Source: Curvibacter soli (GTDB lineage: Bacteria; Pseudomonadota; Gammaproteobacteria; Burkholderiales; Burkholderiaceae_C). Taken from it: DNA of 64,000 bases. The stretch spans positions 62,001-126,000 of the forward strand of contig NZ_JARGEN010000043.1 in NCBI RefSeq assembly GCF_029211125.1, read 5' to 3'. Made by a program: the position numbers and the translations under genes. Each line of letters starts with the position of its first letter. Positions within the stretch are counted from its first letter, which is position 1. A model generated the notes under the pieces. It had not been told where the DNA came from. It was given only the letters and a program-made list of their open reading frames with translations, and made no database searches. Positions 1 to 64,000 of this stretch are shown piece by piece.

Positions 1-466
1 CCCCCGGCGGCAGTTCGGTGAACATGGCGGCCTTGATCGACGGGATCTGCTGCAGCAGCTCGGTGGTCTTGGGGCACAGGCGCTTGGCCGAGGGGTGGGC
101 GTCGTCGTACCACTTCAGGTAAAAGCGCTTCCAGCCCGACTTGGCGAAGGAGTTGAAGCCGGCGTCGTCGTTCTGGTCGGGGCGGCGCAGCTTGGTGGCC
201 GCCATCAGGGCCAGGCCCTCGGCCTTGATGGTGTCGAAGTTCTGGATCAGCAGGTCCAGCTCCGGGAAGGTGCTGACAGGCAGGTAAGGCTTGTTGGGCA
301 CCGCCGAGGTGGCGTACAGGAAGACATTCACCGGGGCCAGCAGGCCGGAGTGGTCGAAGATCTGCTTCCAGAAGCTGTGGCGCACCCGCCCACGCAAATG
401 CACCACCAGAATGGAGGCCAGGAAGATGGTCAGAATCGACCATTTGAGCAGGAGATGGCTGGACAT
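1..466 (-). CDS. lpxO: LpxO-type Fe(II)/2-oxoglutarate lipid A hydroxylase, partial (C-terminus beyond left edge)
   Basis: About 155 codons are visible, reading leftwards from ATG at 466-464 and running off the edge. The protein starts with one hydrophobic segment (ILTIFLASILVV, residues 9-20), followed by HLRGRVRHSFWKQ and the family block WKRFYLKWYDDAHPSAK near residue 122. This is the aspartyl/asparaginyl beta-hydroxylase fold of LpxO, an inner-membrane enzyme that adds a 2-hydroxyl to a secondary acyl chain of lipid A. The iron-binding HxD and distal His lie outside the window, so catalytic integrity cannot be judged. Known LpxO proteins are about 300 residues and keep the same order of N-terminal membrane anchor then enzyme domain. 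The ATG is preceded by GGAGAA at a workable distance. It is transcribed away from everything else on this side, and a family A repeat lies 53 bp upstream. Confidence 0.9.
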   Translation of the reverse strand, partial: MSSHLLLKWSILTIFLASILVVHLRGRVRHSFWKQIFDHSGLLAPVNVFLYATSAVPNKPYLPVSTFPELDLLIQNFDTIKAEGLALMAATKLRRPDQNDDAGFNSFAKSGWKRFYLKWYDDAHPSAKRLCPKTTELLQQIPSIKAAMFTELPPG

Positions 467-519
467 CGTGGCATTCTCCACGGAATCGACTCGGCCCGTC
501 TCGATGAAGCGTGGGTTAT

Positions 520-633
520 CCTGGAAACGGCAGTTGAACCTGGAAACGGCAAGGTGAACCCCATCGAAGCCGGCAACGCTCGATTGCATGCGGCCTGGCA
601 AGGGATGCAAAGCGGTCAACTGCCGTTTCCAGG
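520..633 (+). repeat. Family A repeat, copy A1
   Basis: Begins with CCTGGAAACGGCAGTTGA (520-537) and ends with the inverted form TCAACTGCCGTTTCCAGG (616-633). A second left end (AACCTGGAAACGGCAAGG) starts inside the first, so the left terminus is duplicated. The interior (ccatcgaagc ... cggcctggca) is shared with A2 and A4 in the same orientation. It fills the space upstream of lpxO and contains no gene. Confidence 0.85.
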
Positions 634-820
634 ATTATTGCCCTGCTCACCGTACTCCAGCCGCGTGATCACGCGCCGCACATGCGCCCAGCCCTGCGCG
701 GGGGGTCGAACTCGTCCGCCATGCGCTGTTTGACGCCCGTGCGCTCGTGGTCTTCCTTCATCGAGAGTTCGGCAAACTCCACCCGTGCCTGCAGCCGCGC
801 ATTGCGCGCAAGATGGACGC

Positions 821-876
821 TATGGAATTTATAGCTGTTACCGCTGGTGGAATAAGCGCTGGAAGCCAATTTCACT
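821..876 (+). repeat. Family B repeat, copy B1
   Basis: The stretch atagctgttaccgctggtgg followed by aataagcgctggaagccaat is nearly the same as positions 38470-38515. It has the short imperfect palindrome (AGCTGNNACCGCTGGTGGAATAAGCGCTGGA) typical of scattered intergenic repeats in Comamonadaceae genomes. The DNA between A1 and this copy (634-820) has no gene that can be supported. Confidence 0.6.
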
Positions 877-933
877 CATAAGTGCGCGGGGGAAGACCCC
901 AGGCGCCATGGGTTTCGGTGGGCAGCTAAAATA

Positions 934-958
934 TGTACAAAATACAGCTACTTGTACA
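934..958 (+). promoter_or_regulatory. Inverted repeat, probable autoregulatory operator of the toxin-antitoxin pair
   Basis: TGTACAA (934-940) and TTGTACA (952-958) form a perfect 7-bp dyad with an 11-bp spacer, ending one base before the chosen antitoxin start at 960. Phd/YefM-type antitoxins bind such palindromes in their own promoters. The site would be coding if the upstream ATG at 933 were used, which argues for the start at 960. Confidence 0.6.
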
Positions 959-959
959 T

Positions 960-1211
960 ATGCACATCTTGCCCTTGAGTGAATTCCGCGCCAATGCTTC
1001 GGCCATGCTCGACCTGGTCGAAAAAGGCGAGACCGTGCGCATTCTGCGCCACGGCAAGCCGGTGGCCGACTTGGTGCCGGCGCGCGCAGAGGCGGCGCCG
1101 GTGCGCGTGCCGAGCTGGAAGCGCCCTATCGAGCCGCTGCGCTACCAGCGCGCGGACGGCAAGACGCTGGCCCAGCTCATCATCGAGGAGCGCGAAAGCG
1201 CGCGCTATTGA
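960..1211 (+). CDS. Phd/YefM-family antitoxin
   Basis: An 83-residue protein with the N-terminal fold of prevent-host-death antitoxins: a short beta strand, then LSEFRANASAMLDLVEKGET and ILRHGKPVADLVP, which form the DNA-binding dimer. The C-terminal part (PSWKRPIEPLRYQRADGKT and onward) should be the disordered segment that wraps the toxin. The ATG at 960 was chosen over 933 because MHILPLSEFRANA is the usual beginning of the family and because the operator dyad lies between the two ATGs. Its TGA overlaps the toxin ATG (TGATG at 1209-1213), which implies translational coupling. It probably represses its own promoter together with the toxin. Confidence 0.85.
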   Translation: MHILPLSEFRANASAMLDLVEKGETVRILRHGKPVADLVPARAEAAPVRVPSWKRPIEPLRYQRADGKTLAQLIIEERESARY

Positions 1212-1630
1212 TGAAGCTGCTGCTGGATTCATCCGCCCTGGCCAAGCGCTACAAGCGCGAGGCCGGGCATGACGCGGTCGAGCGCCTGTTGATGAAGGCC
1301 GATGCCGTGGTGCTGGCCGCGCACTGCAAGACCGAGATCGCTTCGAGCCTGTACCGCGAGGTGCGTGACCGTGCCATCGACATGGCGCAGTACGCCCATG
1401 CCATGGCCGAGGTGGGGCAAGACTTCGTGGACTTCGACATCCACGCCATCGGCGCCGAGACGGAAGCCTTTGCGATGGCCGCCATGGAGCGCAGCCGCCT
1501 GCGCGCCATGGATGCGCTGCACATCGGTGCGGCCCAGGCGGCGCGCGTGGACGTGTTCGTGACCGCCGACCGCAAGCAGGCCGCCGCGGCCCAGGCGGCG
1601 GGCCTGCGGATTGAACTGGTGGAGGCTTGA
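1211..1630 (+). CDS. VapC-type PIN-domain ribonuclease toxin
   Basis: A 139-residue PIN-domain protein. The acidic residues expected for metal-dependent RNA cleavage are present: Asp in [12 protein letters not shown] near residue 6, Glu in CKTEIASS near 43, Asp in RAMDALHIG near 100 and Asp in FVTADRKQ near 118. It is full length for the family and has no frameshift, so the toxin should be active. The ATG shares a base with the antitoxin stop; a TTG one codon earlier is less likely. The gene ends one base before the mnmG ATG, so mnmG may be partly read from the toxin-antitoxin promoter. Pairing with a Phd-type rather than a VapB-type antitoxin is common in proteobacteria. Confidence 0.88.
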
Positions 1631-1631
1631 C

Positions 1632-3605
1632 ATGCTGTACCCCGAAACATTCGACGTCATCGTCGTCGGCGGCGGGCACGCCGGCACCGAGGCGGCGCTG
1701 GCCGCCGCGCGCATGGGCTGCAAGACCTTGCTGCTGACCCACAACATCGAGACGCTGGGCCAGATGAGCTGCAACCCGAGCATCGGCGGCATTGGCAAGG
1801 GCCACCTCGTGAAAGAGGTGGATGCGCTGGGCGGCGCCATGGCCATCGCCACGGACGAGGCGGGCATCCAGTTCCGCATCCTCAATTCGAGCAAGGGCCC
1901 GGCGGTGCGCGCCACCCGCGCGCAGGCCGACCGTATCTTGTACAAGGCCGCCATCCGCCGCCGGCTGGAGAACCAGCCCAACCTGTGGCTGTTCCAGCAG
2001 GCCGTCGATGACCTGGTGGTGGAGGGCGACCGCGTGGCCGGCGCCGTCACGCAGGTCGGCATCACTTTTCGCAGCCGCACGGTAGTGCTGACGGCCGGCA
2101 CCTTCCTAGACGGCAAGATCCACGTGGGGCTGAACAACTACGCGGCGGGCCGCGCGGGCGACCCGCCCGCGGCATCGCTCTCGGCGCGGCTCAAGGAGCT
2201 GCAATTGCCACAGGGCCGCCTGAAAACCGGCACGCCGCCGCGCATCGACGGTCGCAGCATCGACTTCTCGAAATGCGAGGAGCAGCCCGGCGACGGCATG
2301 CCCGGCGGCGTTAACGAGGGCAGCGTGCCGGTGTTCAGCTTCATGGCGCATGCGTATGGTGGCGCAGCAATGCACCCGCGCCAGATGCCCTGCTGGATCA
2401 CCCACACCAACGAGCGCACGCATGACATCATCCGCAGCGGCTTCGACCGCAGCCCCATGTTCACCGGCAAGATCGAGGGCGTGGGGCCGCGCTACTGCCC
2501 GAGCGTGGAGGACAAGATCAACCGCTTTGCCGACAAGGACAGCCACCAGATATTCCTGGAGCCCGAGGGCCTGACCACGCACGAGTTCTACCCCAACGGC
2601 ATCAGCACCAGCCTGCCGTTTGACATCCAGTACGCGCTGGTGCGCAGCATGCCGGGGCTGGAGAACGCGCATATCCTGCGCCCGGGTTATGCCATCGAAT
2701 ACGACTACTTCGACCCCCGTTCGCTCAAAGGCAGTTTCGAGACGAAGCAGATCGGCGGCCTGTTCTTCGCCGGCCAGATCAACGGCACCACGGGCTATGA
2801 GGAAGCCGCGGCGCAGGGCTTGTTCGCCGGGCTCAATGCAGCGCTGCAATGCAGGGGCGAGGCGCCCTGGCTGCCGCGCCGCGACGAAGCCTACCTGGGG
2901 GTGCTGGTGGACGACCTGATCACCAAGGGCGTGACCGAGCCCTACCGCATGTTCACCAGCCGGGCCGAGTTCCGCCTGCAACTGCGCGAGGACAACGCCG
3001 ACATGCGCCTGACAGAGGCCGCCCGCCGCATGGGCCTGGTGGACGATGCGCGTTGGGACACCTTCTGCCGCAAGCGCGACGCCGTTTCACGTGAAACCGA
3101 GCGCCTCAAGTCCATCTGGGTGAATCCGCGCAACCTGCCTGCCGCCGAGGCGGAGCGCGTGCTCGGCAAGGCCATCGAGCACGAATACAACCTGGCCGAT
3201 CTGTTGCGGCGCCCTGGCGTGAGCTACGAAAGCCTGGTCTCGCTCGACGGCGGCAGATACGCCGACGCGGGTGTTTCACGTGAAACCGACTTTGGCCGCG
3301 AAGTGGTGGAGCAGGTGGAGATCGCCGCCAAGTACGCGGGCTACATCGACCGCCAAAAGGACGAGGTGCAGCGCACCGCGCATTACGAGAGCCTGCGCCT
3401 GCCCGCCGAACTGGACTACATGCAGGTGGCGGCGCTTTCGATCGAGGTGCGGCAGAAGCTCGGCAGGCATCGCCCCGAGACGCTGGGCCAGGCGTCGCGC
3501 ATCTCCGGCGTGACGCCTGCGGCCATCTCGCTGCTGCTGATCCACCTGAAGCGGGGCCGGTTCAAGGGCTTTGCCGAGTCTTCCGCCGAGGCGCAGCCCG
3601 CATGA
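1632..3605 (+). CDS. mnmG: tRNA uridine-5-carboxymethylaminomethyl modification enzyme, FAD subunit
   Basis: MnmG (GidA) works with MnmE to place the cmnm5 group on U34 of tRNAs that read split codon boxes, in the cytoplasm. The protein has 657 residues, normal for the family. The dinucleotide-binding GGGHAG motif is at residues 13-18, followed by the family block [20 protein letters not shown] and, later, [20 protein letters not shown]. The C-terminal helical domain ([15 protein letters not shown]) is intact. Two GTTTCACGTGAAAC sequences, the parS core, lie inside the gene and both encode VSRET. The stop overlaps the rsmG start (ATGA). The mnmG-rsmG-parA order is standard near betaproteobacterial origins. 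Confidence 0.98.
3084..3097 (+). promoter_or_regulatory. parS site 1 (inside mnmG)
   Basis: GTTTCACGTGAAAC is a perfect 14-bp palindrome identical to the core of the bacterial chromosomal parS consensus TGTTTCACGTGAAACA. It lies in frame within mnmG. ParB, encoded at 11946-12866, should nucleate here. Confidence 0.9.
3273..3286 (+). promoter_or_regulatory. parS site 2 (inside mnmG)
   Basis: A second perfect GTTTCACGTGAAAC, preceded by T and followed by C, so it matches 15 of the 16 bases of the extended parS consensus. It is 189 bp from site 1. Confidence 0.92.
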
Positions 3606-4267
3606 CGGCGGTGCTGGAGCGGCGGCTGCGCGCTGGCCTGGATGCCTTGGGCCTGGCGCTGGCCGATGCCCAGGCAGCGGCGTTGCTCGACTACCTGGCG
3701 CTGCTGCAGAAGTGGAACAAGGTCTACAACCTGACGGCGGTGCGCGACCCGGCAGAAATGCTGACCCACCACCTGCTCGACAGCCTGGCGGCGGTGGCGC
3801 CGCTGCAGCGTGAACTGGCCGCCATGGGCGTGCCGGGCAGGCCGCCGCGCTTGCTCGACGTTGGTGCGGGCGGCGGCCTGCCCGGCGTGGTGTTTGCCCT
3901 TTGCTGCCCCGGGGTGGAGGTGACCTGCGTGGACGCAGTGGCCAAGAAAGCCGCTTTCATCCAGCAGGCTGCGGCCAGCCTGCGCCTGCCCAATTTGCGC
4001 GGCCTGCATGCGCGGGTGGAGAGCCTGACGGGGGGCGACCACGACGTGGTGAGCAGCCGGGCCTTCGCCGCACTGGCGGACTTTGCCGCCTGGTCGCGTG
4101 CCGCGCTGGCACCGCATGGCGTGTGGCTGGCCATGAAGGGCAGGCGCCCCATGGACGAAATTGCCGCGCTGCCCGCCGGCATCGCCGTGTTTCACGTGGA
4201 ACCGTTACAGGTGCCGGGGCTGGATGCCGAGCGTTGCATCGTCTGGATGCGCCCGGCGCTCACGTAA
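3602..4267 (+). CDS. rsmG: 16S rRNA (guanine527-N7)-methyltransferase
   Basis: RsmG (GidB) methylates N7 of G527 in 16S rRNA using S-adenosylmethionine. The protein has 221 residues. It begins with the helical region [20 protein letters not shown], followed by the SAM-binding motif [16 protein letters not shown] near residues 83-98 and [13 protein letters not shown]. Start and mnmG stop overlap as ATGA, so the two are co-translated. The last third carries a near-consensus parS sequence that encodes VFHVEP. Confidence 0.97.
4189..4202 (+). promoter_or_regulatory. parS-like site 3 (inside rsmG)
   Basis: GTTTCACGTGGAAC differs from the parS core at one position. With its flanks it reads TGTTTCACGTGGAACC. 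It lies 164 bp upstream of the parA start, so it could also let ParB act on the parA promoter region. Confidence 0.7.
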
Positions 4268-4299
4268 ACTCGGCAGCCAGGGCAGGCGCCGGCCTGCTC

Positions 4300-4364
4300 C
4301 TTTCGCAGCCAGCCCGTCTCCCCAACCTTTCCCCTCCCCTCCCCCCTCTCTCTCTTTTTTTTCG
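4300..4364 (+). other. Polypyrimidine leader directly upstream of parA
   Basis: Almost all bases from 4322 to 4362 on the coding strand are C or T, ending in a run of eight T just before CGC-ATG. No Shine-Dalgarno purine block precedes the parA start, so initiation there must rely on an unstructured leader or on ribosomal protein S1. Confidence 0.7.
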
Positions 4365-4365
4365 C

Positions 4366-5151
4366 ATGGCCAAAATCTTTTGTGTTGCCAACCAAAAGGG
4401 TGGGGTAGGCAAGACCACCACCACGGTCAACCTCAGCGCGGCGCTTGCGGCCATTGGCCAGCGCGTGCTGATGCTCGACCTGGATCCGCAGGGCAACGCC
4501 ACCATGGGGTCGGGCGTGGACAAGCGCCAGTTGGAGCTGACGGTGTACGACGTGCTGCTCGAATCGGCCAGCGTGGCCGAGGCGCGTGTGCGCAGCGAGA
4601 AGTGCGGCTACGACGTGCTGGGCGCCAACCGCGAACTGGCCGGTGCCGAGGTCGAACTGGTGGCGCTGGAGCACCGCGAGAAACGCCTCAAGGCCGCGCT
4701 GGCCGAGGTGGATGCCGACTACGACTTCGTGCTCATCGACTGCCCGCCGTCGCTCTCGATGCTCACGCTCAACGGCCTGTGCAGCGCCCACGGCGTGATC
4801 GTGCCCATGCAGTGCGAGTATTTCGCGCTCGAAGGCCTGACCGACCTGGTCAACACCATCAAGCAGGTGCACGCCAACCTCAATGCCGACCTGCAGATCA
4901 TCGGCCTGCTGCGCGTGATGTTCGACCCGCGCATCACGCTGCAGCAGCAGGTGAGCGACCAGCTCAAGTCGCACTTCGCCGACAAGGTGTTCAACACCGT
5001 GATCCCCCGCAACGTGCGCCTGGCCGAGGCGCCGAGCTACGGCCTGCCCGGCGTGGTGTTCGACCCTGGCGCCAAGGGCAGCCAGGCATTCGTCGAATTC
5101 GCGCACGAAATGGTGGAGCGCGTGCGGGGCATGGGGCGGCGGGCTCCATGA
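4366..5151 (+). CDS. parA: Chromosome-partitioning ATPase ParA
   Basis: A 261-residue ParA/Soj ATPase that moves ParB-parS complexes over the nucleoid. The deviant Walker A motif KGGVGKTT is at residues 11-18, the A-prime motif is LMLDLDPQGN and the Walker B region is FVLIDCPPSL. The C-terminal part (RLAEAPSYGLP, then GSQAFVEFAHEMVERV) matches chromosomal ParA. The start was set at the ATG giving MAKIFCVANQKGG, although it has no Shine-Dalgarno sequence. It follows rsmG by 98 bp. The partner parB is not adjacent: it lies nearly 7 kb away, beyond a giant surface-protein gene and a small hydrolase gene. Confidence 0.97.
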   Translation: MAKIFCVANQKGGVGKTTTTVNLSAALAAIGQRVLMLDLDPQGNATMGSGVDKRQLELTVYDVLLESASVAEARVRSEKCGYDVLGANRELAGAEVELVALEHREKRLKAALAEVDADYDFVLIDCPPSLSMLTLNGLCSAHGVIVPMQCEYFALEGLTDLVNTIKQVHANLNADLQIIGLLRVMFDPRITLQQQVSDQLKSHFADKVFNTVIPRNVRLAEAPSYGLPGVVFDPGAKGSQAFVEFAHEMVERVRGMGRRAP

Positions 5152-5162
5152 AGCCCGCGAAA

Positions 5163-5176
5163 TTGATGCGCATCAA
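5163..5176 (+). promoter_or_regulatory. Perfect FNR/ANR-type palindrome
   Basis: TTGATGCGCATCAA fits the FNR-family consensus TTGAT-N4-ATCAA exactly. It lies 188 bp upstream of the giant surface-protein start and 12 bp after parA. A second weaker dyad (ATTGT-CA-ACAAT) follows about 15 bp on. No -10/-35 pair could be fixed with confidence, so whether the site activates or represses is open. Confidence 0.6.
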
Positions 5177-5363
5177 ATCATCGGCGGCGAATTGTCAACA
5201 ATGGTGAATTCGCGCGGAAAGCACTGACTGCGCAAGCAATAGAACCCTACACTTCAAAACCAGCACGCAAGACCCCTCCCTTTGAGGAGTCTTCCTCTTT
5301 GAGGAGCCCTCTAGCCCTCTTTGTGGGCGGACCAATTCGTGCGATTTGGATTTGGAGAGCGGT

Positions 5364-8300
5364 ATGAAATTTACGTTGGGGCTGAGAAGGCACTTCACAC
5401 CAAGAGCTGCCGTCCTGCGTGCGGCGGTATTCGCGGCCGGCATGCTGGCGGGCGGGGTCGCCATGGCGACGGTCACCATCAACGAAAAGTTCACTCCGGC
5501 GACGATTCCCCAGGGCGATTCGTCGACATACACGATCGAGATTTACAACGATGCATATGTTGCGCTCACCTTGGCGAATGCCACGGCACTGCTGGGGCCG
5601 AGCATCAGCGTCACTACACCCGTTGTACTGACCAATACCTGCGGGGGCAGCGTGACCGCCGCCCCAGGGGCAAACAGTGCGGTTGTTCTCACGGGCGGCT
5701 CGATTCCCGCCGCCGTGGGGGCGACGCCCGGGTCGTGCAAGATCGATGTGCAGGTCACGTCCACCGTTTCGGGGAACCACGACGTCGTGATTCCCGCCAA
5801 CACCGATCCTGATGCGGCTACGGCGGGGTTCCAAGCCCTGCAAGCCGGCGTGTCGGTGAGCAACGACACGTCCGCCACGGTGACGCTGCTGGTGACCGCG
5901 CTGGCCGCCCCTACAGGCAGCAAGAGTTTCACGCCCGCGTCTTCCTACGTGGACGTTCCGACGACGCTGAAGATCACCCTGGCCAACCCCAACGGCACGG
6001 CCACGATGCCGCTGACCAGCTTCATCGACACGCTGCCCACCAACATGGCGGTGGCGCCAACGCCGAATGCATCGGTGACGTGTTCGGGCACCGGCTTCGT
6101 GAACGGCGCGGTTGCGGCCAATGCGGGCGACACCGTGGTCACGCTCACGGGCGGCACCATCGGCCAGAGCGGCACCTGCGTGGTATCGGTGGACGTGGTG
6201 GCCTCGGCCACCGGCACCCTGACCAACAGCCTCGCCGCCGGCGCCATCGGCAACACGCGCGGGCTGTCCAGCCCGGCCTTTTCCCAAAGTCTGCCGGTTA
6301 GCGCCCCGGTTGCCCTTGCCAAGTCGTTCAGCCCCGCCGTCATTCCCGTGGGGCAGCCCTCCCAGATGACCATCAAGGTCACCAACAACGGGGCCGTGCC
6401 ACTGAACAATACGGCGTTCACCGACACCCTGCCCGCCAATACGCAAGTGGCGACGCCGCCCAATGGCAGCGTGACCTGCACAGCGGGAGGCACGGCCGGC
6501 ACGTTCACCCCGGCGGCCAACGACACCGCGGTGAGCCTGAGCGGCGCCACCGTGCCCGCGGGCGGCGGCTCCTGCACGCTGACCGTTGACGTCACCGCCA
6601 CGGCCGAGGGCGTATTCACCAACACCATCCCCGCCGATGCCGTCAGCTACAACAGCGTCAGTGGCAGCCCCGCCACGAGCGCCAACCTTACCGCCTACGC
6701 GCAGTTACAGGTCGCCAAGAGCGTCGCGCCGAGCCAGATCGCGCCGGGCCAGTGGGCCGAATTCACGGTTTCCATCTACAACTACTCGGGCTCCGACGTT
6801 ACTGGAGCATCGTTGACGGACAGCTTGCCCTCGGTGTCGGGCCACCAGATGGTGCTCGACTACTCGGCCTCGCCGACCGGTTGCTCGTTCACGTTCACGC
6901 CGAGCGGCACCCAGAACGCCGACGGCATGGCCGTGCTGTACGGCACGGGCGGCACCATTCCCGCCGCGACTGGCACCACGCCGGGCTCCTGCCAGGTGAA
7001 GTTCCGCGCCCGCGCACCCGCCGGGGCACCGGTCAACACCACTTTCACCAACAGCTTGCCCATACACACCGCCGTCACGGGAGTCGGCGGGAGCAACACC
7101 AACAGCGTTTCCAGGAACGTCGCCGTGGTGGACGCGGTGGTGCTGGGCAAGTCGTTCGCCCCGGCATCGATCTACCAGGGCCAGACCTCCACGCTGACCC
7201 TCACGGTGGCGAACCGCTACGTGAACAACCTCACGGCGGTGGCCATCACCGACAACCTGCCCGCCGGCCTCGTGCTGGCTGCCGACCCCGCCGCCACGAA
7301 TACCTGCGGCGGCAGCCTGCAGGCATACCCGGGCGACAACCAGGTAACGCTCACGGGCGCAAGCGTCACGGCCCGCCCCGGCAACGCGGTGGACACCAGT
7401 TGCACGATCACCGTCCAGGTGACGGGCACCGCCCTGGGCACGCACACCAATACCATCGCCCCAGGCGACTTCTCCACGTCCGGCGGCACGATTCCCGCCG
7501 CCGTGAGTGCCAACCTGGCCATCACGGCGGGCCTGTCGGCCACCAAGAGCTTCAGCCCCGCCGCCGTGGCACCGGGCGGCACGGCGCGCGTGACGGTGCA
7601 CGTCACCAACCAGACGCCGGGGGCGCTGAGCAACGTGTCGGTCAACGATCCGCTCAGCGGCGGCCTGGCGGTGGCCAACCCGGCCAACGCCGCCAGTTCG
7701 TGCGGCGGCTCCCCGGTCGTCACGGCCAATCCGGGCGCCGCGTCCGCGCGGCTGGACGGCGCGGCCCTCGCGCCGCAGGCGAGCTGCGACTTCTCGTTCG
7801 ACGTGACCACCACCAGCGGCGCCGGGCCGTGGAACAACACCATTCCCGCGGGCAACATCACGAGCGCGCAAGGGCCGTACAACAGCGCGGCTGTCGCGGC
7901 GAACCTGGGCACGCAGACCGCGAGCCTCGCGCTCAACAAGTCGTTCAACCCGGTCATCGTCACCGGCAACCAGCCGTCGCTGCTGACCATCGACGTGGTC
8001 AACAGCTCGGGCGTACCGATCAGCGGCGCCTCCTTCACCGACGTGTTCCCCGCCGGCATCGTCGTGTACTCCGTCCCCGGCGCACAGACCACCTGCCCGG
8101 GCGGCACGGTGGCGGCCGCGCCTGGCGGCACGCAGGTGTCGCTCACCGGCGCGACCCTGGCGGCGGGCGCCACCTGCCAGGTGAAAGTCACGGTGACCTC
8201 GATCGCCTTCCTGAACCTGACCAACACCATCCCCGCAGGCTCGGTCAAGAGCCAGGGCGGCTACACCAACGCGGGGGCGACCTCCGCCACGCTGTCCACG

Positions 8301-11120
8301 CTCCAGGGCCTGGGCGTGTCCAAGGGCTTCGAGCCGGCCTACGTCGCGCCCAACCAGACCTCGCGGCTGAAGATCCGGCTGGTCAACACCTTCAACCCCT
8401 CCATCGTGAGCCCCACGATCCTGACCGGCGTCACCTATACCGATGCGCTGCCCGCGGGCCTCGTCTTCGCCACGCCCGCGAATCCGACCACCACCTGCAC
8501 GGGCGCAACGGTGAACGTCAACACCGTCGCACAGGCCGTCACGCTGACCGGCGTGACGCTGGTGCCGGGCAACAGTTGCGATCTGGAGGTGGACGTGACC
8601 ACGTCCGCGCTGGGCCAGTACCTGAACAGCCTGCCGGCGCACTCCGTCACCACAGACCAGGGCATCACCAACGAGGAGCCCGGCGAGTCCACGCTGCACG
8701 CGGTGCTCGCGCCCACGGTCGCCAAGAGCTTCAGCCTGACGACGGTCACTGCGGGGCAGACCACGCAGCTCATCGTCACGGTGAGCAACCCCGACGCGGC
8801 AGTGGCATTGACCGGCGTGACGCTGCCGGACAACCTGCCCCCCGGCCTGGCCGTGGCCAACCCCGCCAACACCAGCACGACCTGCACCGGTGGCGTGGTG
8901 GCGGCGCTGCCGGGCGCCGCCAAGGTCACGCTCAACGGCGCCACGGTGCCGGCTGGCGGCAACTGCGAGTTCCGCGTGGCCGTGGTGGCATCGGAACCGG
9001 GCGCGTTCACCAACACCATCGGCGCGGGCGCCATCCAGAGCGACCAGGGCCTGACCAACGGCAACCCCGCCGACGCCACCCTGACCGTACTGACCGCGCC
9101 CACCGTACAGAAGGCGTTTGCCCCTGCGCAGATCGCGTCGGGGGGCATCAGCACACTGACCATCACCCTGGGTAACGCAAACACCACGCCGGTCACGCTC
9201 ACGGCCGCCCTGGTCGACGCGCTGCCGGGCCAGGTGGTCGTCGCCGGCACGCCCAACGTCGGCGGCACCTGCACGGCCGCCTCGGTGACGGCGACCGCGG
9301 GGGCCATTGAAGTGCGCTACGCCAGCGGCGCCGCCATCCCGGCGGGTGGCTGCACGATCACGGTGGATGTCACCTCGTCCACCATGAGGGCCTATACCAA
9401 CACCATCGCCGCCGGCCAGTTGAAAACCAGCGCCGGCACCAACCCCGAGCCGGCGGTCGCCACGCTGGGCGTGGGTCAGCCCGCAGCGCCGACCGTGGTC
9501 AAGTCCTTCAGTCCCACGACCATCGACAAAGGGGGCCTGTCGACGCTGACCATCCTGCTGGGCAACCCCAATGCCACCGCGCTCACCTTGGCCAGCGCCA
9601 TGACCGACACCCTGCCCACGGGCGTGGTGGTAGCCACGCCGGCTGTGATCGGCGGCAGTTGCCCGAGCGCCAGTGTCACCGCCACGGCGGGTAGCGGCAG
9701 CGTGGTCTATGCCGCAGGCGCGACGATTCCCGTGAGCGGCTGCACGATCACCGTGCAGGTCACGTCGGCCACGGCGGGCTCGTATACCAACAACATCGAT
9801 GCCGGTGCTTTGATTACCAATGAAGCGGGCGCCAATCCGGTGCCGGCCCAGGCAGGGCTGGTGGTGAAAACGTCGGTGGACCCGACGGTGCAGAAGGCGT
9901 TCGCGCCATCCACCATCAACCCCGGCGGCGTGTCCAGACTCACCATCACGCTGGGCAACGGCAATGCCAGCGCCGCCACACTGACGGCGGATCTCGTGGA
10001 TACCCTGCCGGCCAATGTGCTGGTGGCCACGCCGCCCGCCGTCGCCGGCACCTGCCCCAGCGCCAGCGTCGTGGCGGCGGCCGGCGGCACGAGCGTGGCC
10101 TACAAGAGCGGTGCCGCCATTCCGCCCGGCGGCTGCACGATCGAAGTCAACGTCACCTCCAGTGTGTCGGGCGGCCCCTACACCAACACCATCGCGGCGG
10201 GCGACCTGAAGACCTCGCTGGGCACCAATGGCGCGCCGGCCACGGCCGACCTGCTGGTCAACCCGGGCCAGCCGCCCAGCGTCAGCAAGAGCTTTGCGCC
10301 CGCGAGCATCGTGGCGGGCCAAAAGTCCACGCTCACCATCGCGCTGGGCAACGGCAACGCGGGCGCGGCCACTCTGACGGCGGACCTGGTGGACAGCCTG
10401 CCCGCAGGCGTGACCGTGGCCACGCCGCCTGCCATCGCCGGCACCTGCCCCAGCGTCGCCACCAACGTCACGGCGGTGGCCGGCGGCACGAGCGTGGCCT
10501 ACAAGAGCGGCGCCACCATTCCGCCCGGCGGCTGCTCGATCCAGGTGGCGGTGACCAGCAGCACGCTCGGCACGGTGACCAACACCATCGCCACGGGGGC
10601 GCTGCAAACCGACCTCGGCAACAACACGGTCGGCACCAGTGCGAACCTGACGGTCACGAGCAGCGATCCGGGTGCCGTGGCCTCGGTCGCCGGCACCGTG
10701 TACCACGACCGCAACGACAACGGCGCCATCGATGGCGGCGGCGAGGAAGGCATCGCCGGCGTCGAGATCCGCCTCATGCAGGCTGGGGCCGTCGTCGCCA
10801 CGACCACCACCGACGCGGGCGGCCACTACAGCTTCACCAACCTGGCGCCCGGTACCTACACGGTGGCCGAAATCCAGCCCGCGGGCTGGGACGACGGCAA
10901 GGACACTGCCGGCAGCAAGGGTGGTACGACGGGCAACGACATCATCAGCAACATCGTGCTGGTCGGTGGCGACGCCGCCACGGACTACAACTTCGGCGAA
11001 CACCGTCCGGCCACCCCCACGGCCATCCCGACGCTGAGCCAGTACAGCCTGATGCTGCTGGCATTGCTGATGATGGCCTGGGTATATCGGCAGCACCGCG
11101 CCGCCGCCGCGAAGCGCTGA
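5364..11120 (+). CDS. Giant secreted repeat protein with IPTL-CTERM sorting signal
   Basis: The protein has 1918 residues. A signal peptide (basic MKFTLGLRRHF, then a hydrophobic stretch to AMA near residue 36) precedes 13 tandem DUF11-like beta-sandwich repeats of about 120-130 residues. Each repeat starts with a variant of KSFSPATIxxGxxSTLTI and carries the pattern DxLPxGxxVAxP; most have two Cys that could form a disulfide. Repeats 10-13 are the most alike. A C-terminal SdrD/Cna-B-like domain (GTVYHDRNDNGAIDGGGEEG) follows. The tail is IPTLSQYSLMLLALLMMAWV and then a basic end, the IPTL-CTERM signal that is thought to be processed by an exosortase-type enzyme. This predicts a surface or matrix adhesin. 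The ATG has a GGAGAG ribosome site at 5354-5359. The gene separates parA from parB; the specific ligand is unknown. Confidence 0.9.
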   Translation: MKFTLGLRRHFTPRAAVLRAAVFAAGMLAGGVAMATVTINEKFTPATIPQGDSSTYTIEIYNDAYVALTLANATALLGPSISVTTPVVLTNTCGGSVTAAPGANSAVVLTGGSIPAAVGATPGSCKIDVQVTSTVSGNHDVVIPANTDPDAATAGFQALQAGVSVSNDTSATVTLLVTALAAPTGSKSFTPASSYVDVPTTLKITLANPNGTATMPLTSFIDTLPTNMAVAPTPNASVTCSGTGFVNGAVAANAGDTVVTLTGGTIGQSGTCVVSVDVVASATGTLTNSLAAGAIGNTRGLSSPAFSQSLPVSAPVALAKSFSPAVIPVGQPSQMTIKVTNNGAVPLNNTAFTDTLPANTQVATPPNGSVTCTAGGTAGTFTPAANDTAVSLSGATVPAGGGSCTLTVDVTATAEGVFTNTIPADAVSYNSVSGSPATSANLTAYAQLQVAKSVAPSQIAPGQWAEFTVSIYNYSGSDVTGASLTDSLPSVSGHQMVLDYSASPTGCSFTFTPSGTQNADGMAVLYGTGGTIPAATGTTPGSCQVKFRARAPAGAPVNTTFTNSLPIHTAVTGVGGSNTNSVSRNVAVVDAVVLGKSFAPASIYQGQTSTLTLTVANRYVNNLTAVAITDNLPAGLVLAADPAATNTCGGSLQAYPGDNQVTLTGASVTARPGNAVDTSCTITVQVTGTALGTHTNTIAPGDFSTSGGTIPAAVSANLAITAGLSATKSFSPAAVAPGGTARVTVHVTNQTPGALSNVSVNDPLSGGLAVANPANAASSCGGSPVVTANPGAASARLDGAALAPQASCDFSFDVTTTSGAGPWNNTIPAGNITSAQGPYNSAAVAANLGTQTASLALNKSFNPVIVTGNQPSLLTIDVVNSSGVPISGASFTDVFPAGIVVYSVPGAQTTCPGGTVAAAPGGTQVSLTGATLAAGATCQVKVTVTSIAFLNLTNTIPAGSVKSQGGYTNAGATSATLSTLQGLGVSKGFEPAYVAPNQTSRLKIRLVNTFNPSIVSPTILTGVTYTDALPAGLVFATPANPTTTCTGATVNVNTVAQAVTLTGVTLVPGNSCDLEVDVTTSALGQYLNSLPAHSVTTDQGITNEEPGESTLHAVLAPTVAKSFSLTTVTAGQTTQLIVTVSNPDAAVALTGVTLPDNLPPGLAVANPANTSTTCTGGVVAALPGAAKVTLNGATVPAGGNCEFRVAVVASEPGAFTNTIGAGAIQSDQGLTNGNPADATLTVLTAPTVQKAFAPAQIASGGISTLTITLGNANTTPVTLTAALVDALPGQVVVAGTPNVGGTCTAASVTATAGAIEVRYASGAAIPAGGCTITVDVTSSTMRAYTNTIAAGQLKTSAGTNPEPAVATLGVGQPAAPTVVKSFSPTTIDKGGLSTLTILLGNPNATALTLASAMTDTLPTGVVVATPAVIGGSCPSASVTATAGSGSVVYAAGATIPVSGCTITVQVTSATAGSYTNNIDAGALITNEAGANPVPAQAGLVVKTSVDPTVQKAFAPSTINPGGVSRLTITLGNGNASAATLTADLVDTLPANVLVATPPAVAGTCPSASVVAAAGGTSVAYKSGAAIPPGGCTIEVNVTSSVSGGPYTNTIAAGDLKTSLGTNGAPATADLLVNPGQPPSVSKSFAPASIVAGQKSTLTIALGNGNAGAATLTADLVDSLPAGVTVATPPAIAGTCPSVATNVTAVAGGTSVAYKSGATIPPGGCSIQVAVTSSTLGTVTNTIATGALQTDLGNNTVGTSANLTVTSSDPGAVASVAGTVYHDRNDNGAIDGGGEEGIAGVEIRLMQAGAVVATTTTDAGGHYSFTNLAPGTYTVAEIQPAGWDDGKDTAGSKGGTTGNDIISNIVLVGGDAATDYNFGEHRPATPTAIPTLSQYSLMLLALLMMAWVYRQHRAAAAKR

Positions 11121-11144
11121 CGCGCGTTTTCAACCAGAGGCGCA

Positions 11145-11181
11145 GCGCCGCCGCCATGCTGAACCGGCGTGGCGGCGGCGC
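11145..11181 (+). terminator. GC-rich hairpin after the giant surface-protein gene
   Basis: GCGCCGCCGCCA (11145-11156) pairs perfectly with TGGCGGCGGCGC (11170-11181) around a 13-base loop, starting 24 bp after the stop. It lacks a U-run, so it may be an attenuator or an mRNA 3-prime stabiliser rather than a classical terminator. Confidence 0.5.
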
Positions 11182-11225
11182 AGCCGTTTCCGCGCCATGC
11201 TTTGCGGCAGAATGGCGGCAACGGG

Positions 11226-11337
11226 CGGGTGCATGGCGCTCTCACCCACGGGGTGAGCCCCATCGAAGCCGTCAACGCTTGATTTCATGCGGCCTGGCAA
11301 GGGATGCAAAGCGGTCTCGACTGCCGTTTCCGGGTTA
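11226..11337 (+). repeat. Family A repeat, copy A2
   Basis: Shares the interior of A1 and A4 (ctctcacccacggggtgagc, then ccatcgaagc, then catgcggcctggcaagggat) and ends in a mutated right terminus, CGACTGCCGTTTCCGGGTT. The left terminal repeat is missing, so this is a truncated copy. Confidence 0.75.
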
Positions 11338-11353
11338 AAGGCCAAATTGCCCT

Positions 11354-11395
11354 TCAGCGCTTGATATACCTGCGCTGGCAGCTATCAAAACAGTA
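11354..11395 (-). repeat. Family B repeat, copy B3
   Basis: cagcgcttgatatacctgcg followed by ctggcagctatcaaaa is the inverted form of the ATAGCTGCCAGCGC...AAGCGCTG palindrome seen elsewhere in the window. It ends right before the hydrolase ATG and may form part of its leader. Confidence 0.5.
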
Positions 11396-11397
11396 GT

Positions 11398-11934
11398 ATG
11401 AACTCCACCCCCGTCCTCCTCCTGCCCGGCTGGCTGAACAGCGGCCCGGGCCATTGGCAAAGCCGCTGGGAGCAACTGTACGGCTACCAGCGCGTGGAGC
11501 AGCACGACTGGCGGCGCCCGCTGCGCGGCGACTGGAACGCACGGCTGGAAGACATGGTGCTCGCCGCCACGGAGCCCGCCGTGCTGGTGGCCCACAGCCT
11601 GGGCTGCATCCTTGCCGCCGCCTGGGCCGCGCATTCGCGCAACACGCGGCGCGTCAAGGGCGCGCTGCTGGTGGCGCCCGGCGACGTGGAACGTGCGGAC
11701 CTGGCGCCGCTGCTGCCGGGCTGGCAGCCCATCGCGCGCCAGCCGCTGCCGTTCCCCGCCGTGCTGGTGGGCAGCACCGACGACCCGTACTGCGCGCCGG
11801 CGCGCGCCGAAGGTCTGGCGCGGGACTGGGGCGCGCGCTTCGTCAACGCGGGCGCGCAGGGCCACATCAACGCCGAATCGGGCCTGGGCGACTGGCCCCA
11901 GGGGCATGCGCTGCTGCGCGAACTCATGGATTGA
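11398..11934 (+). CDS. RBBP9/YdeN-family serine hydrolase
   Basis: A 178-residue single-domain alpha/beta hydrolase. The N-terminal VLLLPGWLNSGPGHWQSRWE is characteristic of the RBBP9/YdeN family. The nucleophile is Ser67 in VAHSLGC, the acid is probably Asp in STDDPYC near residue 126, and the His is in GHINAESGLGDWP near residue 156. Substrates of this family in bacteria are not established. It lies 11 bp upstream of parB on the same strand and was probably part of an ancestral parA-hydrolase-parB arrangement before the giant surface gene. The 5-prime leader holds repeat sequence rather than a clear promoter. Confidence 0.85.
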   Translation: MNSTPVLLLPGWLNSGPGHWQSRWEQLYGYQRVEQHDWRRPLRGDWNARLEDMVLAATEPAVLVAHSLGCILAAAWAAHSRNTRRVKGALLVAPGDVERADLAPLLPGWQPIARQPLPFPAVLVGSTDDPYCAPARAEGLARDWGARFVNAGAQGHINAESGLGDWPQGHALLRELMD

Positions 11935-11945
11935 AACACGACGAC

Positions 11946-12866
11946 ATGGCAACCAAGAAACCCAAGGGCCTGGGCCGCGGCCTGGAAGCGCTGCTCGGCC
12001 CCAGGGCCAGCGAGTCCCCCGCCACGGAAACCGCCGCCCCGGGCGCGCCCAGCACACTGACGCTCGCCGAGATGGTGCCGGGCCAGTACCAGCCGCGCAC
12101 GCGCATGGACGAAGGCGCCCTGTACGAGCTGGCCGAGTCGATCAAGGCCCAGGGCATCATGCAGCCGATACTCGTGCGGCGGCTGGCCGAAGGCGAGAAC
12201 GCGGGCAAGTACGAAATCATCGCCGGCGAGCGGCGCTTCCGCGCAGCCCGGCTCGCCGGGCTCGACACGGTGCCCGTGCTGGTGCGCGAGGTGCCCGACG
12301 AGGCAGCGGCCGCCATGGCGCTGATCGAGAACATCCAGCGCGAAGACCTCAACCCGCTCGAAGAGGCGCAGGGCCTGGCGCGGCTGGTGAAGGAGTTCGG
12401 ACTCACCCACGAGCAGGCCGCGCAGGCCGTGGGCCGCTCGCGCAGCGCGGCCAGCAACCTGCTGCGCCTGCTCAACCTGGCCGAGCCGGTGCAGACCATG
12501 CTCATGGCCGGCGACCTGGACATGGGCCACGCGCGCGCGCTGCTGGCGCTCGACCGCGCCGCGCAGATCACGACGGGCAACCAGATCGTGGCGAAGAAGC
12601 TGTCGGTGCGCGAGGCCGAGGCGCTTGTCAAGAAAATCGGCGCCGAGTTCAATCTGGTGTCGCCCAGGCCCAAGCCGGAAAAATCGCGCGACGTCCGGCG
12701 CATCGAGGACGAGCTGGCCGACCTGCTGACCGCGCAGGTGGAGGTGCGCGTGAAAAAGCGCACGAAGCGCGCCGGGCGCATCGAGGAACTCGGCGAGCTC
12801 GCCATACACTTCGGCTCGCTCGATGAGCTCAACGGACTGATCGACCGCCTGCGCGCACTGTCATGA
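11946..12866 (+). CDS. parB: Chromosome-partitioning protein ParB
   Basis: A 306-residue ParB/Spo0J CTPase that binds parS and spreads. After the N-terminal MATKKPKGLGRGLEALLG, which stimulates ParA, comes the CTP-binding/ParB-N domain with GERRFRA at residues 94-100 and ENIQREDLNPLEEA. A helix-turn-helix (THEQAAQAVGRSRSAASNLL) near residues 155-175 reads parS. The C-terminal dimerisation segment is complete. Three parS or parS-like sites lie 7.7-8.9 kb upstream in mnmG and rsmG. The gene follows the hydrolase by 11 bp. Confidence 0.97.
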   Translation: MATKKPKGLGRGLEALLGPRASESPATETAAPGAPSTLTLAEMVPGQYQPRTRMDEGALYELAESIKAQGIMQPILVRRLAEGENAGKYEIIAGERRFRAARLAGLDTVPVLVREVPDEAAAAMALIENIQREDLNPLEEAQGLARLVKEFGLTHEQAAQAVGRSRSAASNLLRLLNLAEPVQTMLMAGDLDMGHARALLALDRAAQITTGNQIVAKKLSVREAEALVKKIGAEFNLVSPRPKPEKSRDVRRIEDELADLLTAQVEVRVKKRTKRAGRIEELGELAIHFGSLDELNGLIDRLRALS

Positions 12867-12874
12867 CAATTGCC

Positions 12875-12992
12875 CATGCCATGGTGCTCGCACACCACCC
12901 GCAGCCGCTGCGACTGGCGCAGCCCAATGCCATGGATACTGCGCAACCAGCGGCTTTGCCGGGCCGCTGGCATCGCCCCCGGTCGCCTTCGG
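12875..12992 (-). repeat. Family D repeat, copy D1
   Basis: Reverse-complement relative of the sequence at 53528-53655: ctggcgcagcccaatgccat, then actgcgcaaccagcggcttt, then gccgggccgctgg. It fills the space just after parB. Confidence 0.65.
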
Positions 12993-13030
12993 CGGGCGCG
13001 CAACGACGACACCGAACCAGAGAGGGAACC

Positions 13031-13120
13031 ATGAAAAAGACACCGACCACCCGCCGCCGCGTGCCGCGGGTCGCCACCCCCGGCGCCGCGAACCTGCGGC
13101 ACAGCCAGCCCGGCCGCTGA
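13031..13120 (+). CDS. Possible 29-residue basic peptide
   Basis: ATG at 13031 is preceded by GAGAGGGAACC, a good ribosome site, and encodes MKKTPTTRRRVPRVATPG followed by a short hydrophilic tail. Nine of 29 residues are Arg or Lys and there is no membrane segment. It ends 17 bp before the methyltransferase ATG, so it may be a leader peptide or a chance reading frame. No family is recognised. Confidence 0.3.
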   Translation: MKKTPTTRRRVPRVATPGAANLRHSQPGR

Positions 13121-13137
13121 GCCCGCGCCGCCGCGCC

Positions 13138-14097
13138 ATGCCTCGTCTGCGCCTGCCCTGGCCTTTGCCCGCGCTGCTGGGCTGGGGCGGCGCATGGGCG
13201 CTGTTCATCGCCCTGCGCGCGCTGGGGCTGCGCGACGATGTGGCGCTGGTGCTGGCCTGCCTGGCGGGTGTCGCGGCCAGCGCCTGGGGTGCCACCTGGT
13301 GGCGGCGGCTGTGCATCGCGGCGGGGTTCCCGCTGTCGCTGGCCTTGTCGGGCCTGGTGGCGCTGCCGGGCTGGGCCTGGCTGCTGCCGCTGGCGCTGGG
13401 GCTGCTGGTGTACCCGCTCAACGCCTGGCGCGACGCGCCGCTGTTCCCCACGCCCCTGCATGCGCTGCACCGCCTGCCCGCGCATGCCCCGCTGCGCGAA
13501 GGCGCCGCCGTGCTCGACGCCGGCTGCGGCCTCGGCCATGGCCTGCGCGCCCTGCGCCGCGCCTACCCGGCGGCGCGGCTGCACGGGGTGGAATGGAGCT
13601 GGCCGCTGCGCCTGCTGTGCGGCCTGCGCTGCCCATGGGCGCGGGTCTGGCGCGGCAACATCTGGCGGCTCGACTGGAGCCCCTACGCGCTGGTGTACCT
13701 GTTCCAGCGGCCCGAAAGCATCGCGCGCGCGGCGCTCAAGGCCCAGGCCCAGATGCGCCCCGGCGCCTGGCTCGCCAGCCTGGAGTTCGAGGCGGCCGAA
13801 TGGCAGCCCGCCGCCTGCGTGCGCGCGGCGGACGGGCGGCCCGTGTGGCTCTACCGCATGCCCATGCAGTCGCGCGACACGCCGGCCGCAGACGAGGCCG
13901 CGCGGCCACCGGATGGCGGCAATGCACGGGAGCTTTTTGCTGGTGTGGCGTGCGCGTCCGGCCATCCCGTCCTGACCCGGCTCAGGCCCGAGATCATCAC
14001 GATGAGGGCCGGGCTCCAGCCAGGGCGACGCACTCCACGAGGTCCAGTGCGGCCAGCCGCAGGAACTGCCCGGCATTGGTGCGCACCCGCAGCTTGA
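13138..14097 (+). CDS. Membrane-anchored class I SAM-dependent methyltransferase
   Basis: The frame encodes 319 residues. The first 100 or so form about four hydrophobic segments (FPLSLALSGLVALPGWAWLL is typical). A cytoplasmic domain follows with the SAM-binding motif VLDAGCGLGHGLRALRRAYP near residues 124-143, then HGVEWSWPLRLLCGLRC and a conserved LYRMPM. The substrate is unknown. The last 60 or so residues (after LYRMPMQSRDT) are low-complexity and Arg-rich and read across DNA that looks like a gene tail on the other strand. The original protein may have ended near residue 245, and the present C-terminus may come from a frameshift or fusion. Confidence 0.75.
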   Translation: MPRLRLPWPLPALLGWGGAWALFIALRALGLRDDVALVLACLAGVAASAWGATWWRRLCIAAGFPLSLALSGLVALPGWAWLLPLALGLLVYPLNAWRDAPLFPTPLHALHRLPAHAPLREGAAVLDAGCGLGHGLRALRRAYPAARLHGVEWSWPLRLLCGLRCPWARVWRGNIWRLDWSPYALVYLFQRPESIARAALKAQAQMRPGAWLASLEFEAAEWQPAACVRAADGRPVWLYRMPMQSRDTPAADEAARPPDGGNARELFAGVACASGHPVLTRLRPEIITMRAGLQPGRRTPRGPVRPAAGTARHWCAPAA

Positions 14098-14209
14098 GTT
14101 CCAAACGGAATGGAAAACACTGCAATGGCTGCGTGGCCGATGGTGCAAGAAAATACGGCGCCGGCGCATCATATGATGTGCGGCTTTACAACCCAGAGGA
14201 TGCATTTGA

Positions 14210-15265
14210 ATGCGTAACAAAAGGACTTGGGCCGCCTGCGGCCTCGTGGCTACTTTGTCGGCACTGGCCGGTTGCGTAACCACTGACATGAAGATGGGCA
14301 GCGCCGACGCCAAAACCGTGGCCACCGGCAGCGCGGCGGGTGCCGCCACCGACAATGCCAGCGGGCAACTGGAGCGCTGCAGTGCTCCCTTGGGTACGGT
14401 TTCGCTGGTGGAAAACCAGCAAGCCGGCTGGTACACCATCCTGCGCAACGAATACAAACTGCCGCCCACGGCCAACCTTCTGCGGTTGCTGGTACAGCAG
14501 TCCAACTGCTTCGTTGTGGTGGAGCGTGGCGCAGCCGGCATGAACGCCATGGGCCGCGAGCGTGCGCTCATGCAGTCGGGCGAAATGCGCCAAGGCAGCA
14601 ATTTTGGCGCGGGCCAGATGGTTGCATCCGACTATGGCCTGTCGCCAGAAATCATTTTCCAGAACAACAATGCGGGGGGCGGCAGCGCCGCCATCGGCGG
14701 GCTGATTGGCGGCCGTGCGGGCGGGGTGCTGGGTGCCTTGGGCGGCAGCATGAATACCAAGGAAGCCAGCGCCTTGCTCACCCTGGTCGACAACCGCTCG
14801 GGCGTGCAGGTGGCGGCTTCGGAGGGCAGCGCCTCCAAGACCGACTTCGGCGCAATGGGAAGCCTGTTCGGCAGCTCCGCCGGCGGCGCCTTGGGCGGCT
14901 ACAGCAACACGGCCGAAGGCAAGGTCATCTCGGCCGCCTTCATGGATGCCTTCAACCAAATGGTGCGCGCGCTGCGCAGCTACAAAGCGCAAAGCGTGCA
15001 GGGCCAGGGGCTGGGCGGCGGCGGCCGGCTTGGCGTGGACGGTGGCGCAGCCCCGTCGCAAACCTCCGCAGCGGGTGCCGCCGGCACGGTCATGTCGCTC
15101 CAGAGCGCGCAAAGCAAGCTCAACCAACTGGGCTACAAGACCGGTACGCCCGATGGCGCCATGGGCCCGCGCACCGCAGCCGCGCTACGCAATTTCCAGA
15201 AAGACCGTGGCCTGGAACAGACGGGCCGCCTAGACGCCGCGACCTCGCGCGAACTCTCCAAGTAG
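14210..15265 (+). CDS. CsgG-like lipoprotein with C-terminal peptidoglycan-binding domain
   Basis: A 351-residue lipoprotein. The signal peptide ends in a lipobox with Cys22 (LSALAGC). The middle resembles CsgG/HfaB: NQQAGWYTILRNEYKLPPTA, SNCFVVVERGAAGMNAMGRE, then gly-rich segments and ALLTLVDNRSGVQVAASEGS. Residues 295-350 form a PG_binding_1 domain (QSKLNQLGYKTGTPDGAMGP). CsgG-type proteins form outer-membrane secretion pores or periplasmic assemblies; the added domain should tether this one to the cell wall. The ATG at 14210 is preceded by CAGAGGA; an ATG at 14199 leads to an immediate stop. It stands alone, with no curli subunit gene nearby. Confidence 0.82.
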   Translation: MRNKRTWAACGLVATLSALAGCVTTDMKMGSADAKTVATGSAAGAATDNASGQLERCSAPLGTVSLVENQQAGWYTILRNEYKLPPTANLLRLLVQQSNCFVVVERGAAGMNAMGRERALMQSGEMRQGSNFGAGQMVASDYGLSPEIIFQNNNAGGGSAAIGGLIGGRAGGVLGALGGSMNTKEASALLTLVDNRSGVQVAASEGSASKTDFGAMGSLFGSSAGGALGGYSNTAEGKVISAAFMDAFNQMVRALRSYKAQSVQGQGLGGGGRLGVDGGAAPSQTSAAGAAGTVMSLQSAQSKLNQLGYKTGTPDGAMGPRTAAALRNFQKDRGLEQTGRLDAATSRELSK

Positions 15266-15391
15266 GGCGACACCACCGCCGGCCCCATGACCCCGGGCCG
15301 GCGATGCGGCACGCCACGCTTGCCGCCCGGCTCTGATGTGATGGGCACCCCCGCTTGCCGCGCAAGCACCGGGTACGAAAGGACACCGCGC

Positions 15392-16351
15392 ATGCCAACA
15401 GAACCTTCTGGCGCGACCACCCCCGCGCAAAGCCAGCGCCTCAAGATCGCCGTCATGGGCGCGGGCTCCGTCGGCGGCTACTTCGGCGGCCTGCTGGCCC
15501 GTGCCGGGCACGGCGTGGTACTGATCGGGCGGCCCGCGCACGTGCAGGCCATCGAGCAGCACGGCCTGCGCCTGGAGGCGCGGGGCTTCGACGGCCACAT
15601 ACCGCTGCAAGCCAGCACCGAGGCCAGCGCCGTGCAGGGCGCGGACGTGGTGCTGCTGTGCGTCAAGTCCACCGACACCGAAGCCGCCGCCGCGCAGATC
15701 CTGCCGCACCTGGCGCCCGGCGCGCTGGTGCTCACACTGCAAAACGGCGTGGACAACGACGAGCGCGTGCGCGCCGTGCTCGGCCCCGCGCACGAAGTGG
15801 CCGCCGCCGTGGTCTACGTGGCCACCTCCATGCCCGGCCCCGGCCACGTGAAGCACCATGGCCGCGGCGAGCTGGTCATCGCGTCCTCGCCCCGCAGCGC
15901 CGAGGCGGCGCGGCAGTTCGCCGCCGCCGGCATCCCCACTGAAATATCGGACAACGTGCGCGGCGCGCTGTGGGCCAAGCTGGTCGTCAACTGCGCCTAC
16001 AACGCGATCTCGGCCATCGCGCAACTGCCCTACGGCGTGCTGGTGCAAGGCGCGGGCGTGGCCGATGCGATGCGCGACGTGGTGGCCGAATGCCTGGCCG
16101 TGGCGAAGGCCGACGGCGTGCAGATCCCCGGCGACGTGGAGGCCGCCGTGCGCGGCATCGCGCAATCCATGCCGGGCCAGTATTCGTCCACCGCGCAGGA
16201 CGTGGCGCGCGGCAAGCCCAGCGAGATCGACCATCTCAACGGCTACGTGGTGCGGCGCGGGGCCGCGCTGGCCGTGCCCGTGCCGGTGAACCGGGCGCTG
16301 TGGGCGCTGGTGAAGCTGGTGGAAAGCCGGCGGGGTTCGCATACCCCCTAG
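15392..16351 (+). CDS. panE: 2-dehydropantoate 2-reductase family protein
   Basis: A 319-residue ketopantoate reductase-fold protein. After a 17-residue leader comes the NADP-binding motif KIAVMGAGSVGGYFGGLLA, then LLCVKSTDTE, LQNGVDN (catalytic-region motif), the Lys-containing ALWAKLVVNCAYNAISA and the terminal SSTAQDVARGKPSEIDHLNG. The last two match the family blocks holding the catalytic Lys and the substrate-binding Ser/Glu. It would reduce 2-dehydropantoate to pantoate for CoA synthesis, but many genomes of this group carry several paralogues with other 2-oxoacid substrates. The ATG at 15392 was chosen because it is preceded by GAAAGGACA. It is convergent with the surface-protein genes. 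Confidence 0.82.
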   Translation: MPTEPSGATTPAQSQRLKIAVMGAGSVGGYFGGLLARAGHGVVLIGRPAHVQAIEQHGLRLEARGFDGHIPLQASTEASAVQGADVVLLCVKSTDTEAAAAQILPHLAPGALVLTLQNGVDNDERVRAVLGPAHEVAAAVVYVATSMPGPGHVKHHGRGELVIASSPRSAEAARQFAAAGIPTEISDNVRGALWAKLVVNCAYNAISAIAQLPYGVLVQGAGVADAMRDVVAECLAVAKADGVQIPGDVEAAVRGIAQSMPGQYSSTAQDVARGKPSEIDHLNGYVVRRGAALAVPVPVNRALWALVKLVESRRGSHTP

Positions 16352-16360
16352 GTACCATGC

Positions 16361-16389
16361 TGCCAGCGCACAAAAACAGGGCGCTGGCA
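16361..16389. terminator. Hairpin between convergent genes
   Basis: TGCCAGCGC (16361-16369) pairs perfectly with GCGCTGGCA (16381-16389) around an A-rich loop, just after the reductase stop. It could end transcription from both sides. The sequence is also related to the family B palindromes. Confidence 0.5.
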
Positions 16390-16457
16390 AGGCATACTCC
16401 CTGGTAGTATGGTTACGGCCCCGGTGCCCACGGTTTGTGCAGGGGCTTGCGCGCGCC

Positions 16458-17456
16458 CTAGTCGAGCACAGGGTAAGTGCCTACGGTGCAAATCACGTAG
16501 GTCAACCCATTGGGCGCCGCACTCCGCAGGTCTGGCAGTGCGAAGGTCGTCATTCCATCTCCTCCATACGCAGTGCCGAGTATGGAGAACAGCGATGAAT
16601 AGGCGGAAATGGACAGAGTCTGCCCTGCCGCCGGGGTGCCTCCGGCCCTGTAACCCGCCGTGAGCCACACGGCCCCCATGGTGCATCCCTCGCCCTGGCC
16701 CGCCAGCGCATTGCTCGTGGCGGTGCCGAACAGCGCTGCCGTTCCGCTGGGCCCCGTAGCTCCCGGCGGCCCCGCGACGCCCTGCGGTCCCTGTGCGCCC
16801 GGGGCACCGGTAGGCCCCGCCGGGCCCGTGGCTCCTGGAGCCCCGTCTGCGCCCGGGGCTCCAGCGGGCCCCGCCGCGCCGGTCGGGCCCGCCGGGCCCA
16901 TGGCGCCGGCCGGACCCGCCGGGCCTATGGCGCCGACCGGGCCCGCCGGGCCGATGGCGCCAGTTGGGCCCGCCGGACCCATGGCGCCGGTTGGGCCCGC
17001 AGCCCCTGGAGCCCCGTCTGCGCCCGGGGCACCGGCGGGCCCCGTGGCGCCGGTCGGGCCCGCCGGGCCTACCGGGCCTGTGGGGCCGGCCGGCCCCGCG
17101 ACGCCCTGCGGCCCCTGTGCGCCCGTGGCACCGGCGGGCCCCGCCGGGCCGGCCGGACCCGCCGGACCCGTGGCGCCGGTACCCACTCCGGCCGCGCATG
17201 CCGTCAACTGCCCCGTGCTGCCGTCGTAGCACGCCAGGTTGACGCTGCCCGCCGTGGATGGCAGGCCCGGCACGTAGACCGCGCCGCTGTCCTGCACGCG
17301 CAAGCGCTCCTGCCCGCCCTGGTTCTTGACGACAAATCCACCCCCGCTGGGTGGCGTAACAGAAATGTCGGCGGCCAGTACACCGGCTCCGTGCAGCGCC
17401 AGCACAGAGGAAAGGACGGGAACGATCCAGGGGCGGGAGTTCGGGTTCATAGACAT
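16458..17456 (-). CDS. Secreted collagen-like protein with phage tail-collar domain
   Basis: A 332-residue protein in three parts. The first is an N-terminal signal peptide ([19 protein letters not shown]) with a short globular region. The second is a collagen-like run of about 45 Gly-X-Y triplets (residues 89-237) rich in GPAGPTGA and [10 protein letters not shown]. The third is a C-terminal domain whose [20 protein letters not shown] and FALPDLRSA are hallmarks of the phage tail-collar fold. It probably forms trimeric surface fibres. It has no IPTL-CTERM tail of its own. ATG at 17456 (MSMNPNSRP) was chosen because longer frames add residues with no signal character; its ribosome site is weak. 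It lies 61 bp downstream of an IPTL-CTERM gene on the same strand and is probably co-transcribed. Confidence 0.85.
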
Positions 17457-17517
17457 GGTCGGTTTCTCGCTGGAGCAACGGGGATGGGTAGAGATGGCGG
17501 TGGCGTGGGCCGTGGCG

Positions 17518-18231
17518 TCAGACCGAGCGATGGCGTCCACGATGTCCCCCGCTTGCACGCTTTTGCCAGAAAGCGATGGCACCGATGAGCATCGACAGCA
17601 GCGCCAGGCCGTACTGTCCGAGAGTCGGTATGGCGGTCAAGGAAGCACTTGCGGCGCCGATCTGCACCGTGGGGGGCACGGATGCAAAATTGCGCACCAC
17701 CGTGGCGCCGGGGCCGAGTTGGATGACCGCCGTGCCGCTGGCGGATTGCAGTTGCACGTTTTGTCCCGGGGTGCCCTGGATGGTAAGGGTGCCCAGTACC
17801 GTGATGTTGACCCCCGCCGGCAAGACGAACGTACGGCCGGTCGTGCTTTGCAGCGTGAGGTTCTGCACGACCAGGGTGCCGGTGATCTGGCTGGTATTGC
17901 CTGGATCGCAGCCGTCGCGCATCACGATGGTGTTGTTGCCCGCATCCAATGGCCCGTTCAAGACCAGGTCGCTGCCCACCGAGAGCGTACCGCCAAGGCT
18001 TGGCATGCTGCCCGTGGCGGCGAAAGTGACCGCGCCATCCACGGACATGGTGCCGCCGTTGAGGTTGAGCGTGCCTTGCATGTCCAGTGGCGTGCAACCG
18101 TTGTCCCACACGGCGCCCGCAGGAACGTCGAACGTTGCTCCGACGGGCACCACCGTCTGCGCCGCAGCGTGGGCGCACAGGGTGAATGCCATGGCCACAC
18201 CGGCGAACCGACTCAGGAAGGTACGGAGCAT
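17518..18231 (-). CDS. IPTL-CTERM surface protein, beta-helix-like
   Basis: A 237-residue protein. A signal peptide ([20 protein letters not shown] to about residue 23) precedes a Thr/Gly/Asn-rich region of short strands ([34 protein letters not shown]) that looks like a beta-solenoid. The C-terminus is [20 protein letters not shown] followed by a basic tail, the IPTL-CTERM signal. It should be exported and cleaved or anchored by the same sorting enzyme as the giant protein at 5.4-11.1 kb. The start was set at the ATG that begins the signal peptide. It heads a two-gene unit with the collagen-like gene. Nothing indicates enzymatic activity. Confidence 0.82.
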
Positions 18232-18487
18232 GAAGTGCTTTCTGCGGGCGTGCGAACCGCCATGACTGGGCCTCGACCGGGTTTGCGGGCACGGGAGCCA
18301 GCGCAAACACGCACATGGCCCTTCGTGACATTTTGCTACGCAGTATAGAGCGCTCATGGCGTGGCCAAATTCACCTTCGTTCGTGCGCGACGCTTATGAT
18401 GCCATTCAGGCCGCGTGACATACGGTAACATCCATCGAGCCCATCGGCCCCCTCAAAACCCTCAAAAGTCTTTCAGAAAGCGCCCCC

Positions 18488-19291
18488 ATGCCCGTCTTTC
18501 CCAAGCGCACGGCCTGCATCGCGGCAAGTGCCCTGCTTTCCGTTTCCGCATTCGCCGCCGATTGCATCAATGGCGTGAACCCCGCCGGCGTCTGCACCGT
18601 GCCCGCGGGCGCCGGCTCCGTCACCATCGAGGCGTGGGGCGGCGGCGGGGGTGGGGGTGGGGGTGATAACGTGACGCTTTTCGGCGGCGGCGGCGGGGGC
18701 GGGGGGTCGTACTGCAAGGCGACGTTTGCCGTCGCCCCAGGCACGCCGTTGACCGTTGCCGTCGGGTTCGGCGCGCCTGGGGGCTTAGTGCTGGCCTCCG
18801 GAGCTGTGGGCATGCCGTCATCCGTCACGGGAGCAGGCGTTGTCGGCATGGTGGCCAATGCCGGGAGTGGGGGAATAACGGGCGGTGCGGGCGGCGCGGG
18901 TGGGGATGCCACCGCTTGCACGGCTGCCGGCGCGGTGAAGTGGCTCGGCGGCAATGGGGCGTTTGGCGTGCTCACGAACGGCGGCGGCGGCGGTGGCTCT
19001 GCCACCGCGGTTACTGCTGGAGGCAACGGGGTGGGTACTTTGGGCGGTGCGGGTGAAGGATTAGGCGGCAATGTCACTATGCCCGGCCTGGCGCCTGGTG
19101 GTGGCGGCGGCGGCGGCAATTTTTTCACGGACGGCAGCGCCGGCGCAGCGGGCCAGGTAAAAATGACGTTCGTCGCGGCCCCCGTCGCCGCCGCCACCCC
19201 GGTGCCCACGGTTTCCGCAGGGGGGCTGGTGGGGCTTTCGGCCCTTCTGGCGATCTTCGGAATGGCCCGCGCGCGGCGGCGGCAGGGCTGA
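18488..19291 (+). CDS. Glycine-rich secreted protein with divergent IPTL-like tail
   Basis: A 267-residue protein. A signal peptide (TACIAASALLSVSAFAAD) is followed by DCINGVNPAGVCTVPAGAG and a long glycine-rich region. Runs of 8-9 Gly alternate with short hydrophobic blocks, including EAWGGGGGGGGGDN. The tail PVPTVSAGGLVGLSALLAIF and the basic end MARARRRQG have the shape of a sorting signal, with VPTVSAGG in place of IPTLSxWG. It is divergent from the other two surface genes across a 256-bp gap that probably holds both promoters. The Gly-tract codons (ggcggcggcggg) are slippage-prone. Function is unknown; gly-rich exoproteins of this type are usually structural. Confidence 0.75.
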   Translation: MPVFPKRTACIAASALLSVSAFAADCINGVNPAGVCTVPAGAGSVTIEAWGGGGGGGGGDNVTLFGGGGGGGGSYCKATFAVAPGTPLTVAVGFGAPGGLVLASGAVGMPSSVTGAGVVGMVANAGSGGITGGAGGAGGDATACTAAGAVKWLGGNGAFGVLTNGGGGGGSATAVTAGGNGVGTLGGAGEGLGGNVTMPGLAPGGGGGGGNFFTDGSAGAAGQVKMTFVAAPVAAATPVPTVSAGGLVGLSALLAIFGMARARRRQG

Positions 19292-19314
19292 TCGTCCCCG
19301 GCCTGCGGGCCGCC

Positions 19315-19998
19315 TCAGTGCGGGCGCTGCCCCCACACCCGCAGCAATTCCCCTGACTCCATCACCAGCCCCAGGTGCAGCGACACCATGGAAAGCGCCG
19401 CTGCCTCCAGCTTGTCATCCGTTCCCCGCACCAGGTCGCGCAGCACGATCACGCGGTAGTTGTGGTTGTTGGCGTCGAACGCGGTGCTGAGCACGCAGCA
19501 GTCGGTAAAGCCGCCGTCCAGCACCACGGTTTCGATGCGCTGGTTGCGCAGCAGGAAGTCCAGGTCGCTCGGGTAGAAGGCCGACAGGCGCCGCTTGGTG
19601 TCCACGCGCATGTCGCCGGGCTCCACGCGGGTGCGCCACTCGGTCCAGCGGCTGCCCTCGATGGCGTGGGCGTCGGCGTTGGGGATGGGCCCCACGTGCA
19701 GCGGGAAGGTGCGGCGCCACGCGGCGGGTATGCCGCGGATGTCGTCCTCGCCGTTCGCGCGCAGGGTGCTGCGCACGTGGATCAGGCGTACGCCCAGGGC
19801 GCGCACGCGGTCGTGAAAGGCGTCCAGCGGCGCCACCAAGTCGCGGGCGCGCGGCGCGGGGCAGGGGCAGTCGGGGCTGTCGTCGAGGTGGCCGCGGTGC
19901 ATGTCGATGGAGACGACCGCCGTGGTGGCGGGGTTCAGGTAGTCGGCGAACTCGGTTTCGCTCAGTTCGCGCGGCTGTTCGTACACATAGGCTTGCAT
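19315..19998 (-). CDS. Isochorismatase-family cysteine hydrolase
   Basis: A 227-residue cysteine hydrolase. It has the Asp of AVVSIDMHRGH near residue 34 and the nucleophile in DGGFTDCCVLSTAFDANNHN near residue 168, followed by YRVIVLRDLV. The family cleaves C-N bonds of ureido or amide compounds, as RutB does. It is the last gene of the seven-gene minus-strand operon with a nucleoside ABC transporter and starts 3 bp after the preceding permease stop. A role in hydrolysing a carbamoylated or ureido intermediate of an imported purine or pyrimidine is inferred from context only. It is distinct in sequence from the rutB copy at 29890-30642. Confidence 0.82.
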   Translation of the reverse strand: MQAYVYEQPRELSETEFADYLNPATTAVVSIDMHRGHLDDSPDCPCPAPRARDLVAPLDAFHDRVRALGVRLIHVRSTLRANGEDDIRGIPAAWRRTFPLHVGPIPNADAHAIEGSRWTEWRTRVEPGDMRVDTKRRLSAFYPSDLDFLLRNQRIETVVLDGGFTDCCVLSTAFDANNHNYRVIVLRDLVRGTDDKLEAAALSMVSLHLGLVMESGELLRVWGQRPH

Positions 19999-20001
19999 GG
20001 T

Positions 20002-20928
20002 TCAGCGCCTTTCCTCGCGCAGATAGGGTTCGCCCAAGGCGCCGGGCGTTTCGTCGCGCCCGCGCCGCGCCAGCGCCACCCACACCATGACGGCCAGGGT
20101 CACGGCGTAGGGCGTCATCAGCACGAAGTACTGCGGCAGGCTGATGCCGGCGGCGGCCAGTTGCGGTATCAGCGCCTCGATGCCGCCGAACAGCACCGCG
20201 CCCGCGAACGCGCGCCACGGCGACCAGCGCGCGAAGATCACCAGCCCCACGGCGATCCAGCCGCGCCCGCCGGTCATGCCGGCGATCCACAGCTTGGTGC
20301 TGATGACGGCGATGTACCCGCCCGCCAGCCCCACCAGCGCCGAGCCCGCCAGGATGGCCAGGAAGCGCGTGCGCAGCACCGGCACGCCCGCCGCGTCCGC
20401 CGCCTGCGGGTTCTCGCCCACGGCGCGCAGGCGCAGGCCGCCGCCCGCATGGTTGAGCCACCAGGCCACGCCCGCGAAGATGAACGGCGCAAGGTAGGCC
20501 GCCAGGCTCTGGTTGAACAGCCCGCCCACCACGGGCAGCGCGGCCAGCGGGCCCAGGGGCAGCGCCGCGGGGCCCATCACGGGCTGGTTGGTCCAGCCCA
20601 GCACGGTGCCCAGCAGGCCCGTCAGGCCCTGGCAGAAGAACACCAGCGCCAGCCCGGCGATGACCTGGTTCACGCGCAGCCACACCACCATCACGGCGAA
20701 CAGCACCGACACGGCGGCGGCGGCCAGCATCGCGGCGACGAGGGCGACGCCCGGTTCATGCACCGCCAGCATGGCGCCGATGCCCGCCAGCGCGCCCACC
20801 AGCATCAGCCCCTCGGCGCCCAGCGAGAGCACGCCCGCGCGCTCGCTGACGATGAGGCCCAGCGCCGCCAGCGCGAAGGGCACGGCGAAGTCGGGGATGT
20901 TGCCGATCCAGTGGGCGATCAGGTCCAT
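20002..20928 (-). CDS. BMP-type nucleoside ABC transporter, permease 2
   Basis: A 308-residue integral membrane protein with 8-9 hydrophobic helices. It belongs to the branched-chain/BPD_transp_2 permease family: SERAGVLSLGAEGLMLVGAL near residue 30 and RLRAVGENPQAADAAGVPV near residue 165 are diagnostic. It pairs with the permease encoded just upstream (3-bp gap) in an importer of the PnrA/NupABC kind, which takes up purine and pyrimidine nucleosides. Confidence 0.92.
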   Translation of the reverse strand: MDLIAHWIGNIPDFAVPFALAALGLIVSERAGVLSLGAEGLMLVGALAGIGAMLAVHEPGVALVAAMLAAAAVSVLFAVMVVWLRVNQVIAGLALVFFCQGLTGLLGTVLGWTNQPVMGPAALPLGPLAALPVVGGLFNQSLAAYLAPFIFAGVAWWLNHAGGGLRLRAVGENPQAADAAGVPVLRTRFLAILAGSALVGLAGGYIAVISTKLWIAGMTGGRGWIAVGLVIFARWSPWRAFAGAVLFGGIEALIPQLAAAGISLPQYFVLMTPYAVTLAVMVWVALARRGRDETPGALGEPYLREERR

Positions 20929-20931
20929 GGC

Positions 20932-22056
20932 TCAGTACGCGGCCACGCGGCGGATGCGGTGGCGGATGAAGAAGTCCGACGAGGCGACGCACACCACCAG
21001 GATGGCCTGTATGAGCTGCACCATCGAGAACGGTATCTGGTAGAACACCTGCAGGCTGCGCCCGGCCACGAACAGCGTGGCCACCAGGATGGCGACCACG
21101 CTGGCGGCCAGCGGGTTGTTGCGCGCCAAAAAGGCGATCAGGATGCCCGAGAAGCCGTAGCCCGCGTAGAACGCCTGCGTGAGCCGCCCTTCCTGCCCGG
21201 CAGCCACCATGAAGCCCGCCAGCCCCGCGAGCGCGCCCGAGGCCAGCACCGACGCCCACACCAGCTTCTTCACCGGCACGCCCACCGCGTCGGCCACGCG
21301 CGCGCTGGCGTGCACGAAGCGCAGGTACAGGCCCGCGCGGCTCTTGTCCACGAACCACCATGCGGCCACCGCCACCAGCAGTGCCAGCACGATGGCGCTG
21401 CTGAAGCCGTCCGCGATGTCGGGCAGCCGCTCGAACGGCGCGAACTTGGGCGAGTAGGGGAAGGAATCCCTGGGGTCCTTCCACGCGCCGTACACCAGGT
21501 GCAGCAGGAAGTTGGCCGCCACGTAGTTGAGCATCAGGCTGGAGATGATCTCGTTGATCGCCAGGCGCATCTTCAGCACGGCGGGCAGCACCACCCACAG
21601 CAGGCCGCAGAGCAGCGCGGCGCCCGCCATGAGCCACAGGCGCGCGGCCTGCGGCCCGATGGCGTGGATGGAAACGAAGGTGGCGCCGATGGCGCCGAAG
21701 ATCATCTGCCCCTCCAGCCCCAGGTTCCAGAACCGGGCGCGGAAGGCCAGCGCCGCGGCCAGCCCCACCATCACCATGGGCGCGGCCTGGAACAGCACGG
21801 CGCGCAGGTTCTGCGCGTCGAAGAAGGTCTGCACGATGAACTCGTCGAGCAGGTCCTCGGGCGACACGCCGGCGGCCACCAGAATGGCGCCGCTGACCAG
21901 CGCCCCCGCCAGCACCGCCAGCGCGAGGATCAGCGCCTGCCACGGCCAGGCGAGCTGCTGGCGCACCTCCAGCGCGTAGCGGCGCGCGAGCAGCGGCACG
22001 CGGCGCGGGCGCGGCGTGGCGGTTTCGGGAGCGGGGGGAATGGGGGCGGATGCCAT
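20932..22056 (-). CDS. BMP-type nucleoside ABC transporter, permease 1
   Basis: A 374-residue permease with an N-terminal cytoplasmic leader and about ten hydrophobic helices. RARFWNLGLEGQMIFGAIGA near residue 110 and AINEIISSLMLNYVAANFLL near residue 165 identify the family of NupB/YufP-like permeases. The coupling region is FVHASARVADAVGVPVKKLV. It begins 12 bp after the ATPase stop and is followed after 3 bp by the second permease, so all are in one transcript. The substrate is inferred to be nucleosides from the BMP/PnrA-type binding protein. Confidence 0.92.
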   Translation of the reverse strand: MASAPIPPAPETATPRPRRVPLLARRYALEVRQQLAWPWQALILALAVLAGALVSGAILVAAGVSPEDLLDEFIVQTFFDAQNLRAVLFQAAPMVMVGLAAALAFRARFWNLGLEGQMIFGAIGATFVSIHAIGPQAARLWLMAGAALLCGLLWVVLPAVLKMRLAINEIISSLMLNYVAANFLLHLVYGAWKDPRDSFPYSPKFAPFERLPDIADGFSSAIVLALLVAVAAWWFVDKSRAGLYLRFVHASARVADAVGVPVKKLVWASVLASGALAGLAGFMVAAGQEGRLTQAFYAGYGFSGILIAFLARNNPLAASVVAILVATLFVAGRSLQVFYQIPFSMVQLIQAILVVCVASSDFFIRHRIRRVAAY

Positions 22057-22068
22057 GTGCCAGAGGGG

Positions 22069-23679
22069 TCAGTGTGTCGCCACCATCGCCTGGCCAACGT
22101 CTTGCCGGCGCGCGGGCGCGGCGAACTCGGCCACGATGCGCCCGCGCACGATCACGCCCACGCGGTCGGCCAGCGCCAGCACTTCGTCGAGGTCTTCGCT
22201 GATCAGCAGCACGGCGGCGCCCGCGGCGCGCGCGGCGCGCAGGCGCGCATGCACCTGGGCGCTGGCGCGCACGTCCAGCCCGCGGCTCGGGCTGTGGGCC
22301 AGCACCAGCCGCGGCTGGCCGCCCAGGCGGCTGAATTCGCGTGCGATCACCAGCTTCTGCGCGTTGCCGCCCGACAGCAGCGCCGCTTTCTGGCGGATGG
22401 AGCGCACCCCCAGCACGTCGAAGGCCTTGACGGCCTCTTGCGCGGCGGCTTCCATGCGGCGGCGGTCGAGCCACGCGGCGCTGCCGTAGCGGCTGTCGTG
22501 TACCTGGCCGATGCCGAAGTTCTCGGCCACCGACAGGTCGCCCGCCAGCGCCAGCCCGTAGCGGTCGGCGGGAATGGCGGCAATGCCCAGCGCGCGCCGC
22601 TGCTCGGGGCTGGCCGCGCGCAGGTCGCCGAAGCCCTCCAGCTCCAGCGCGCCCTCGGCCAGCGGCAGCAGGCCCATGATGGCCTGCGCCAGCTCGCCCT
22701 GGCCGTTGCCGCCCACGCCGGCCAGGCCGTAGATCTCGCCGGCGCGCACCTCCAGCGTGGCACCGTCCAGCGCGGGCTGGCCCGCGCCCGCGCTGCGCAG
22801 GCCGCGCACGGCCAGGCGCACGGGGCACACGGCGGCACTGGCGGCACTGGCGGCGGCACTGGCGGCACTGGCGGCGGCACTGGCGGCGGCACTGGCGGCG
22901 GCACCGGCGGGCGTGGCGGCGCGCGGCGCCTCGGCCTGCGCGGTGTCGCCCACGGTCAGGCGCACCAGCTCGGCTTCGCTGGCCGCGCGCGGCTCCAGCG
23001 TGGCGACGGTGCGCCCGGCGCGCATCACGGTCACGCGGTCGGCGAACGCCTGCACGTCGGCCATCTTGTGCGTCACCAGCACCACCGCCGCGCCCTGCCG
23101 CGCCAGCGCGCGCACCGTGTGCAGCAGGCGCGCGGCCTCGGCATCCGTCAGCACGGCGGTGGGCTCGTCTAGGATGAGGATGCGCGCGCCGGCCAGCAGC
23201 ACCTTGAGGATTTCCACGCGCTGCTGCTCGGCCACCGACAGCCGCTCGATGCGCTGGCCGGGGTCGATGGCGAAGCCCAGCGCCTGCGCCTGCGCGGCGA
23301 CGGCGGCGCGCACCGCGGCCAGGCGGGCGCCGTAGCCCTGCGCGGCGTCGAACTCGCCGGGCGGCGGCAGGCCGAGCAGGATGTTCTCGGCCACCGTGAA
23401 CGGGGCCACGAGCTTGAAGTGCTGGTGCACCATGCCGATGCGGTGGCGCGCGGCGTCGCGCGGGCCGGCCAGGCGCACGGGGTTGTCGTCCACCAGCAGC
23501 GTGCCGGCCTCGGGCGCGTACAGGCCGGCGGCGATGTTCATCAGCGAGGACTTGCCCGCGCCGTTCTCGCCCAGCAGCGCGTGCACCTCGCCCCAGCGCG
23601 CTGCGAAGTGCGCGCCGTCTAGGGCCCGGAAGCCGTCGAAGCTCTTGTCGATGCCGTGCAGCGCCAGCGCGTCAGACAT
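22069..23679 (-). CDS. Nucleoside ABC transporter, double ATP-binding protein
   Basis: A 536-residue protein with two ABC domains, the layout of YufO/NupA. Domain 1 has Walker A GENGAGKSS near residue 40 and ILILDEPTAVL near residue 160. Domain 2 has the degenerate GVGGNGQGELAQ near residue 313 and the signature LLSGGNAQKLVIAREFSR. The linker (residues 252-280) is an almost pure Ala/Ser stretch built from GCGGCACTGGCG-type repeats on the plus strand, so its length may vary by slippage. The start was set at MSDALALHGIDKSF, the usual family beginning, rather than a longer frame. It follows the binding-protein gene by 123 bp. Confidence 0.93.
   Translation of the reverse strand: MSDALALHGIDKSFDGFRALDGAHFAARWGEVHALLGENGAGKSSLMNIAAGLYAPEAGTLLVDDNPVRLAGPRDAARHRIGMVHQHFKLVAPFTVAENILLGLPPPGEFDAAQGYGARLAAVRAAVAAQAQALGFAIDPGQRIERLSVAEQQRVEILKVLLAGARILILDEPTAVLTDAEAARLLHTVRALARQGAAVVLVTHKMADVQAFADRVTVMRAGRTVATLEPRAASEAELVRLTVGDTAQAEAPRAATPAGAAASAAASAAASAASAAASAASAAVCPVRLAVRGLRSAGAGQPALDGATLEVRAGEIYGLAGVGGNGQGELAQAIMGLLPLAEGALELEGFGDLRAASPEQRRALGIAAIPADRYGLALAGDLSVAENFGIGQVHDSRYGSAAWLDRRRMEAAAQEAVKAFDVLGVRSIRQKAALLSGGNAQKLVIAREFSRLGGQPRLVLAHSPSRGLDVRASAQVHARLRAARAAGAAVLLISEDLDEVLALADRVGVIVRGRIVAEFAAPARRQDVGQAMVATH
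22836..22916. repeat. In-frame GGCACTGGCGGC microsatellite coding for an Ala/Ser linker
   Basis: Units GGCACTGGC and GGCGGCACTGGC alternate several times. On the minus strand they encode Ala-Ala-Ser and Ala-Ala-Ala-Ser. All units are multiples of three bases, so gain or loss changes linker length without a frameshift. Confidence 0.85.
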
Positions 23680-23802
23680 GGATGAAACAGTCTTGAATTG
23701 ATCGGTTTGAAAGATACAAAAACCCGCCACCGCCCATTTTCTGGGCGGCGGCTGGTTTTCAGCGTGCCGGGGGTTTGCGTCCGAAAACGACCGGCTTGCG
23801 CA

Positions 23803-24924
23803 TCACTTCTGCGTCACCACGCCCTTGACGAACCAGTCCATCTTCCAGAGGTCGGCGTCGCTCAGCACGGCGCCCGCGGCCACGCGCTCCTTGCCGTCGC
23901 GGTCGGCCAGCGGGCCGGCGTAGACCGGCTTGCCCTTCATGATCGCGTCGCGCTCGGCCAGGATGGCGGCCTGCTTGTCCTTGGGGATCTGCGCGCCGAG
24001 CTTGGAGATGTCGGTGCCGCCGTCCTGCATCTCGATGAAGGCGCCGTAGGGCTGGGGCTTCCAGTGGCCGGCCATGATCTTCTTCAGCTCGGGCACCAGG
24101 AAGCGGTCCCACACCCACACCGACGAGCAGATGGTGGCCTTGGGCGCGAACTGGCTCAGGTCGCGGTGGTGGCCGGTGCCGAGCTTGCCGCGCTCCTGCG
24201 CCACGATCTGCGGCGTGGGCGAATCGACGTGCTGGCCGATCACGTCGGCGCCCTGGTCGATCAGCGCGGCGGCGGCGGCGCGCTCCTTCACCGGGTCGTT
24301 CCACGAGCCGGTGTAGATCACCGTCACGGTGGCGGCGGGGTTCATCTTCTGCGCGCCGAGCGCGTAGGCGTTGATGGTCCAGTTGACCACGCCGAACGGG
24401 TTGGCCGCCACGAAGCCGAGCTTGCCCGTCTTGCTCGCCGCGCCCGCGGCCATGCCGCACAGGTACTGGCTTTCATAGGTGCGGCCATAGAACGATTCGA
24501 GGTTCTTGCCGTTGGTGGTGCCCGAGCCGTTGAGGAAGGCCACGTCGGGGTATTTGTCGGCCAGCTCCTTGAACGCGTCGGAATAGCCGAAGGCGGTGCC
24601 GATCACGATGTTGGCGCCGCGCTGGATGAACTTCTCCGCCGCGGGCTTGATGGCGGATGCGTCCTCGGGCACGCCTTCTACGAACTGGATTTTCTGGCCG
24701 AGGGCTTTTTCGACCTTCACGCGCGCTTCGTCGAACGCCTGGGTCCAGCCGCCGTCGTTCTTGGGGCCGAAGTAGATCATCGCGATCTTGGGCGGGCCCT
24801 TGAGCGTGAAGCCGTCGTCGGCGGCATGCGCGGGCGCGTGGAAGACGGCCGCGCCCAGCAGGGCCAGGCCGGCGGCGGATGCCACGACGGCCTTGCGGCG
24901 GGGCAGTGAGTGGAATGCTTGCAT
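23803..24924 (-). CDS. BMP-family (PnrA-like) nucleoside-binding protein
   Basis: A 373-residue periplasmic binding protein. A signal peptide (RRKAVVASAAGLALLGAAVF to AHA near residue 31) precedes the BMP domain: PKIAMIYFGPKNDGGWTQAF near residue 40, NIVIGTAFGYSDAFKELADK and LGFVAANPFGVVNWTINAYA. Residues near WTQAF and the DVIGQHVDSP segment line the base pocket in this family. The ATG at 24924 was chosen because of a GAGGTAA ribosome site 5 bp upstream; the open frame extends further but only into repeated DNA. The gene precedes its ATPase and permeases, as in other Bmp operons. Confidence 0.93.
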   Translation of the reverse strand: MQAFHSLPRRKAVVASAAGLALLGAAVFHAPAHAADDGFTLKGPPKIAMIYFGPKNDGGWTQAFDEARVKVEKALGQKIQFVEGVPEDASAIKPAAEKFIQRGANIVIGTAFGYSDAFKELADKYPDVAFLNGSGTTNGKNLESFYGRTYESQYLCGMAAGAASKTGKLGFVAANPFGVVNWTINAYALGAQKMNPAATVTVIYTGSWNDPVKERAAAAALIDQGADVIGQHVDSPTPQIVAQERGKLGTGHHRDLSQFAPKATICSSVWVWDRFLVPELKKIMAGHWKPQPYGAFIEMQDGGTDISKLGAQIPKDKQAAILAERDAIMKGKPVYAGPLADRDGKERVAAGAVLSDADLWKMDWFVKGVVTQK

Positions 24925-24956
24925 CGCGGTTACCTCGGGTGGAGAGTGAAGGAGAA

Positions 24957-25072
24957 GGGGAGCGTGGGGGTCATGCTTCATCGCCGGGCCGCCCCAAGAT
25001 GAAACGCGGCCCCCACGGGGGGCAGCGAACCACACGCAGTGGGGAGCGTGGGGGTCATGCTTCATCGCCGGG
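24957..25072. repeat. 32-bp direct repeats flanking a family D fragment
   Basis: The sequence GGGGAGCGTGGGGGTCATGC plus 12 more bases occurs at 24957-24988 and again, identically, at 25041-25072. The second copy includes the last codons of the VOC gene (PGDEA and stop). The 52 bp between them (cgcggcccccacggggggca, then cacacgcagtgg) resembles part of the family D repeat. Confidence 0.85.
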
Positions 25073-25456
25073 CATCATGAAGTTGATGCGCAGCACATTG
25101 CCTTCGGGGTCGAACAGCACGGCCTGGTACCAGTGGTAGTAGGTGTCGTAGGGCGGCTTGACCAGCGTGGCGCCGGCGGCCACGGCCACGGGCACCATGC
25201 GGTCCACGTCGGCGCGGCTGTCCACGTCGATGTTGAGCAGGAACTTGATGCCGCGCGTGTCGGCGAATGCGCTCAGGTGCAGCAGGTCGTAGGCCTCGTG
25301 GGCATTGAAGCCGATGCAGCTTTTGCCCGTGTCGAGCCCGCGGAAGATCGGCGAGCGGATGGCCTCGATCTCGGGAAAGCCGAACACCCCCTGGTAGAAG
25401 CCGCTGAGCGCGACGATGTCCTTGGCGAAGACGTTGACGTAGGAAAGGGTTGCCAT
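25055..25456 (-). CDS. VOC (glyoxalase/dioxygenase-fold) protein
   Basis: A 133-residue protein with two beta-alpha-beta-beta-beta units: MATLSYVNVFAKDIVALSGF at the start and DTYYHWYQAVLFDPEGNVLR near the end. The Tyr/His and Glu positions expected for metal binding are partly present (HWYQA, DPEGN). The family contains lyases, isomerases, extradiol dioxygenases and binding proteins, so the reaction cannot be named. It lies 18 bp after the 2OG oxygenase stop in the same operon, which suggests it handles a product of that oxygenase. Its 3-prime end is part of the 32-bp direct repeat. Confidence 0.85.
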   Translation of the reverse strand: MATLSYVNVFAKDIVALSGFYQGVFGFPEIEAIRSPIFRGLDTGKSCIGFNAHEAYDLLHLSAFADTRGIKFLLNIDVDSRADVDRMVPVAVAAGATLVKPPYDTYYHWYQAVLFDPEGNVLRINFMMPGDEA

Positions 25457-25474
25457 GGGTGCGCCGCGCTCCTT

Positions 25475-26479
25475 TCAGGCGGTGGCCGTGCCGCCGAGCG
25501 TGGTCTGCTTGACGAACTTGGATTTCAGGTGGTCGCCCGAGCTGATCGGCGCGTACCGGGGTTTCTCGCCGGGCGCCAGGCAGCTCGGCAGGCATTCGAC
25601 CATCGCGTCGTAGTTGGGCTGGTGGAAGAACACCAGCGACTGGCGGCGCGTGTTGCGGGCCGCGTCGTCAAGGGGCGGGTTGGCCACCCGGTGCAGCGTG
25701 GAGACCCAGGTGTCGTTGGTCCACTGCATCATCAGGTCGGCGATGTTCACCACGAAGCTGCCGGGCACCATGGGCACGTCCACCCACTGGCCCGCCTTGT
25801 TGAACACCTGCAGGCCCGGGCCGTCGGGCAGCACGATGGTCAGGCTGCCGTAGTCGCTGTGCGCGCCCGCGCGCATCTGGCCCGGCAGCGGCGCCTCGCG
25901 CTGCGGCGGGTAGCTCAGCACGCGCAACATGCTGATGTGCTCGTCGATCTTGTCGTCGAAAAACTTCTCGGGCAGGGCGAGCGCGAGCGCGAAGATGCGC
26001 ATCAGGGAGCGCGCCAGGCCGCTCATGGCGTCGAAGTATTCGGTGTACGCCGCACGGAAATCCGGGATGCCCTCGGGCCAGGAGTTGGGCTCGAAGTGCG
26101 GGCCGGCGGCCTCGCCGCGGTGGTATTCGTCGTCGGGCACGTTCGACGGGCCGATGGAGAACGACTCCTTCAGGTCGGGCGGCGCCACTGCCTCCAGGCT
26201 GTACGACAGCCCTTCCTCGCCCACGGCGGAAAAGCCGCGCACGGCGTCGATGCGCGGGCGGTCCACCTTGCGCTTCTCGGCCAGCGGCAGGGCGAAGAAC
26301 TGCTGCGATGCCTTCGCCACGCGCTCGACCAGGACGGCGGGAATCTGGTGGCTGGTGATGACCAGGAAGCCGATGTCGCGGCAGGCGTCGCCCACCGCGC
26401 GGGCGACGGCGGCCTTGCCTTCGGGCGTGCCCGCGAAGTAGGGCTGCAGGTCGATGACGGGAACATTCAATGCGGGCAT
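25475..26479 (-). CDS. 2-oxoglutarate/Fe(II) oxygenase, isopenicillin N synthase-like
   Basis: A 334-residue protein. The N-terminal DIOX_N domain (VPVIDLQPYFAGTPEGKAAV, GFLVITSHQIP) precedes the double-stranded beta-helix. Fe ligands are visible as H and D in AGAHSDYGSLTIV (about residues 207 and 209) and H in STLHRVANPP (about 261); the 2-oxoglutarate-binding Arg is in NTRRQSLVFFHQ (about 280). Catalysis should therefore be intact. It has GGAG upstream and heads the operon with the nucleoside transporter, divergent from rutR. Related enzymes hydroxylate small molecules, including thymine 7-hydroxylase of fungi. Oxidation of a pyrimidine base or nucleoside is my inference from context and the RutR-like operator upstream. 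Confidence 0.88.
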   Translation of the reverse strand: MPALNVPVIDLQPYFAGTPEGKAAVARAVGDACRDIGFLVITSHQIPAVLVERVAKASQQFFALPLAEKRKVDRPRIDAVRGFSAVGEEGLSYSLEAVAPPDLKESFSIGPSNVPDDEYHRGEAAGPHFEPNSWPEGIPDFRAAYTEYFDAMSGLARSLMRIFALALALPEKFFDDKIDEHISMLRVLSYPPQREAPLPGQMRAGAHSDYGSLTIVLPDGPGLQVFNKAGQWVDVPMVPGSFVVNIADLMMQWTNDTWVSTLHRVANPPLDDAARNTRRQSLVFFHQPNYDAMVECLPSCLAPGEKPRYAPISSGDHLKSKFVKQTTLGGTATA

Positions 26480-26550
26480 GGCGGCTCCTTGGGGCGTGCC
26501 CCCGCGCGCGGCGGCGGTGGCAGGTGCTGGCATGCAACGTCCATGCCAGT

Positions 26551-26566
26551 TGGACCAATTGGACAA
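26551..26566. promoter_or_regulatory. RutR-like operator in the rutR / oxygenase-operon intergenic region
   Basis: TGGACCAATTGGACAA matches 12 of the 14 specified bases of the Escherichia coli RutR consensus TTGACCA-N2-TGGTCAA. It lies 72 bp upstream of the oxygenase start and 171 bp upstream of rutR, so RutR could control both directions. A very similar site precedes the rut operon at 31923-31938. Confidence 0.65.
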
Positions 26567-26737
26567 ATCTGTTTTCCGCGCCGCGCCGCGCCGCTCTGGT
26601 GCGCGGCACGCGCATGATTCGTGCATGGCCCCCGCCCGCAGGTGCGCCGCATGTGCGATGTGTGTGCGCGAACGGCTCCGTGTGGCAGCATGCCCGCCGC
26701 CAGCATCCACGAAAAAGAACGCAAAGGAAGCATCCCC

Positions 26738-27466
26738 ATGCCCGCCCCGATCGCCCGCAAGACCCTGGCCGGAAAGAAGAAGGACAAGGCCCTTGCCGCC
26801 GCCCCGGCCCGCCGGGCCGCGCGCGGCCCGGCGGCGGGGCGCCGTGTGCGCCAGGTGGAGGACAAGCGCAGCGCCATCCTGGGCGCGGCGCTGGGGCTGT
26901 TCTCGCGCTACGGCCTGCATGGCACCACGGTGGACCAGGTGGCCGCGCGCGCGGCGGTATCCAAGAGCAACCTGCTGTACTACTTCGCCAACAAGGAGGA
27001 GCTGTACGTGAGCGTGCTGCGCGACCTGCTGGAAGTGTGGCTGGCGCCGCTGCGCAGCTTCAGCGCCGAACAGGACCCGCGCGCGGCGATCGCCGCCTAC
27101 ATCCGCGCCAAGCTCGTCATCTCGCGCGACCGGCCCGACGCCTCGCGCCTGTTCTGCCTGGAGATGATCCAGGGCGCGCCGCTGCTGCGCGACGAACTGG
27201 CGCGCGAGCTGCGCGACCTGGTGGATCACAAGTCGGAGGTCATCCGCGCCTGGGTGGCCGATGGCCGGCTCGCGCCCGTGGAGCCGCACCACCTGGTGTT
27301 CGCGCTCTGGGCCACCACCCAGCACTACGCCGACTTCGCGGTGCAGGTGCAGGCGCTGACGGGCCGCACGCTCGACGACCCGGCGTTCTTCGAGCAGACG
27401 GTGGAGAACGTGCAGCGCATCGTGCTCGACGGCATCGCCGCGCAGGCCGATGGCGGTCCGGTATGA
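26738..27466 (+). CDS. rutR: TetR-family pyrimidine-utilisation regulator RutR
   Basis: A 242-residue regulator. A basic, Ala-rich N-terminal extension of about 40 residues precedes the TetR helix-turn-helix (LFSRYGLHGTTVDQVAARAA, SKSNLLYYFANKEELY). The ligand domain follows RutR of E. coli closely: LLEVWLAPLRSF, RPDASRLFCLEMIQGAPLL, TTQHYADFAVQVQALTG and TVENVQRIVLDGIA. RutR binds uracil or thymine and then releases DNA. ATG at 26738 was chosen because of AAAGGAAG just upstream; longer frames read through promoter DNA. It is divergent from the oxygenase/transporter operon, and the rutABCDF operon begins 4.3 kb away. Confidence 0.95.
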   Translation: MPAPIARKTLAGKKKDKALAAAPARRAARGPAAGRRVRQVEDKRSAILGAALGLFSRYGLHGTTVDQVAARAAVSKSNLLYYFANKEELYVSVLRDLLEVWLAPLRSFSAEQDPRAAIAAYIRAKLVISRDRPDASRLFCLEMIQGAPLLRDELARELRDLVDHKSEVIRAWVADGRLAPVEPHHLVFALWATTQHYADFAVQVQALTGRTLDDPAFFEQTVENVQRIVLDGIAAQADGGPV

Positions 27467-27483
27467 ACCTGGAAGCCTCGCGG

Positions 27484-27785
27484 TCAGTGCGCGTGCCAGT
27501 TCACCCACTGGAGGGCCGGCACGCGCGAGAACTCGCGCTCGTTGCGCGTCACCAATGTCGCGCCATGGGCGCGTACCGTGCCGGCGATCAACACATCGTG
27601 CGGGCCGATGGGCAGGCCGCGCGATTCCAGTTCGGCGCGGATGGCCGCGGCTTCATGCGCGCCGGCCGCGTCGAACGGCAGGATGCGCAGGGCCGCAGCA
27701 GCGTGTCGAGCGCCTGCCGGCGGGGCGCGACCTGCGGGTCGCCGCGGAAGTAGTAGCTGATGGTGTTGGCGTCGAGTGCCAGCAT
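27484..27785 (-). pseudogene. Decayed VapC toxin (frameshift and internal deletion)
   Basis: The start overlaps the antitoxin stop (TGATG). The first frame gives MLALDANTISYYFRGDPQVA to about residue 31. After RQALDTLLRP the reading must shift by one base (near 27695) to continue as LRILPFDAAGAHEAAAIRAE and then GPHDVLIAGTVRAHGATLVT, NEREFSRVPALQWVNWHAH, stop. Together the pieces give about 100 residues, against about 130 in intact homologues. The missing block is the segment that normally carries the catalytic Glu. The toxin should be inactive. Convergent with rutR, 17 bp apart. Confidence 0.8.
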
Positions 27786-28012
27786 CAGAACCCGGCCCTG
27801 GACACGTCGGCGGCGGGCGGCGGTGCATCCTCGCGCAGCGGAAAGTCGGCAAAGCTGCCGGCCAGCCCGATCACCTGCGCGGGCCAGCGCTGCTCGGCGG
27901 CATCGCGGATCAGGTCCGCTACCCAGCGGCTGTCGGATACGCCCGCGGCCTGCGCCTGGGCACGCATGAGGGCGTCGGTTTCATCGTCCAGATAAAGCGT
28001 GACTTGCGACAT
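27785..28012 (-). CDS. Ribbon-helix-helix antitoxin
   Basis: A 75-residue CopG/RHH-type protein: SQVTLYLDDETDALMRAQAQ supplies the strand and first helix, and GVSDSRWVADLIRDAAEQRW the second. The C-terminal tail (FPLREDAPPPAADVSRAGF) is the expected toxin-neutralising part. ATG at 28012 follows GGAGGCTCC. An ACATATA/TATATGT palindrome 42 bp upstream is a likely operator. The partner toxin is broken, so the antitoxin may survive as a solitary repressor. Confidence 0.8.
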   Translation of the reverse strand: MSQVTLYLDDETDALMRAQAQAAGVSDSRWVADLIRDAAEQRWPAQVIGLAGSFADFPLREDAPPPAADVSRAGF

Positions 28013-28053
28013 GGAGCCTCCTGGCGGAAGGCGGGCCGCCGCGGGCGACCCGG

Positions 28054-28073
28054 ACATATATGAAAGTATATGT
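28054..28073. promoter_or_regulatory. Inverted repeat upstream of the RHH antitoxin
   Basis: ACATATA (28054-28060) and TATATGT (28067-28073) form a perfect 7-bp dyad with a 6-bp spacer in otherwise GC-rich DNA. Its position between the rutF stop and the antitoxin start fits an RHH operator/promoter. Confidence 0.55.
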
Positions 28074-28097
28074 GCCGTGCACTGGCGGCGCACGCGG

Positions 28098-28616
28098 TCA
28101 GCGCATCGCCGTGGGCAGAGCGTGGTAGCGCCGCTCGAAGTACACCAGCGCATGGGCGGCCTCGCCCACGGTGACGGCGAGCACCGCGCAGAACATCACC
28201 TCGTGCGTGCCGACCACGCTGCGCTGCGCGATGCGGCAGTCGAACGACGCGGCGGCGTCCAGCAGCACGGGCGCGCCGCCCAGGCCCGTGGCCCAGCGGC
28301 CGGCGGCGAAGCGCTCGTCCATCGGCGTCCTGCCGCCGAACAGGTCGGCGAGCGCCTGCTGGTGCGCGCCCAGCGCGTTCACGCACAGCGCCTCGTTGGC
28401 CGCGAACGCGGGGTAGACCGAGGCGGCGCGGTTCAGGCACACCAGCAGCGTGGGCGGCTCGTCGCTCACGCTGCACACGGCCGATGCGGTGAAGCCCGCG
28501 CGGCCGCCGGGCCCGTCGGTGGTGACGACGTGCACCGCCGCGCCGATGCGCGCCATGGCGTCGCGGAAATCGCGCTTGGCCAGCGCGGCGCGGCGCGGCT
28601 CCACGGCGCTGCTCAT
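28098..28616 (-). CDS. rutF: FMN reductase of the Rut pathway
   Basis: A 172-residue flavin reductase of the HpaC/RutF group that supplies reduced FMN to RutA. The motifs [40 protein letters not shown] and [20 protein letters not shown] are typical of the split-barrel fold, with the GxH near the end as [11 protein letters not shown]. Start overlaps the rutD stop (ATGA at 28616-28613), so the two are co-translated. It is the last gene of the rut operon here. Confidence 0.93.
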
Positions 28617-29434
28617 GGGCGCGCGACGGTCTTGGCCTGCACGGCCAGGAAGGCCAGCAGCGCCTGGTTGAAAGGCTCGGCCTCGGTCACGCTGTGGGCG
28701 TGGCCGCCGTGCGGCACGCGCTCCAGCGCGGCGTTGGGCAGGCGCTGCGCGAGCCGCTGCGACATGGTCCAGGGCACCAGCGTGTCGTCCATCGCGGTCA
28801 TCACCAGCGTGGGCGCGGCGATGTCGCCCAGGCGCGCGTCCACGTCGAAGGCGCGCAGCGCGGCGATGCGTGAACGCATCGTGGCCTCGCCGGGGAAGTG
28901 CGCGAAGGCATGGCGCACCTCGTCGGCCACGTGCTGCGCGTGGGCGGCGCACCAGGCGGCGGGGTAGAGGAAGATGGGCTGCGCTTCCACATAGGCGCGC
29001 ACGCCGCGCTGGCCGCCCAGGCCGAGCAGGGAAAGCCGCGTGTCGAAGCAGCGCGCCGAATGCGGGTTGGGCATGGACCAGGCGTTGACCAGCGCGAGGC
29101 TGGCGATGCGCTCGGGCGCATCGAGCGCGAGTTGCAGTCCGACCAGGCCGCCGAGCGCATGGCCGACGAGGTGGCAGCGCGCGGTGTGCGTGGCGTCGAG
29201 GATTTCGGCCACGTCCTGCGCCATGTGGTCGATGCTGTAGGGCGATGGCAGCAGGCCGGGGCTGCGCCCGGTGCCGCGCTGGTCGTAGGCGATGACGCGC
29301 AGGCCGACTTCGGCCAGGGCGGGGATCTGGGGCTTCCAGAAACCCGCGCTGCCGCCCAGGCCCGAGGACAGCAGCACGGTGTGCGCCGCCTCGGGAGGGC
29401 CGTAGATGTCGAAAGCCAGTGTCGTCGCTGCCAT
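28613..29434 (-). CDS. rutD: Aminoacrylate hydrolase-type alpha/beta hydrolase RutD
   Basis: A 273-residue protein very close in motif order to E. coli Rut[31 protein letters not shown], the elbow [20 protein letters not shown] in which Ala replaces the usual Ser, [28 protein letters not shown] and [13 protein letters not shown]. RutD speeds decay of aminoacrylate to malonic semialdehyde and ammonia. The nucleophile change is also seen in the E. coli protein (VVGHALG). The gene lies 28 bp after rutC and overlaps rutF. Confidence 0.95.
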
Positions 29435-29462
29435 CGTCGGGGCCTTGTCGCGCGGAGTGCGT

Positions 29463-29852
29463 CTACTTCTTGCCGATGTGGGCGATGGAGGCGATTTCCA
29501 CCAGCGCGTCGGGCTTGACCAGGTTGGCCTCGATGCAATAGCGCGCGGGCTTCACGCCGGGAAAGAACTCGGCGTAGACGGCGTTGACCTTCGGGTAGTC
29601 GGCAAAGTCCTTCACGAAGATGTGGTTGAAAGTCACGTCGTCCATGGTGCCGCCGGCGGCCTCGACCACGCCCCGGATGGTTTCCAGCACGTGGCGGGTC
29701 TGCGCGCTGGCATCGCCCGCGTGGACCACGTTGTTGTCCTTGTCGAACGGCAGCGTGCCCGAGACGTAGAGGATGCCGTCGGCCAGCGTGCCGGGCACGT
29801 AGGGGGCGAGCGGCACGCCGGTGCCGGGCGGGATGATGGCTTGCTTGGGCAT
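29463..29852 (-). CDS. rutC: RidA-family aminoacrylate deaminase-type protein RutC
   Basis: A 129-residue YjgF/RidA-fold trimeric enzyme. [20 protein letters not shown] at the start, [20 protein letters not shown], and [17 protein letters not shown] at the end match RutC. The conserved Arg of RidA proteins that binds the carboxylate is in [14 protein letters not shown] near residue 106. It deaminates 3-aminoacrylate. ATG at 29852 has GGAGCTTCCCC upstream. It lies between rutB and rutD on the same strand. Confidence 0.94.
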
Positions 29853-29889
29853 GGGGAAGCTCCTGTGGGGGGCAGGGTGGAAGAAAACG

Positions 29890-30642
29890 TCAGGCCACGG
29901 TGGTGCAGAACGCATCGACGCTCGACACCCAGCCGAAGAAGGTTTCGATGTTGTAGAGGGCCGCCTGCTGGATCGCCGGGCCGCCGAGCTCGTGCGTGGC
30001 GTCTTCGAGCACGACGCCGAAGTATTCGAGGTGGAAGGCGTCGCGCAGCGTCGATTCCACGCACACGTTGGTGGCGATGCCGGTGAACACCAGGTTGCGG
30101 ATGCCGCGCGCGGCCAGGGTGGAATGCAGCGTGCTGTTGAAGAAGCCGCTGTAGCGCGTCTTGGGCACCACGATGTCGCCGGGCTGGGGCTGCATGGCGT
30201 CGATCAGCGCGTAGTCCCAGCCGCCCTTGGCCAGGAACCTGCCCTGCAGTTCGGGCTGCCGGCGCATGGTCTTCAGCGCGTTGGACTTGTACCAGTTGGG
30301 TGAGCCGGGGCCGCCCGCCTCCACGTACTGCGCGTCCCAGCCGTTTTGCAGGAACACGACCAGGATGCCCGCCTTGCGCGCGGCCTCGATGGCGCGCACG
30401 ATGCCCGCGATGGTGGCCTGCGCGCCCGAGATGTCGAAGCCCGCGGTGTCCACGTAGCCGCCGAGCGTGGCGTAGGCGTTCTGCATGTCCACCACCACCA
30501 GGGCGGTGTTGCCGCCGTGCAAGGCCAGCGGCTCGGGCCGCGCAGGCAGTACCAGCGGTGCGGGGCCGCCCGGCGGCGTGGGCACGCCCACGGGCGTGGT
30601 GGAGATGAGGGTGGCGTTCGTCTTGGCGCCGTGGGTCGTCAT
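29890..30642 (-). CDS. rutB: Ureidoacrylate amidohydrolase RutB
   Basis: A 250-residue isochorismatase-family hydrolase. [20 protein letters not shown] gives the catalytic Asp near residue 60, [20 protein letters not shown] the catalytic Lys near residue 153, and [20 protein letters not shown] the nucleophile Cys near residue 194. The product is aminoacrylate plus carbamate. The start [13 protein letters not shown] was chosen because GGGCCCGCGCC and an AAAGGG block precede it and because it leaves 13 bp after rutA. A longer frame overlaps rutA. Confidence 0.95.
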
Positions 30643-30655
30643 GGCGCGGGCCCTT

Positions 30656-31774
<1,119 letters not shown>

Positions 31775-31922
31775 GGTGTGGTTTCTCCAGACGATGGGGT
31801 GGGGGAGCAACGGGCGGCGGGCCAGCCCGCCGCATGCTCTGACGCAGGTCAAAAAGCATGTGGCGTGCCAGTTGTGAATCCTGTTATGAATCAAAGGGTT
31901 GCGAGATTCCCCGGATTCTTGT

Positions 31923-31938
31923 TTGACCAAATGGTGCA
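31923..31938. promoter_or_regulatory. RutR-like operator upstream of rutA
   Basis: TTGACCAAATGGTGCA matches 12 of 14 specified positions of the RutR consensus TTGACCA-N2-TGGTCAA, with a perfect left half. It sits 149 bp upstream of the rutA start. The rest of 31775-32095 holds no gene. Confidence 0.7.
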
Positions 31939-32095
31939 AATTGGAGCGCACCGGCCCGGGCGGCGTCACGCGGGTGGTGCAGGGGGAACGGTATCGGTGC
32001 GCGCGGGGCGGATGAGGGTGTGGTGGGGCCGCGCGCCCAACGCCACCCATGCCTTGCAGGGTGGCAATTCAGGAAAAATGGCCCTGGCGCTTTAC

Positions 32096-32330
32096 CCTGG
32101 AAACAGCAGTTGACCGCTTTGCATCCCTTGCCAGGCCGCAGGCAATCGAGCGTTGACGGCTTCGATGGCGTTCACCTCGTGGGTGAGGGCGCCATGCACC
32201 TGCCAGCACCGCGCTCGGCGCGCCATGCGGCGTTGCTCCTCCTTGCGGGCAGCAAGCCCGCCGCGTCGCCCGGTCTTGCCTGGCACTCCGATCACGGCAC
32301 CGGCAGGCGCATCCAACTGCCGTTTCCAGG
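32096..32330 (-). mobile_element. Family A MITE-like element, copy A3 (full length)
   Basis: Runs from CCTGGAAACAGCAGTTGA to CAACTGCCGTTTCCAGG, 235 bp, with imperfect terminal inverted repeats of 17-18 bp and no coding capacity. It is the reverse complement of A4 along its whole length. Its right end lies 42 bp beyond the oxidase stop. Confidence 0.8.
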
Positions 32331-32372
32331 TTACCCGTGGGCGGCAGATGAAATCGATGGTGCGCGCCACGT

Positions 32373-33812
32373 TCACAGCGCGAAAATCTTGCCCGGGTTC
32401 ATGATGTTCAGCGGGTCGAGCGCGCGCTTGATCGTGCGCATCACCGCCACCGCGCCCGCGCCGGCTTCTTCCACCAGGAAGCCCATCTTGTGCAGGCCGA
32501 TGCCGTGTTCGCCGGTGCAGGTGCCGCCCAGGCGCAGCGCGTGCGCCACCAGGCGGTGGTTCAGCGTCTCGGCGGTGGCGCGTTCCTGCCCGGAGTCGGG
32601 GTCGATCAGGTAGCCCATGTGGAAGTTGCCGTCGCCCACGTGGCCGACCAGGAAGTAGGGCAGGCCGGCGGCGTTGGCTTCCTCCACGGCGGCCAGCACC
32701 GCCTCGGCCAGCGCGGAGATCGGCACGCACACGTCGGTGGTCACGGCGCGGCAGCCGGGGCGCGACTGCACGCCGGCGAAGTAGGCGTTGTGCCGCGCCG
32801 CCCACAGCCGCGTGCGCTCCTCGGGCGTGGTGGCCCACGCGAAGGCGCCTTCCTTGACGTTCACGCCATGTTCGGCGGCGATGTCCTGCACGGCGCGCGC
32901 CTGCTCCTGCACGCCAGCGGGCGTGCCATGGAATTCCATCAGCAGCATCGGCTCCTCGCGCAGGCCCAGGTGCGAATGCGCGTTGACCATGCGCACGGTG
33001 CTGGCGTCCAGCAGTTCCACGCGCGCGATCGGCACGCCGAGCTGGATGGTCTCGATGACGGTGCGCACGGCAGCGCCGATGTCAGGAAACGAGCAGACAG
33101 CGGCGGACACCGCTTCTGGCAGCGGGTACAGGCGCAGCGTGACCTCGGTGGTGACGCCCAGCGTGCCCTCGCTGCCCACGAACAGGCGCGTGAGGTCGTA
33201 GCCCGCGCTGCTCTTCCTCGCGCGCGTGCCGGTGCGGATCGTCTCGCCGCTGGCGGTCACCACTTCGAGCGCCAGCACGTTGTCGCGCATGGTGCCGTAG
33301 CGCACGGCGTTGGTGCCGCTGGCGCGCGTGGCCGCCATGCCGCCGATGGAGGCGTCGGCGCCGGGGTCGATCGGGAAGAACAGCCCGCTGTGCTTGATCT
33401 CCTCGTTGAGCTGCTTGCGCGTCATGCCCGGCTGCACGGTGACCATGAGGTCGTCCGCGGCGAGCGAGACGATCTTGTTCATGCGGCCCATGTCGATGCT
33501 GATGCCGCCCTGCACGGCAAGCAACTGGCCCTCGATGGACGAGCCCGCGCCGTAGGGGATCACGGGCACCGCGTATTGCGCGGCCAGCCGCACGGCGTCG
33601 ACCACGTCCGGCGTGCTTTCGGCAAACACCACGGCGGCGGGCGGCGGCACGGCGAAGGGCGATTCGTCGCGGCCATGCTGCTCGCGCACGGCCTGCACGG
33701 TGGAGAGCTGCGCGCCGCCGAAGCGCTCGTGCAGCGCGTCGAGCAGCGCCTGCGGCACGGGGCGCTGCCGGACTTCGGGTACCAAGTGGGCAGGGTCGGC
33801 AGGGGCGTTCAT
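32373..33812 (-). CDS. FAD-linked oxidase, D-lactate/glycolate dehydrogenase (GlcD) family
   Basis: A 479-residue protein of the PCMH/VAO type. The FAD-binding segment VPVIPYGAGSSIEGQLLAVQ is near residue 83, then GLFFPIDPGADASIGGMAAT and TRLFVGSEGTLGVTTEVTLR. The C-terminal catalytic domain has LPYFLVGHVGDGNFHMGYLI, CTGEHGIGLHKMGFL and LDPLNIMNPGKIF. The family oxidises 2-hydroxyacids such as D-lactate, passing electrons to quinone or cytochrome; the exact substrate is not decidable. ATG at 33812 (MNAPADPAHL) was chosen; an ATG 30 bp upstream adds a weak extension. It and the EF-hand gene lie between two inverted family A elements. Confidence 0.9.
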   Translation of the reverse strand: MNAPADPAHLVPEVRQRPVPQALLDALHERFGGAQLSTVQAVREQHGRDESPFAVPPPAAVVFAESTPDVVDAVRLAAQYAVPVIPYGAGSSIEGQLLAVQGGISIDMGRMNKIVSLAADDLMVTVQPGMTRKQLNEEIKHSGLFFPIDPGADASIGGMAATRASGTNAVRYGTMRDNVLALEVVTASGETIRTGTRARKSSAGYDLTRLFVGSEGTLGVTTEVTLRLYPLPEAVSAAVCSFPDIGAAVRTVIETIQLGVPIARVELLDASTVRMVNAHSHLGLREEPMLLMEFHGTPAGVQEQARAVQDIAAEHGVNVKEGAFAWATTPEERTRLWAARHNAYFAGVQSRPGCRAVTTDVCVPISALAEAVLAAVEEANAAGLPYFLVGHVGDGNFHMGYLIDPDSGQERATAETLNHRLVAHALRLGGTCTGEHGIGLHKMGFLVEEAGAGAVAVMRTIKRALDPLNIMNPGKIFAL

Positions 33813-33869
33813 GGGCAATGTCTGCGGCAATGGGGGCGCCAAGTTTACGCCGCGCGTGCACGGCCCCCG

Positions 33870-34190
33870 TCAGGGGCTGGGGCTGGAGGTCTTCACGCCC
33901 CGCTCGAATTCGGCGCGCGAGATGGCGCCGTCATGGTCGGTGTCGATGCGGTCGAACATCTGCGCCACGGCGGGCAGGGCCCCGGCCTCGCGGTGGCTGA
34001 GCTTGCCGTCCTTGTCGGTGTCGGCGCGGTCGAAGGCCACGGTAGTGGCAGTGGCAGTGGCAGCAGTGCCTTGGCGCGGCGCGGGGCCTGGGCCGAAGGT
34101 CTGCGCCTGGGCTACGGCGCCCAGCGTGAGGCTGGCGAACAGGATCACGCTGCGCGCGTCGAAGTCGTGCAGGCGGCGGCGGGAGGTCAT
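33870..34190 (-). CDS. Small secreted EF-hand protein
   Basis: A 106-residue protein. The signal peptide (DARSVILFASLTLGAVAQAQ) is followed by a short Thr/Ala linker and two EF-hand loops: DTDKDGKLSHRE near residue 58 and DTDHDGAISRAE near residue 84. Each loop has the Asp/Asn at positions 1, 3 and 5 and an acidic residue at 12, so both should bind calcium. Such periplasmic calmodulin-like proteins are common and poorly characterised. It is 57 bp upstream of the oxidase on the same strand. Confidence 0.85.
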   Translation of the reverse strand: MTSRRRLHDFDARSVILFASLTLGAVAQAQTFGPGPAPRQGTAATATATTVAFDRADTDKDGKLSHREAGALPAVAQMFDRIDTDHDGAISRAEFERGVKTSSPSP

Positions 34191-34216
34191 GGGCGGTTTC
34201 CATGGGATGCGTTGAA

Positions 34217-34450
34217 CCTGGAACCGGCAGTTGGATGCGCCTGCCGGTGCCGTGATCGGGGGGCCAGGCAAGGCGCGACGACGCGGCGGGCTACTGCCCG
34301 CAAGGAGGAGCAACGCCGCATGGCGCGCCGAGCGCGGTGCTGGCAGGTGCATAGCGCTCTCACCCACGAGGTGAACCCCATCGAAGCCGGCAACGCTCGA
34401 TTTCATGCGGCCTGACAAGGGATACGAAGCGGTCAACTGCCGTTTCCAGG
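34217..34450 (+). mobile_element. Family A MITE-like element, copy A4 (full length)
   Basis: CCTGGAACCGGCAGTTGG at the left, TCAACTGCCGTTTCCAGG at the right, 234 bp, in inverse orientation to A3. The interior includes cgcaaggaggagcaacgccg and the small hairpin TCACC-cacga-GGTGA. The left end is 27 bp upstream of the EF-hand start, so the element may carry or displace that gene's promoter. Confidence 0.8.
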
Positions 34451-34679
34451 TTGAACACCGGAGCATTGCAACCCGACCCGCCGGCTGCGGCCAAGCACTT
34501 TTGCCGGGTGTTGCCGCGCTGACATGCGCATTGCCTTGGAAACAAATGCTTGCGCGGCGGGCCCGCCGCCGGGCAGCGCCGCCGCCAATCAAGTCACGAC
34601 TCCCGCAAGACGGGGTTCCGGCGAGACGCCCGTCCTTTGGGCGCAACGGCTGGCCCAGCCTGGTTTGCGCAAGCCCAGA

Positions 34680-34700
34680 ATTGATAAGCATATTTACAAT
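34680..34700. promoter_or_regulatory. Palindrome upstream of the MarR gene
   Basis: ATTGATAA-5-TTTACAAT is an imperfect dyad in an A/T-rich patch ending 8 bp before the marR start. MarR proteins typically autorepress through such sites. TACAAT at 34695-34700 could be the -10 element. Confidence 0.5.
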
Positions 34701-34707
34701 CTACGCG

Positions 34708-35172
34708 ATGATGAAAAGAGATTTCTCGCGCCGTTTCGGCTTCCTGGTCAACGACGTCGCCAAGCTGTACGGCGAGCAGTTCGACCGCCTGGCGCGCGAA
34801 CGCATGGGTCTGACGCGCGCGCAGTTGCGGCTGCTGGGCGCGCTGTCCAGGCACGACGGGCCGCAGCCGCTGTCGCAGGCCGAACTGGCGCAGCGCCTGG
34901 ACCTGAGCGCGATGGCGGTGGCGACGCTGTGCGACCGCATGGAGGCTGCGGGCTGGCTCCGCCGCGAGCCGTCGCCGCACGACCGGCGCGCGAAATGGGT
35001 GCGCGCGCAGCCGCCCGCCGAGGACGCGATCGACGAGGCGCTGGCGCTGGGCGACGCGGTGCAGGCGCGCGCCCTGGCGTGCCTGAGCGCGGCGGAGCGC
35101 AGCCAGCTCACCGCGCTGCTGGGCAAGGCGCGCCAGGGCCTGCTTGCGTGGCGCGCGGAGATCGCGCGGTGA
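34708..35172 (+). CDS. MarR-family transcriptional regulator
   Basis: A 154-residue winged-helix regulator. MKRDFSRRFGFLVNDVAKLY leads the dimerisation helices. AELAQRLDLSAMAVATLCDR is the recognition region near residue 70, and WLRREPSPHDRRAKWVRA the wing near residue 88. Two adjacent ATGs (34708 and 34711) are possible. The stop overlaps the GTG start of a DHA2 efflux pump (GTGA at 35169-35172), the classical emrR-emrB type arrangement. It probably represses both genes through the dyad just upstream and responds to an exported aromatic or drug. Confidence 0.9.
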   Translation: MMKRDFSRRFGFLVNDVAKLYGEQFDRLARERMGLTRAQLRLLGALSRHDGPQPLSQAELAQRLDLSAMAVATLCDRMEAAGWLRREPSPHDRRAKWVRAQPPAEDAIDEALALGDAVQARALACLSAAERSQLTALLGKARQGLLAWRAEIAR

Positions 35173-36719
35173 ACGCCCCCGCCGTCGAGGCGGCGCCGCA
35201 GCAGGCCGCGCCGCACCGCGGCATGATCACCGTGTCGGTGATGCTCGCCACCATCATCCAGGCGCTGGACACCACCATCGCCAACGTGGCGCTGCCGCAC
35301 ATGCAGGGCAGCCTGCAGGCGTCGCAGGACCAGATCACCTGGGTGCTGACCTCCTACATCGTGGCTGCGGCCATCATGCTGCCGCTCACCGGCTGGCTCT
35401 GCGGCCAGTGGGGGCGCCGCCGGGTCTTCATCGTCTCGGTGCTGGGCTTCACGGCCACCTCGGCGCTGTGCGGGCTGGCCACTTCGCTGGTGGGCATCGT
35501 GGGCGCGCGGCTGCTGCAAGGGCTGTTCGGCGCCGCGCTGGTGCCGCTGTCGCAGGCCGTGCTGCTCGACGTGAACCCGCGCGAGAAGGTCGGCCAGGCC
35601 ATGGCCATCTGGGGCGCGGGCATCATGGTCGGGCCCATCCTCGGGCCGCTCTTGGGTGGCTGGCTCACCGACAACCTCAACTGGCGCTGGGTGTTCTTCA
35701 TCAACCTGCCCGTGGGACTGCTGGCGTTCTGGGGCATCGCGCGCTACCTGCCCGAGAGCCGCCCGCAGAAGGAGCGGCTCGACATTTTCGGTTTCGTCAC
35801 GCTGAGCCTGGCCATCGGCATGCTGCAGATGTTCCTCGACCGGGGCGAGCAGCTCGACTGGTTCGATTCATGGGAGATCCGCCTGGAGGCCGCCGCCGCG
35901 CTCGTCTCCTTCGCGTTCTTCGTCGCCCACACGGCCACCGTGCAGGGCGTGTCGTTCTTCGACCGCGCGCTGCTCAAGGACCGCAACTTCGTCACCGGCC
36001 TGCTGTTTGCCTTCATCGTGGGCATGATCCTGTTCGCCACCATGGCGCTGCTGCCCACCTTCCTGCAGAGCCTCATGGGCTACCCGGTGGTCTACACGGG
36101 GCTGGTCACGGCGCCGCGCGGCGTGGGCACCATGATCGCGATGATCGCCGTGGGCCGCATCGTGCAGACCGTGGACGTGCGCGTCATCATGGCGCTGGGC
36201 TTCAGCCTCACGAGCTTCTCGCTGTGGCAGATGACGCGCCTCACGCTGCAGGTCGACAGCTCGCTGATCGTGTTCTCGGGCTTCCTGCAGGGGCTGGGCA
36301 TCGGCTTCACCTTCGTGCCGCTCTCGACCGCGGCGTTCGCCACGCTGGCGCCCGCGCTGCGGCACAAGGGCACGCCGGTGTTCAGCCTGCTGCGCAACAT
36401 CGGCAGCAGCGTCGGCATCTCCGTCGTGCAGGCGCTGCTCACGCGCGGCACCAATGCAGCGCACGCCAACCTCGCGGCGCTCGTGGGGCCGGACAACCGG
36501 GGGCTCGCGCTGCTGCCGCCGCAGTTCTCGCTCGACAACGGCGCGGCGGCGCTGGCGCTGCTCAACGCAGAGGTGGACCGCCAGGCAGCCATGATCGGCT
36601 ACCTGGGCGACTTCCACATCATGATGCTCATCACGCTGCTGTCCATCCCGCTGCTGCTGCTGATCCGCAGGCCGCGCGCGGTGGTGGCCTCTTCCGAGCC
36701 CGCCGAAGTGCCGCACTGA
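35169..36719 (+). CDS. DHA2-family (EmrB-type) major facilitator efflux pump
   Basis: A 516-residue inner-membrane transporter with about 14 hydrophobic helices. Family signatures are [20 protein letters not shown] near residue 32, [40 protein letters not shown] near residue 158 and [20 protein letters not shown] at 35169 is used because it overlaps the MarR stop; MITVSVMLA 18 codons later is an alternative. No membrane-fusion (EmrA) or outer-membrane gene is adjacent, so it may act as a single-component drug/proton antiporter. Confidence 0.9.
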
Positions 36720-36843
36720 GCGCGGCGCAGTGTTGTGGGCCGGCGTGGAGGCGAGCACGCGCGGGCCGCAGGCGCGCGGCGCGCGGCATCGGACAATGCG
36801 GTGCCGGCACGCCACGTCGCCGTTTCTTCTTGCAGGAAGCCCC

Positions 36844-37272
36844 ATGCCACTGACCCCATTCCACCTTGCAGTCCCCGTCTGCGACCTCGACGCTGCACGG
36901 CGCTTCTACGGCGAGGTCTTCGGCTGCGCCGAAGGCCGCAGCAGCCCGCACTGGGTCGATTTCGACTTCTTCGGCCACCAGCTCGTCATCCACTACCAGG
37001 CGCAGAGCGCGCTCCAGCAGGCCGCGCAGGCGTTCAGCCCCGTGGACGGCCACGACGTGCCGGTGCCGCACTTCGGCGTGGTGCTGGAATGGGGCCAGTG
37101 GCACGCGCTGGCCGAGCGGCTGCGCGCGCACGGCATCCGCTTCGTGCTGGAGCCCGGCATCCGCTTCGAGGGTCTGGTTGGCGAGCAAGCCACCATGTTC
37201 CTGCTGGACCCGTGCGGCAACGCGCTGGAGTTCAAGTCCTTCAAGGACCTGGGGCAACTGTTCGCCAAGTAG
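36844..37272 (+). CDS. VOC-family protein
   Basis: A 142-residue glyoxalase-fold protein. [20 protein letters not shown] at the start contributes the first metal ligand His, [20 protein letters not shown] follows, and [20 protein letters not shown] supplies the last Glu. The ligand pattern (H, H, E) is close to that of bacterial dioxygenase-like VOC proteins of unknown substrate. ATG at 36844 has AGGAAG upstream (gcaggaagccccatg). Transcribed with, but 124 bp behind, the efflux pump gene. Confidence 0.85.
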
Positions 37273-37280
37273 CCGCCCGA

Positions 37281-37356
37281 TTCCCTGGTAATGGGGAGTA
37301 TCCATCCATTGCGCGCATAAACATTGCGCTGGAGGCAAGCCATATGGGGAGTATAT
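37281..37356 (+). repeat. Repeat with ccctggta / gggagtat ends
   Basis: The block tccctggtaatggggagtat is followed by cattgcgctggaggcaagcc and a second atggggagtat. Related words (actccctggtagtatgg) occur after the hairpin at 16395-16411. It lies between the VOC gene and the adenosyltransferase gene; 37357-37508 holds no other feature. Confidence 0.4.
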
Positions 37357-37508
37357 GTGCGTCAGCGCGCCCTGCGGGCAGGCGCCGAGATCGCAGGCGT
37401 GTTCTCGGTCCGCGCCGCTGCGCCGCTGCGGCCACCGCGCCACGGTGGCGCTGAGCGCCTCGCGGCGCGGTACAATGGCCGCCTGACATCCGCAGGAGAG
37501 CAAGCACC

Positions 37509-38066
37509 ATGGGCAACCGCCTCACGCAGATCGCCACCCGCACCGGCGACGACGGCACCACGGGCCTGGGCGACGGCACGCGCGTGTCCAAGCACAGCGC
37601 GCGCCCGCACGCCATGGGCGACGTGGACGAACTGAACTCCCACATCGGCCTGCTGCTGTGCGAGCCGCTGCCCGAAGAGGTGTGTGCGCTGCTGGTGGAA
37701 GTGCAGCACCAGCTCTTCAACCTCGGCGGCGAGCTGTCGATCCCCGGCCACGAGATGCTCAAGCCCGAGGCACTGGCGCGGCTCGACGAGGCGCTCGCAC
37801 ACCACAACGCGCAACTGCCGCGCCTGGCCGAGTTCATCCTGCCCGCGGGCACGCGCGCCGCGGCCCAGGCCCATGTGTGCCGCACCGTGGCGCGCCGCGC
37901 CGAACGCGCGGTGGTGGCGCTGGGGCAGGCCGAGCCGCTGCGCGATGCGCCGCGCCGCTACCTGAACCGCCTGTCGGACCTGCTGTTCGTGCTGGCGCGC
38001 GTGCTCAACCGCATGGACGGCGGCGACGACGTGTACTGGAAGAGCGAGCGCCTGGCGCGCGGGTAA
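37509..38066 (+). CDS. PduO-type cob(I)alamin adenosyltransferase
   Basis: A 185-residue ATP:corrinoid adenosyltransferase. The N-terminal TRTGDDGTTGLGDGTRVSKH is the ATP-binding loop, DVDELNSHIGLLL and VQHQLFNLGGELSIPG follow, and the C-terminal VCRTVARRAERAVVALG and RYLNRLSDLLFVLARVLNR contain the Arg residues conserved in MMAB/PduO. It makes adenosylcobalamin, the cofactor of methylmalonyl-CoA mutase and ethanolamine lyase. metH, 13 kb away, uses methylcobalamin instead. ATG has CGCAGGAGAG upstream. It is monocistronic. Confidence 0.93.
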   Translation: MGNRLTQIATRTGDDGTTGLGDGTRVSKHSARPHAMGDVDELNSHIGLLLCEPLPEEVCALLVEVQHQLFNLGGELSIPGHEMLKPEALARLDEALAHHNAQLPRLAEFILPAGTRAAAQAHVCRTVARRAERAVVALGQAEPLRDAPRRYLNRLSDLLFVLARVLNRMDGGDDVYWKSERLARG

Positions 38067-38089
38067 ACGACCCACCCCCGCCGCCCTCC

Positions 38090-38222
38090 CACTTCGCGTG
38101 GAGTGCCTCGCCCCTCCAGGGGGCGCCGCCAGCGGCCCGGCAAGGCCGGCTCTGCGGCGTGTCTGCAGGCATGGCCTGCTCCGCGGCCTTCGCTGCTGCC
38201 GGGCTTCATGTGTCGCTGGCGG
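38090..38222 (+). repeat. Family D repeat, copy D2
   Basis: Contains gccagcggcccggcaaggcc followed by ggctctgcggcgtgtctgca, parallel to D3 at 53565. It starts 24 bp after the adenosyltransferase stop. Confidence 0.6.
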
Positions 38223-38269
38223 CGCTCTTCGCACCGGGTGAACCGCGCTCGGCGCGCCATGCGGCGTTT

Positions 38270-38450
38270 CTAGTGCAGTGTTCAACGCCAAGCAGCACAT
38301 GAAACCGCGCCTTTTGCCGCATGGCGGCGTTGCAAATCCTCGCGATAGCGACGTTGCGACGGTTGCGACGGCTATCGCCGTGGTTTGCGCCTTGCCCTGC
38401 GCCACAACGCATCGCTTTTATTGGTGCCGCCAAGCATCGAACACTGCACT
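38270..38450 (+). mobile_element. Family C MITE-like element, long copy C1
   Basis: Left end CTAGTGCAGTGTTCAACGCC, right end GCATCGAACACTGCACT; the ends are imperfect inverted repeats of about 29 bp. The 181-bp copy carries about 90 bp (38321-38410) that C2 lacks, including GCGATAGC ... GCTATCGC, itself a hairpin. No transposase reading frame is convincing. Confidence 0.7.
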
Positions 38451-38461
38451 CGGTTGATTGC

Positions 38462-38520
38462 TCTATTTTTGATAGCTTCCACCGCTGGTGGAATAAGCAC
38501 TGGAGGCCGATTTGGCTTGA
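38462..38520 (+). repeat. Family B repeat, copy B2
   Basis: gatagcttccaccgctggtg followed by gaataagcactggaggccga and tttggcttga, nearly the same as B1. It is directly followed by the first 14 bases of a family A end (CCTGGAAACGGCAG, 38523-38536), so two repeat families abut here. Confidence 0.7.
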
Positions 38521-38586
38521 ACCTGGAAACGGCAGCAAGTCTCGCGCGCTGCGCGGGCTGCGCCAGGTTGGGGACAATGTCACCCC

Positions 38587-39066
38587 ATGAAGATTCAGCA
38601 CAACACCGTCGTCACCCTGCGCTACAAGGTGACGGACAGCGCGGGCAGGCTTGTCGAGGAAGCCCGCGAACCCATGTCTTACCTGCATGGCGGCTACGGC
38701 GGCGCGCTGCCGAAGATCGAGGCAGCGCTCGAAGGCCAGGAACCCGGCTACCAGGCCGCGCTCACGCTCGTGCCCACCGACGGCTTCGGCGAGCGCGACG
38801 CATCACTGCTGCGCACCATCGCCCGGCGCGACTTCCCGCCCGGCGTGAAGGTCGGCGGCCAGTTGCAGGGGCGCCTAGACGACGGGCGCGAGCAATTGTT
38901 CCATGTGGTGAAGATCAAGGGCGAGCAGGTGCTGCTCGACGGCAACCACCCCTGGGCCGGCAAGACGCTGCGGTTCGCGCTGCGCGTGCTGGACGTGCGC
39001 GCCGCGACCGAGGAAGAAATCGTGCACGGCCACGCGCATGGCGCGCACGGCCACCATCATCACTGA
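38587..39066 (+). CDS. slyD: SlyD-type FKBP peptidyl-prolyl isomerase
   Basis: A 159-residue cytoplasmic chaperone/isomerase. The FKBP part (VVTLRYKVTDSAGRLVEEAR, MSYLHGGYGGALPKIEAALE) encloses the insert-in-flap domain (LTLVPTDGFGERDASLLRTI to LLDGNHPWAGKTLRF). The tail GHAHGAHGHHHH is His-rich and should bind Ni or other metals, as in E. coli SlyD. The tail is short compared with that protein. The gene is convergent with and overlaps the LysR gene by 7 bp. Its upstream 520 bp is entirely repeats. Confidence 0.92.
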   Translation: MKIQHNTVVTLRYKVTDSAGRLVEEAREPMSYLHGGYGGALPKIEAALEGQEPGYQAALTLVPTDGFGERDASLLRTIARRDFPPGVKVGGQLQGRLDDGREQLFHVVKIKGEQVLLDGNHPWAGKTLRFALRVLDVRAATEEEIVHGHAHGAHGHHHH

Positions 39067-39962
39067 CTCAGCTCTCGCACCGCGAGCGCCCTGAAACGCT
39101 GCGCCGCGCCGCTCTCGCGGTCGGACCGGCAGGCCAGTGCCATGCCGATGGCGGCGCTGGCCGGCATGTCCGTCACGGCGCGGAAGACGAGCTTGGGGCT
39201 CGTGAAGCGCTGCATGATCTCGGGCACCAGCGCCACGCCCAGGCCGGTCTCGATCAGCGACAGCACGGTCTGCACCTGCGTGGCCTCCTGCGCGATGTGC
39301 GGCATGAAGCCGCGCTCCTGGCAGGCCAGCATGGCCGCGCTGTGCAGGCCGGCGGCGTCGGTGCGCGTGTACATCACGAACGGCTCGTTGGCGAGCTCCT
39401 CCAGCCGCAGCTCCGCCTTGCGCGCCAGCGGGTTGCCGCGCGGCAGCGCGGCGACGAACGATTCGCGCGTGAGTGGCAGCAGGCGGCAGCGCGTGCCCTG
39501 CAGCAGCGGTGTGCGCACGATGCCGACGTCGAGTTCGTCGCCCTCGACCATCTGCACGATGCGCGCGGAGGTGGCCTCGCGCAGCGTCAGCTCCACGCCA
39601 GGGTATTCGCTGCGGAACAGCGGCACGAGCTTCTGCAGCATGCCGAAGGTGCTCGAACCGACGAAGCCCACGTTCAGCGTGCCGCTCGTGCCCGCGGCGG
39701 CGCCGGAGGCCAGCTCGAATAGCTGTTCGTTGTGGAACAGCAGCCGCCGCGCCTCGGGCAGCACGGCGCGGCCGCTGGGCGTGAGCTCCACGCCGGCGGG
39801 CAGGCGCTCGAACAGCTTGACGCCCAGCTCGCCCTCCAGCTTCTGGATGGAGACGGACAGCGGCGGCTGCGCCATGGACAGCCGCTCCGCGGCGCGGCGG
39901 AAGTTCAGCGTTTCGGCCAGCACCACGAAGTGGCGGATGCGGCGCAGGTCCATCGCCGGCAT
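39060..39962 (-). CDS. LysR-family transcriptional regulator
   Basis: A 300-residue regulator. The winged helix-turn-helix (MDLRRIRHFVVLAETLNFRR, AAERLSMAQPPLSVSIQKLE) is followed by an effector domain of the BenM/CatM-like group (LNVGFVGSSTFGMLQKLVPL; SLIETGLGVALVPEIMQRF). The start at 39962 (MPAMDLRRI) or 39953 (MDLRRI) is preferred over 40010, which would overlap the crotonase gene. The gene is 37 bp behind that crotonase on the same strand. It is a candidate regulator for the acyl-CoA operon starting at 41.3 kb, but the target is not shown by the sequence. Confidence 0.9.
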   Translation of the reverse strand: MPAMDLRRIRHFVVLAETLNFRRAAERLSMAQPPLSVSIQKLEGELGVKLFERLPAGVELTPSGRAVLPEARRLLFHNEQLFELASGAAAGTSGTLNVGFVGSSTFGMLQKLVPLFRSEYPGVELTLREATSARIVQMVEGDELDVGIVRTPLLQGTRCRLLPLTRESFVAALPRGNPLARKAELRLEELANEPFVMYTRTDAAGLHSAAMLACQERGFMPHIAQEATQVQTVLSLIETGLGVALVPEIMQRFTSPKLVFRAVTDMPASAAIGMALACRSDRESGAAQRFRALAVRELSQ

Positions 39963-39999
39963 GCGTGGCGGCACGTCGCCAGCGTCGCGCGCGCCGGTT

Positions 40000-40797
40000 T
40001 CAGCCGCCATTGAACTGGGGCGGACGCTTTTCGAGGAAGGCAGCCACGGCTTCCCGGTGGTCGGCGGTCTGGTGCGACAGCGCCTGGAACGTGGCCGAGA
40101 GTTCGAGCAGCGTGTCCAGCCGCGTGTGCAGGGCCTCGCGCAACAGGCGCTTGGTCAGCCGCACGGCATGCGGCGGGTTGACCGCGATGCGTTCGGCCAG
40201 TTCGTAGGCCGCGGGCAGCAGCTCGGCATGCGGCACCACGCGCGAGACGAGGTTCCAGGCCAGCGCGGTCTGCGCGTCGATGGTCTGGCCGGTGAACGAG
40301 AGCTCGGCCGCGCGCGAGAGGCCGATGATGCGCGGCAGCAGCCAGGCGCCGCCGTCACCGGGAATGATGCCGACCTTGACGAAGCTCTCGGCGAACTTCG
40401 CCTGCTCCGAGGCGATGCGGATGTCGCACATGCAGGCCACGTCCAGCCCCGCGCCGATCGCCGGGCCGTTGACGGCGGCGATCACCGGCACTTCGAGGTT
40501 GAACAGCGCCAGCGGCAGGCGCTGGATGCCGGCGCGGTAGTCCTGGCGGATCTGCAGGCCGCTCACGGCGCCCGAGGACTGGTGCTGCATCGCCTTGATG
40601 TCGCCGCCCGACGAGAACGCCGGGCCCGCGCCCGTGATCACCACGGCGCGCACGCTGGCGTCGGCGGCGATGCGGTCAATGGCGGCAAGCAGTTCGGGCA
40701 CTGCCGTGTTGCCGGTCAGGGGGTTGCGCTTTTCGGGCTGGTTCAGGGTCAGCGTGACCACGTGGCCACGCTGTTCGCAGATGAGGAAATCGGCCAT
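40000..40797 (-). CDS. Enoyl-CoA hydratase/isomerase family protein
   Basis: A 265-residue crotonase. Oxyanion-hole segments are AFSSGGDIKAMQHQ near residue 66 and NGPAIGAGLDVACMCDIRIA near residue 112; FAESFVKVGIIPGDGGAWLL carries the acidic catalytic region near residue 140. The Asp/Gly pattern PGDGGAWLL resembles PaaG-like isomerases and short-chain hydratases equally, so the exact reaction is open. ATG at 40797 has AAGGAGAG upstream. It forms a unit with the LysR gene, divergent from the CoA-transferase operon. Confidence 0.88.
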   Translation of the reverse strand: MADFLICEQRGHVVTLTLNQPEKRNPLTGNTAVPELLAAIDRIAADASVRAVVITGAGPAFSSGGDIKAMQHQSSGAVSGLQIRQDYRAGIQRLPLALFNLEVPVIAAVNGPAIGAGLDVACMCDIRIASEQAKFAESFVKVGIIPGDGGAWLLPRIIGLSRAAELSFTGQTIDAQTALAWNLVSRVVPHAELLPAAYELAERIAVNPPHAVRLTKRLLREALHTRLDTLLELSATFQALSHQTADHREAVAAFLEKRPPQFNGG

Positions 40798-40856
40798 GAG
40801 GCTCTCCTTGGGATTGACTATGGGTGAGGGGATGGGTGAGGGGATGGGGCCGAACC

Positions 40857-40949
40857 CTAGTGCAGTGTTCAACGCCAAGCAGCACATAAAACCGCGCCTT
40901 TTGACGCATCGCTTTTATTGGTGCCGCCAAGCATCGAACACTGCACTAG
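40857..40949 (+). mobile_element. Family C MITE-like element, short copy C2
   Basis: A 93-bp element from CTAGTGCAGTGTTCAACGCC to CATCGAACACTGCACTAG. It is identical in its ends to C1 but lacks the central 90 bp. It is bounded on both sides by CTAG. Confidence 0.75.
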
Positions 40950-40971
40950 CGGTATCGTGGGTTGCAAATCA

Positions 40972-40988
40972 ATATCGAAAATCGATAT
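40972..40988. promoter_or_regulatory. A/T-rich palindrome upstream of the acyl-CoA operon
   Basis: ATATCGA-AAA-TCGATAT is a perfect 7-bp inverted repeat, out of character with the GC-rich surroundings. It lies between the divergent crotonase and CoA-transferase genes and could be a regulator site. Confidence 0.4.
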
Positions 40989-41052
40989 CGCCATACACGG
41001 CCAACATTCTATTCTTGGAAGATGGCTTCATTTGGCTTCAATTTCAGAGAAG

Positions 41053-41164
41053 GGGGACAGGGGACAGGGGACAGGGGACAGGGGACAGGGGACAGGGGAC
41101 AGGGGACAGGGGACAGGGGACAGGGGACAGGGGACAGGGAGCAGGGAGCAGGGAGCAGGGAGCA
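41053..41164 (+). repeat. Heptanucleotide minisatellite (GGGGACA)12 then (GGGAGCA)4
   Basis: Twelve uninterrupted GGGGACA units run from 41053 to 41136, followed by four GGGAGCA units to 41164. The array lies in an intergenic region between divergent genes and reads through no convincing gene. Confidence 0.97.
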
Positions 41165-41220
41165 GGGAAGGAACGCCGCCAATCGATACCGAATGAATAT
41201 CAGGCGTTATATTTTTAATA

Positions 41221-41250
41221 TTGGACATTGGTGGTTCCGCTTTTTACACT
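41221..41250 (+). promoter_or_regulatory. Candidate sigma70 promoter of the acyl-CoA operon
   Basis: TTGGAC (41221-41226) and TACACT (41245-41250) are separated by 18 bp, and an A/T-rich tract (gttatatttttaatat) just upstream could act as an UP element. It is 66 bp before the CoA-transferase ATG. Confidence 0.5.
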
Positions 41251-41315
41251 CGTCAATCGTCGCCATGCCGACCGGACGGGTCTGGCATGGAGGGAGACAA
41301 GAAGGAACCTTCGCC

Positions 41316-42539
41316 ATGCAATCCGCGCTGGGGCACATCAAGGTGCTCGATCTCACCCGTGTGCTCGCGGGCCCCTGGTCCACGCAAATCCTCGCGGACA
41401 TGGGTGCAGAGGTCATCAAGATCGAACGCCCGCAGGGGGGCGACGACACGCGCGCCTGGGGGCCTCCGTTCCTCAAGGATGCACAAGGCCGCGAAACCCG
41501 CGATTCCTCGTACTTCCTGAGCGCCAACCGCGGCAAGCAGTCGGTCACCGTCGATCTCGCCACGCCCGAGGGGCAGCAGATCATCCGCGACCTCGCGCGC
41601 GACGCCGACGTGGTGGTGGAGAACTACAAGGTCGGCACGCTGGCGCGCTACGGGCTCGACTACGAGAGCCTGAAGGCCGTCAACCCGCGCATCGTCTACT
41701 GCTCGATCACGGGCTTCGGCCAGAGCGGGCCCTACGCCGCGCTGCCGGGCTACGACTTCGTGTTCCAGGGCATGGGCGGGCTGATGAGCATCACCGGCCA
41801 GCCGCCCGGCACGCCCGGCGACGAGCCGATGAAGGTCGGCATCGCCATCACCGACCTGCTCACGGGCATGTACGCCACCACGGCCATCCTCGCCGCGCTG
41901 GAGCACCGCCATGTGAGCGGGCGCGGGCAGTACATCGACATGTCGCTGCTCGACTCCGTGGTGACGGTCAGCTCCTACCAGGCCATCAACTACTTCCTCT
42001 CGGGCCGCATCCCCCAGCGCATGGGCAATGCGCACTCGAACATGGTGCCCTACCAGGTGTTCCGCTGCAAGGAAGGCGACGTGATCGTGGCCGTCGGCAA
42101 CGACGGCCAGTACCGCGCGCTCTGCAGGGTGCTCGGGCGCGACGACCTCGCCGTCGACCCACGCTATGCCACGCCCGGCGACCGCAACCGCAACCGCGCC
42201 GCGCTGATTCCCGAAATCGCGCAGGAGATGCTCAAGCGCACGATGGCCGAGTGGGTGGATCTGATGGAGGCCGCCAACGTGCCCTGCGGACCCATCAACA
42301 ACATGCAGCAGGTGTTCGAGGACCCGCAGGTGCGCCACCGCGGCATGCAGTTGTCGCTGCCGCATGGCACGGGCGTGCAGGCGCCCGCCGTGGCCAACCC
42401 GATCCGCTTCTCGGACACGCCCATCGAATACGTCCGCGCCGCGCCCACGCTCGGCGAGCACACCGACGCCGTGCTGGCCGCAAAGCTCGGCCTTTCGCCT
42501 GAACGCATCGCTGCGCTGCGCAGCAAGGGCGTGGTCTGA
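41316..42539 (+). CDS. Family III (CaiB/BaiF) CoA transferase
   Basis: A 407-residue CoA transferase. HIKVLDLTRVLAGPWSTQIL opens the fold, ADMGAEVIKIERPQGGDDTR and YFLSANRGKQSVTVDLATPE follow. YDFVFQGMGGLMSITGQPPG is near residue 150, and the catalytic Asp is expected in the VGIAITDLLTGMYATTAILA region near residue 173. It probably activates an organic acid taken up with the help of the Bug receptor encoded next. ATG at 41316 follows GAAGGAACC. First gene of a 10-gene plus-strand cluster (41316-50454). Confidence 0.93.
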   Translation: MQSALGHIKVLDLTRVLAGPWSTQILADMGAEVIKIERPQGGDDTRAWGPPFLKDAQGRETRDSSYFLSANRGKQSVTVDLATPEGQQIIRDLARDADVVVENYKVGTLARYGLDYESLKAVNPRIVYCSITGFGQSGPYAALPGYDFVFQGMGGLMSITGQPPGTPGDEPMKVGIAITDLLTGMYATTAILAALEHRHVSGRGQYIDMSLLDSVVTVSSYQAINYFLSGRIPQRMGNAHSNMVPYQVFRCKEGDVIVAVGNDGQYRALCRVLGRDDLAVDPRYATPGDRNRNRAALIPEIAQEMLKRTMAEWVDLMEAANVPCGPINNMQQVFEDPQVRHRGMQLSLPHGTGVQAPAVANPIRFSDTPIEYVRAAPTLGEHTDAVLAAKLGLSPERIAALRSKGVV

Positions 42540-42595
42540 GCAGGGCCCGCGCGCCGGACGTTTTTCCTTCCCCACCACTACGGAGACAAGCCACC

Positions 42596-43579
42596 ATGCA
42601 ACGTCAGATGTTCCTGCGCAGCATCGCCGCAGCGGCCTTCGCCGCGTTGGCCGCAGCCGCGGCGCCGCACGCGGCCCTCGCGCAGACGCGCGGGCCGATC
42701 AAGTTCGTCGTGCCCTACCCGGCCGGCGGCGCGGCCGACCAGATCACGCGCATCGTCGCGCAGGAGGCCGCCGGCATCCTCGGCACGCCCATCGTCATCG
42801 ACAACCGGGGCGGCGCGGCGGGCATGATCGCGGCCGAAGCGGCGCTGCGCGCCGACGCCGACGGCGCCACGTTCTTCGTCGGCTCCAACGCGCCGATGGT
42901 CATCAACGCCGCCATCTACCCGAAGATGCCGTACGACCCCGAGAAGGACTTCGTGCCCGTCTCGGGCATGGGCAAGTCGCCGCTGCTGCTGGTCACGCGC
43001 AAGGACCTGGGCGCCACCAATCTGGCGGGCCTGATAGAGCTCGGCAAGAAACACCCCAACGGCTTCACCATGGGCTCGGCCAGCAGCGGCAACATCACCC
43101 ATCTGGCTGGCGAATACGCTGCCGGCAAGCTCGGCCTCAAGGTCTCGCACGTGCCCTACAAGGGCAGCGCGCCGGCCATCACCGACATGATGGGCGGCAA
43201 CATCGACATCATGTTCGACGCCTTGCCGTCGAGCATGCAGCAGGCCAAGGCCGGGCGCATCGTGCCGCTGGCGATTCTCGACAGCGCGCGCTTCCCGCAA
43301 CTGCCCGACGTGCCCACACTCGACGAGCTGGGCCACAAGGGCCTGGAGGCAAGCGCCTGGTTCGGCGTGGTGGCGCGCACCGGCACGCCCAAACCCGCCA
43401 TCGAGGTACTCAACAAGGCCATCAACGAGGCCCTCCAGCGCCCCGAGGTGGTGGAAAAGCTGCGCAACATCGGCGCCCAGCCCATGCCCGGCACGCCCGA
43501 GCAGTTCGGCGCTTTCATGGCGCGCGAGCGCAGCATCTGGGTGCCTCTGGCCAAGAAGCTCGGCGTGAAGGCCGATTGA
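42596..43579 (+). CDS. Bug/TctC-family periplasmic solute receptor
   Basis: A 327-residue receptor. A signal peptide (MFLRSIAAAAFAALAAAAAP to ALA near residue 29) precedes the Venus-flytrap fold. FVVPYPAGGAADQITRIVAQ near residue 38 holds the carboxylate-binding loop, and VDNRGGAAGMIAAEA-like and PYDPEKDFVPVS segments are family-wide. Bug proteins bind carboxylates and usually lack genetically linked membrane partners, as here. It lies 56 bp after the CoA transferase and probably binds the acid that the pathway degrades. Confidence 0.92.
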   Translation: MQRQMFLRSIAAAAFAALAAAAAPHAALAQTRGPIKFVVPYPAGGAADQITRIVAQEAAGILGTPIVIDNRGGAAGMIAAEAALRADADGATFFVGSNAPMVINAAIYPKMPYDPEKDFVPVSGMGKSPLLLVTRKDLGATNLAGLIELGKKHPNGFTMGSASSGNITHLAGEYAAGKLGLKVSHVPYKGSAPAITDMMGGNIDIMFDALPSSMQQAKAGRIVPLAILDSARFPQLPDVPTLDELGHKGLEASAWFGVVARTGTPKPAIEVLNKAINEALQRPEVVEKLRNIGAQPMPGTPEQFGAFMARERSIWVPLAKKLGVKAD

Positions 43580-43581
43580 AC

Positions 43582-44037
43582 ATGGTTGCGTTCGACTCCC
43601 TGGACGCGCTGCGCGCCTTCGTCGGCCAAAGCGTCACGAGCGAAGCCATCGTGATCGACCAGCCGACCATCAACGGCTTCGCCGACGTGACCGGCGACCA
43701 TCAATGGATCCACGTAGACCCGGTGCGCGCCGCCGCCGAGTCGCCGTACAAGACCACCATCGCCCACGGTTTCCTCACGCTGTCGCTGCTGCCGGCCAGC
43801 TACAACACCTGCTTCAGCTTCCCGAACCGCAAGATGGCGGTGAACTACGGCCTCGATCGCGTGCGCTTCACCGGCCCGGTGCCCAGCGGGTCGCCGGTGC
43901 GCGGCAGCTTCACGCTCGAAAAGGTTGACGACCTGGGCCCCGGCGAGGCGCGCTGCACCTGGAAGGCTGAGGTGCGGGTCGTTGGCGCCGAGCGCCCCGC
44001 GCTGGTCGCGCTCTGGCTCGTGCAGATCAGATACTGA
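43582..44037 (+). CDS. MaoC-like (R)-specific enoyl-CoA hydratase
   Basis: A 151-residue hot-dog protein. FADVTGDHQWIHVDPVRAAA near residue 35 supplies the Asp and His of the hydratase 2 dyad, and TIAHGFLTLSLLPASY follows. The C-terminal half reads VNYGLDRVRFTGPVPSGSPV and RCTWKAEVRV. Start ATG is 2 bp after the Bug stop. It hydrates an enoyl-CoA intermediate; the same cluster has a crotonase, so the two may act at different steps or stereochemistry. Confidence 0.9.
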   Translation: MVAFDSLDALRAFVGQSVTSEAIVIDQPTINGFADVTGDHQWIHVDPVRAAAESPYKTTIAHGFLTLSLLPASYNTCFSFPNRKMAVNYGLDRVRFTGPVPSGSPVRGSFTLEKVDDLGPGEARCTWKAEVRVVGAERPALVALWLVQIRY

Positions 44038-44045
44038 GGGGATAT

Positions 44046-44852
44046 ATGTCCGCCATAGACGTACAGCACCTGGGCGCCACGGCCATACTCACGCTCAACC
44101 GGCCCGAGGCGCGCAACGCGCTCGACCTTGCCATGCGGCAGGAACTGGCCGAAGCCATCCCCGCGCTGCGCGACGACCCCGCGGTGCGCGCCATCGTGCT
44201 CACCGGCGCGGGCGGGCATTTCTGCGCCGGCGGCGACATCAAGGGCATGGCCACGCCGGCATCCGGCGGCGCGCGCGACATGTTCGAGGGTCGCGAGCGC
44301 ATCCGCGCCATGCACCGCTGGTTCGACGAACTGGTGGACATGGAAAAGCCCGTCATCGCCGCCGTCGAGGGCACGGCCTTCGGCGCCGGGCTGTCGTTTG
44401 CGCTGGCGGCGGACTTCGTGCTCGCCGCACCCGGTGCCACGTTCTGCTGCGTGTTCAGCCGCATCGGCTACGTGCCAGACCTGGGCGCCATGTACCTGCT
44501 GCCGCGCGTGGTGGGCCTGTCGCGAGCCAAGGAGCTGGCGTTTTCCGCCCGCGTGGTCGGCGCGCAGGAGGCGCAGGCGCTCGGCATCGTTCACCGGGTG
44601 GTCGGGCAGGGCGGCGTGCGCGAGGCCGCGCTCGAACTCGCCGCGCGCTTCCACAGCGCGCCCGCGGGCGCCATCGGCATCGTCAAGTCGGTCATGAACC
44701 ATGCGTTCGAGTCCGATCGGCGCGATGTCTACGCGCAGGAGGCGCTGGCGCAGTCGCTGTGCCGCGAAAGCGCGTTCCACCAGGAAGCGGCACGCCGCTT
44801 CATCGCCAAGGAGCCGCCCTTGTACCAATGGCCTTCGGAGCAGAAAGCATGA
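44046..44852 (+). CDS. Enoyl-CoA hydratase/isomerase (crotonase) family protein
   Basis: A 268-residue crotonase. Oxyanion-hole residues lie in FCAGGDIKGMATPASG near residue 62 and VEGTAFGAGLSFALAADFVL near residue 108. The acidic region is FCCVFSRIGYVPDLGAMYLL, where the two Glu residues of true hydratases are replaced by Ser/Asp-type residues (VFSRIG, PDLG), closer to dehydrogenation-linked isomerases or ring hydrolases. It starts 8 bp after maoC and overlaps the DUF35 gene by 4 bp. Confidence 0.88.
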   Translation: MSAIDVQHLGATAILTLNRPEARNALDLAMRQELAEAIPALRDDPAVRAIVLTGAGGHFCAGGDIKGMATPASGGARDMFEGRERIRAMHRWFDELVDMEKPVIAAVEGTAFGAGLSFALAADFVLAAPGATFCCVFSRIGYVPDLGAMYLLPRVVGLSRAKELAFSARVVGAQEAQALGIVHRVVGQGGVREAALELAARFHSAPAGAIGIVKSVMNHAFESDRRDVYAQEALAQSLCRESAFHQEAARRFIAKEPPLYQWPSEQKA

Positions 44853-45238
44853 CCGACCCCCTTCAAACCGAGCCTCAGCCCGAGCGGGAATACTTCCAGT
44901 TCCTGGCCGAAGGGCGCTTCATGATCCAGCGTTCCGCATCGAGCGGCGAATACGTGTTCTACCCGCGCGTGGCCGCGCCGCGCACCGGCGCGCGCGACCT
45001 GCAATGGGTGCCGGCCTCGGGTCGCGGCACGGTCCATGCCACCACGGTGATTCGCCCCAAGCCGCCGCAGGCACCCTACAACGTGGCGCTGGTCACGCTG
45101 GTCGAGGGGCCGCGCATGATGAGCCGGGTGGAAGGCGTGGCGCCCGAGGCCGTGACCATCGGCATGGCCGTGCGCGCGCGCATCACCACCGAGGGCGACA
45201 AGCCCGTCGTAGTGTTCGACCCGCAGGCCGCGCAATGA
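44849..45238 (+). CDS. DUF35 OB-fold protein, zinc ligands lost
   Basis: A 129-residue protein of the ChsH2/DUF35 type: REYFQFLAEGRFMIQRSASS, then VFYPRVAAPRTGARDLQWVP and SGRGTVHATTVIRPKPPQAP of the OB fold. The four Cys that normally bind Zn in the N-terminal rubredoxin-like knuckles are replaced (RSASSG and PRTGA), so no metal site is expected. In other organisms such proteins form a complex with the SCP2-type thiolase or aldolase encoded next and are needed for its activity. Overlaps both neighbours (ATGA at each junction). Confidence 0.85.
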   Translation: MTDPLQTEPQPEREYFQFLAEGRFMIQRSASSGEYVFYPRVAAPRTGARDLQWVPASGRGTVHATTVIRPKPPQAPYNVALVTLVEGPRMMSRVEGVAPEAVTIGMAVRARITTEGDKPVVVFDPQAAQ

Positions 45239-46395
45239 GCAGCCGCGAACATTTCCCGCGCGGCAAGACCGCCATCGTGGCTTCGGCCACTTACGGCATC
45301 GGCGAGGCGCCAGGCCGCAGTTCGATGGACCTGGCCGTGGCCGCCAGCACGCGCGCGCTGCAGCAGGCGGGCTTGAAGCCGAGTGACGTGGACGGATTGT
45401 TCATCGGCCTGCCCGACGACTTTCTCTCGGGCCTGACATTCACCGAATACCTGGGCATCTCGCCGCGCATCACCGACAACAACCGCACGGGTGGCTCGTC
45501 GTTCCTCACGCACGCGATCTGGGCCGCGCTCGCGCTCGACGCCGGCCTGTGCGACGTGGCGTTGATCGCCTACGGCAGCAACCAGCGCAGCGCGGCGGGC
45601 GGGCTGGTCAGTTCCATGCGCCCGCCGCCGTACGAAGCCCCGTTCAAGCTGCTGCGCCCCGCGGGGGCCTATGCGCTCGCCACCTCGCGCTACATGCACG
45701 AATACGGACTGAAGCGCGAGCAGCTCGGCGCCGTGGCGCTGGCCGCGCGGCAGTGGGCGCAGCGCAACCCCGACGCCTTCATGCGCGACCCGCTGACGAT
45801 GGAGGACTACCTGCGCGCCCGCATGGTGGCCGACCCGCTCTCGGTGCGCGACTGCTGCCTGGTGACCGACGGCGCTGCCGCCGTGGTGATGACGCGCGCC
45901 GACCGCGCCCGCGACCTTGCCCGGTGCCCGGCCTACCTCCTCGGCGGCGCGGCGGCGGCCTGGCACCGCGACATCACCAACATGCCCAACCTCACCGTCA
46001 CCGCCGCGTCGCTCTCCGGTCCGCGCGCGATGGCGCAGGCCGGCGTCACGCCCGCCGACTTCGACGTGGTGGAGCTGTACGACGCCTTCACCATCAACAC
46101 CATCCTGTTCCTCGAGGACCTCGGCTTCTGCAAGAAGGGCGAAGGCGGCGCCTTCGTCGAGGGCGGGCGCATCGCGCCGGGCGGCCAGTTGCCTGTCAAC
46201 ACCAATGGCGGTGGCCTGTCGTGCGTGCACCCCGGCATGTACGGGCTGTTCACGATGGTCGAGGCCGCGCAACAACTCGCCGGCATGGCGGGCGAACGGC
46301 AGGTGCCGGTCGCCAGGCTCGCGCTTGCGCACGGCAACGGCGGCGAACTGTCGAGCCAAGCCACGCTGGTGCTCGGCACCGAGGAAACCCTGTAA
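45235..46395 (+). CDS. SCP2/Ltp2-type thiolase-fold lyase
   Basis: A 386-residue thiolase-fold enzyme. VASATYGIGEAPGRSSMDLA opens it, and NNRTGGSSFLTHAIWAALAL occupies the place of the nucleophilic Cys of thiolases, which is absent (TGGSS). LYDAFTINTILFLEDLGFC and VNTNGGGLSCVHPGMYGLFT complete the C-terminal half, with Cys and His of the second site retained. Lack of the first Cys, and the adjacent DUF35 gene, suggest a retro-aldol lyase like Ltp2 with ChsH2 rather than a thiolytic enzyme. Start overlaps the DUF35 stop. Confidence 0.85.
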   Translation: MSSREHFPRGKTAIVASATYGIGEAPGRSSMDLAVAASTRALQQAGLKPSDVDGLFIGLPDDFLSGLTFTEYLGISPRITDNNRTGGSSFLTHAIWAALALDAGLCDVALIAYGSNQRSAAGGLVSSMRPPPYEAPFKLLRPAGAYALATSRYMHEYGLKREQLGAVALAARQWAQRNPDAFMRDPLTMEDYLRARMVADPLSVRDCCLVTDGAAAVVMTRADRARDLARCPAYLLGGAAAAWHRDITNMPNLTVTAASLSGPRAMAQAGVTPADFDVVELYDAFTINTILFLEDLGFCKKGEGGAFVEGGRIAPGGQLPVNTNGGGLSCVHPGMYGLFTMVEAAQQLAGMAGERQVPVARLALAHGNGGELSSQATLVLGTEETL

Positions 46396-46408
46396 GGAGA
46401 GACAACCC

Positions 46409-47197
46409 ATGAATGCCGCCACCGCATCTTCCGTGTTCCGCCTCGATGGCAGGAACGTCATCGTTACCGGCGCGGGCCAGGGTATTGGCCGCGCCATTGC
46501 CACCACCATCGTGGAACTGGGCGGCCGCGTCGTCGCGGTCGATCTCAACCCCGAGGGCCTGGCCGCGCTGCGCGAGGCGCTTGGCGCCGCCAACTGCGCC
46601 ACCGTGGCCGGCAGCGTGGCCGACCCCGCCGTGGCCCAACAGGCCGTCGATGCCGGGGTGGGCGCGTTTGGCGGCGTCGAAGGGCTGGTCAACAACGCCG
46701 GCATCACGCGCACCGCGATGATCGACAAGATGGGCCTCGACGCCTGGCAGCAGGTCATCGACGTGCACCTCTCGGGCGCGTTCTACTTCCTGCAGGCCGT
46801 GGGCCGCCATTTGCTGGCGCGCGCCAAGGCCGGCGAGAAGATCAGCGGCTCCATCGTCAATATTTCGTCCGACGCCGGGCGGCGCGGCACCATCGGCCAG
46901 ATCAACTACGGCGCGGCCAAGGCCGGCGTGCTGGGCCTGACCATGTGCGCGGCGCGCGAATGGGCCAAGTACAACATCCGCGTCAACACGGTCGGCTTCG
47001 GCGTGGTGGAAACGCCGATGACCGAAACCATCCGCAGCGAGAAGTTCCGCGACACCTACCTCGCGCAGATTCCGCTGGGGCGCTGGGCCGCGCCGGAGGA
47101 GGTTGCGCGGCCCGTGGCCTTCCTGCTGTCGGAAGGGGCCGCCTACGTGACCGGGCAGCATCTCTTCGCCAATGGCGGGTACACCATCGGAGTATGA
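46409..47197 (+). CDS. Short-chain dehydrogenase/reductase
   Basis: A 262-residue SDR. The nucleotide-binding motif VTGAGQGIGRA is near residue 20, NNAG near residue 95, the catalytic Ser in IVNISSDAGRRG near residue 150 and the Tyr-Lys pair in INYGAAKAGVLG near residue 168. It probably oxidises a 3-hydroxyacyl-CoA or reduces a ketone in the pathway. AAGGAGAG stands upstream of the ATG, 13 bp after the lyase stop; the stop overlaps the next start (ATGA). Confidence 0.92.
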   Translation: MNAATASSVFRLDGRNVIVTGAGQGIGRAIATTIVELGGRVVAVDLNPEGLAALREALGAANCATVAGSVADPAVAQQAVDAGVGAFGGVEGLVNNAGITRTAMIDKMGLDAWQQVIDVHLSGAFYFLQAVGRHLLARAKAGEKISGSIVNISSDAGRRGTIGQINYGAAKAGVLGLTMCAAREWAKYNIRVNTVGFGVVETPMTETIRSEKFRDTYLAQIPLGRWAAPEEVARPVAFLLSEGAAYVTGQHLFANGGYTIGV

Positions 47198-48375
47198 ACG
47201 CAATGGCGAACCTGCTGGACCAATTGCAGCCCGCCGCGCTCACGCCGCAGGCCGAAGCGTTCCGTGCCCAGATCCGCGCCTTTCTCGCGCGCGAACTGCA
47301 TGCGCTGAAACCCCCGTTGCCGCCCGAGCGCCGGGCGCGCTCGTGGATGGGCTTCGACGCCGATTTCAGCCGCAAGCTCGCGGCCCAGGGTTGGGTCGGC
47401 GTCACGCTGCCCAAAGCGTTCGGCGGCGCAGAGATGGACGCCTTCTCGCGCTTCGTGCTGGTGGAGGAACTGCTGGCCGTGGGCGCGCCGGTGTCGGCGC
47501 ACTGGATTGCCGACCGCCAGAGCGGCCCGCTCATCAACAAGTTCGGCAACGACGCGCAGCGCGCCTTCTACCTGCCGCGCATCTGCCGTGGCGAAGCCTT
47601 CTTCTGCATTGGCATGAGCGAGCCCAACGCGGGCTCCGACCTTGCCAGCGTGGGCACGCGCGCTACGCGCAAAGAAGGCGGCGGCTGGCGCCTGAACGGG
47701 CGCAAGATCTGGACCACCAACGCCCACCGCTGCCAGTACATGATCGCGCTGGTGCGCTCCTGCGGCGTGCCCGAGGACCGGCACAAGGGCCTGTCGCAGT
47801 TCGTCATCGACCTCGCGCTGCCCGGCGTGACGGTGCGGCCCATCACCGACCTGACCGGTGACGCGCATTTCTCGGAAGTGTTCTTCGACGACGTAGCGCT
47901 CGCCGACGACGCGCTCATCGGCAACGAAGGCGACGGCTGGATGCAGGTCAACGCCGAGCTCGCGTTCGAGCGCAGCGGGCCCGAACGCATCTATTCGAGC
48001 ATCGTGCTGCTCGACCACTGGATCGCCTGCCTGCGCGCCAGCGGCAAGGCCGACGCCTATGCAACGGCCATCGGGCGCTACGCCACGCACCTGGCCACGC
48101 TGCGGCAGATGTCGATCGCCGTCACGGCCAAGCTGACGCGCGGCGAGAGCCCCATCGTCGAGGCCGCGCTGGTGAAGGACATCGGCACCGAGTTCGAACA
48201 GAGCATTCCGGCCTTCATCGAGGACGCCGTGGCCGCCGACCCCGCCGCGCTGCCCGACGCCGAATTGCTGCGCACCGTGGCCTATGTGAGCCAGGTCGCG
48301 CCCACGTTCTCGCTGCGCGGCGGTACGCGCGAAATCCTGCGTGGAATGATCGCGCGCGGGCTCGGGCTGCGCTAA
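47194..48375 (+). CDS. Acyl-CoA dehydrogenase, large subunit-type
   Basis: A 393-residue flavoprotein. ACAD N-domain (QAEAFRAQIRAFLARELHAL), middle domain (FFCIGMSEPNAGSDLASVGT, NGRKIWTTNAHRCQYMIALV) and C-domain with the terminal VAPTFSLRGGTREILRGMIA are present. An ATG three codons in (47203) is an alternative start. It is followed after 19 bp by a second, shorter dehydrogenase gene. Paired, unequal dehydrogenases of this kind form alpha2beta2 heterotetramers in steroid and other bulky acyl-CoA degradation. Confidence 0.92.
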   Translation: MNAMANLLDQLQPAALTPQAEAFRAQIRAFLARELHALKPPLPPERRARSWMGFDADFSRKLAAQGWVGVTLPKAFGGAEMDAFSRFVLVEELLAVGAPVSAHWIADRQSGPLINKFGNDAQRAFYLPRICRGEAFFCIGMSEPNAGSDLASVGTRATRKEGGGWRLNGRKIWTTNAHRCQYMIALVRSCGVPEDRHKGLSQFVIDLALPGVTVRPITDLTGDAHFSEVFFDDVALADDALIGNEGDGWMQVNAELAFERSGPERIYSSIVLLDHWIACLRASGKADAYATAIGRYATHLATLRQMSIAVTAKLTRGESPIVEAALVKDIGTEFEQSIPAFIEDAVAADPAALPDAELLRTVAYVSQVAPTFSLRGGTREILRGMIARGLGLR

Positions 48376-48394
48376 CAAAGGGGACGCATCCAAC

Positions 48395-49378
48395 ATGTTC
48401 ACCGAAGCACTAGAAGACATCCTGCGTGACCACTGCACGCCCGCCGTGGTGCGCGCCATTGAGGCTGGCGGCCAGCCCGGCGCGCTGTGGTCGGCCATTG
48501 CCGACGCGGGCTTCCTCGAATTGCTCGCGCCCGAGGACGCGGGCGGCGCGGGGCTGACGCTGGCCGAGGCATTTCCCGTGTTCGCCCTGCTCGGGCGCTA
48601 CGCCGTGCCGCTGCCCGTGGGGCAGGCCATCGTGGCGCGGGCGCTGCTGCCCGCGGGCGCGGTGCCTGCGGGCATCGTCACGCTCGCGCCCGCGCTGCGG
48701 CATACGGCTGGCGGCTGGCAGGCACCGCTGGTGCCGCACGGCTTGCAGGCCGGCCACGTGCTGGCCGACGACGGCGAAAGCCTCTGGCTGTTCGACGCCG
48801 CGCAGGCCCGGCGCGAGGCCACCGGCATCCACCACGACACACGCGCCCACCTGCACTGGCCCGCCGGTGCGCAGCCGCAGCGCTTCGAGCGCCCGGGCGA
48901 CGCCTGCACGGCCTTCGGCGCAGCGCTGCACGCGGCGCTGCTCGCGGGGGCGCTGTCGCGCACGTTCGAGATCACGCTCGCCTACGGCAACGACCGCACG
49001 CAGTTCGGCCGCTCGATCGGCAAGTTCCAGGCCATCCAGCACCAGTTGAGCATCATGGCCGAGCACGTGGCCGCCGCGCGCATGGCCGCCGAGTCGGCCT
49101 TCGCCCACCGCTTGAACGCGCCCGCGCTGCTGTCCGCTGCCGTGGCCAAGGCGCGCGCGAGCGAGGCCGTGGTGCTGGCGGCATCCATCGCCCATGCGGT
49201 GCACGGCGCTATCGGCGTGACCGAGGAATACGACCTGCAGCTCTACACGCGCCGGCTGCACGAATGGCGCATGGCGCACGGGTCGGAATCGCACTGGCAC
49301 CCGCTGATTGGCCGGGCCGTGCTGGCCGAGGGGCTGCCCACGCTGACCGAGTTCGTGCGCACGCTGCAGGAACACTGA
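48395..49378 (+). CDS. Acyl-CoA dehydrogenase, short partner
   Basis: A 327-residue protein, about 60 residues shorter than its neighbour. The N-terminal part is ALWSAIADAGFLELLAPEDA, the middle domain is reduced, and ITLAYGNDRTQFGRSIGKFQ with AHAVHGAIGVTEEYDLQLYT makes up the C-domain. Each monomer of a heteromeric pair usually keeps only part of the FAD and catalytic sites; the size and tandem position fit that model. It lies 19 bp after the larger gene. Confidence 0.88.
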   Translation: MFTEALEDILRDHCTPAVVRAIEAGGQPGALWSAIADAGFLELLAPEDAGGAGLTLAEAFPVFALLGRYAVPLPVGQAIVARALLPAGAVPAGIVTLAPALRHTAGGWQAPLVPHGLQAGHVLADDGESLWLFDAAQARREATGIHHDTRAHLHWPAGAQPQRFERPGDACTAFGAALHAALLAGALSRTFEITLAYGNDRTQFGRSIGKFQAIQHQLSIMAEHVAAARMAAESAFAHRLNAPALLSAAVAKARASEAVVLAASIAHAVHGAIGVTEEYDLQLYTRRLHEWRMAHGSESHWHPLIGRAVLAEGLPTLTEFVRTLQEH

Positions 49379-49446
49379 TATATGCCGGCTGCGGCAGGCT
49401 GAGACTGCCGCGGCTCCAGACCACCAAAACCCAAGGAAACAGAAAC

Positions 49447-50454
49447 GTGGCATTACCGCATACCCTCTGGCGCCCCGCGCGCCGCCATCTGCTTGTGCTG
49501 GCCGCTGCTGGATTGGCCGCCATGGGCGCCGCCGGGCCTGCAACTGCGGCCGATGGCGGCTTCCCGTCGCGCCCCATCAAGTTCATCGTGCCGTTCGGTC
49601 CCGGCAGCGGCACCGACACCTCGGCGCGCTATTTCGGCCGCAAGCTGCAGCAACTCACGGGCCAGCCCGTGGTGGTGGAGAACCGCCCCGGTGCCAACGG
49701 CTTCATCGCCGTCAAGCAAGTGCTGGCGGCGCCCGCCGATGGCTACACCGTGTTCGTCGGCAGCAATTCCACGCTGGCTGTCAACGTGGCGCTGTTCAAG
49801 CGCCTGCCGTACGACCCGCAGACCGAACTGTCGCCGCTCACGATGATGATGCGCGCGCCCGCCGTGCTCGTGGTGCCGCCGGCGTCGCCCTACGCATCGT
49901 TGGACGGGCTCGTCGCGGCGGCCCGCGCGCAGCCCGGCAAGCTCAATTACGGCGCAGGCTCGGCGGGCTACCAGCTCATGGCCGAGTTGTTCAACGACAT
50001 GGCGTACGTCGATACGCGCCACGTCCCGTTCAAGAGCGCGGCCGAGGCGCTCACCGCCGTGGCCGCCAGCACCGTGGACCTGTCATTCGCCGACATCACG
50101 GCGGCCTTCGAACTGGTCAAAGGCGGACGGCTGCGCGCGCTGGCCATCGCTGCCGACAAGCGTTCGCCCGCGCTGCCCGACCTGCCCACGGCGGCGGAAC
50201 TGGGCCTGCCGGGCTTCACCGCCTCGGTGTGGGTGGGCGCCGCCGTGTCGGCCAAGACGCCGAAGGCCGAAACCGAGAAGCTTGCCAGCCTGCTCGCGCA
50301 GATCGAACGCCTGCCCGAGACGCGCGAGTTCTACGCCCGCCTCGGCGCGGAAACCATGGATGGCGGCGCCGAGGAAATGCGGCGCTTCCAGGCCGAGGAG
50401 ATCGCACAGTGGAAGCGCATCGCCGTCAAGGCGAAAGTCGAGTTGCAGGAATAA
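49447..50454 (+). CDS. Bug/TctC-family periplasmic solute receptor
   Basis: A 335-residue receptor. GTG at 49447, preceded by CAAGGAAACAGAAAC, starts a signal peptide (RRHLLVLAAAGLAAMGAAGP to ATA). FIVPFGPGSGTDTSARYFGR near residue 49 is the ligand loop, followed by PVVVENRPGANGFIAVKQVL and LPYDPQTELSPLTMMM. It is distinct from the receptor at 42596 and closes the cluster. A family A repeat begins 1 bp after its stop codon. Confidence 0.9.
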   Translation: MALPHTLWRPARRHLLVLAAAGLAAMGAAGPATAADGGFPSRPIKFIVPFGPGSGTDTSARYFGRKLQQLTGQPVVVENRPGANGFIAVKQVLAAPADGYTVFVGSNSTLAVNVALFKRLPYDPQTELSPLTMMMRAPAVLVVPPASPYASLDGLVAAARAQPGKLNYGAGSAGYQLMAELFNDMAYVDTRHVPFKSAAEALTAVAASTVDLSFADITAAFELVKGGRLRALAIAADKRSPALPDLPTAAELGLPGFTASVWVGAAVSAKTPKAETEKLASLLAQIERLPETREFYARLGAETMDGGAEEMRRFQAEEIAQWKRIAVKAKVELQE

Positions 50455-50455
50455 C

Positions 50456-50595
50456 CCTGGAAACGGCAGTTGACCGCTTTGTATCCCTTGCCAGGCCGCA
50501 GGAAAGCAAGCGTTGCCGGCTTCGATGGCGTTCACCTCGTGGGTGAGCGCGCCATGCGGCGTTGCTCCTCCTTGCGGGCAGTAGCCCGCCGCCGC
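50456..50595 (-). repeat. Family A repeat, copy A5 (right end missing)
   Basis: CCTGGAAACGGCAGTTGACC at the left, then gctttgtatcccttgccagg and cttcgatggcgttcacctcg in the orientation of A3. It loses similarity after about 50595, so the right terminal repeat is absent. It starts just after the Bug stop. Confidence 0.8.
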
Positions 50596-50661
50596 CGCTC
50601 GCGCGCACCAGCCAGGCGCTGGAGTCGGCTGGCGCAGGCGTGAGCCGCTAAAATCGCCCCT

Positions 50662-50743
50662 CCCCCCAAGGAGCGTTGCAGCGGGCTGCCGACTGGCCCG
50701 TCAGGCTTGGGGCGGCATCCCTTTTTTGCGCAACGACGCTCGC
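50662..50743 (+). promoter_or_regulatory. SAH riboswitch upstream of metH
   Basis: P1: CCCCAAG (50664-50670) pairs with CTTGGGG (50706-50712). Directly 3-prime of the first P1 strand is GAGCGTTGCA, the conserved core, then a hairpin GCGGGC/GCCCGT. The downstream GCGCAACGACGCTCG (50728-50742) can pair with GAGCGTTGC as the pseudoknot. This is the layout of the S-adenosylhomocysteine riboswitch found before metH and ahcY in beta- and gammaproteobacteria, where bound SAH raises expression. Confidence 0.85.
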
Positions 50744-50765
50744 CTGACAGCCCCACAGGTGAGCC

Positions 50766-53489
<2,724 letters not shown>

Positions 53490-53527
53490 GGCGTCGATCT
53501 GAGTTGGAACACTCCCCCAGGCTTGCC

Positions 53528-53655
53528 CACTGCGTGTGGCCGCCAACCCCCTCGCCGGGGGCGATACCAGCGGCCCGGCAAAGCCGGTTGCGCGGTATCC
53601 CTGGCATTGGGCTGCGCCAGTTTCATGCGTCGCGGGTGGCGCGCGAGCGCCATGG
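53528..53655 (+). repeat. Family D repeat, copy D3
   Basis: cactgcgtgtggccgccaac, ccagcggcccggcaaagccg and gttgcgcggtatccctggca form a 128-bp element with short internal palindromes such as CCGGCAAAGCCGG. It begins 39 bp after the metH stop. Confidence 0.7.
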
Positions 53656-53667
53656 ATAACTGAGCAG

Positions 53668-53693
53668 TCTGCGCAAAGACATGTTTGCGCAGA
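53668..53693. promoter_or_regulatory. Perfect 10-bp inverted repeat upstream of the OYE gene
   Basis: TCTGCGCAAA (53668-53677) and TTTGCGCAGA (53684-53693) with a 6-bp spacer, 200 bp upstream of the reductase start. A further TTTGCGCAA occurs at about 53763. It may be an operator or a terminator for metH; no U-run follows. Confidence 0.5.
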
Positions 53694-53892
53694 ACCATTC
53701 GAGCCCGGTCCTGGCGCACCCGGCCACCTGACGGCTTCCATAGCACGAAACACAAGCCCTTGTTTGCGCAAGCGCACTGTACGAACATCAGAATGGACCT
53801 CAGAATCAGCCTACGCTGCGCGCATGGCCCCGCACTGCCCGCGCAGGGCTTTCGTCCCACTGTCATCACGCCACTTCGCAAGGAAACGACCC

Positions 53893-55005
53893 ATGCCTTC
53901 ATTGTTCGACCCGATCCAGGCCGGCGACATCGCCCTCGCCAACCGCATCGCGATGGCGCCACTCACGCGCAACCGCTCACCCGACGCCATTCCGCAGGAC
54001 ATCACCGCCACCTACTACGCCCAGCGCGCCACCGCCGGCCTGCTCATCAGCGAGGCCACGGCCATCAGCCAGCAGGGCCAGGGCTATGCCGACGTGCCGG
54101 GCCTGTACAGCAGCGAGCAGCTCGACGGCTGGAAGAAGGTCACGCAGGCCGTGCACCGCGCGGGCGGCAAGATCGTTACGCAGCTCTGGCACGTGGGCCG
54201 CATCTCACACCACTCGCTGCAGCCCGGCGGGCAGGCGCCGGTGGCGCCCTCGGCCATCGCCGCCCGCAGCAAGACCTACCTCGTGGACCGTGCCACCGGG
54301 CAGGGCAAATTCGAGCCCACGTCCACGCCGCGCGCGCTCGATGCGGGTGAACTGCCCGGCATCGTGCACGACTACCAGCGCGCCGCCCGCAGCGCCGTGG
54401 AGACCGCCGGCTTCGACGGCGTGGAAATCCACGCCGCCAACGGCTACCTGCTCGACCAGTTCCTCAAGACCGGCAGCAACCATCGCAGCGACGACTACGG
54501 CGGCGGCATCGAGAACCGCGCCCGCCTGTTGCTCGAAGCCACGCGCGCCGTGGCGGACGCCATCGGCGGCGGCAAGGTCGGCATCCGCCTGTCGCCCGTG
54601 ACGCCGGCCAACGACATCGTGGATGCCGCGCCGCAGCCGCTGTTCGAGCACGTGGTGCGCGAACTCGCGCCGCTCGGGCTGGCCTACCTGCACATCATCG
54701 AGGGCGCCACCGGCGGCCCGCGCGAGATCGCCGACCGCCCCTTCGACTACGCCGCGCTCAAGGCCGCCTACCGCGCCGCCGGCGGCAAGGGCGCGTGGAT
54801 GGTCAACAACGGCTACACGCGCGAACTGGCATTCCAAGCCGTCGCCAGCGGCCACGCCGACATCGTGGCCTTCGGCAAAGCGTTCATCTCCAACCCCGAC
54901 CTCGTGGCCCGGCTGCGCGAGGACGCGCCGCTCAACCCCTGGGACCAGGGCACCTTCTATGGCGGCGGGGCCAAGGGCTACACGGACTACCCCGTGCTGG
55001 CCTGA
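53893..55005 (+). CDS. Old yellow enzyme-family alkene reductase (NemA-like)
   Basis: A 370-residue FMN protein with a TIM barrel. SLFDPIQAGDIALANRIAMA opens the family, HVGRISHHSLQPGGQAPVAP follows, the proton-donor region is GVEIHAANGYLLDQFLKTGS near residue 177 and the FMN region is DYGGGIENRARLLLEATRAV. C-terminal NGYTRELAFQAVASGHADIV and FISNPDLVARL complete the fold. It should reduce activated C=C bonds of enones or N-ethylmaleimide and some nitro compounds. ATG follows AAGGAAAC. The palindrome upstream may bind its regulator, which is not in the window. Confidence 0.93.
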   Translation: MPSLFDPIQAGDIALANRIAMAPLTRNRSPDAIPQDITATYYAQRATAGLLISEATAISQQGQGYADVPGLYSSEQLDGWKKVTQAVHRAGGKIVTQLWHVGRISHHSLQPGGQAPVAPSAIAARSKTYLVDRATGQGKFEPTSTPRALDAGELPGIVHDYQRAARSAVETAGFDGVEIHAANGYLLDQFLKTGSNHRSDDYGGGIENRARLLLEATRAVADAIGGGKVGIRLSPVTPANDIVDAAPQPLFEHVVRELAPLGLAYLHIIEGATGGPREIADRPFDYAALKAAYRAAGGKGAWMVNNGYTRELAFQAVASGHADIVAFGKAFISNPDLVARLREDAPLNPWDQGTFYGGGAKGYTDYPVLA

Positions 55006-55017
55006 CGCGGGGTTCAA

Positions 55018-55055
55018 CCTGGAAACGGCAGTTGGATGCGCCTGCCGGTTCCAGG
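55018..55055. repeat. Family A repeat, copy A6 (solo hairpin)
   Basis: CCTGGAAACGGCAG ... CTGCCGGTTCCAGG: only 38 bp, equal to the two terminal repeats joined with almost no interior. It starts 12 bp after the OYE stop, where it could act as a terminator-like stem. The rest of 55056-55199 has no supported feature. Confidence 0.75.
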
Positions 55056-55199
55056 ATCATCCCGCGCACGGAAAAGGTCATCCACGCCGACGGGCGCTTC
55101 ACCGGCAGCGCCAGTGTCTGGGCCATGGGCGCGCGGCACTGGGCCTGGCTGCGAGGCTGCGTGTCCGACGCCGCGCAGGCACGCCTTGACGGGGTTGCG

Positions 55200-55790
55200 T
55201 CACGGCATCCGTGCCAGTCCCGGCACGCGCAGCACGATGCGCGTGAAGAGCCGGTCGTAGGTCGGATCCCGCGGCACGCCCTGCGGGCCCAGCGGGTCGC
55301 GGTTGCGCACGAAGGCCACGTCCAGCTCGGCCCAGTCGGCGGGCTCCAGCACGCGCAGCGCCTCGGGCAACAGCTCGGCCTCCTCCAGGCGCATGTGCTC
55401 CAGGTAGAAGTCGCGGTACTCGCGCAGCGCGCGGGCGAAGTCATCGCGCCGCCGCTCGCCCAGCAGCTCCCAGCCCAGCAGCAAGTGCTGCAGTGCGCGC
55501 ACCGCCGCCTCGCCATCCATGTGGTCGTGCTCCAGCCGCTCGACGACGTCCATCACCCGCGGCGCATGGCGCGCCACGCGTGGGAACAGCAGGTTCGACT
55601 CCTTCGGGTGGTGCTGGCGCTCGGCGAACTCGTCGATGTAGAACAGCATGGCCCGCATGCTGTCGAAGAACCCCTCGGCGCTATCGTCCGGGCCCTGCTC
55701 CAGCAGGTCCAGCAGCGCGCGCAGCACCGCCGCCAGCGAGGCGTGCTCCTCGCGGATGATGCGCACGCTGGTGGGAATGGCGGTCGGCAT
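55200..55790 (-). CDS. Hemerythrin-domain protein
   Basis: A 196-residue four-helix bundle protein. Iron-ligand residues are H in IIREEHASL near residue 16, H and E in RQHHPKESNLLFP near residues 60-65, H in EHDHMDGEAAV near residue 90 and H-x3-E in YLEHMRLEEAELLPEA near residue 132. That set fits the di-iron site of hemerythrin HHE proteins, which bind O2 or NO or sense iron. It is monocistronic and convergent with the OYE gene; the role is unknown. Confidence 0.88.
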   Translation of the reverse strand: MPTAIPTSVRIIREEHASLAAVLRALLDLLEQGPDDSAEGFFDSMRAMLFYIDEFAERQHHPKESNLLFPRVARHAPRVMDVVERLEHDHMDGEAAVRALQHLLLGWELLGERRRDDFARALREYRDFYLEHMRLEEAELLPEALRVLEPADWAELDVAFVRNRDPLGPQGVPRDPTYDRLFTRIVLRVPGLARMP

Positions 55791-55888
55791 GGCGGTCGGC
55801 GGTGGTGACTATGTCCCAGCGTGCCATGTCCGCGCGCGCCGCGCAGTGATGCAGATCAACCGCGCCGCACTTCCCCCGCCCGCGCCAG

Positions 55889-57562
55889 TCAGCCGGGCAG
55901 CCGCCGATGGGCCGCCGACCCCGCGATGCCGGCCACACCCGCCCGCGTGGGCTGGGCGGCCTGCGGGGCCGCGGCAGCGATGTGCGACACGGCCTGCGCG
56001 TCGTCGATCTTGAACTGGTGGACCACGGTTTCCAGCCGGCCCGCCTGCTCGCGCAGCGACTCGGCGGCGGCGGCGGACTGCTCCACCAGCGCGGCGTTCT
56101 GCTGCGTCATGCGGTCGATATCCTCCACCGCCTTGTTCACCTGCCCGATGCCCGTGGACTGCTCCGCCGCCGACGCCGATATCTCGCCGATGATGTCGGT
56201 CACGCGCTGCACGCTCGCCACGATCTCCTGCATCGCCGCGCCCGCGTCCTCCACCTGGCGCACGCCGCCGTCCACCGCCGTCACGCTGGTCTTGATGAGG
56301 ACCTTGATTTCGCTGGCCGCCTGGGCCGAGCGGCCCGCCAGGCTGCGCACCTCGCTGGCCACCACGGCGAAGCCGCGGCCTTGCTCGCCCGCCCGCGCGG
56401 CCTCCACCGCTGCATTGAGCGCGAGGATGTTGGTCTGGAACGCGATGGAGTCGATCACGCCGATGATGTCGCTGATCTTGCGGCTCGACGCCGAGATGTC
56501 GTGCATGCTCGACACCGCATGCCCCACCACCGTGCCGCCGCGCACCGCCGCCGACGAGGCCGTGGCCGCGAGCTGCGTGGCCACCTGCGCCGACTGCGCG
56601 GTCTGCTGCACGTTGCCCGTGAGCTGCGCGATGGAGGCCACCGTCTCCTGCACGTTGCTGGCCGTCTGCTCGGTGCGCGAGGACAGGTCGGCGTTGCCGC
56701 TGGCGATCTCCTGGCTGGCGGTGGCGATGTTCTCGCTGGAGTCGCGCACCTGCGCCACCATCGAGCCCAGGCCCGCCTGCATGTCGGCCAGCGCGCGCTG
56801 CAGGTCGGCCAGCTCGTCGCGGCCCTCGGCGGCGATGTGGCGCGACAGGTCGCCGCCCGCGATCGCCTGCGCCATGCCGCGCGCTTCCTCCAGCGGCCTG
56901 CAGATCGACTGCATGTTCAGCAGCGTCAGCGGCACCACGACCACGATGGTCAGCGCCACGGCGGCCACGAAGAACCACTGCGTCTGCGAGGCCACGGGGT
57001 CTTCCTCGGCCACCGAATTGGCGATGAACTTCTGCAGGTCGGCCTCGATGCGGTCGAGCACCTTGCTGGCCTCGTCGAACTGCGCCACCGCGCGCGCGCT
57101 CATGCGGCTGGCGGTGGTGGCGGACTCGTAGCCGCCGCTCTCGATCTGGTTGGCCAACGTGTTGAACAGTTCGCGGTAGGCGCCGAGCTTCTGCGCCAGA
57201 TCCTTGACCGCCGCCGCGCTGTCCGCGCCCGCCGCTTCGCCGACGGCCGCCGCAGCCTTCTCGGCGCGCTGCAGGCTGTCGTTCCAGCGCGCCCGCGCGG
57301 CCTTCACGGCTTCGGTCTTCTCGTACTGGATGATCATCTCTTTTTCATGGATGCGGATCGACGCCATGTCGTTGCGCAGCGCCGCCGTTTTCTGCAGCGT
57401 GCCGAAAGCGGTGGTCATCACCTCGCCGCTCACGCTGTGGATACGCAACATGCCCAGCATGCCCGCGCCGCCCAGCAGCCCCAGCAGCCCCAGCACCACG
57501 GCAATGGCGCCCAGCATGCGGAAACGAATGGTGAACTGCCGCATCAGAAGTAGGAAATTCAT
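55889..57562 (-). CDS. Methyl-accepting chemotaxis protein (Tar-like 4HB sensor)
   Basis: A 557-residue receptor. TM1 (MLGAIAVVLGLLGLLGGAGM) is near residue 11, a periplasmic four-helix bundle spans about residues 35-180, TM2 (WFFVAAVALTIVVVVPLTLL) comes near residue 190, then HAMP (ICRPLEEARGMAQAIAGGDL). The signalling hairpin is intact with IDSIAFQTNILALNAAVEAA. The C-terminal tail is Ala/Pro-rich and lacks the NWETF pentapeptide. The start at 57562 (MNFLLLMRQFTIRFRM) fits related receptors; 57583 would add seven residues. No che genes are linked. Confidence 0.92.
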   Translation of the reverse strand: MNFLLLMRQFTIRFRMLGAIAVVLGLLGLLGGAGMLGMLRIHSVSGEVMTTAFGTLQKTAALRNDMASIRIHEKEMIIQYEKTEAVKAARARWNDSLQRAEKAAAAVGEAAGADSAAAVKDLAQKLGAYRELFNTLANQIESGGYESATTASRMSARAVAQFDEASKVLDRIEADLQKFIANSVAEEDPVASQTQWFFVAAVALTIVVVVPLTLLNMQSICRPLEEARGMAQAIAGGDLSRHIAAEGRDELADLQRALADMQAGLGSMVAQVRDSSENIATASQEIASGNADLSSRTEQTASNVQETVASIAQLTGNVQQTAQSAQVATQLAATASSAAVRGGTVVGHAVSSMHDISASSRKISDIIGVIDSIAFQTNILALNAAVEAARAGEQGRGFAVVASEVRSLAGRSAQAASEIKVLIKTSVTAVDGGVRQVEDAGAAMQEIVASVQRVTDIIGEISASAAEQSTGIGQVNKAVEDIDRMTQQNAALVEQSAAAAESLREQAGRLETVVHQFKIDDAQAVSHIAAAAPQAAQPTRAGVAGIAGSAAHRRLPG

Positions 57563-57753
57563 CTCGCTCAACCCCAGAGTCATTTATTCATGAAGAAAAG
57601 GAAAGCCACGCGCGCACGCAGTCTGCCAGAGTTCCTGCGGGCCTTGGGCCCGTATTTGTCATTACGTCAGTCCGATAGGCAAAATGCCGACGTCGCGCGA
57701 CCGGCGCCTTGAGCCATGTCAATGTCACATGCGGGCATGCATGCGCCACGCGC

Positions 57754-57784
57754 TTGACTCTCCCCCCGTGGCAAGGTGCAGGAT
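57754..57784 (+). promoter_or_regulatory. MerR-family (CueR-like) promoter of the copper chaperone
   Basis: TTGACT (57754-57759) and CAGGAT (57779-57784) are 19 bp apart, the long spacing that MerR-type activators correct. The spacer contains CTCCCCCCGTGGCAAGG, an imperfect dyad resembling CueR sites. It lies 34 bp before the chaperone start. No merR-type gene is seen nearby. Confidence 0.5.
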
Positions 57785-57817
57785 GCTGCCATCCGCTTTC
57801 TTGAAAAGGAAACTCCC

Positions 57818-58015
57818 ATGCAACAGAACTTCCAGGTCCAGGGCATGACCTGCGGCCACTGCGAACGCGCCGTCACCCAGGCCGTGCACAGCGTGGACCC
57901 GCAGGCCACCGTGCGCATCGACCGCGCCAGCGGCCAGGTCGAAGTGCAAAGCACCCAGCCGCGCGAAGCGCTGGCCCGCGCCATCGCCGAGGAGGGCTAC
58001 CAGGTCGCCGCCTGA
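57818..58015 (+). CDS. CopZ-like heavy-metal chaperone
   Basis: A 65-residue HMA-domain protein: FQVQGMTCGHCERAVTQAVH near residue 5 contains the metal-binding CxxC, and the rest folds as a beta-alpha-beta-beta-alpha-beta unit (TVRIDRASGQVEVQS). It would carry Cu(I) to a P-type ATPase. No ATPase gene is adjacent, which is unusual, since copZ is often next to copA. A MerR-type promoter precedes it and AAAAGGA serves as ribosome site. Confidence 0.88.
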   Translation: MQQNFQVQGMTCGHCERAVTQAVHSVDPQATVRIDRASGQVEVQSTQPREALARAIAEEGYQVAA

Positions 58016-58030
58016 CGCTATACATTCAAT

Positions 58031-58106
58031 AGCTGCCACCGCAGTATTTTCGGCAGTTTCATACACAAATGTACCTGAAACCCGCAGAAATACTGCGGTG
58101 GCAGCT
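58031..58106. repeat. Long perfect inverted repeat (19-bp arms), family B-like
   Basis: AGCTGCCACCGCAGTATTT (58031-58049) pairs without mismatch with the inverse at 58088-58106, around a 38-bp loop that has its own short stem. It lies between the copper chaperone and trhO and may stop transcription between them. Confidence 0.85.
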
Positions 58107-58147
58107 CATCAATCCATAGCACCACCCTCCGCCGCCATAGCGCCACC

Positions 58148-58996
58148 ATGTCCGCCTTGCCCCCTGCGCCCATCGGCAACGCGCTGCTCCACAGCGCCTT
58201 CTACCGCTTCACCGAGCTGCCCGCGCCGGCGCAAGCCGCCGCGCGGCTGCGCGCGCTCGGCGCCGCCCTGGGCGATACGTTCGGCGGCAGCATCCTCGTC
58301 GCGCCCGAGGGCATCAACGGCGCCGTGGCCGGCAGCCCGGCCGACGTGGCCGCGTTCGAGGCGGCGCTCGCCCATGACCCGGCGTTCGCGGGCCGCTTCG
58401 CCGGCATGGCCTTCAAGCGCAGCGCCTGCGCCACGCCGCCCTTCGCGCGCCTGAAAGTCCACGTGCGGCCCGAGGCCGTGGCCGTCGGCATCCCCGGCGC
58501 CAGCGGCCTGCGCGCGGGCGGCACCGCACTGGCGCCGCAGGACTGGCGCACCCTCCTCGCGCGCAGCGATGTGGTGCTGCTCGACAACCGCAACAGCTTC
58601 GAACACCGCCTGGGCCACTTCCGCGGCGCGCTGGACCCCGGCGCGGCCCACTTCCGCGACTTCCCCGCCTACGTGCAGGCCCACGCGCCGCAGTGGCGCG
58701 CCGAAGGCCGGCCCGTGGCCATGTACTGCACCGGCGGCATCCGCTGCGAGAAAACCGCCGCCTGGATGCAGGACCAGGAGCTCGACGTCTACCAGCTCGC
58801 GGGCGGCATCCTCCACTACTTCGCCGCGCTGCCCGACGCCGAGCGCGACTGGGTGGGCGAATGCTTCGTGTTCGACAACCGCATCGCCCTCGACACCCGC
58901 CTGCGCGAAACCGCCACCACCGCCGAGCAGGTCTACGACAGCCCCGCCGACGCCTGGCGCCTGGCCCGCGCGCGCCGCCTGATGGCCGCCGCCTGA
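58148..58996 (+). CDS. trhO: tRNA uridine(34) hydroxylase, rhodanese-like
   Basis: A 282-residue protein of the YceA/TrhO family, which makes 5-hydroxyuridine at position 34 using O2. The N-terminal ferredoxin-like domain (GSILVAPEGINGAVAGS) is followed by the rhodanese domain with DNRNSFEHRLGHFRGALDPG near residue 146 and the active loop MYCTGGIRCEKTAAWM near residue 194, whose Cys is essential in the family. It overlaps no neighbour; the pseudouridine synthase gene starts 10 bp on. Confidence 0.93.
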   Translation: MSALPPAPIGNALLHSAFYRFTELPAPAQAAARLRALGAALGDTFGGSILVAPEGINGAVAGSPADVAAFEAALAHDPAFAGRFAGMAFKRSACATPPFARLKVHVRPEAVAVGIPGASGLRAGGTALAPQDWRTLLARSDVVLLDNRNSFEHRLGHFRGALDPGAAHFRDFPAYVQAHAPQWRAEGRPVAMYCTGGIRCEKTAAWMQDQELDVYQLAGGILHYFAALPDAERDWVGECFVFDNRIALDTRLRETATTAEQVYDSPADAWRLARARRLMAAA

Positions 58997-59006
58997 AACG
59001 CACGGC

Positions 59007-59945
59007 ATGGGCCGGCGCCTGCACACCCAGCCCGCTGCGCCGCTGCCCCTGCGCGACGGCGTGGGCGCCAGCCGCGTGGAGCTGCCCAGCGCCGGCCTGC
59101 ACGCCTGGCCCACGCTGGCCGACTTCTTCGCCTGGCGCTTCCCCGCCGTGCCGCGCGCCGACTGGGCCGCGCGCATGGAGCGCGGCGACGTCATCGATGC
59201 CCAGGGCCGCCCCGCCCCGCCCGGCGCGCCGTGCCGCCCGCAGGCGCGCTACTACTACTACCGCAGCCTGCCGCCCGAAGAGCCCGTCCCGTTCGCCGAG
59301 CGCGTGGTCTACCAGGACGAACGCATCGTCGTCGCCGACAAGCCGCACTTCCTGCCCGTCGCGCCCGCGGGCCGCTACCTGCAGCAGACACTGCTGGTGC
59401 GCCTCAAACGCCGCCTGGGCATCGCCACCCTGGCGCCAGTGCACCGCATCGACCGCGAAACCGCCGGACTGGTGCTGTTCACCGTGCAGCCCGCCCAGCG
59501 CGGGCTGTACCAAGCGCTGTTCCGCGACCGCGCCGCCGCCAAGCAGTACGAAGCCATCGCGCCCTGGCACGCCGGGCTGGCCCGGCCCCAGGTGCTGCGC
59601 CACCGCATCGTGCCCGCCGCCCACTTCATGCAGATGCGTCAGGCCGCGCCCGAAGAAGGTCCGCACAACGCCGAAACCCGGATCGAAATGCTGGAGGCCC
59701 ATGGCGCCCTGGCCCGCTACCGCCTCATGCCCGCCACCGGCCAGCGGCACCAGTTGCGCGTGCAGATGGCCGCCCTGGGCGCACCCATCCTGCACGACCG
59801 CATCTACCCCGTGCTGCAGCCCGAAGGCCCGCCCGACTATGCGCACCCGCTGCAGTTGCTGGCGCGCGGGCTGGCGTTCACCGATCCGGTGACGGGCGCG
59901 GCGCTGGCGTTCGAAAGCGGGCTGCGGCTGGCGTGGCCGGCATGA
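59007..59945 (+). CDS. RluA-family RNA pseudouridine synthase
   Basis: A 312-residue protein. An N-terminal region with S4-like features (TLADFFAWRFPAVPRADWAA, GDVIDAQGRPAPP) is followed by the catalytic domain: VHRIDRETAGLVLFTVQPAQ near residue 150 holds the nucleophilic Asp, and RYRLMPATGQRHQLRVQMAA near residue 235 the C-terminal block. The RNA target (rRNA or tRNA uridine) is not evident. It starts 10 bp after trhO and is probably co-transcribed; both genes act on RNA uridines. Confidence 0.9.
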   Translation: MGRRLHTQPAAPLPLRDGVGASRVELPSAGLHAWPTLADFFAWRFPAVPRADWAARMERGDVIDAQGRPAPPGAPCRPQARYYYYRSLPPEEPVPFAERVVYQDERIVVADKPHFLPVAPAGRYLQQTLLVRLKRRLGIATLAPVHRIDRETAGLVLFTVQPAQRGLYQALFRDRAAAKQYEAIAPWHAGLARPQVLRHRIVPAAHFMQMRQAAPEEGPHNAETRIEMLEAHGALARYRLMPATGQRHQLRVQMAALGAPILHDRIYPVLQPEGPPDYAHPLQLLARGLAFTDPVTGAALAFESGLRLAWPA

Positions 59946-59994
59946 GCCTTGGTGTTTGCCGCATTCTTACCAAAGCCCTATCGATCCCGCAAAG

Positions 59995-60263
59995 GTAGTA
60001 CGACACAACGGGCCGACCAGGTCATCGCCTACACGCAGAAATGCGTAGTCGTGCCGCTGCACACCGCCACCGCCCTGCTGGCCGCCGACCTACACCCCAG
60101 CCGCCACGCCCATAGGGCCTGGCCGAGCTTGCTGGCGGCCTGGAGCATTCGCCCACCTTCCAGGGCGACCCCTCGGAATGGCGTTAAGTACCTGCTGGAC
60201 ACCAACTTCATCCTGGGGTTGTTGAACGCCCGGCGCCCCCATGTTTCGCTCCTGATTTCATAG
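59995..60263 (+). pseudogene. Debris of a VapBC toxin-antitoxin locus
   Basis: One frame gives ADQVIAYTQKCVVVPLHTAT and ALLAADLH, like the middle of a PIN toxin. A second frame gives GLAELAGGLEHSPTFQGDPS and a stop at 60184-60186, like an antitoxin C-terminus. Overlapping it the first frame resumes with VKYLLDTNFILGLLNARRPH, a PIN N-terminus cut off at 60263. The pieces are out of order and none is complete. The remaining DNA to 60300 is a family B-like palindrome (catagctgcttccgcaagca). Confidence 0.5.
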
Positions 60264-60374
60264 CTGCTTCCGCAAGCAAATCAAGCGCCAGCGGCACATT
60301 TGACCCATAAATCCCGCGCCCCGGCCAGCCACCCCGGTGCGCGCCCGCGCCACGCATGCACAGGCCCTGTGCAT

Positions 60375-60409
60375 TTTGTATGCAATCGTTGCGAAACCCT
60401 GCATACAAA
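60375..60409. promoter_or_regulatory. Perfect 10-bp inverted repeat upstream of the polyamine-type operon
   Basis: TTTGTATGCA (60375-60384) and TGCATACAAA (60400-60409), spacer 15 bp, end 31 bp before the ATPase start. Each arm continues as TTGTATGCAA, the sort of half-site bound by dimeric regulators such as the GntR/FCD group. No regulator gene is adjacent. Confidence 0.6.
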
Positions 60410-60440
60410 CCTGGCATGGCTCGTGCATGCATGCCGCGCC

Positions 60441-61475
60441 ATGAACCCCGCCGCGCCCGCGCCGTACGCCGTCGAGCTGGTCGCGCTGACCAAGCGCTAT
60501 GCCAGCGGCAGCGCCGCCGTGGACGGCATCGACCTGCGCATCGCCCAGGGCAGCTACTGCTGCCTGCTCGGGCCCTCGGGCTGCGGCAAGAGCACCACGC
60601 TGCGCATGATCGCGGGGCACGAGTCGGTGACCAGCGGCGACATCCTGCTGGAGAACCGCAACATCACCCGCCAGCCCGCCGCCGCGCGCGGCACGGCCAT
60701 GATGTTCCAGAGCTTCGCGCTGTTCCCGCACCTGACGGCGCTCGACAACGTGGCCTTCAGCCTCAAGATGAAGGGCGTGGCCCGGGCCGAGCGCCAGCGG
60801 CGCGCGCAGGACCTGCTGGAGCGCGTGGCCATGGGCCACCTGAGCGCGCGCAAGCCCGGCGAGCTGTCGGGCGGCCAGCAGCAGCGCGTGGCGCTGGCGC
60901 GCGCCCTCATCACGGAGCCGCGCGTGCTGCTGCTCGACGAGCCGCTGTCCGCGCTCGACCCGTTCCTGCGCATCCAGATGCGCGCCGAGCTGCGCCGCTG
61001 GCAGAAGGAGCTCGGCCTCACCTTCATCCACGTTACCCATTCGCAGGAAGAGGCCATGGCGCTGGCCGACGCCATGGTGGTGATGAACAACGGCGTGATC
61101 GAGCAGCATGGCGCCCCGCACGAGGTGTACAACCGCCCGGCCAGCGAGTTCGTGGCGCGCTTCATGGGTGGCCACAACGTGCTGCGCCTGTCCGCGGGCG
61201 GCAAGGTCGCCGTGCGCAACGACCACATGCGCATCCAGCCCCTGGCCGCCGACGCGGGGGGCGGCGATGGCATCACCGGCACCGTGACCGACGTGGAATA
61301 CCAGGGCACCTATGTGCTGCTCGGCGTGGACGCGCTCGATGCCGGCGGCAGCACGAGCGTGTCCGTGATGGTGCCCGAGGCCGCGTTCGACAGCCGCCCC
61401 TTCGCCCTGGCCGAGCCGGTGCACCTCTCGTGGGCCGCGGCCCATGCCCATCCGCTGTCCGCCGCGCCCGCCTGA
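60441..61475 (+). CDS. potA: Polyamine-type ABC transporter ATP-binding protein
   Basis: A 344-residue ATPase. Walker A GPSGCGKSTT near residue 44, Q-loop MMFQSFALFPHLTALDNVAF, signature LSGGQQQRVALARALITEPR near residue 144, Walker B VLLLDEPLSALDPFLR, and a C-terminal TOBE domain (AGGKVAVRNDHMRIQPLA onward). It energises import of polyamines or similar compounds with the genes that follow; the symbol reflects family, not proven substrate. ATG at 60441 gives MNPAAPAPYAVELVAL; no strong Shine-Dalgarno stands before it. First of four genes on the plus strand. Confidence 0.9.
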   Translation: MNPAAPAPYAVELVALTKRYASGSAAVDGIDLRIAQGSYCCLLGPSGCGKSTTLRMIAGHESVTSGDILLENRNITRQPAAARGTAMMFQSFALFPHLTALDNVAFSLKMKGVARAERQRRAQDLLERVAMGHLSARKPGELSGGQQQRVALARALITEPRVLLLDEPLSALDPFLRIQMRAELRRWQKELGLTFIHVTHSQEEAMALADAMVVMNNGVIEQHGAPHEVYNRPASEFVARFMGGHNVLRLSAGGKVAVRNDHMRIQPLAADAGGGDGITGTVTDVEYQGTYVLLGVDALDAGGSTSVSVMVPEAAFDSRPFALAEPVHLSWAAAHAHPLSAAPA

Positions 61476-61530
61476 CGGTCCTTTCTTCCAGCCTCTGCCT
61501 TCCGACCCCCATCAACAGGAGCAAACCACC

Positions 61531-62802
61531 ATGTCCGACGACACCATCGACCCCACCACCGCCCTGCCGCGCCGCGCGCTGCTCAAGGGCACCGCGGGCA
61601 TCCTCGCCGCGGGCGTGTTCCCCGCCGTGCACGCGCAGGAAAAACCCGTGCTGCGCTACCTGGGCACGGCGGTAAACCAGGACAAGGACATCGCCGAGAA
61701 GTTCAAGGCCGACACCGGCATCACCATCCAGTACGTGGCCGTGACCACCGACGACGTGACCAAGCGCGCCGTCACCGCGCCCAACAGCTTCGACCTGATC
61801 GACACCGAGTACTTCTCGCTCAAGAAGATCGTGCCCACAGGCAACCTCAAGGGCATCGACGTCAGGAAGATCAAGAACGCCGGCAAGATCACTCCGCTGT
61901 TCACCACCGGCACCGTGGCCGGCAAGGCCGTGGGCGACCAGGGCACGGCGCCCAAGAAGGTGATCTTCCTCGAAGGCGAGCGCAGCAAGGCCTTCGCCAA
62001 GGCGCCCACCGAGTGGATGACGCTCATTCCCACCACCTACAACGCCGACACGCTGGGCATCCGCCCCGACCTCATCAAGCGCCCCATCGAAAGCTGGGCC
62101 GAGCTGCTCAACCCCGAGTTCAAGGGCAAGGCCGCGATCCTCAACATCCCCTCCATCGGCATCATGGACGCCGCCATGGTGGTGGAGGCCAAGGGCATGC
62201 ACAAGTACGCCGACAAGGGCAACATGACCAAGGCCGAGATCGACCTGACGATCAAGACCCTGATCGAAGCCAAGAAGGCCGGCCAGTTCCGCGCCTTGTG
62301 GAAGGACTTCAACGAGTCGGTCAACCTCATGGCCTCGGGCGAGGTGGTGATCCAGTCGATGTGGAGCCCCGCCGTCACCGCCGTGCGCAGCAAGGGCATC
62401 GCCTGCGTGTTCCAGCCGCTCAAGGAGGGCTACCGCGCCTGGGCCTCTGGCTTCGGGCTGCCGGCCACGCTGTCGGGCAAGAAGCTGGACGCGGCCTATG
62501 AATTCATCAACTGGTTCCTCGATGGCTGGGCCGGCGCCTACCTGAACCGCCAGGGCTACTACAGCGCCGTGCTGGACACCGCCAAGACCCACATGGAAGC
62601 CTACGAATGGGCCTACTGGATGGAAGGCAAGCCCGCGGCGCAGGACATCAAGAGCCCGCACGGCGACGTGATCGCCAAGGCCGGCAGCGTGCGCGACGGC
62701 GGCAGCTACGAGCAGCGCATGAGCGGCATCGCCTGCTGGAACGCGGTCATGGACGAGAACGAGTACATGGTCCGCAAGTGGAACGAATTCGTGGCTGCCT
62801 GA
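61531..62802 (+). CDS. Polyamine-type ABC transporter substrate-binding protein
   Basis: A 423-residue periplasmic binding protein. The leader LPRRALLKGTAGILAAGVFP has a twin-arginine motif and ends in VHAQ near residue 36, so export may be by Tat. The binding domain has VLRYLGTAVNQDKDIAEKFK, DLIDTEYFSLKKIVPTGNLK and WTTTYNAD-like TLIPTTYNADTLGI, and ends YMVRKWNEFVAA. It is longer than PotD (about 350), so ligands other than spermidine or putrescine, for instance opines, are possible. ATG has CAGGAGCAAACCACC upstream. Confidence 0.88.
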   Translation: MSDDTIDPTTALPRRALLKGTAGILAAGVFPAVHAQEKPVLRYLGTAVNQDKDIAEKFKADTGITIQYVAVTTDDVTKRAVTAPNSFDLIDTEYFSLKKIVPTGNLKGIDVRKIKNAGKITPLFTTGTVAGKAVGDQGTAPKKVIFLEGERSKAFAKAPTEWMTLIPTTYNADTLGIRPDLIKRPIESWAELLNPEFKGKAAILNIPSIGIMDAAMVVEAKGMHKYADKGNMTKAEIDLTIKTLIEAKKAGQFRALWKDFNESVNLMASGEVVIQSMWSPAVTAVRSKGIACVFQPLKEGYRAWASGFGLPATLSGKKLDAAYEFINWFLDGWAGAYLNRQGYYSAVLDTAKTHMEAYEWAYWMEGKPAAQDIKSPHGDVIAKAGSVRDGGSYEQRMSGIACWNAVMDENEYMVRKWNEFVAA

Positions 62803-62892
62803 TATACGGCCCGGATCCGCCGCGCCCGCATGCCGGGGCGCGGCGGGGTTTATCGCTATATCTCCAAGGGTAACTTCCGCACGAACCCCGCC

Positions 62893-63816
62893 ATGAACAG
62901 CAGCGCCGCCTCTCCCATGCCATCGCCCGCGCCAGCCCCCGGCCACAGCGGGCGCGCCTGGTGGCAGGCGGCGCCGTTCGCGGTGGTGTTCGTGCTTTTT
63001 TTCCTGGTGCCCCTGGCCCTGGTGCTCATGGTGAGCTTCTGGGACTTCAACGAATACGAACTCATCCCCGCCTTCACGCTGCGCAACTACGCGGCCATCT
63101 TCGAGGGCTGCTCGCACCGGACCGCCAACGGCGACCTCTGCGTCACCATCTCCACCTATCTCTCCACGCTCAAGTTCTGCCTGCTGGTGTGGGCCATCAC
63201 CCTGGCGCTGGGCTTCGCGGTGGCGTACTTCCTGGCCTTCCATGTGCGCTCGCCGCGCATGCAGACGGCGCTGTTCGTGCTGTGCACGGTGCCGTTCTGG
63301 ACTTCCAACGTGATCCGCATGATCTCCTGGATGCCCCTGCTGGGCCGCAACGGCCTGGTCAACCAGGGGTTGCAGGGGCTGGGCCTGACCGGCGCGCCGG
63401 TGGACTGGCTGTTGTATTCCGACTTCTCCGTGGTGCTGGCCTTCGTGCACCTCTACACCATGTTCATGATCGTGCCCATCTTCAACAGCATGATGCGCAT
63501 CGACCGCAGCCTGCTCGAAGCCGCCACCGACGCGGGCGCCTCGGGCTGGCAAGCGCTGTGGAACGTCGTCGTGCCGCTGTCGCGCACGGGCATCATCATC
63601 GGCTCGATCTTCGTCATCACCATCGTCATGGGCGACTTCGTCACCATCGGCGTCATGGGCGGGCAGCAGATCGCCTCCGTCGGCAAGATCATCGAGGTGC
63701 AGACTTCCTACCTGCAGTTCCCGCTGGCCGCGGCCAACGCGGTGATCCTGCTGGCCGTGGTGCTGATGATCATCTGGGGCCTGACCCGGCTGGTGGACAT
63801 CAGGAAAGAGCTATGA
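62893..63816 (+). CDS. potB: Polyamine-type ABC transporter permease (PotB-like)
   Basis: A 307-residue permease with six membrane segments. The first, PFAVVFVLFFLVPLALVLMV, lies near residue 30. The periplasmic loop carries EGCSHRTANGDLCV, and the coupling motif EAATDAGASGWQALWNVVVP is near residue 220 (the EAA loop). The ATG at 62893 was preferred to an upstream start since it avoids an extra hydrophilic leader. The stop overlaps the next permease start. Confidence 0.9.
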   Translation: MNSSAASPMPSPAPAPGHSGRAWWQAAPFAVVFVLFFLVPLALVLMVSFWDFNEYELIPAFTLRNYAAIFEGCSHRTANGDLCVTISTYLSTLKFCLLVWAITLALGFAVAYFLAFHVRSPRMQTALFVLCTVPFWTSNVIRMISWMPLLGRNGLVNQGLQGLGLTGAPVDWLLYSDFSVVLAFVHLYTMFMIVPIFNSMMRIDRSLLEAATDAGASGWQALWNVVVPLSRTGIIIGSIFVITIVMGDFVTIGVMGGQQIASVGKIIEVQTSYLQFPLAAANAVILLAVVLMIIWGLTRLVDIRKEL

Positions 63817-64000
63817 CCCCGCGCGAACCCCGTCCCGCCGGCTTCTGGCCACTGGCCATCGTGTTCACGCTGTTCGTGCTGTTCATGTACGGGCCCACGC
63901 TCACCATCTTCGTGCTGAGCTTCCAGGGCCCCGAAGGCGGGCTCACCTTCCCGCTGCGCGGCATATCGCTGCACTGGTTCCGGCAACTGGCCGAGGGCCT
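63813..64000 (+). CDS. potC: Polyamine-type ABC transporter permease (PotC-like), partial
   Basis: Sixty-two codons are visible before the right edge. ATG at 63813 overlaps the potB stop (ATGA). The sequence shows the first membrane segment (FWPLAIVFTLFVLFMYGPTL) and the start of the loop (TIFVLSFQGPEGGLTFPLRG, LHWFRQLAEGL), as in PotC proteins. The rest is outside the window. Confidence 0.85.
   Translation, partial: MTPREPRPAGFWPLAIVFTLFVLFMYGPTLTIFVLSFQGPEGGLTFPLRGISLHWFRQLAEG

Follow-up and report, generated by a model that had tools for sequence, protein, structure and literature searches.

A putative RutR-linked module for import and oxidation of a pyrimidine base beside the rut genes of Curvibacter soli

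An operon of Curvibacter soli that encodes a 2-oxoglutarate/Fe(II) oxygenase (OXY), a glyoxalase/bleomycin-resistance-fold protein (VOC), a BMP-type ABC importer and a cysteine hydrolase (ISO) lies divergently from the pyrimidine regulator gene rutR, and is probably an accessory module of the RutR regulon that takes up a pyrimidine base and oxidises it ahead of the Rut pathway. The analysed window is a stretch of 64,000 nucleotides (assembly GCF_029211125.1, contig NZ_JARGEN010000043.1, positions 62,001 to 126,000 of the forward strand) and all coordinates are positions within it. A preliminary description of this DNA had placed the oxygenase and VOC genes at 25055-26479, at the head of a BMP transporter operon and divergent from rutR, and this was borne out to the exact coordinates.

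Organization of the locus

The genes of the operon are all on the minus strand in the order OXY, VOC, BMP, ATPase, permease 1, permease 2 and ISO, and the sequence AAGGAG is found five bases before the ATG of OXY. The divergent rutR is followed by rutF, D, C, B and A on the minus strand (28098-31774). The features are as follows.

19315-19998, minus strand: ISO, isochorismatase-superfamily cysteine hydrolase (Pfam Isochorismatase, 4.5e-27)
20002-20928, minus strand: ABC permease 2, operon open reading frame with a homolog in 64/66 full-flank loci
20932-22056, minus strand: ABC permease 1, operon open reading frame with a homolog in 65/66 full-flank loci
22069-23679, minus strand: ABC transporter ATPase with a Ser/Ala-rich linker between two ABC domains (Pfam ABC_tran, 2 stretches)
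23803-24924, minus strand: BMP/PnrA-type substrate-binding protein of the ABC importer (Pfam Bmp, 6.3e-47)
25055-25456, minus strand: VOC, glyoxalase/bleomycin-resistance-fold protein of 133 aa (Pfam Glyoxalase)
25475-26479, minus strand: OXY, 2-oxoglutarate/Fe(II) oxygenase of 334 aa (Pfam DIOX_N and 2OG-FeII_Oxy)
26551-26566, minus strand: RutR-like 16-bp palindrome TTGTCCAATTGGTCCA, between OXY and rutR, 71 nt upstream of the OXY ATG
26690-27466, plus strand: rutR, TetR-family pyrimidine regulator (TetR_C_3, 7e-57); start uncertain, with a GTG at 26621 possible
28098-28616, minus strand: rutF, FMN reductase (TIGR03615, 254.8 bits, barely above the cut-off of 254.75)
28613-29434, minus strand: rutD (TIGR03611, 334.4 bits, above cut-off)
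29463-29852, minus strand: rutC, RidA-like, named from position and sequence and not by HMM
29890-30642, minus strand: rutB, ureidoacrylate amidohydrolase (TIGR03614, 395.9 bits, above cut-off)
30656-31774, minus strand: rutA, pyrimidine monooxygenase (TIGR03612, 691.8 bits, above cut-off)

Among the NCBIfam models, the regulator scored above the cut-off for PRK15008 (301 bits, cut-off 230) and below it for TIGR03613 (315 bits, cut-off 368). The window has rutABCDF, RutR and RutR-like 16-bp boxes in common with the E. coli Rut pathway (rutA-G, RutR), but it adds OXY, VOC, the BMP-type ABC importer and a second cysteine hydrolase. It also differs from E. coli in having no rutE between rutD and rutF, and no NCS2 permease of the RutG type was found in its own genome.

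Conservation of the cassette and its RutR-like boxes

The ortholog set comprised the best 80 of the 221 encoding stretches found in the scan for relatives, with neighbours called by tblastn at E<=1e-30, and 66 of these loci had nearly complete flanks, extending 9.9 kb or more upstream and 9 kb or more downstream. As OXY was followed by VOC in 78/80 orthologous loci, the two misses being contig ends, their pairing goes beyond chance. The full-flank loci encoded VOC and BMP in 66/66 cases, rutA or rutR in 58/66 and an ISO homolog in 49/66, and rutA or rutR was present in the flanks examined for 70 of the 80 orthologs. Three common architectures, seen in 48, 11 and 5 loci, tie OXY to rut, and at locus L173 OXY stands apart from VOC-BMP-ATPase, each part adjoining rut with a box of its own. 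For the 10 cassettes without nearby rut genes, RutA above cut-off was encoded elsewhere in seven genomes and matched in two pieces in one, and two genomes had none above cut-off.

Across 200 genomes of the family, OXY and rutA were each detected in 11 and occurred together in 10 (Fisher 5e-15, a value that overstates independence as the genomes are related and the two genes are often linked). This profile was made within the family because close orthologs are rare at the order level, where OXY matches were obtained in 27/300 genomes at E<=1e-50 and at least 60% identity was reached in 3/37 among the matches listed. Only one of 110 matching plasmid records had at least 60% identity (Tistrella), and that ortholog has no rut gene within its 31 kb. 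The ortholog at L043 (63% identity) has no rut gene within its 20 kb either and is located in a cluster of Rieske, RidA and amidohydrolase genes. The preliminary description took conserved linkage to an unrelated pathway as evidence against a pyrimidine role; most orthologs display no such linkage, while that of L043 does reside in a Rieske-dioxygenase cluster.

According to PMC10891134, the site of RutR is a palindrome of about 16 bp. The palindrome at 26551-26566 was the only match in the window at one mismatch or fewer and itself had 0 mismatches, to a pattern drawn up with the site already known; there was no box within one mismatch at the rutA of the window. A similar box (at least 10 of 12 fixed positions, at most 350 bp from OXY, with distances counted from where the tblastn match begins and hence approximate, most of all for rutA) was detected in 62/80 orthologs. 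Its chance level was 1.4% of 1600 dinucleotide shuffles, an earlier shuffle set having kept single-base composition only, and the same search returned 1/77 before BMP and 0/76 before the ATPase gene. The threshold of 10 is unspecific by itself, because the region before rutD, a control that lies within conserved coding sequence, yielded 33/47 with a sequence different from the OXY box. At 11 or more fixed positions, OXY had 54/80 against 7/47 for the rutD control.

The box was also found before OXY at L116, L117 and L121, none of which has a rut gene nearby (the L116 genome encodes no RutA above cut-off), and at L175, where rutA is found on a separate contig. It was absent at threshold from 18/80 orthologs, among them seven of the 10 cassettes that have no rut genes close by. 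The genome of the window carries a perfect palindrome before URC1-like, DUF1688 and upp genes, and the pattern is not rare genome-wide, with five places in this genome and four matches to the reversed pattern. The exact letters taken for the E. coli RutR consensus are presumptive.

The oxygenase and its candidate substrates

OXY is a member of the DIOX_N/2OG-FeII_Oxy (isopenicillin-N-synthase-like) superfamily, with matches to DIOX_N (1.7e-27, 96.8 bits, cut-off 27.3) and 2OG-FeII_Oxy (2.7e-18, 66.6 bits, cut-off 23). In the alignment of the window sequence with its 80 orthologs, the Fe and 2-oxoglutarate residues H207, D209, H263, R279, S281 and Y190 were unchanged in 81/81, in agreement with the full HxD...H...R set described earlier. 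The nearest solved structure was thymine 7-hydroxylase (T7H) of Neurospora crassa (5c3p; Z 38.7, 300 residues, 1.8 A, 34% identity), which was the second-best PDB sequence match as well (4.6e-46). The best sequence match, the ancestral ethylene-forming enzyme Anc357 (9ovh, 1.6e-51), is named for a different reaction and ranks below T7H in the structure comparison. The earlier link of the oxygenase to pyrimidines is supported by this nearest structure, the rut linkage, the RutR-type boxes and the co-occurrence with rutA.

The most likely reaction type of OXY is the oxidation of a ring methyl group, and thymine, which is abundant, is its leading single substrate, albeit one we propose with low confidence. 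A strict thymine 7-hydroxylase would convert thymine into 5-hydroxymethyl-, 5-formyl- and 5-carboxyuracil, and decarboxylation would then yield uracil for Rut. In PMC10891134 a paper is cited whose title describes RutR as uracil/thymine-sensing, which would suit such an enzyme. T7H (PDB 5c3p-5c3s) and OXY have the fold, the Fe ligands and the 2OG residues in common, and T7H R190, Y217 and F292, the last two of which sandwich thymine, correspond to R186, Y210 and F285 in OXY (81/81). However, these kept residues discriminate little, as among 42 rows, T7H itself counted, Phe was found at F292 in 42/42, Arg at R190 in 39/42 and Tyr at Y217 in 31/42 (else Trp or Phe). The side chains of N87, E122 and N294, which make polar contacts to thymine in T7H (PMC4787775), are all replaced in OXY, N87 by V80 and N294 by Q287 (81/81), and E122 by H/Y120 in the pairwise alignment or Ser in the multiple alignment. 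OXY further differs from T7H in its bacterial gene setting, a transport operon that bears a RutR-type box, and in the tree T7H fell outside the 15-row OXY clade (support 100/99), although its branch is long and the root arbitrary. The route from thymine to uracil also looks incomplete, because no convincing iso-orotate decarboxylase was found, the Amidohydro_2 search returning only two weak, partial matches just above the cut-off (37.8 and 28.5 bits, cut-off 26.4). These replacements and the weak matches, and less clearly the tree, speak against thymine, the example given in the preliminary description, and leave a strict thymine 7-hydroxylase a doubtful possibility.

N-methylated pyrimidines are the next candidates, since one turnover of OXY would give a Rut substrate, with no need of a decarboxylase. 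The enzyme would hydroxylate the N-methyl group of a pyrimidine base, formaldehyde would leave and the freed uracil (or cytosine or thymine) would pass to Rut, and distant OXY and VOC pairs may do likewise for methylpurines beside Rieske demethylase-like enzymes. Near one such pair (L060) were genes for a VanA_C-type Rieske protein, for adenosine-deaminase-like and guanine-deaminase-like proteins and for a BMP protein with AtzT-like residues, and near two others (L045 and L052) xanthine-dehydrogenase-like genes. Some distant pairs therefore appear to belong to purine-type clusters, though several of these gene names come from reading of the sequence and the cluster functions are putative. Free N-methyl pyrimidines are not known to us to be abundant, and we regard N-demethylation as rather unlikely. 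Both this reaction and strict thymine 7-hydroxylation are special cases of the accessory module proposed here.

Partner protein, importer and hydrolase

VOC matched Pfam Glyoxalase (2.7e-9) and its close homolog 2rbb of Burkholderia phytofirmans (3.9e-64; 73% identity in the structure alignment), whose structure was released in 2007 under a title without function. The VOC fold is common to the window protein, 2rbb and drug-binding proteins such as the mitomycin-resistance protein 1kmz, with the fold matches being a hint only as the model was poor (mean pLDDT 71.5); what sets the window gene apart from those of 1kmz and 2rbb is its partner, a gene for a 2OG oxygenase. There was no invariant His among 11 aligned sequences, and the usual terminal Glu position, as judged from general VOC motifs, was occupied by Arg123. 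VOC has no obvious metal ligands and is likely a ligand-binding partner of OXY.

The best solved relatives of BMP were AtzT (6pi5, 4.2e-68) and a Brucella BMP protein (3s99, 1.6e-54), as against 1.3e-6 for TmpC (2fqw) and 1.2e-9 for BmpD (6shu), TmpC/PnrA and BmpD being nucleoside binders. Both relatives hold free bases (PMC6834077), guanine in AtzT and adenine, as modelled, in 3s99. BMP thus seems to resemble base-binding rather than nucleoside-binding proteins, and the nucleoside import proposed in the preliminary description is not supported, a strict nucleoside importer being rejected on these sequence scores. The aromatic sandwich of a planar ring is common to AtzT, 3s99 and BMP, which has Trp at both sandwich positions (78/78) and A111, H232 and D234 at guanine-contact positions (78/78). 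AtzT S97, E165, N169, N218 and N220 are changed to A, V/Q, T, H and D in BMP, and its GCDAD motif to GHHRD. The pocket may be compatible with a purine too, because 3s99 has the same H and D where AtzT has N218 and N220, and the change of N220 to D and Trp at Y45 are common to BMP and the BMP proteins of purine clusters. A role of the importer as a mere replacement of RutG was rejected, as 23/25 genomes with the cassette or rutA matched the RutG model at E<=1e-10, a model for which none of the 25 genomes, nor E. coli, scored above cut-off.

The catalytic D/K/C set of ISO was conserved, with D32 in 52/53 (one gap) and K135 and C168 in 53/53. ISO scored far below the cut-offs of both the RutB model (38 bits, cut-off 378, 1.3e-9) and the biuret hydrolase BiuH model (59 bits, cut-off 370, 3.7e-16), which suggests that it is distant from the two enzymes.

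Proposed role of the module and alternatives

In the proposed accessory module, RutR would release the operon when a pyrimidine base is present, the boxes being its predicted sites. The BMP-type ABC transporter would import a planar free base, as suggested by its solved relatives and two-Trp sandwich, and OXY would oxidise this base with 2-oxoglutarate and O2, as its fold and intact Fe/2OG set indicate, with VOC presumably assisting as a ligand-binding protein. The product may be uracil, thymine or a compound that RutA and the cysteine hydrolase of the module can open, and would enter rutABCDF or the URC-type uracil cluster also present in this genome.

More tentatively, the module may represent an undescribed oxidative front end of Rut, in which the ABC importer takes up modified or methylated free pyrimidines and OXY with VOC converts them to Rut substrates, as a branch of a wider oxygenase and VOC family that would do likewise for purines in other gene clusters. 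No description of an OXY-VOC-importer module was found in the titles and abstract openings of the open-licence PMC literature searched. If true, this would provide a second, oxygenase-driven entry to the Rut pathway and widen the diet to modified pyrimidines, and would assign a role to the VOC protein related to 2rbb and to the recurring oxygenase and VOC gene pair. It would also be the first bacterial counterpart, to our knowledge, of the fungal thymine/pyrimidine 2OG oxygenases. The transporter may already be listed under RutR in a curated regulon collection, in which case the module would be less novel. The module hints that pyrimidine breakdown has a side branch yet to be characterised.

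It is improbable that the module serves another N-heterocycle and shares only its regulation or location with rut. This would fit the cassettes that stand alone and the L043 locus, where OXY-VOC-BMP is accompanied by a regulator read as GntR-like and by anthranilate-dioxygenase-like Rieske genes, but it accords poorly with the RutR-type boxes of certain cassettes that lie apart from rut and with the overlap of OXY and rutA within the family. 2OG enzymes described from fungi attack the sugar of pyrimidine (deoxy)nucleosides at C1' or C2', and a similar release of the base by OXY is very improbable. In its favour, the genome of the window has no IU_nuc_hydro nucleoside hydrolase, in a search confined to that hydrolase family, and a Rhizobium relative has beside it genes for a carbohydrate kinase and for a pseudouridine-5'-phosphate glycosidase, and some 5 kb off one for a nucleoside hydrolase. 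Against it, that relative shares just 42% identity and the importer that follows it lacks a BMP match, and the close solved relatives of BMP hold free bases.

Gene layout and conservation of the cassette

The preliminary description had proposed a possible oxidative pyrimidine route, with thymine as example, for a 2OG/Fe(II) oxygenase (OXY) and a glyoxalase-fold protein (VOC) in a nucleoside-import operon. By ORF and domain check both genes were intact and correctly placed in the window:

25475-26479, minus strand, OXY with DIOX_N and 2OG-FeII_Oxy domains
25055-25456, minus strand, VOC, starting 18 bases after OXY

The cassette continues 3' of this pair with the parts of an ABC importer (BMP-type binding protein, ATPase and two permeases) and with ISO, an isochorismatase-type hydrolase. 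No description of such a module was found in the literature searched. In the window, rutR is divergent from the OXY operon and the rut operon comprises rutA, B, C, D and F on the minus strand, its final gene ending 0.6 kb past rutR, with no rutE between rutD and rutF. The window belongs to contig C38 of a 3.36 Mb genome. Small ORFs in the rutR-rutF gap (27484-28153) resemble, by eye, a ribbon-helix-helix antitoxin and a PIN-domain toxin. The halves of the ABC ATPase are joined by a Ser/Ala repeat linker (22757-22890), and the long ORFs overlapping it in other frames look spurious. An FAD-linked oxidase gene (32373-33812) is flanked by an inverted repeat of ~240 bp (32091-32332 and 34215-34455, 91-93% complementary).

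Scanning genome contigs with a five-sequence profile gave 221 encoding stretches, of which the best 80, from Comamonadaceae, Burkholderiaceae, Pseudomonadaceae, an Oceanobacter and some unplaced bins, were kept as orthologs. With neighbours called using the window proteins as queries (E<=1e-30), VOC was present in 78 of these best 80 loci, the 2 misses being contig ends. Among the 66 loci with near-full flanks, VOC and BMP were found in 66 each, the ATPase and first permease in 65 each, the second permease in 64 and the hydrolase in 49; rutA or rutR lay near OXY in 58 of them (70/80 overall). The commonest architecture was rutA-F followed by divergent rutR and then OXY (48/80), followed by rutR then OXY (11/80) and rutF then OXY (5/80); four loci had rutR without rutA-F on the sequence piece examined, two were singletons and ten were without rut genes inside the flank. 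At one locus (L173) OXY is divergent from rutA and VOC-BMP-ATPase from rutR, with a separate box at each. As the architectures vary to this extent, the link between OXY and rut is not the inheritance of a single frozen gene order.

RutR-type boxes and co-occurrence with rutA

The RutR box is palindromic and about 16 bp long, according to PMC10891134. Between OXY and rutR, positions 26551-26566 form a 16-bp palindrome, TTGTCCAATTGGTCCA, which was the sole match in the window (0 mismatches, <=1 allowed) against 0.30 expected, and 23 of 100 shuffles matched, the search pattern having been composed after the site was seen. The orthologs were scored within 350 bp upstream at 12 fixed positions of what we take to be the RutR-box consensus, with a threshold of at least 10. 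Boxes were thus scored upstream of OXY in 62 of the best 80 orthologs versus 1.4% of 1600 dinucleotide shuffles, and upstream of rutA in 31/60, BMP in 1/77, the ATPase in 0/76 and rutD in 33/47, where the match is a different sequence, conserved and coding. With at least 11 positions the counts were 54/80 for OXY, 26/60 for rutA, 7/47 for rutD and 0 for BMP and the ATPase. The box is kept at some cassettes without rut nearby (L116, L117, L121 and L175), while 7 of the 10 orthologs without nearby rut have no box.

The pattern occurs at five places in the window's own genome and its backward-read control at four. A perfect box, TTGACCATCTGGTCAA, lies ahead of the following cluster:

Contig C33, 712-4138 (locus L149), presumed URC-type uracil pathway: GTP-cyclohydrolase-II-like gene, DUF1688 gene and upp

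This site supports a putative RutR control of pyrimidine genes in this genome, which accordingly has Rut plus URC-type uracil genes.

Among 200 family genomes (OXY called at E<=1e-110, RutA at E<=1e-130), OXY was present in 11, RutA in 11 and both in 10 (Fisher 5e-15, inflated by shared ancestry and linkage). The exceptions were G333 with RutA only and G415 with a 56% OXY homolog without RutA. The genomes of the ten orthologs without rut in the flank had RutA over the cut-off elsewhere in seven and a split match in one, and none over the cut-off in two. Linkage, boxes and co-occurrence together give good support to the proposal that an oxidative step is linked to pyrimidine utilisation.

Candidate substrates of the oxygenase and importer

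The AlphaFold2 model of OXY (mean pLDDT 85.8, pTM 0.88) had chains of the Neurospora crassa thymine 7-hydroxylase (T7H) as all eleven top Foldseek matches; on re-alignment T7H again came first, scoring Z 38.7 across 300 residues, and a putative Caulobacter oxygenase was nearly level (Z 37.3). As described in PMC4787775, F292 and Y217 of T7H sandwich thymine with R190 near, and the base is contacted, directly or through water, by N87, E122 and N294. OXY keeps the equivalents of F292, Y217 and R190, but the 42 rows compared conserve F292 throughout, R190 in 39 cases and Y217 in 31; the equivalents of N87, E122 and N294 are changed in OXY. In a 41-row tree T7H fell outside the rut-linked OXY clade, on a long branch. 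Thymine is no more than the leading candidate substrate.

The best solved relatives of BMP were AtzT (guanine) and Brucella 3s99 (adenine modelled), with TmpC/PnrA far lower, and the import described as that of a nucleoside should probably read base. When the pocket was mapped onto AtzT through 78 aligned sequences (sites from PMC6834077), both sandwich positions were Trp in BMP; S97 was replaced by A, E165 by V or Q, N169 by T, N218 by H and N220 by D, and GHHRD stood in place of GCDAD. The BMPs of two purine-type or neighbouring clusters (L060 and L057) keep S97, E165, N169 and N218 as in AtzT, and share with the window type the D at the N220 position and Trp; 3s99 has H and D at the N218 and N220 positions too. 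Judged from these residues, a planar base other than guanine would fit best as ligand, which may be adenine-like, and a nucleoside is less likely.

VOC is 2rbb-like by sequence match and no invariant His was found across 11 aligned sequences; its low-confidence model matched drug-binding VOC proteins, among others, and we infer a binding role. ISO conserves the D/K/C set and by score is neither RutB nor biuret hydrolase. NCS2 permeases and nucleoside hydrolases had no match in the own genome, and Amidohydro_2 had two weak, partial matches just over the cut-off. A RutG-like permease was present in 23 of the 25 genomes having the cassette or rutA.

Related oxygenase clusters

Of 19 loci with an OXY homolog, chosen from 37 places listed in an order-level homolog search, seven had an adjoining VOC gene. 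Such clusters include L060, in which a Rieske VanA_C protein and a BMP importer accompany genes resembling those for adenosine deaminase and guanine deaminase, L045 and L052, which have xanthine-dehydrogenase-like genes, and L051, where an NMT1-like binding protein occurs with a Rieske protein; several of these genes were named by reading the sequence alone. A true ortholog in G097 (L043:2004-7461) has OXY-VOC-BMP. The genes after it encode an alpha/beta hydrolase, an amidohydrolase, a RidA protein and an anthranilate-dioxygenase-like Rieske alpha/beta pair, and this cluster may be an alternative ring-opening route for the substrate of the module.

A second 2OG oxygenase, about 30-33% identical, was observed after the module with another ABC importer (L070:17241-20985), inside it (L065:12571-13572) and just before it (L138:8964-9929), which suggests a two-oxygenase pathway in some species. 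On Rhizobium johnstonii pRL12 (L063), a 42% OXY relative adjoins carbohydrate kinase and pseudouridine-5'-phosphate glycosidase genes. A nucleoside hydrolase is encoded close by, and the ABC importer that follows the oxygenase gene has no BMP match.
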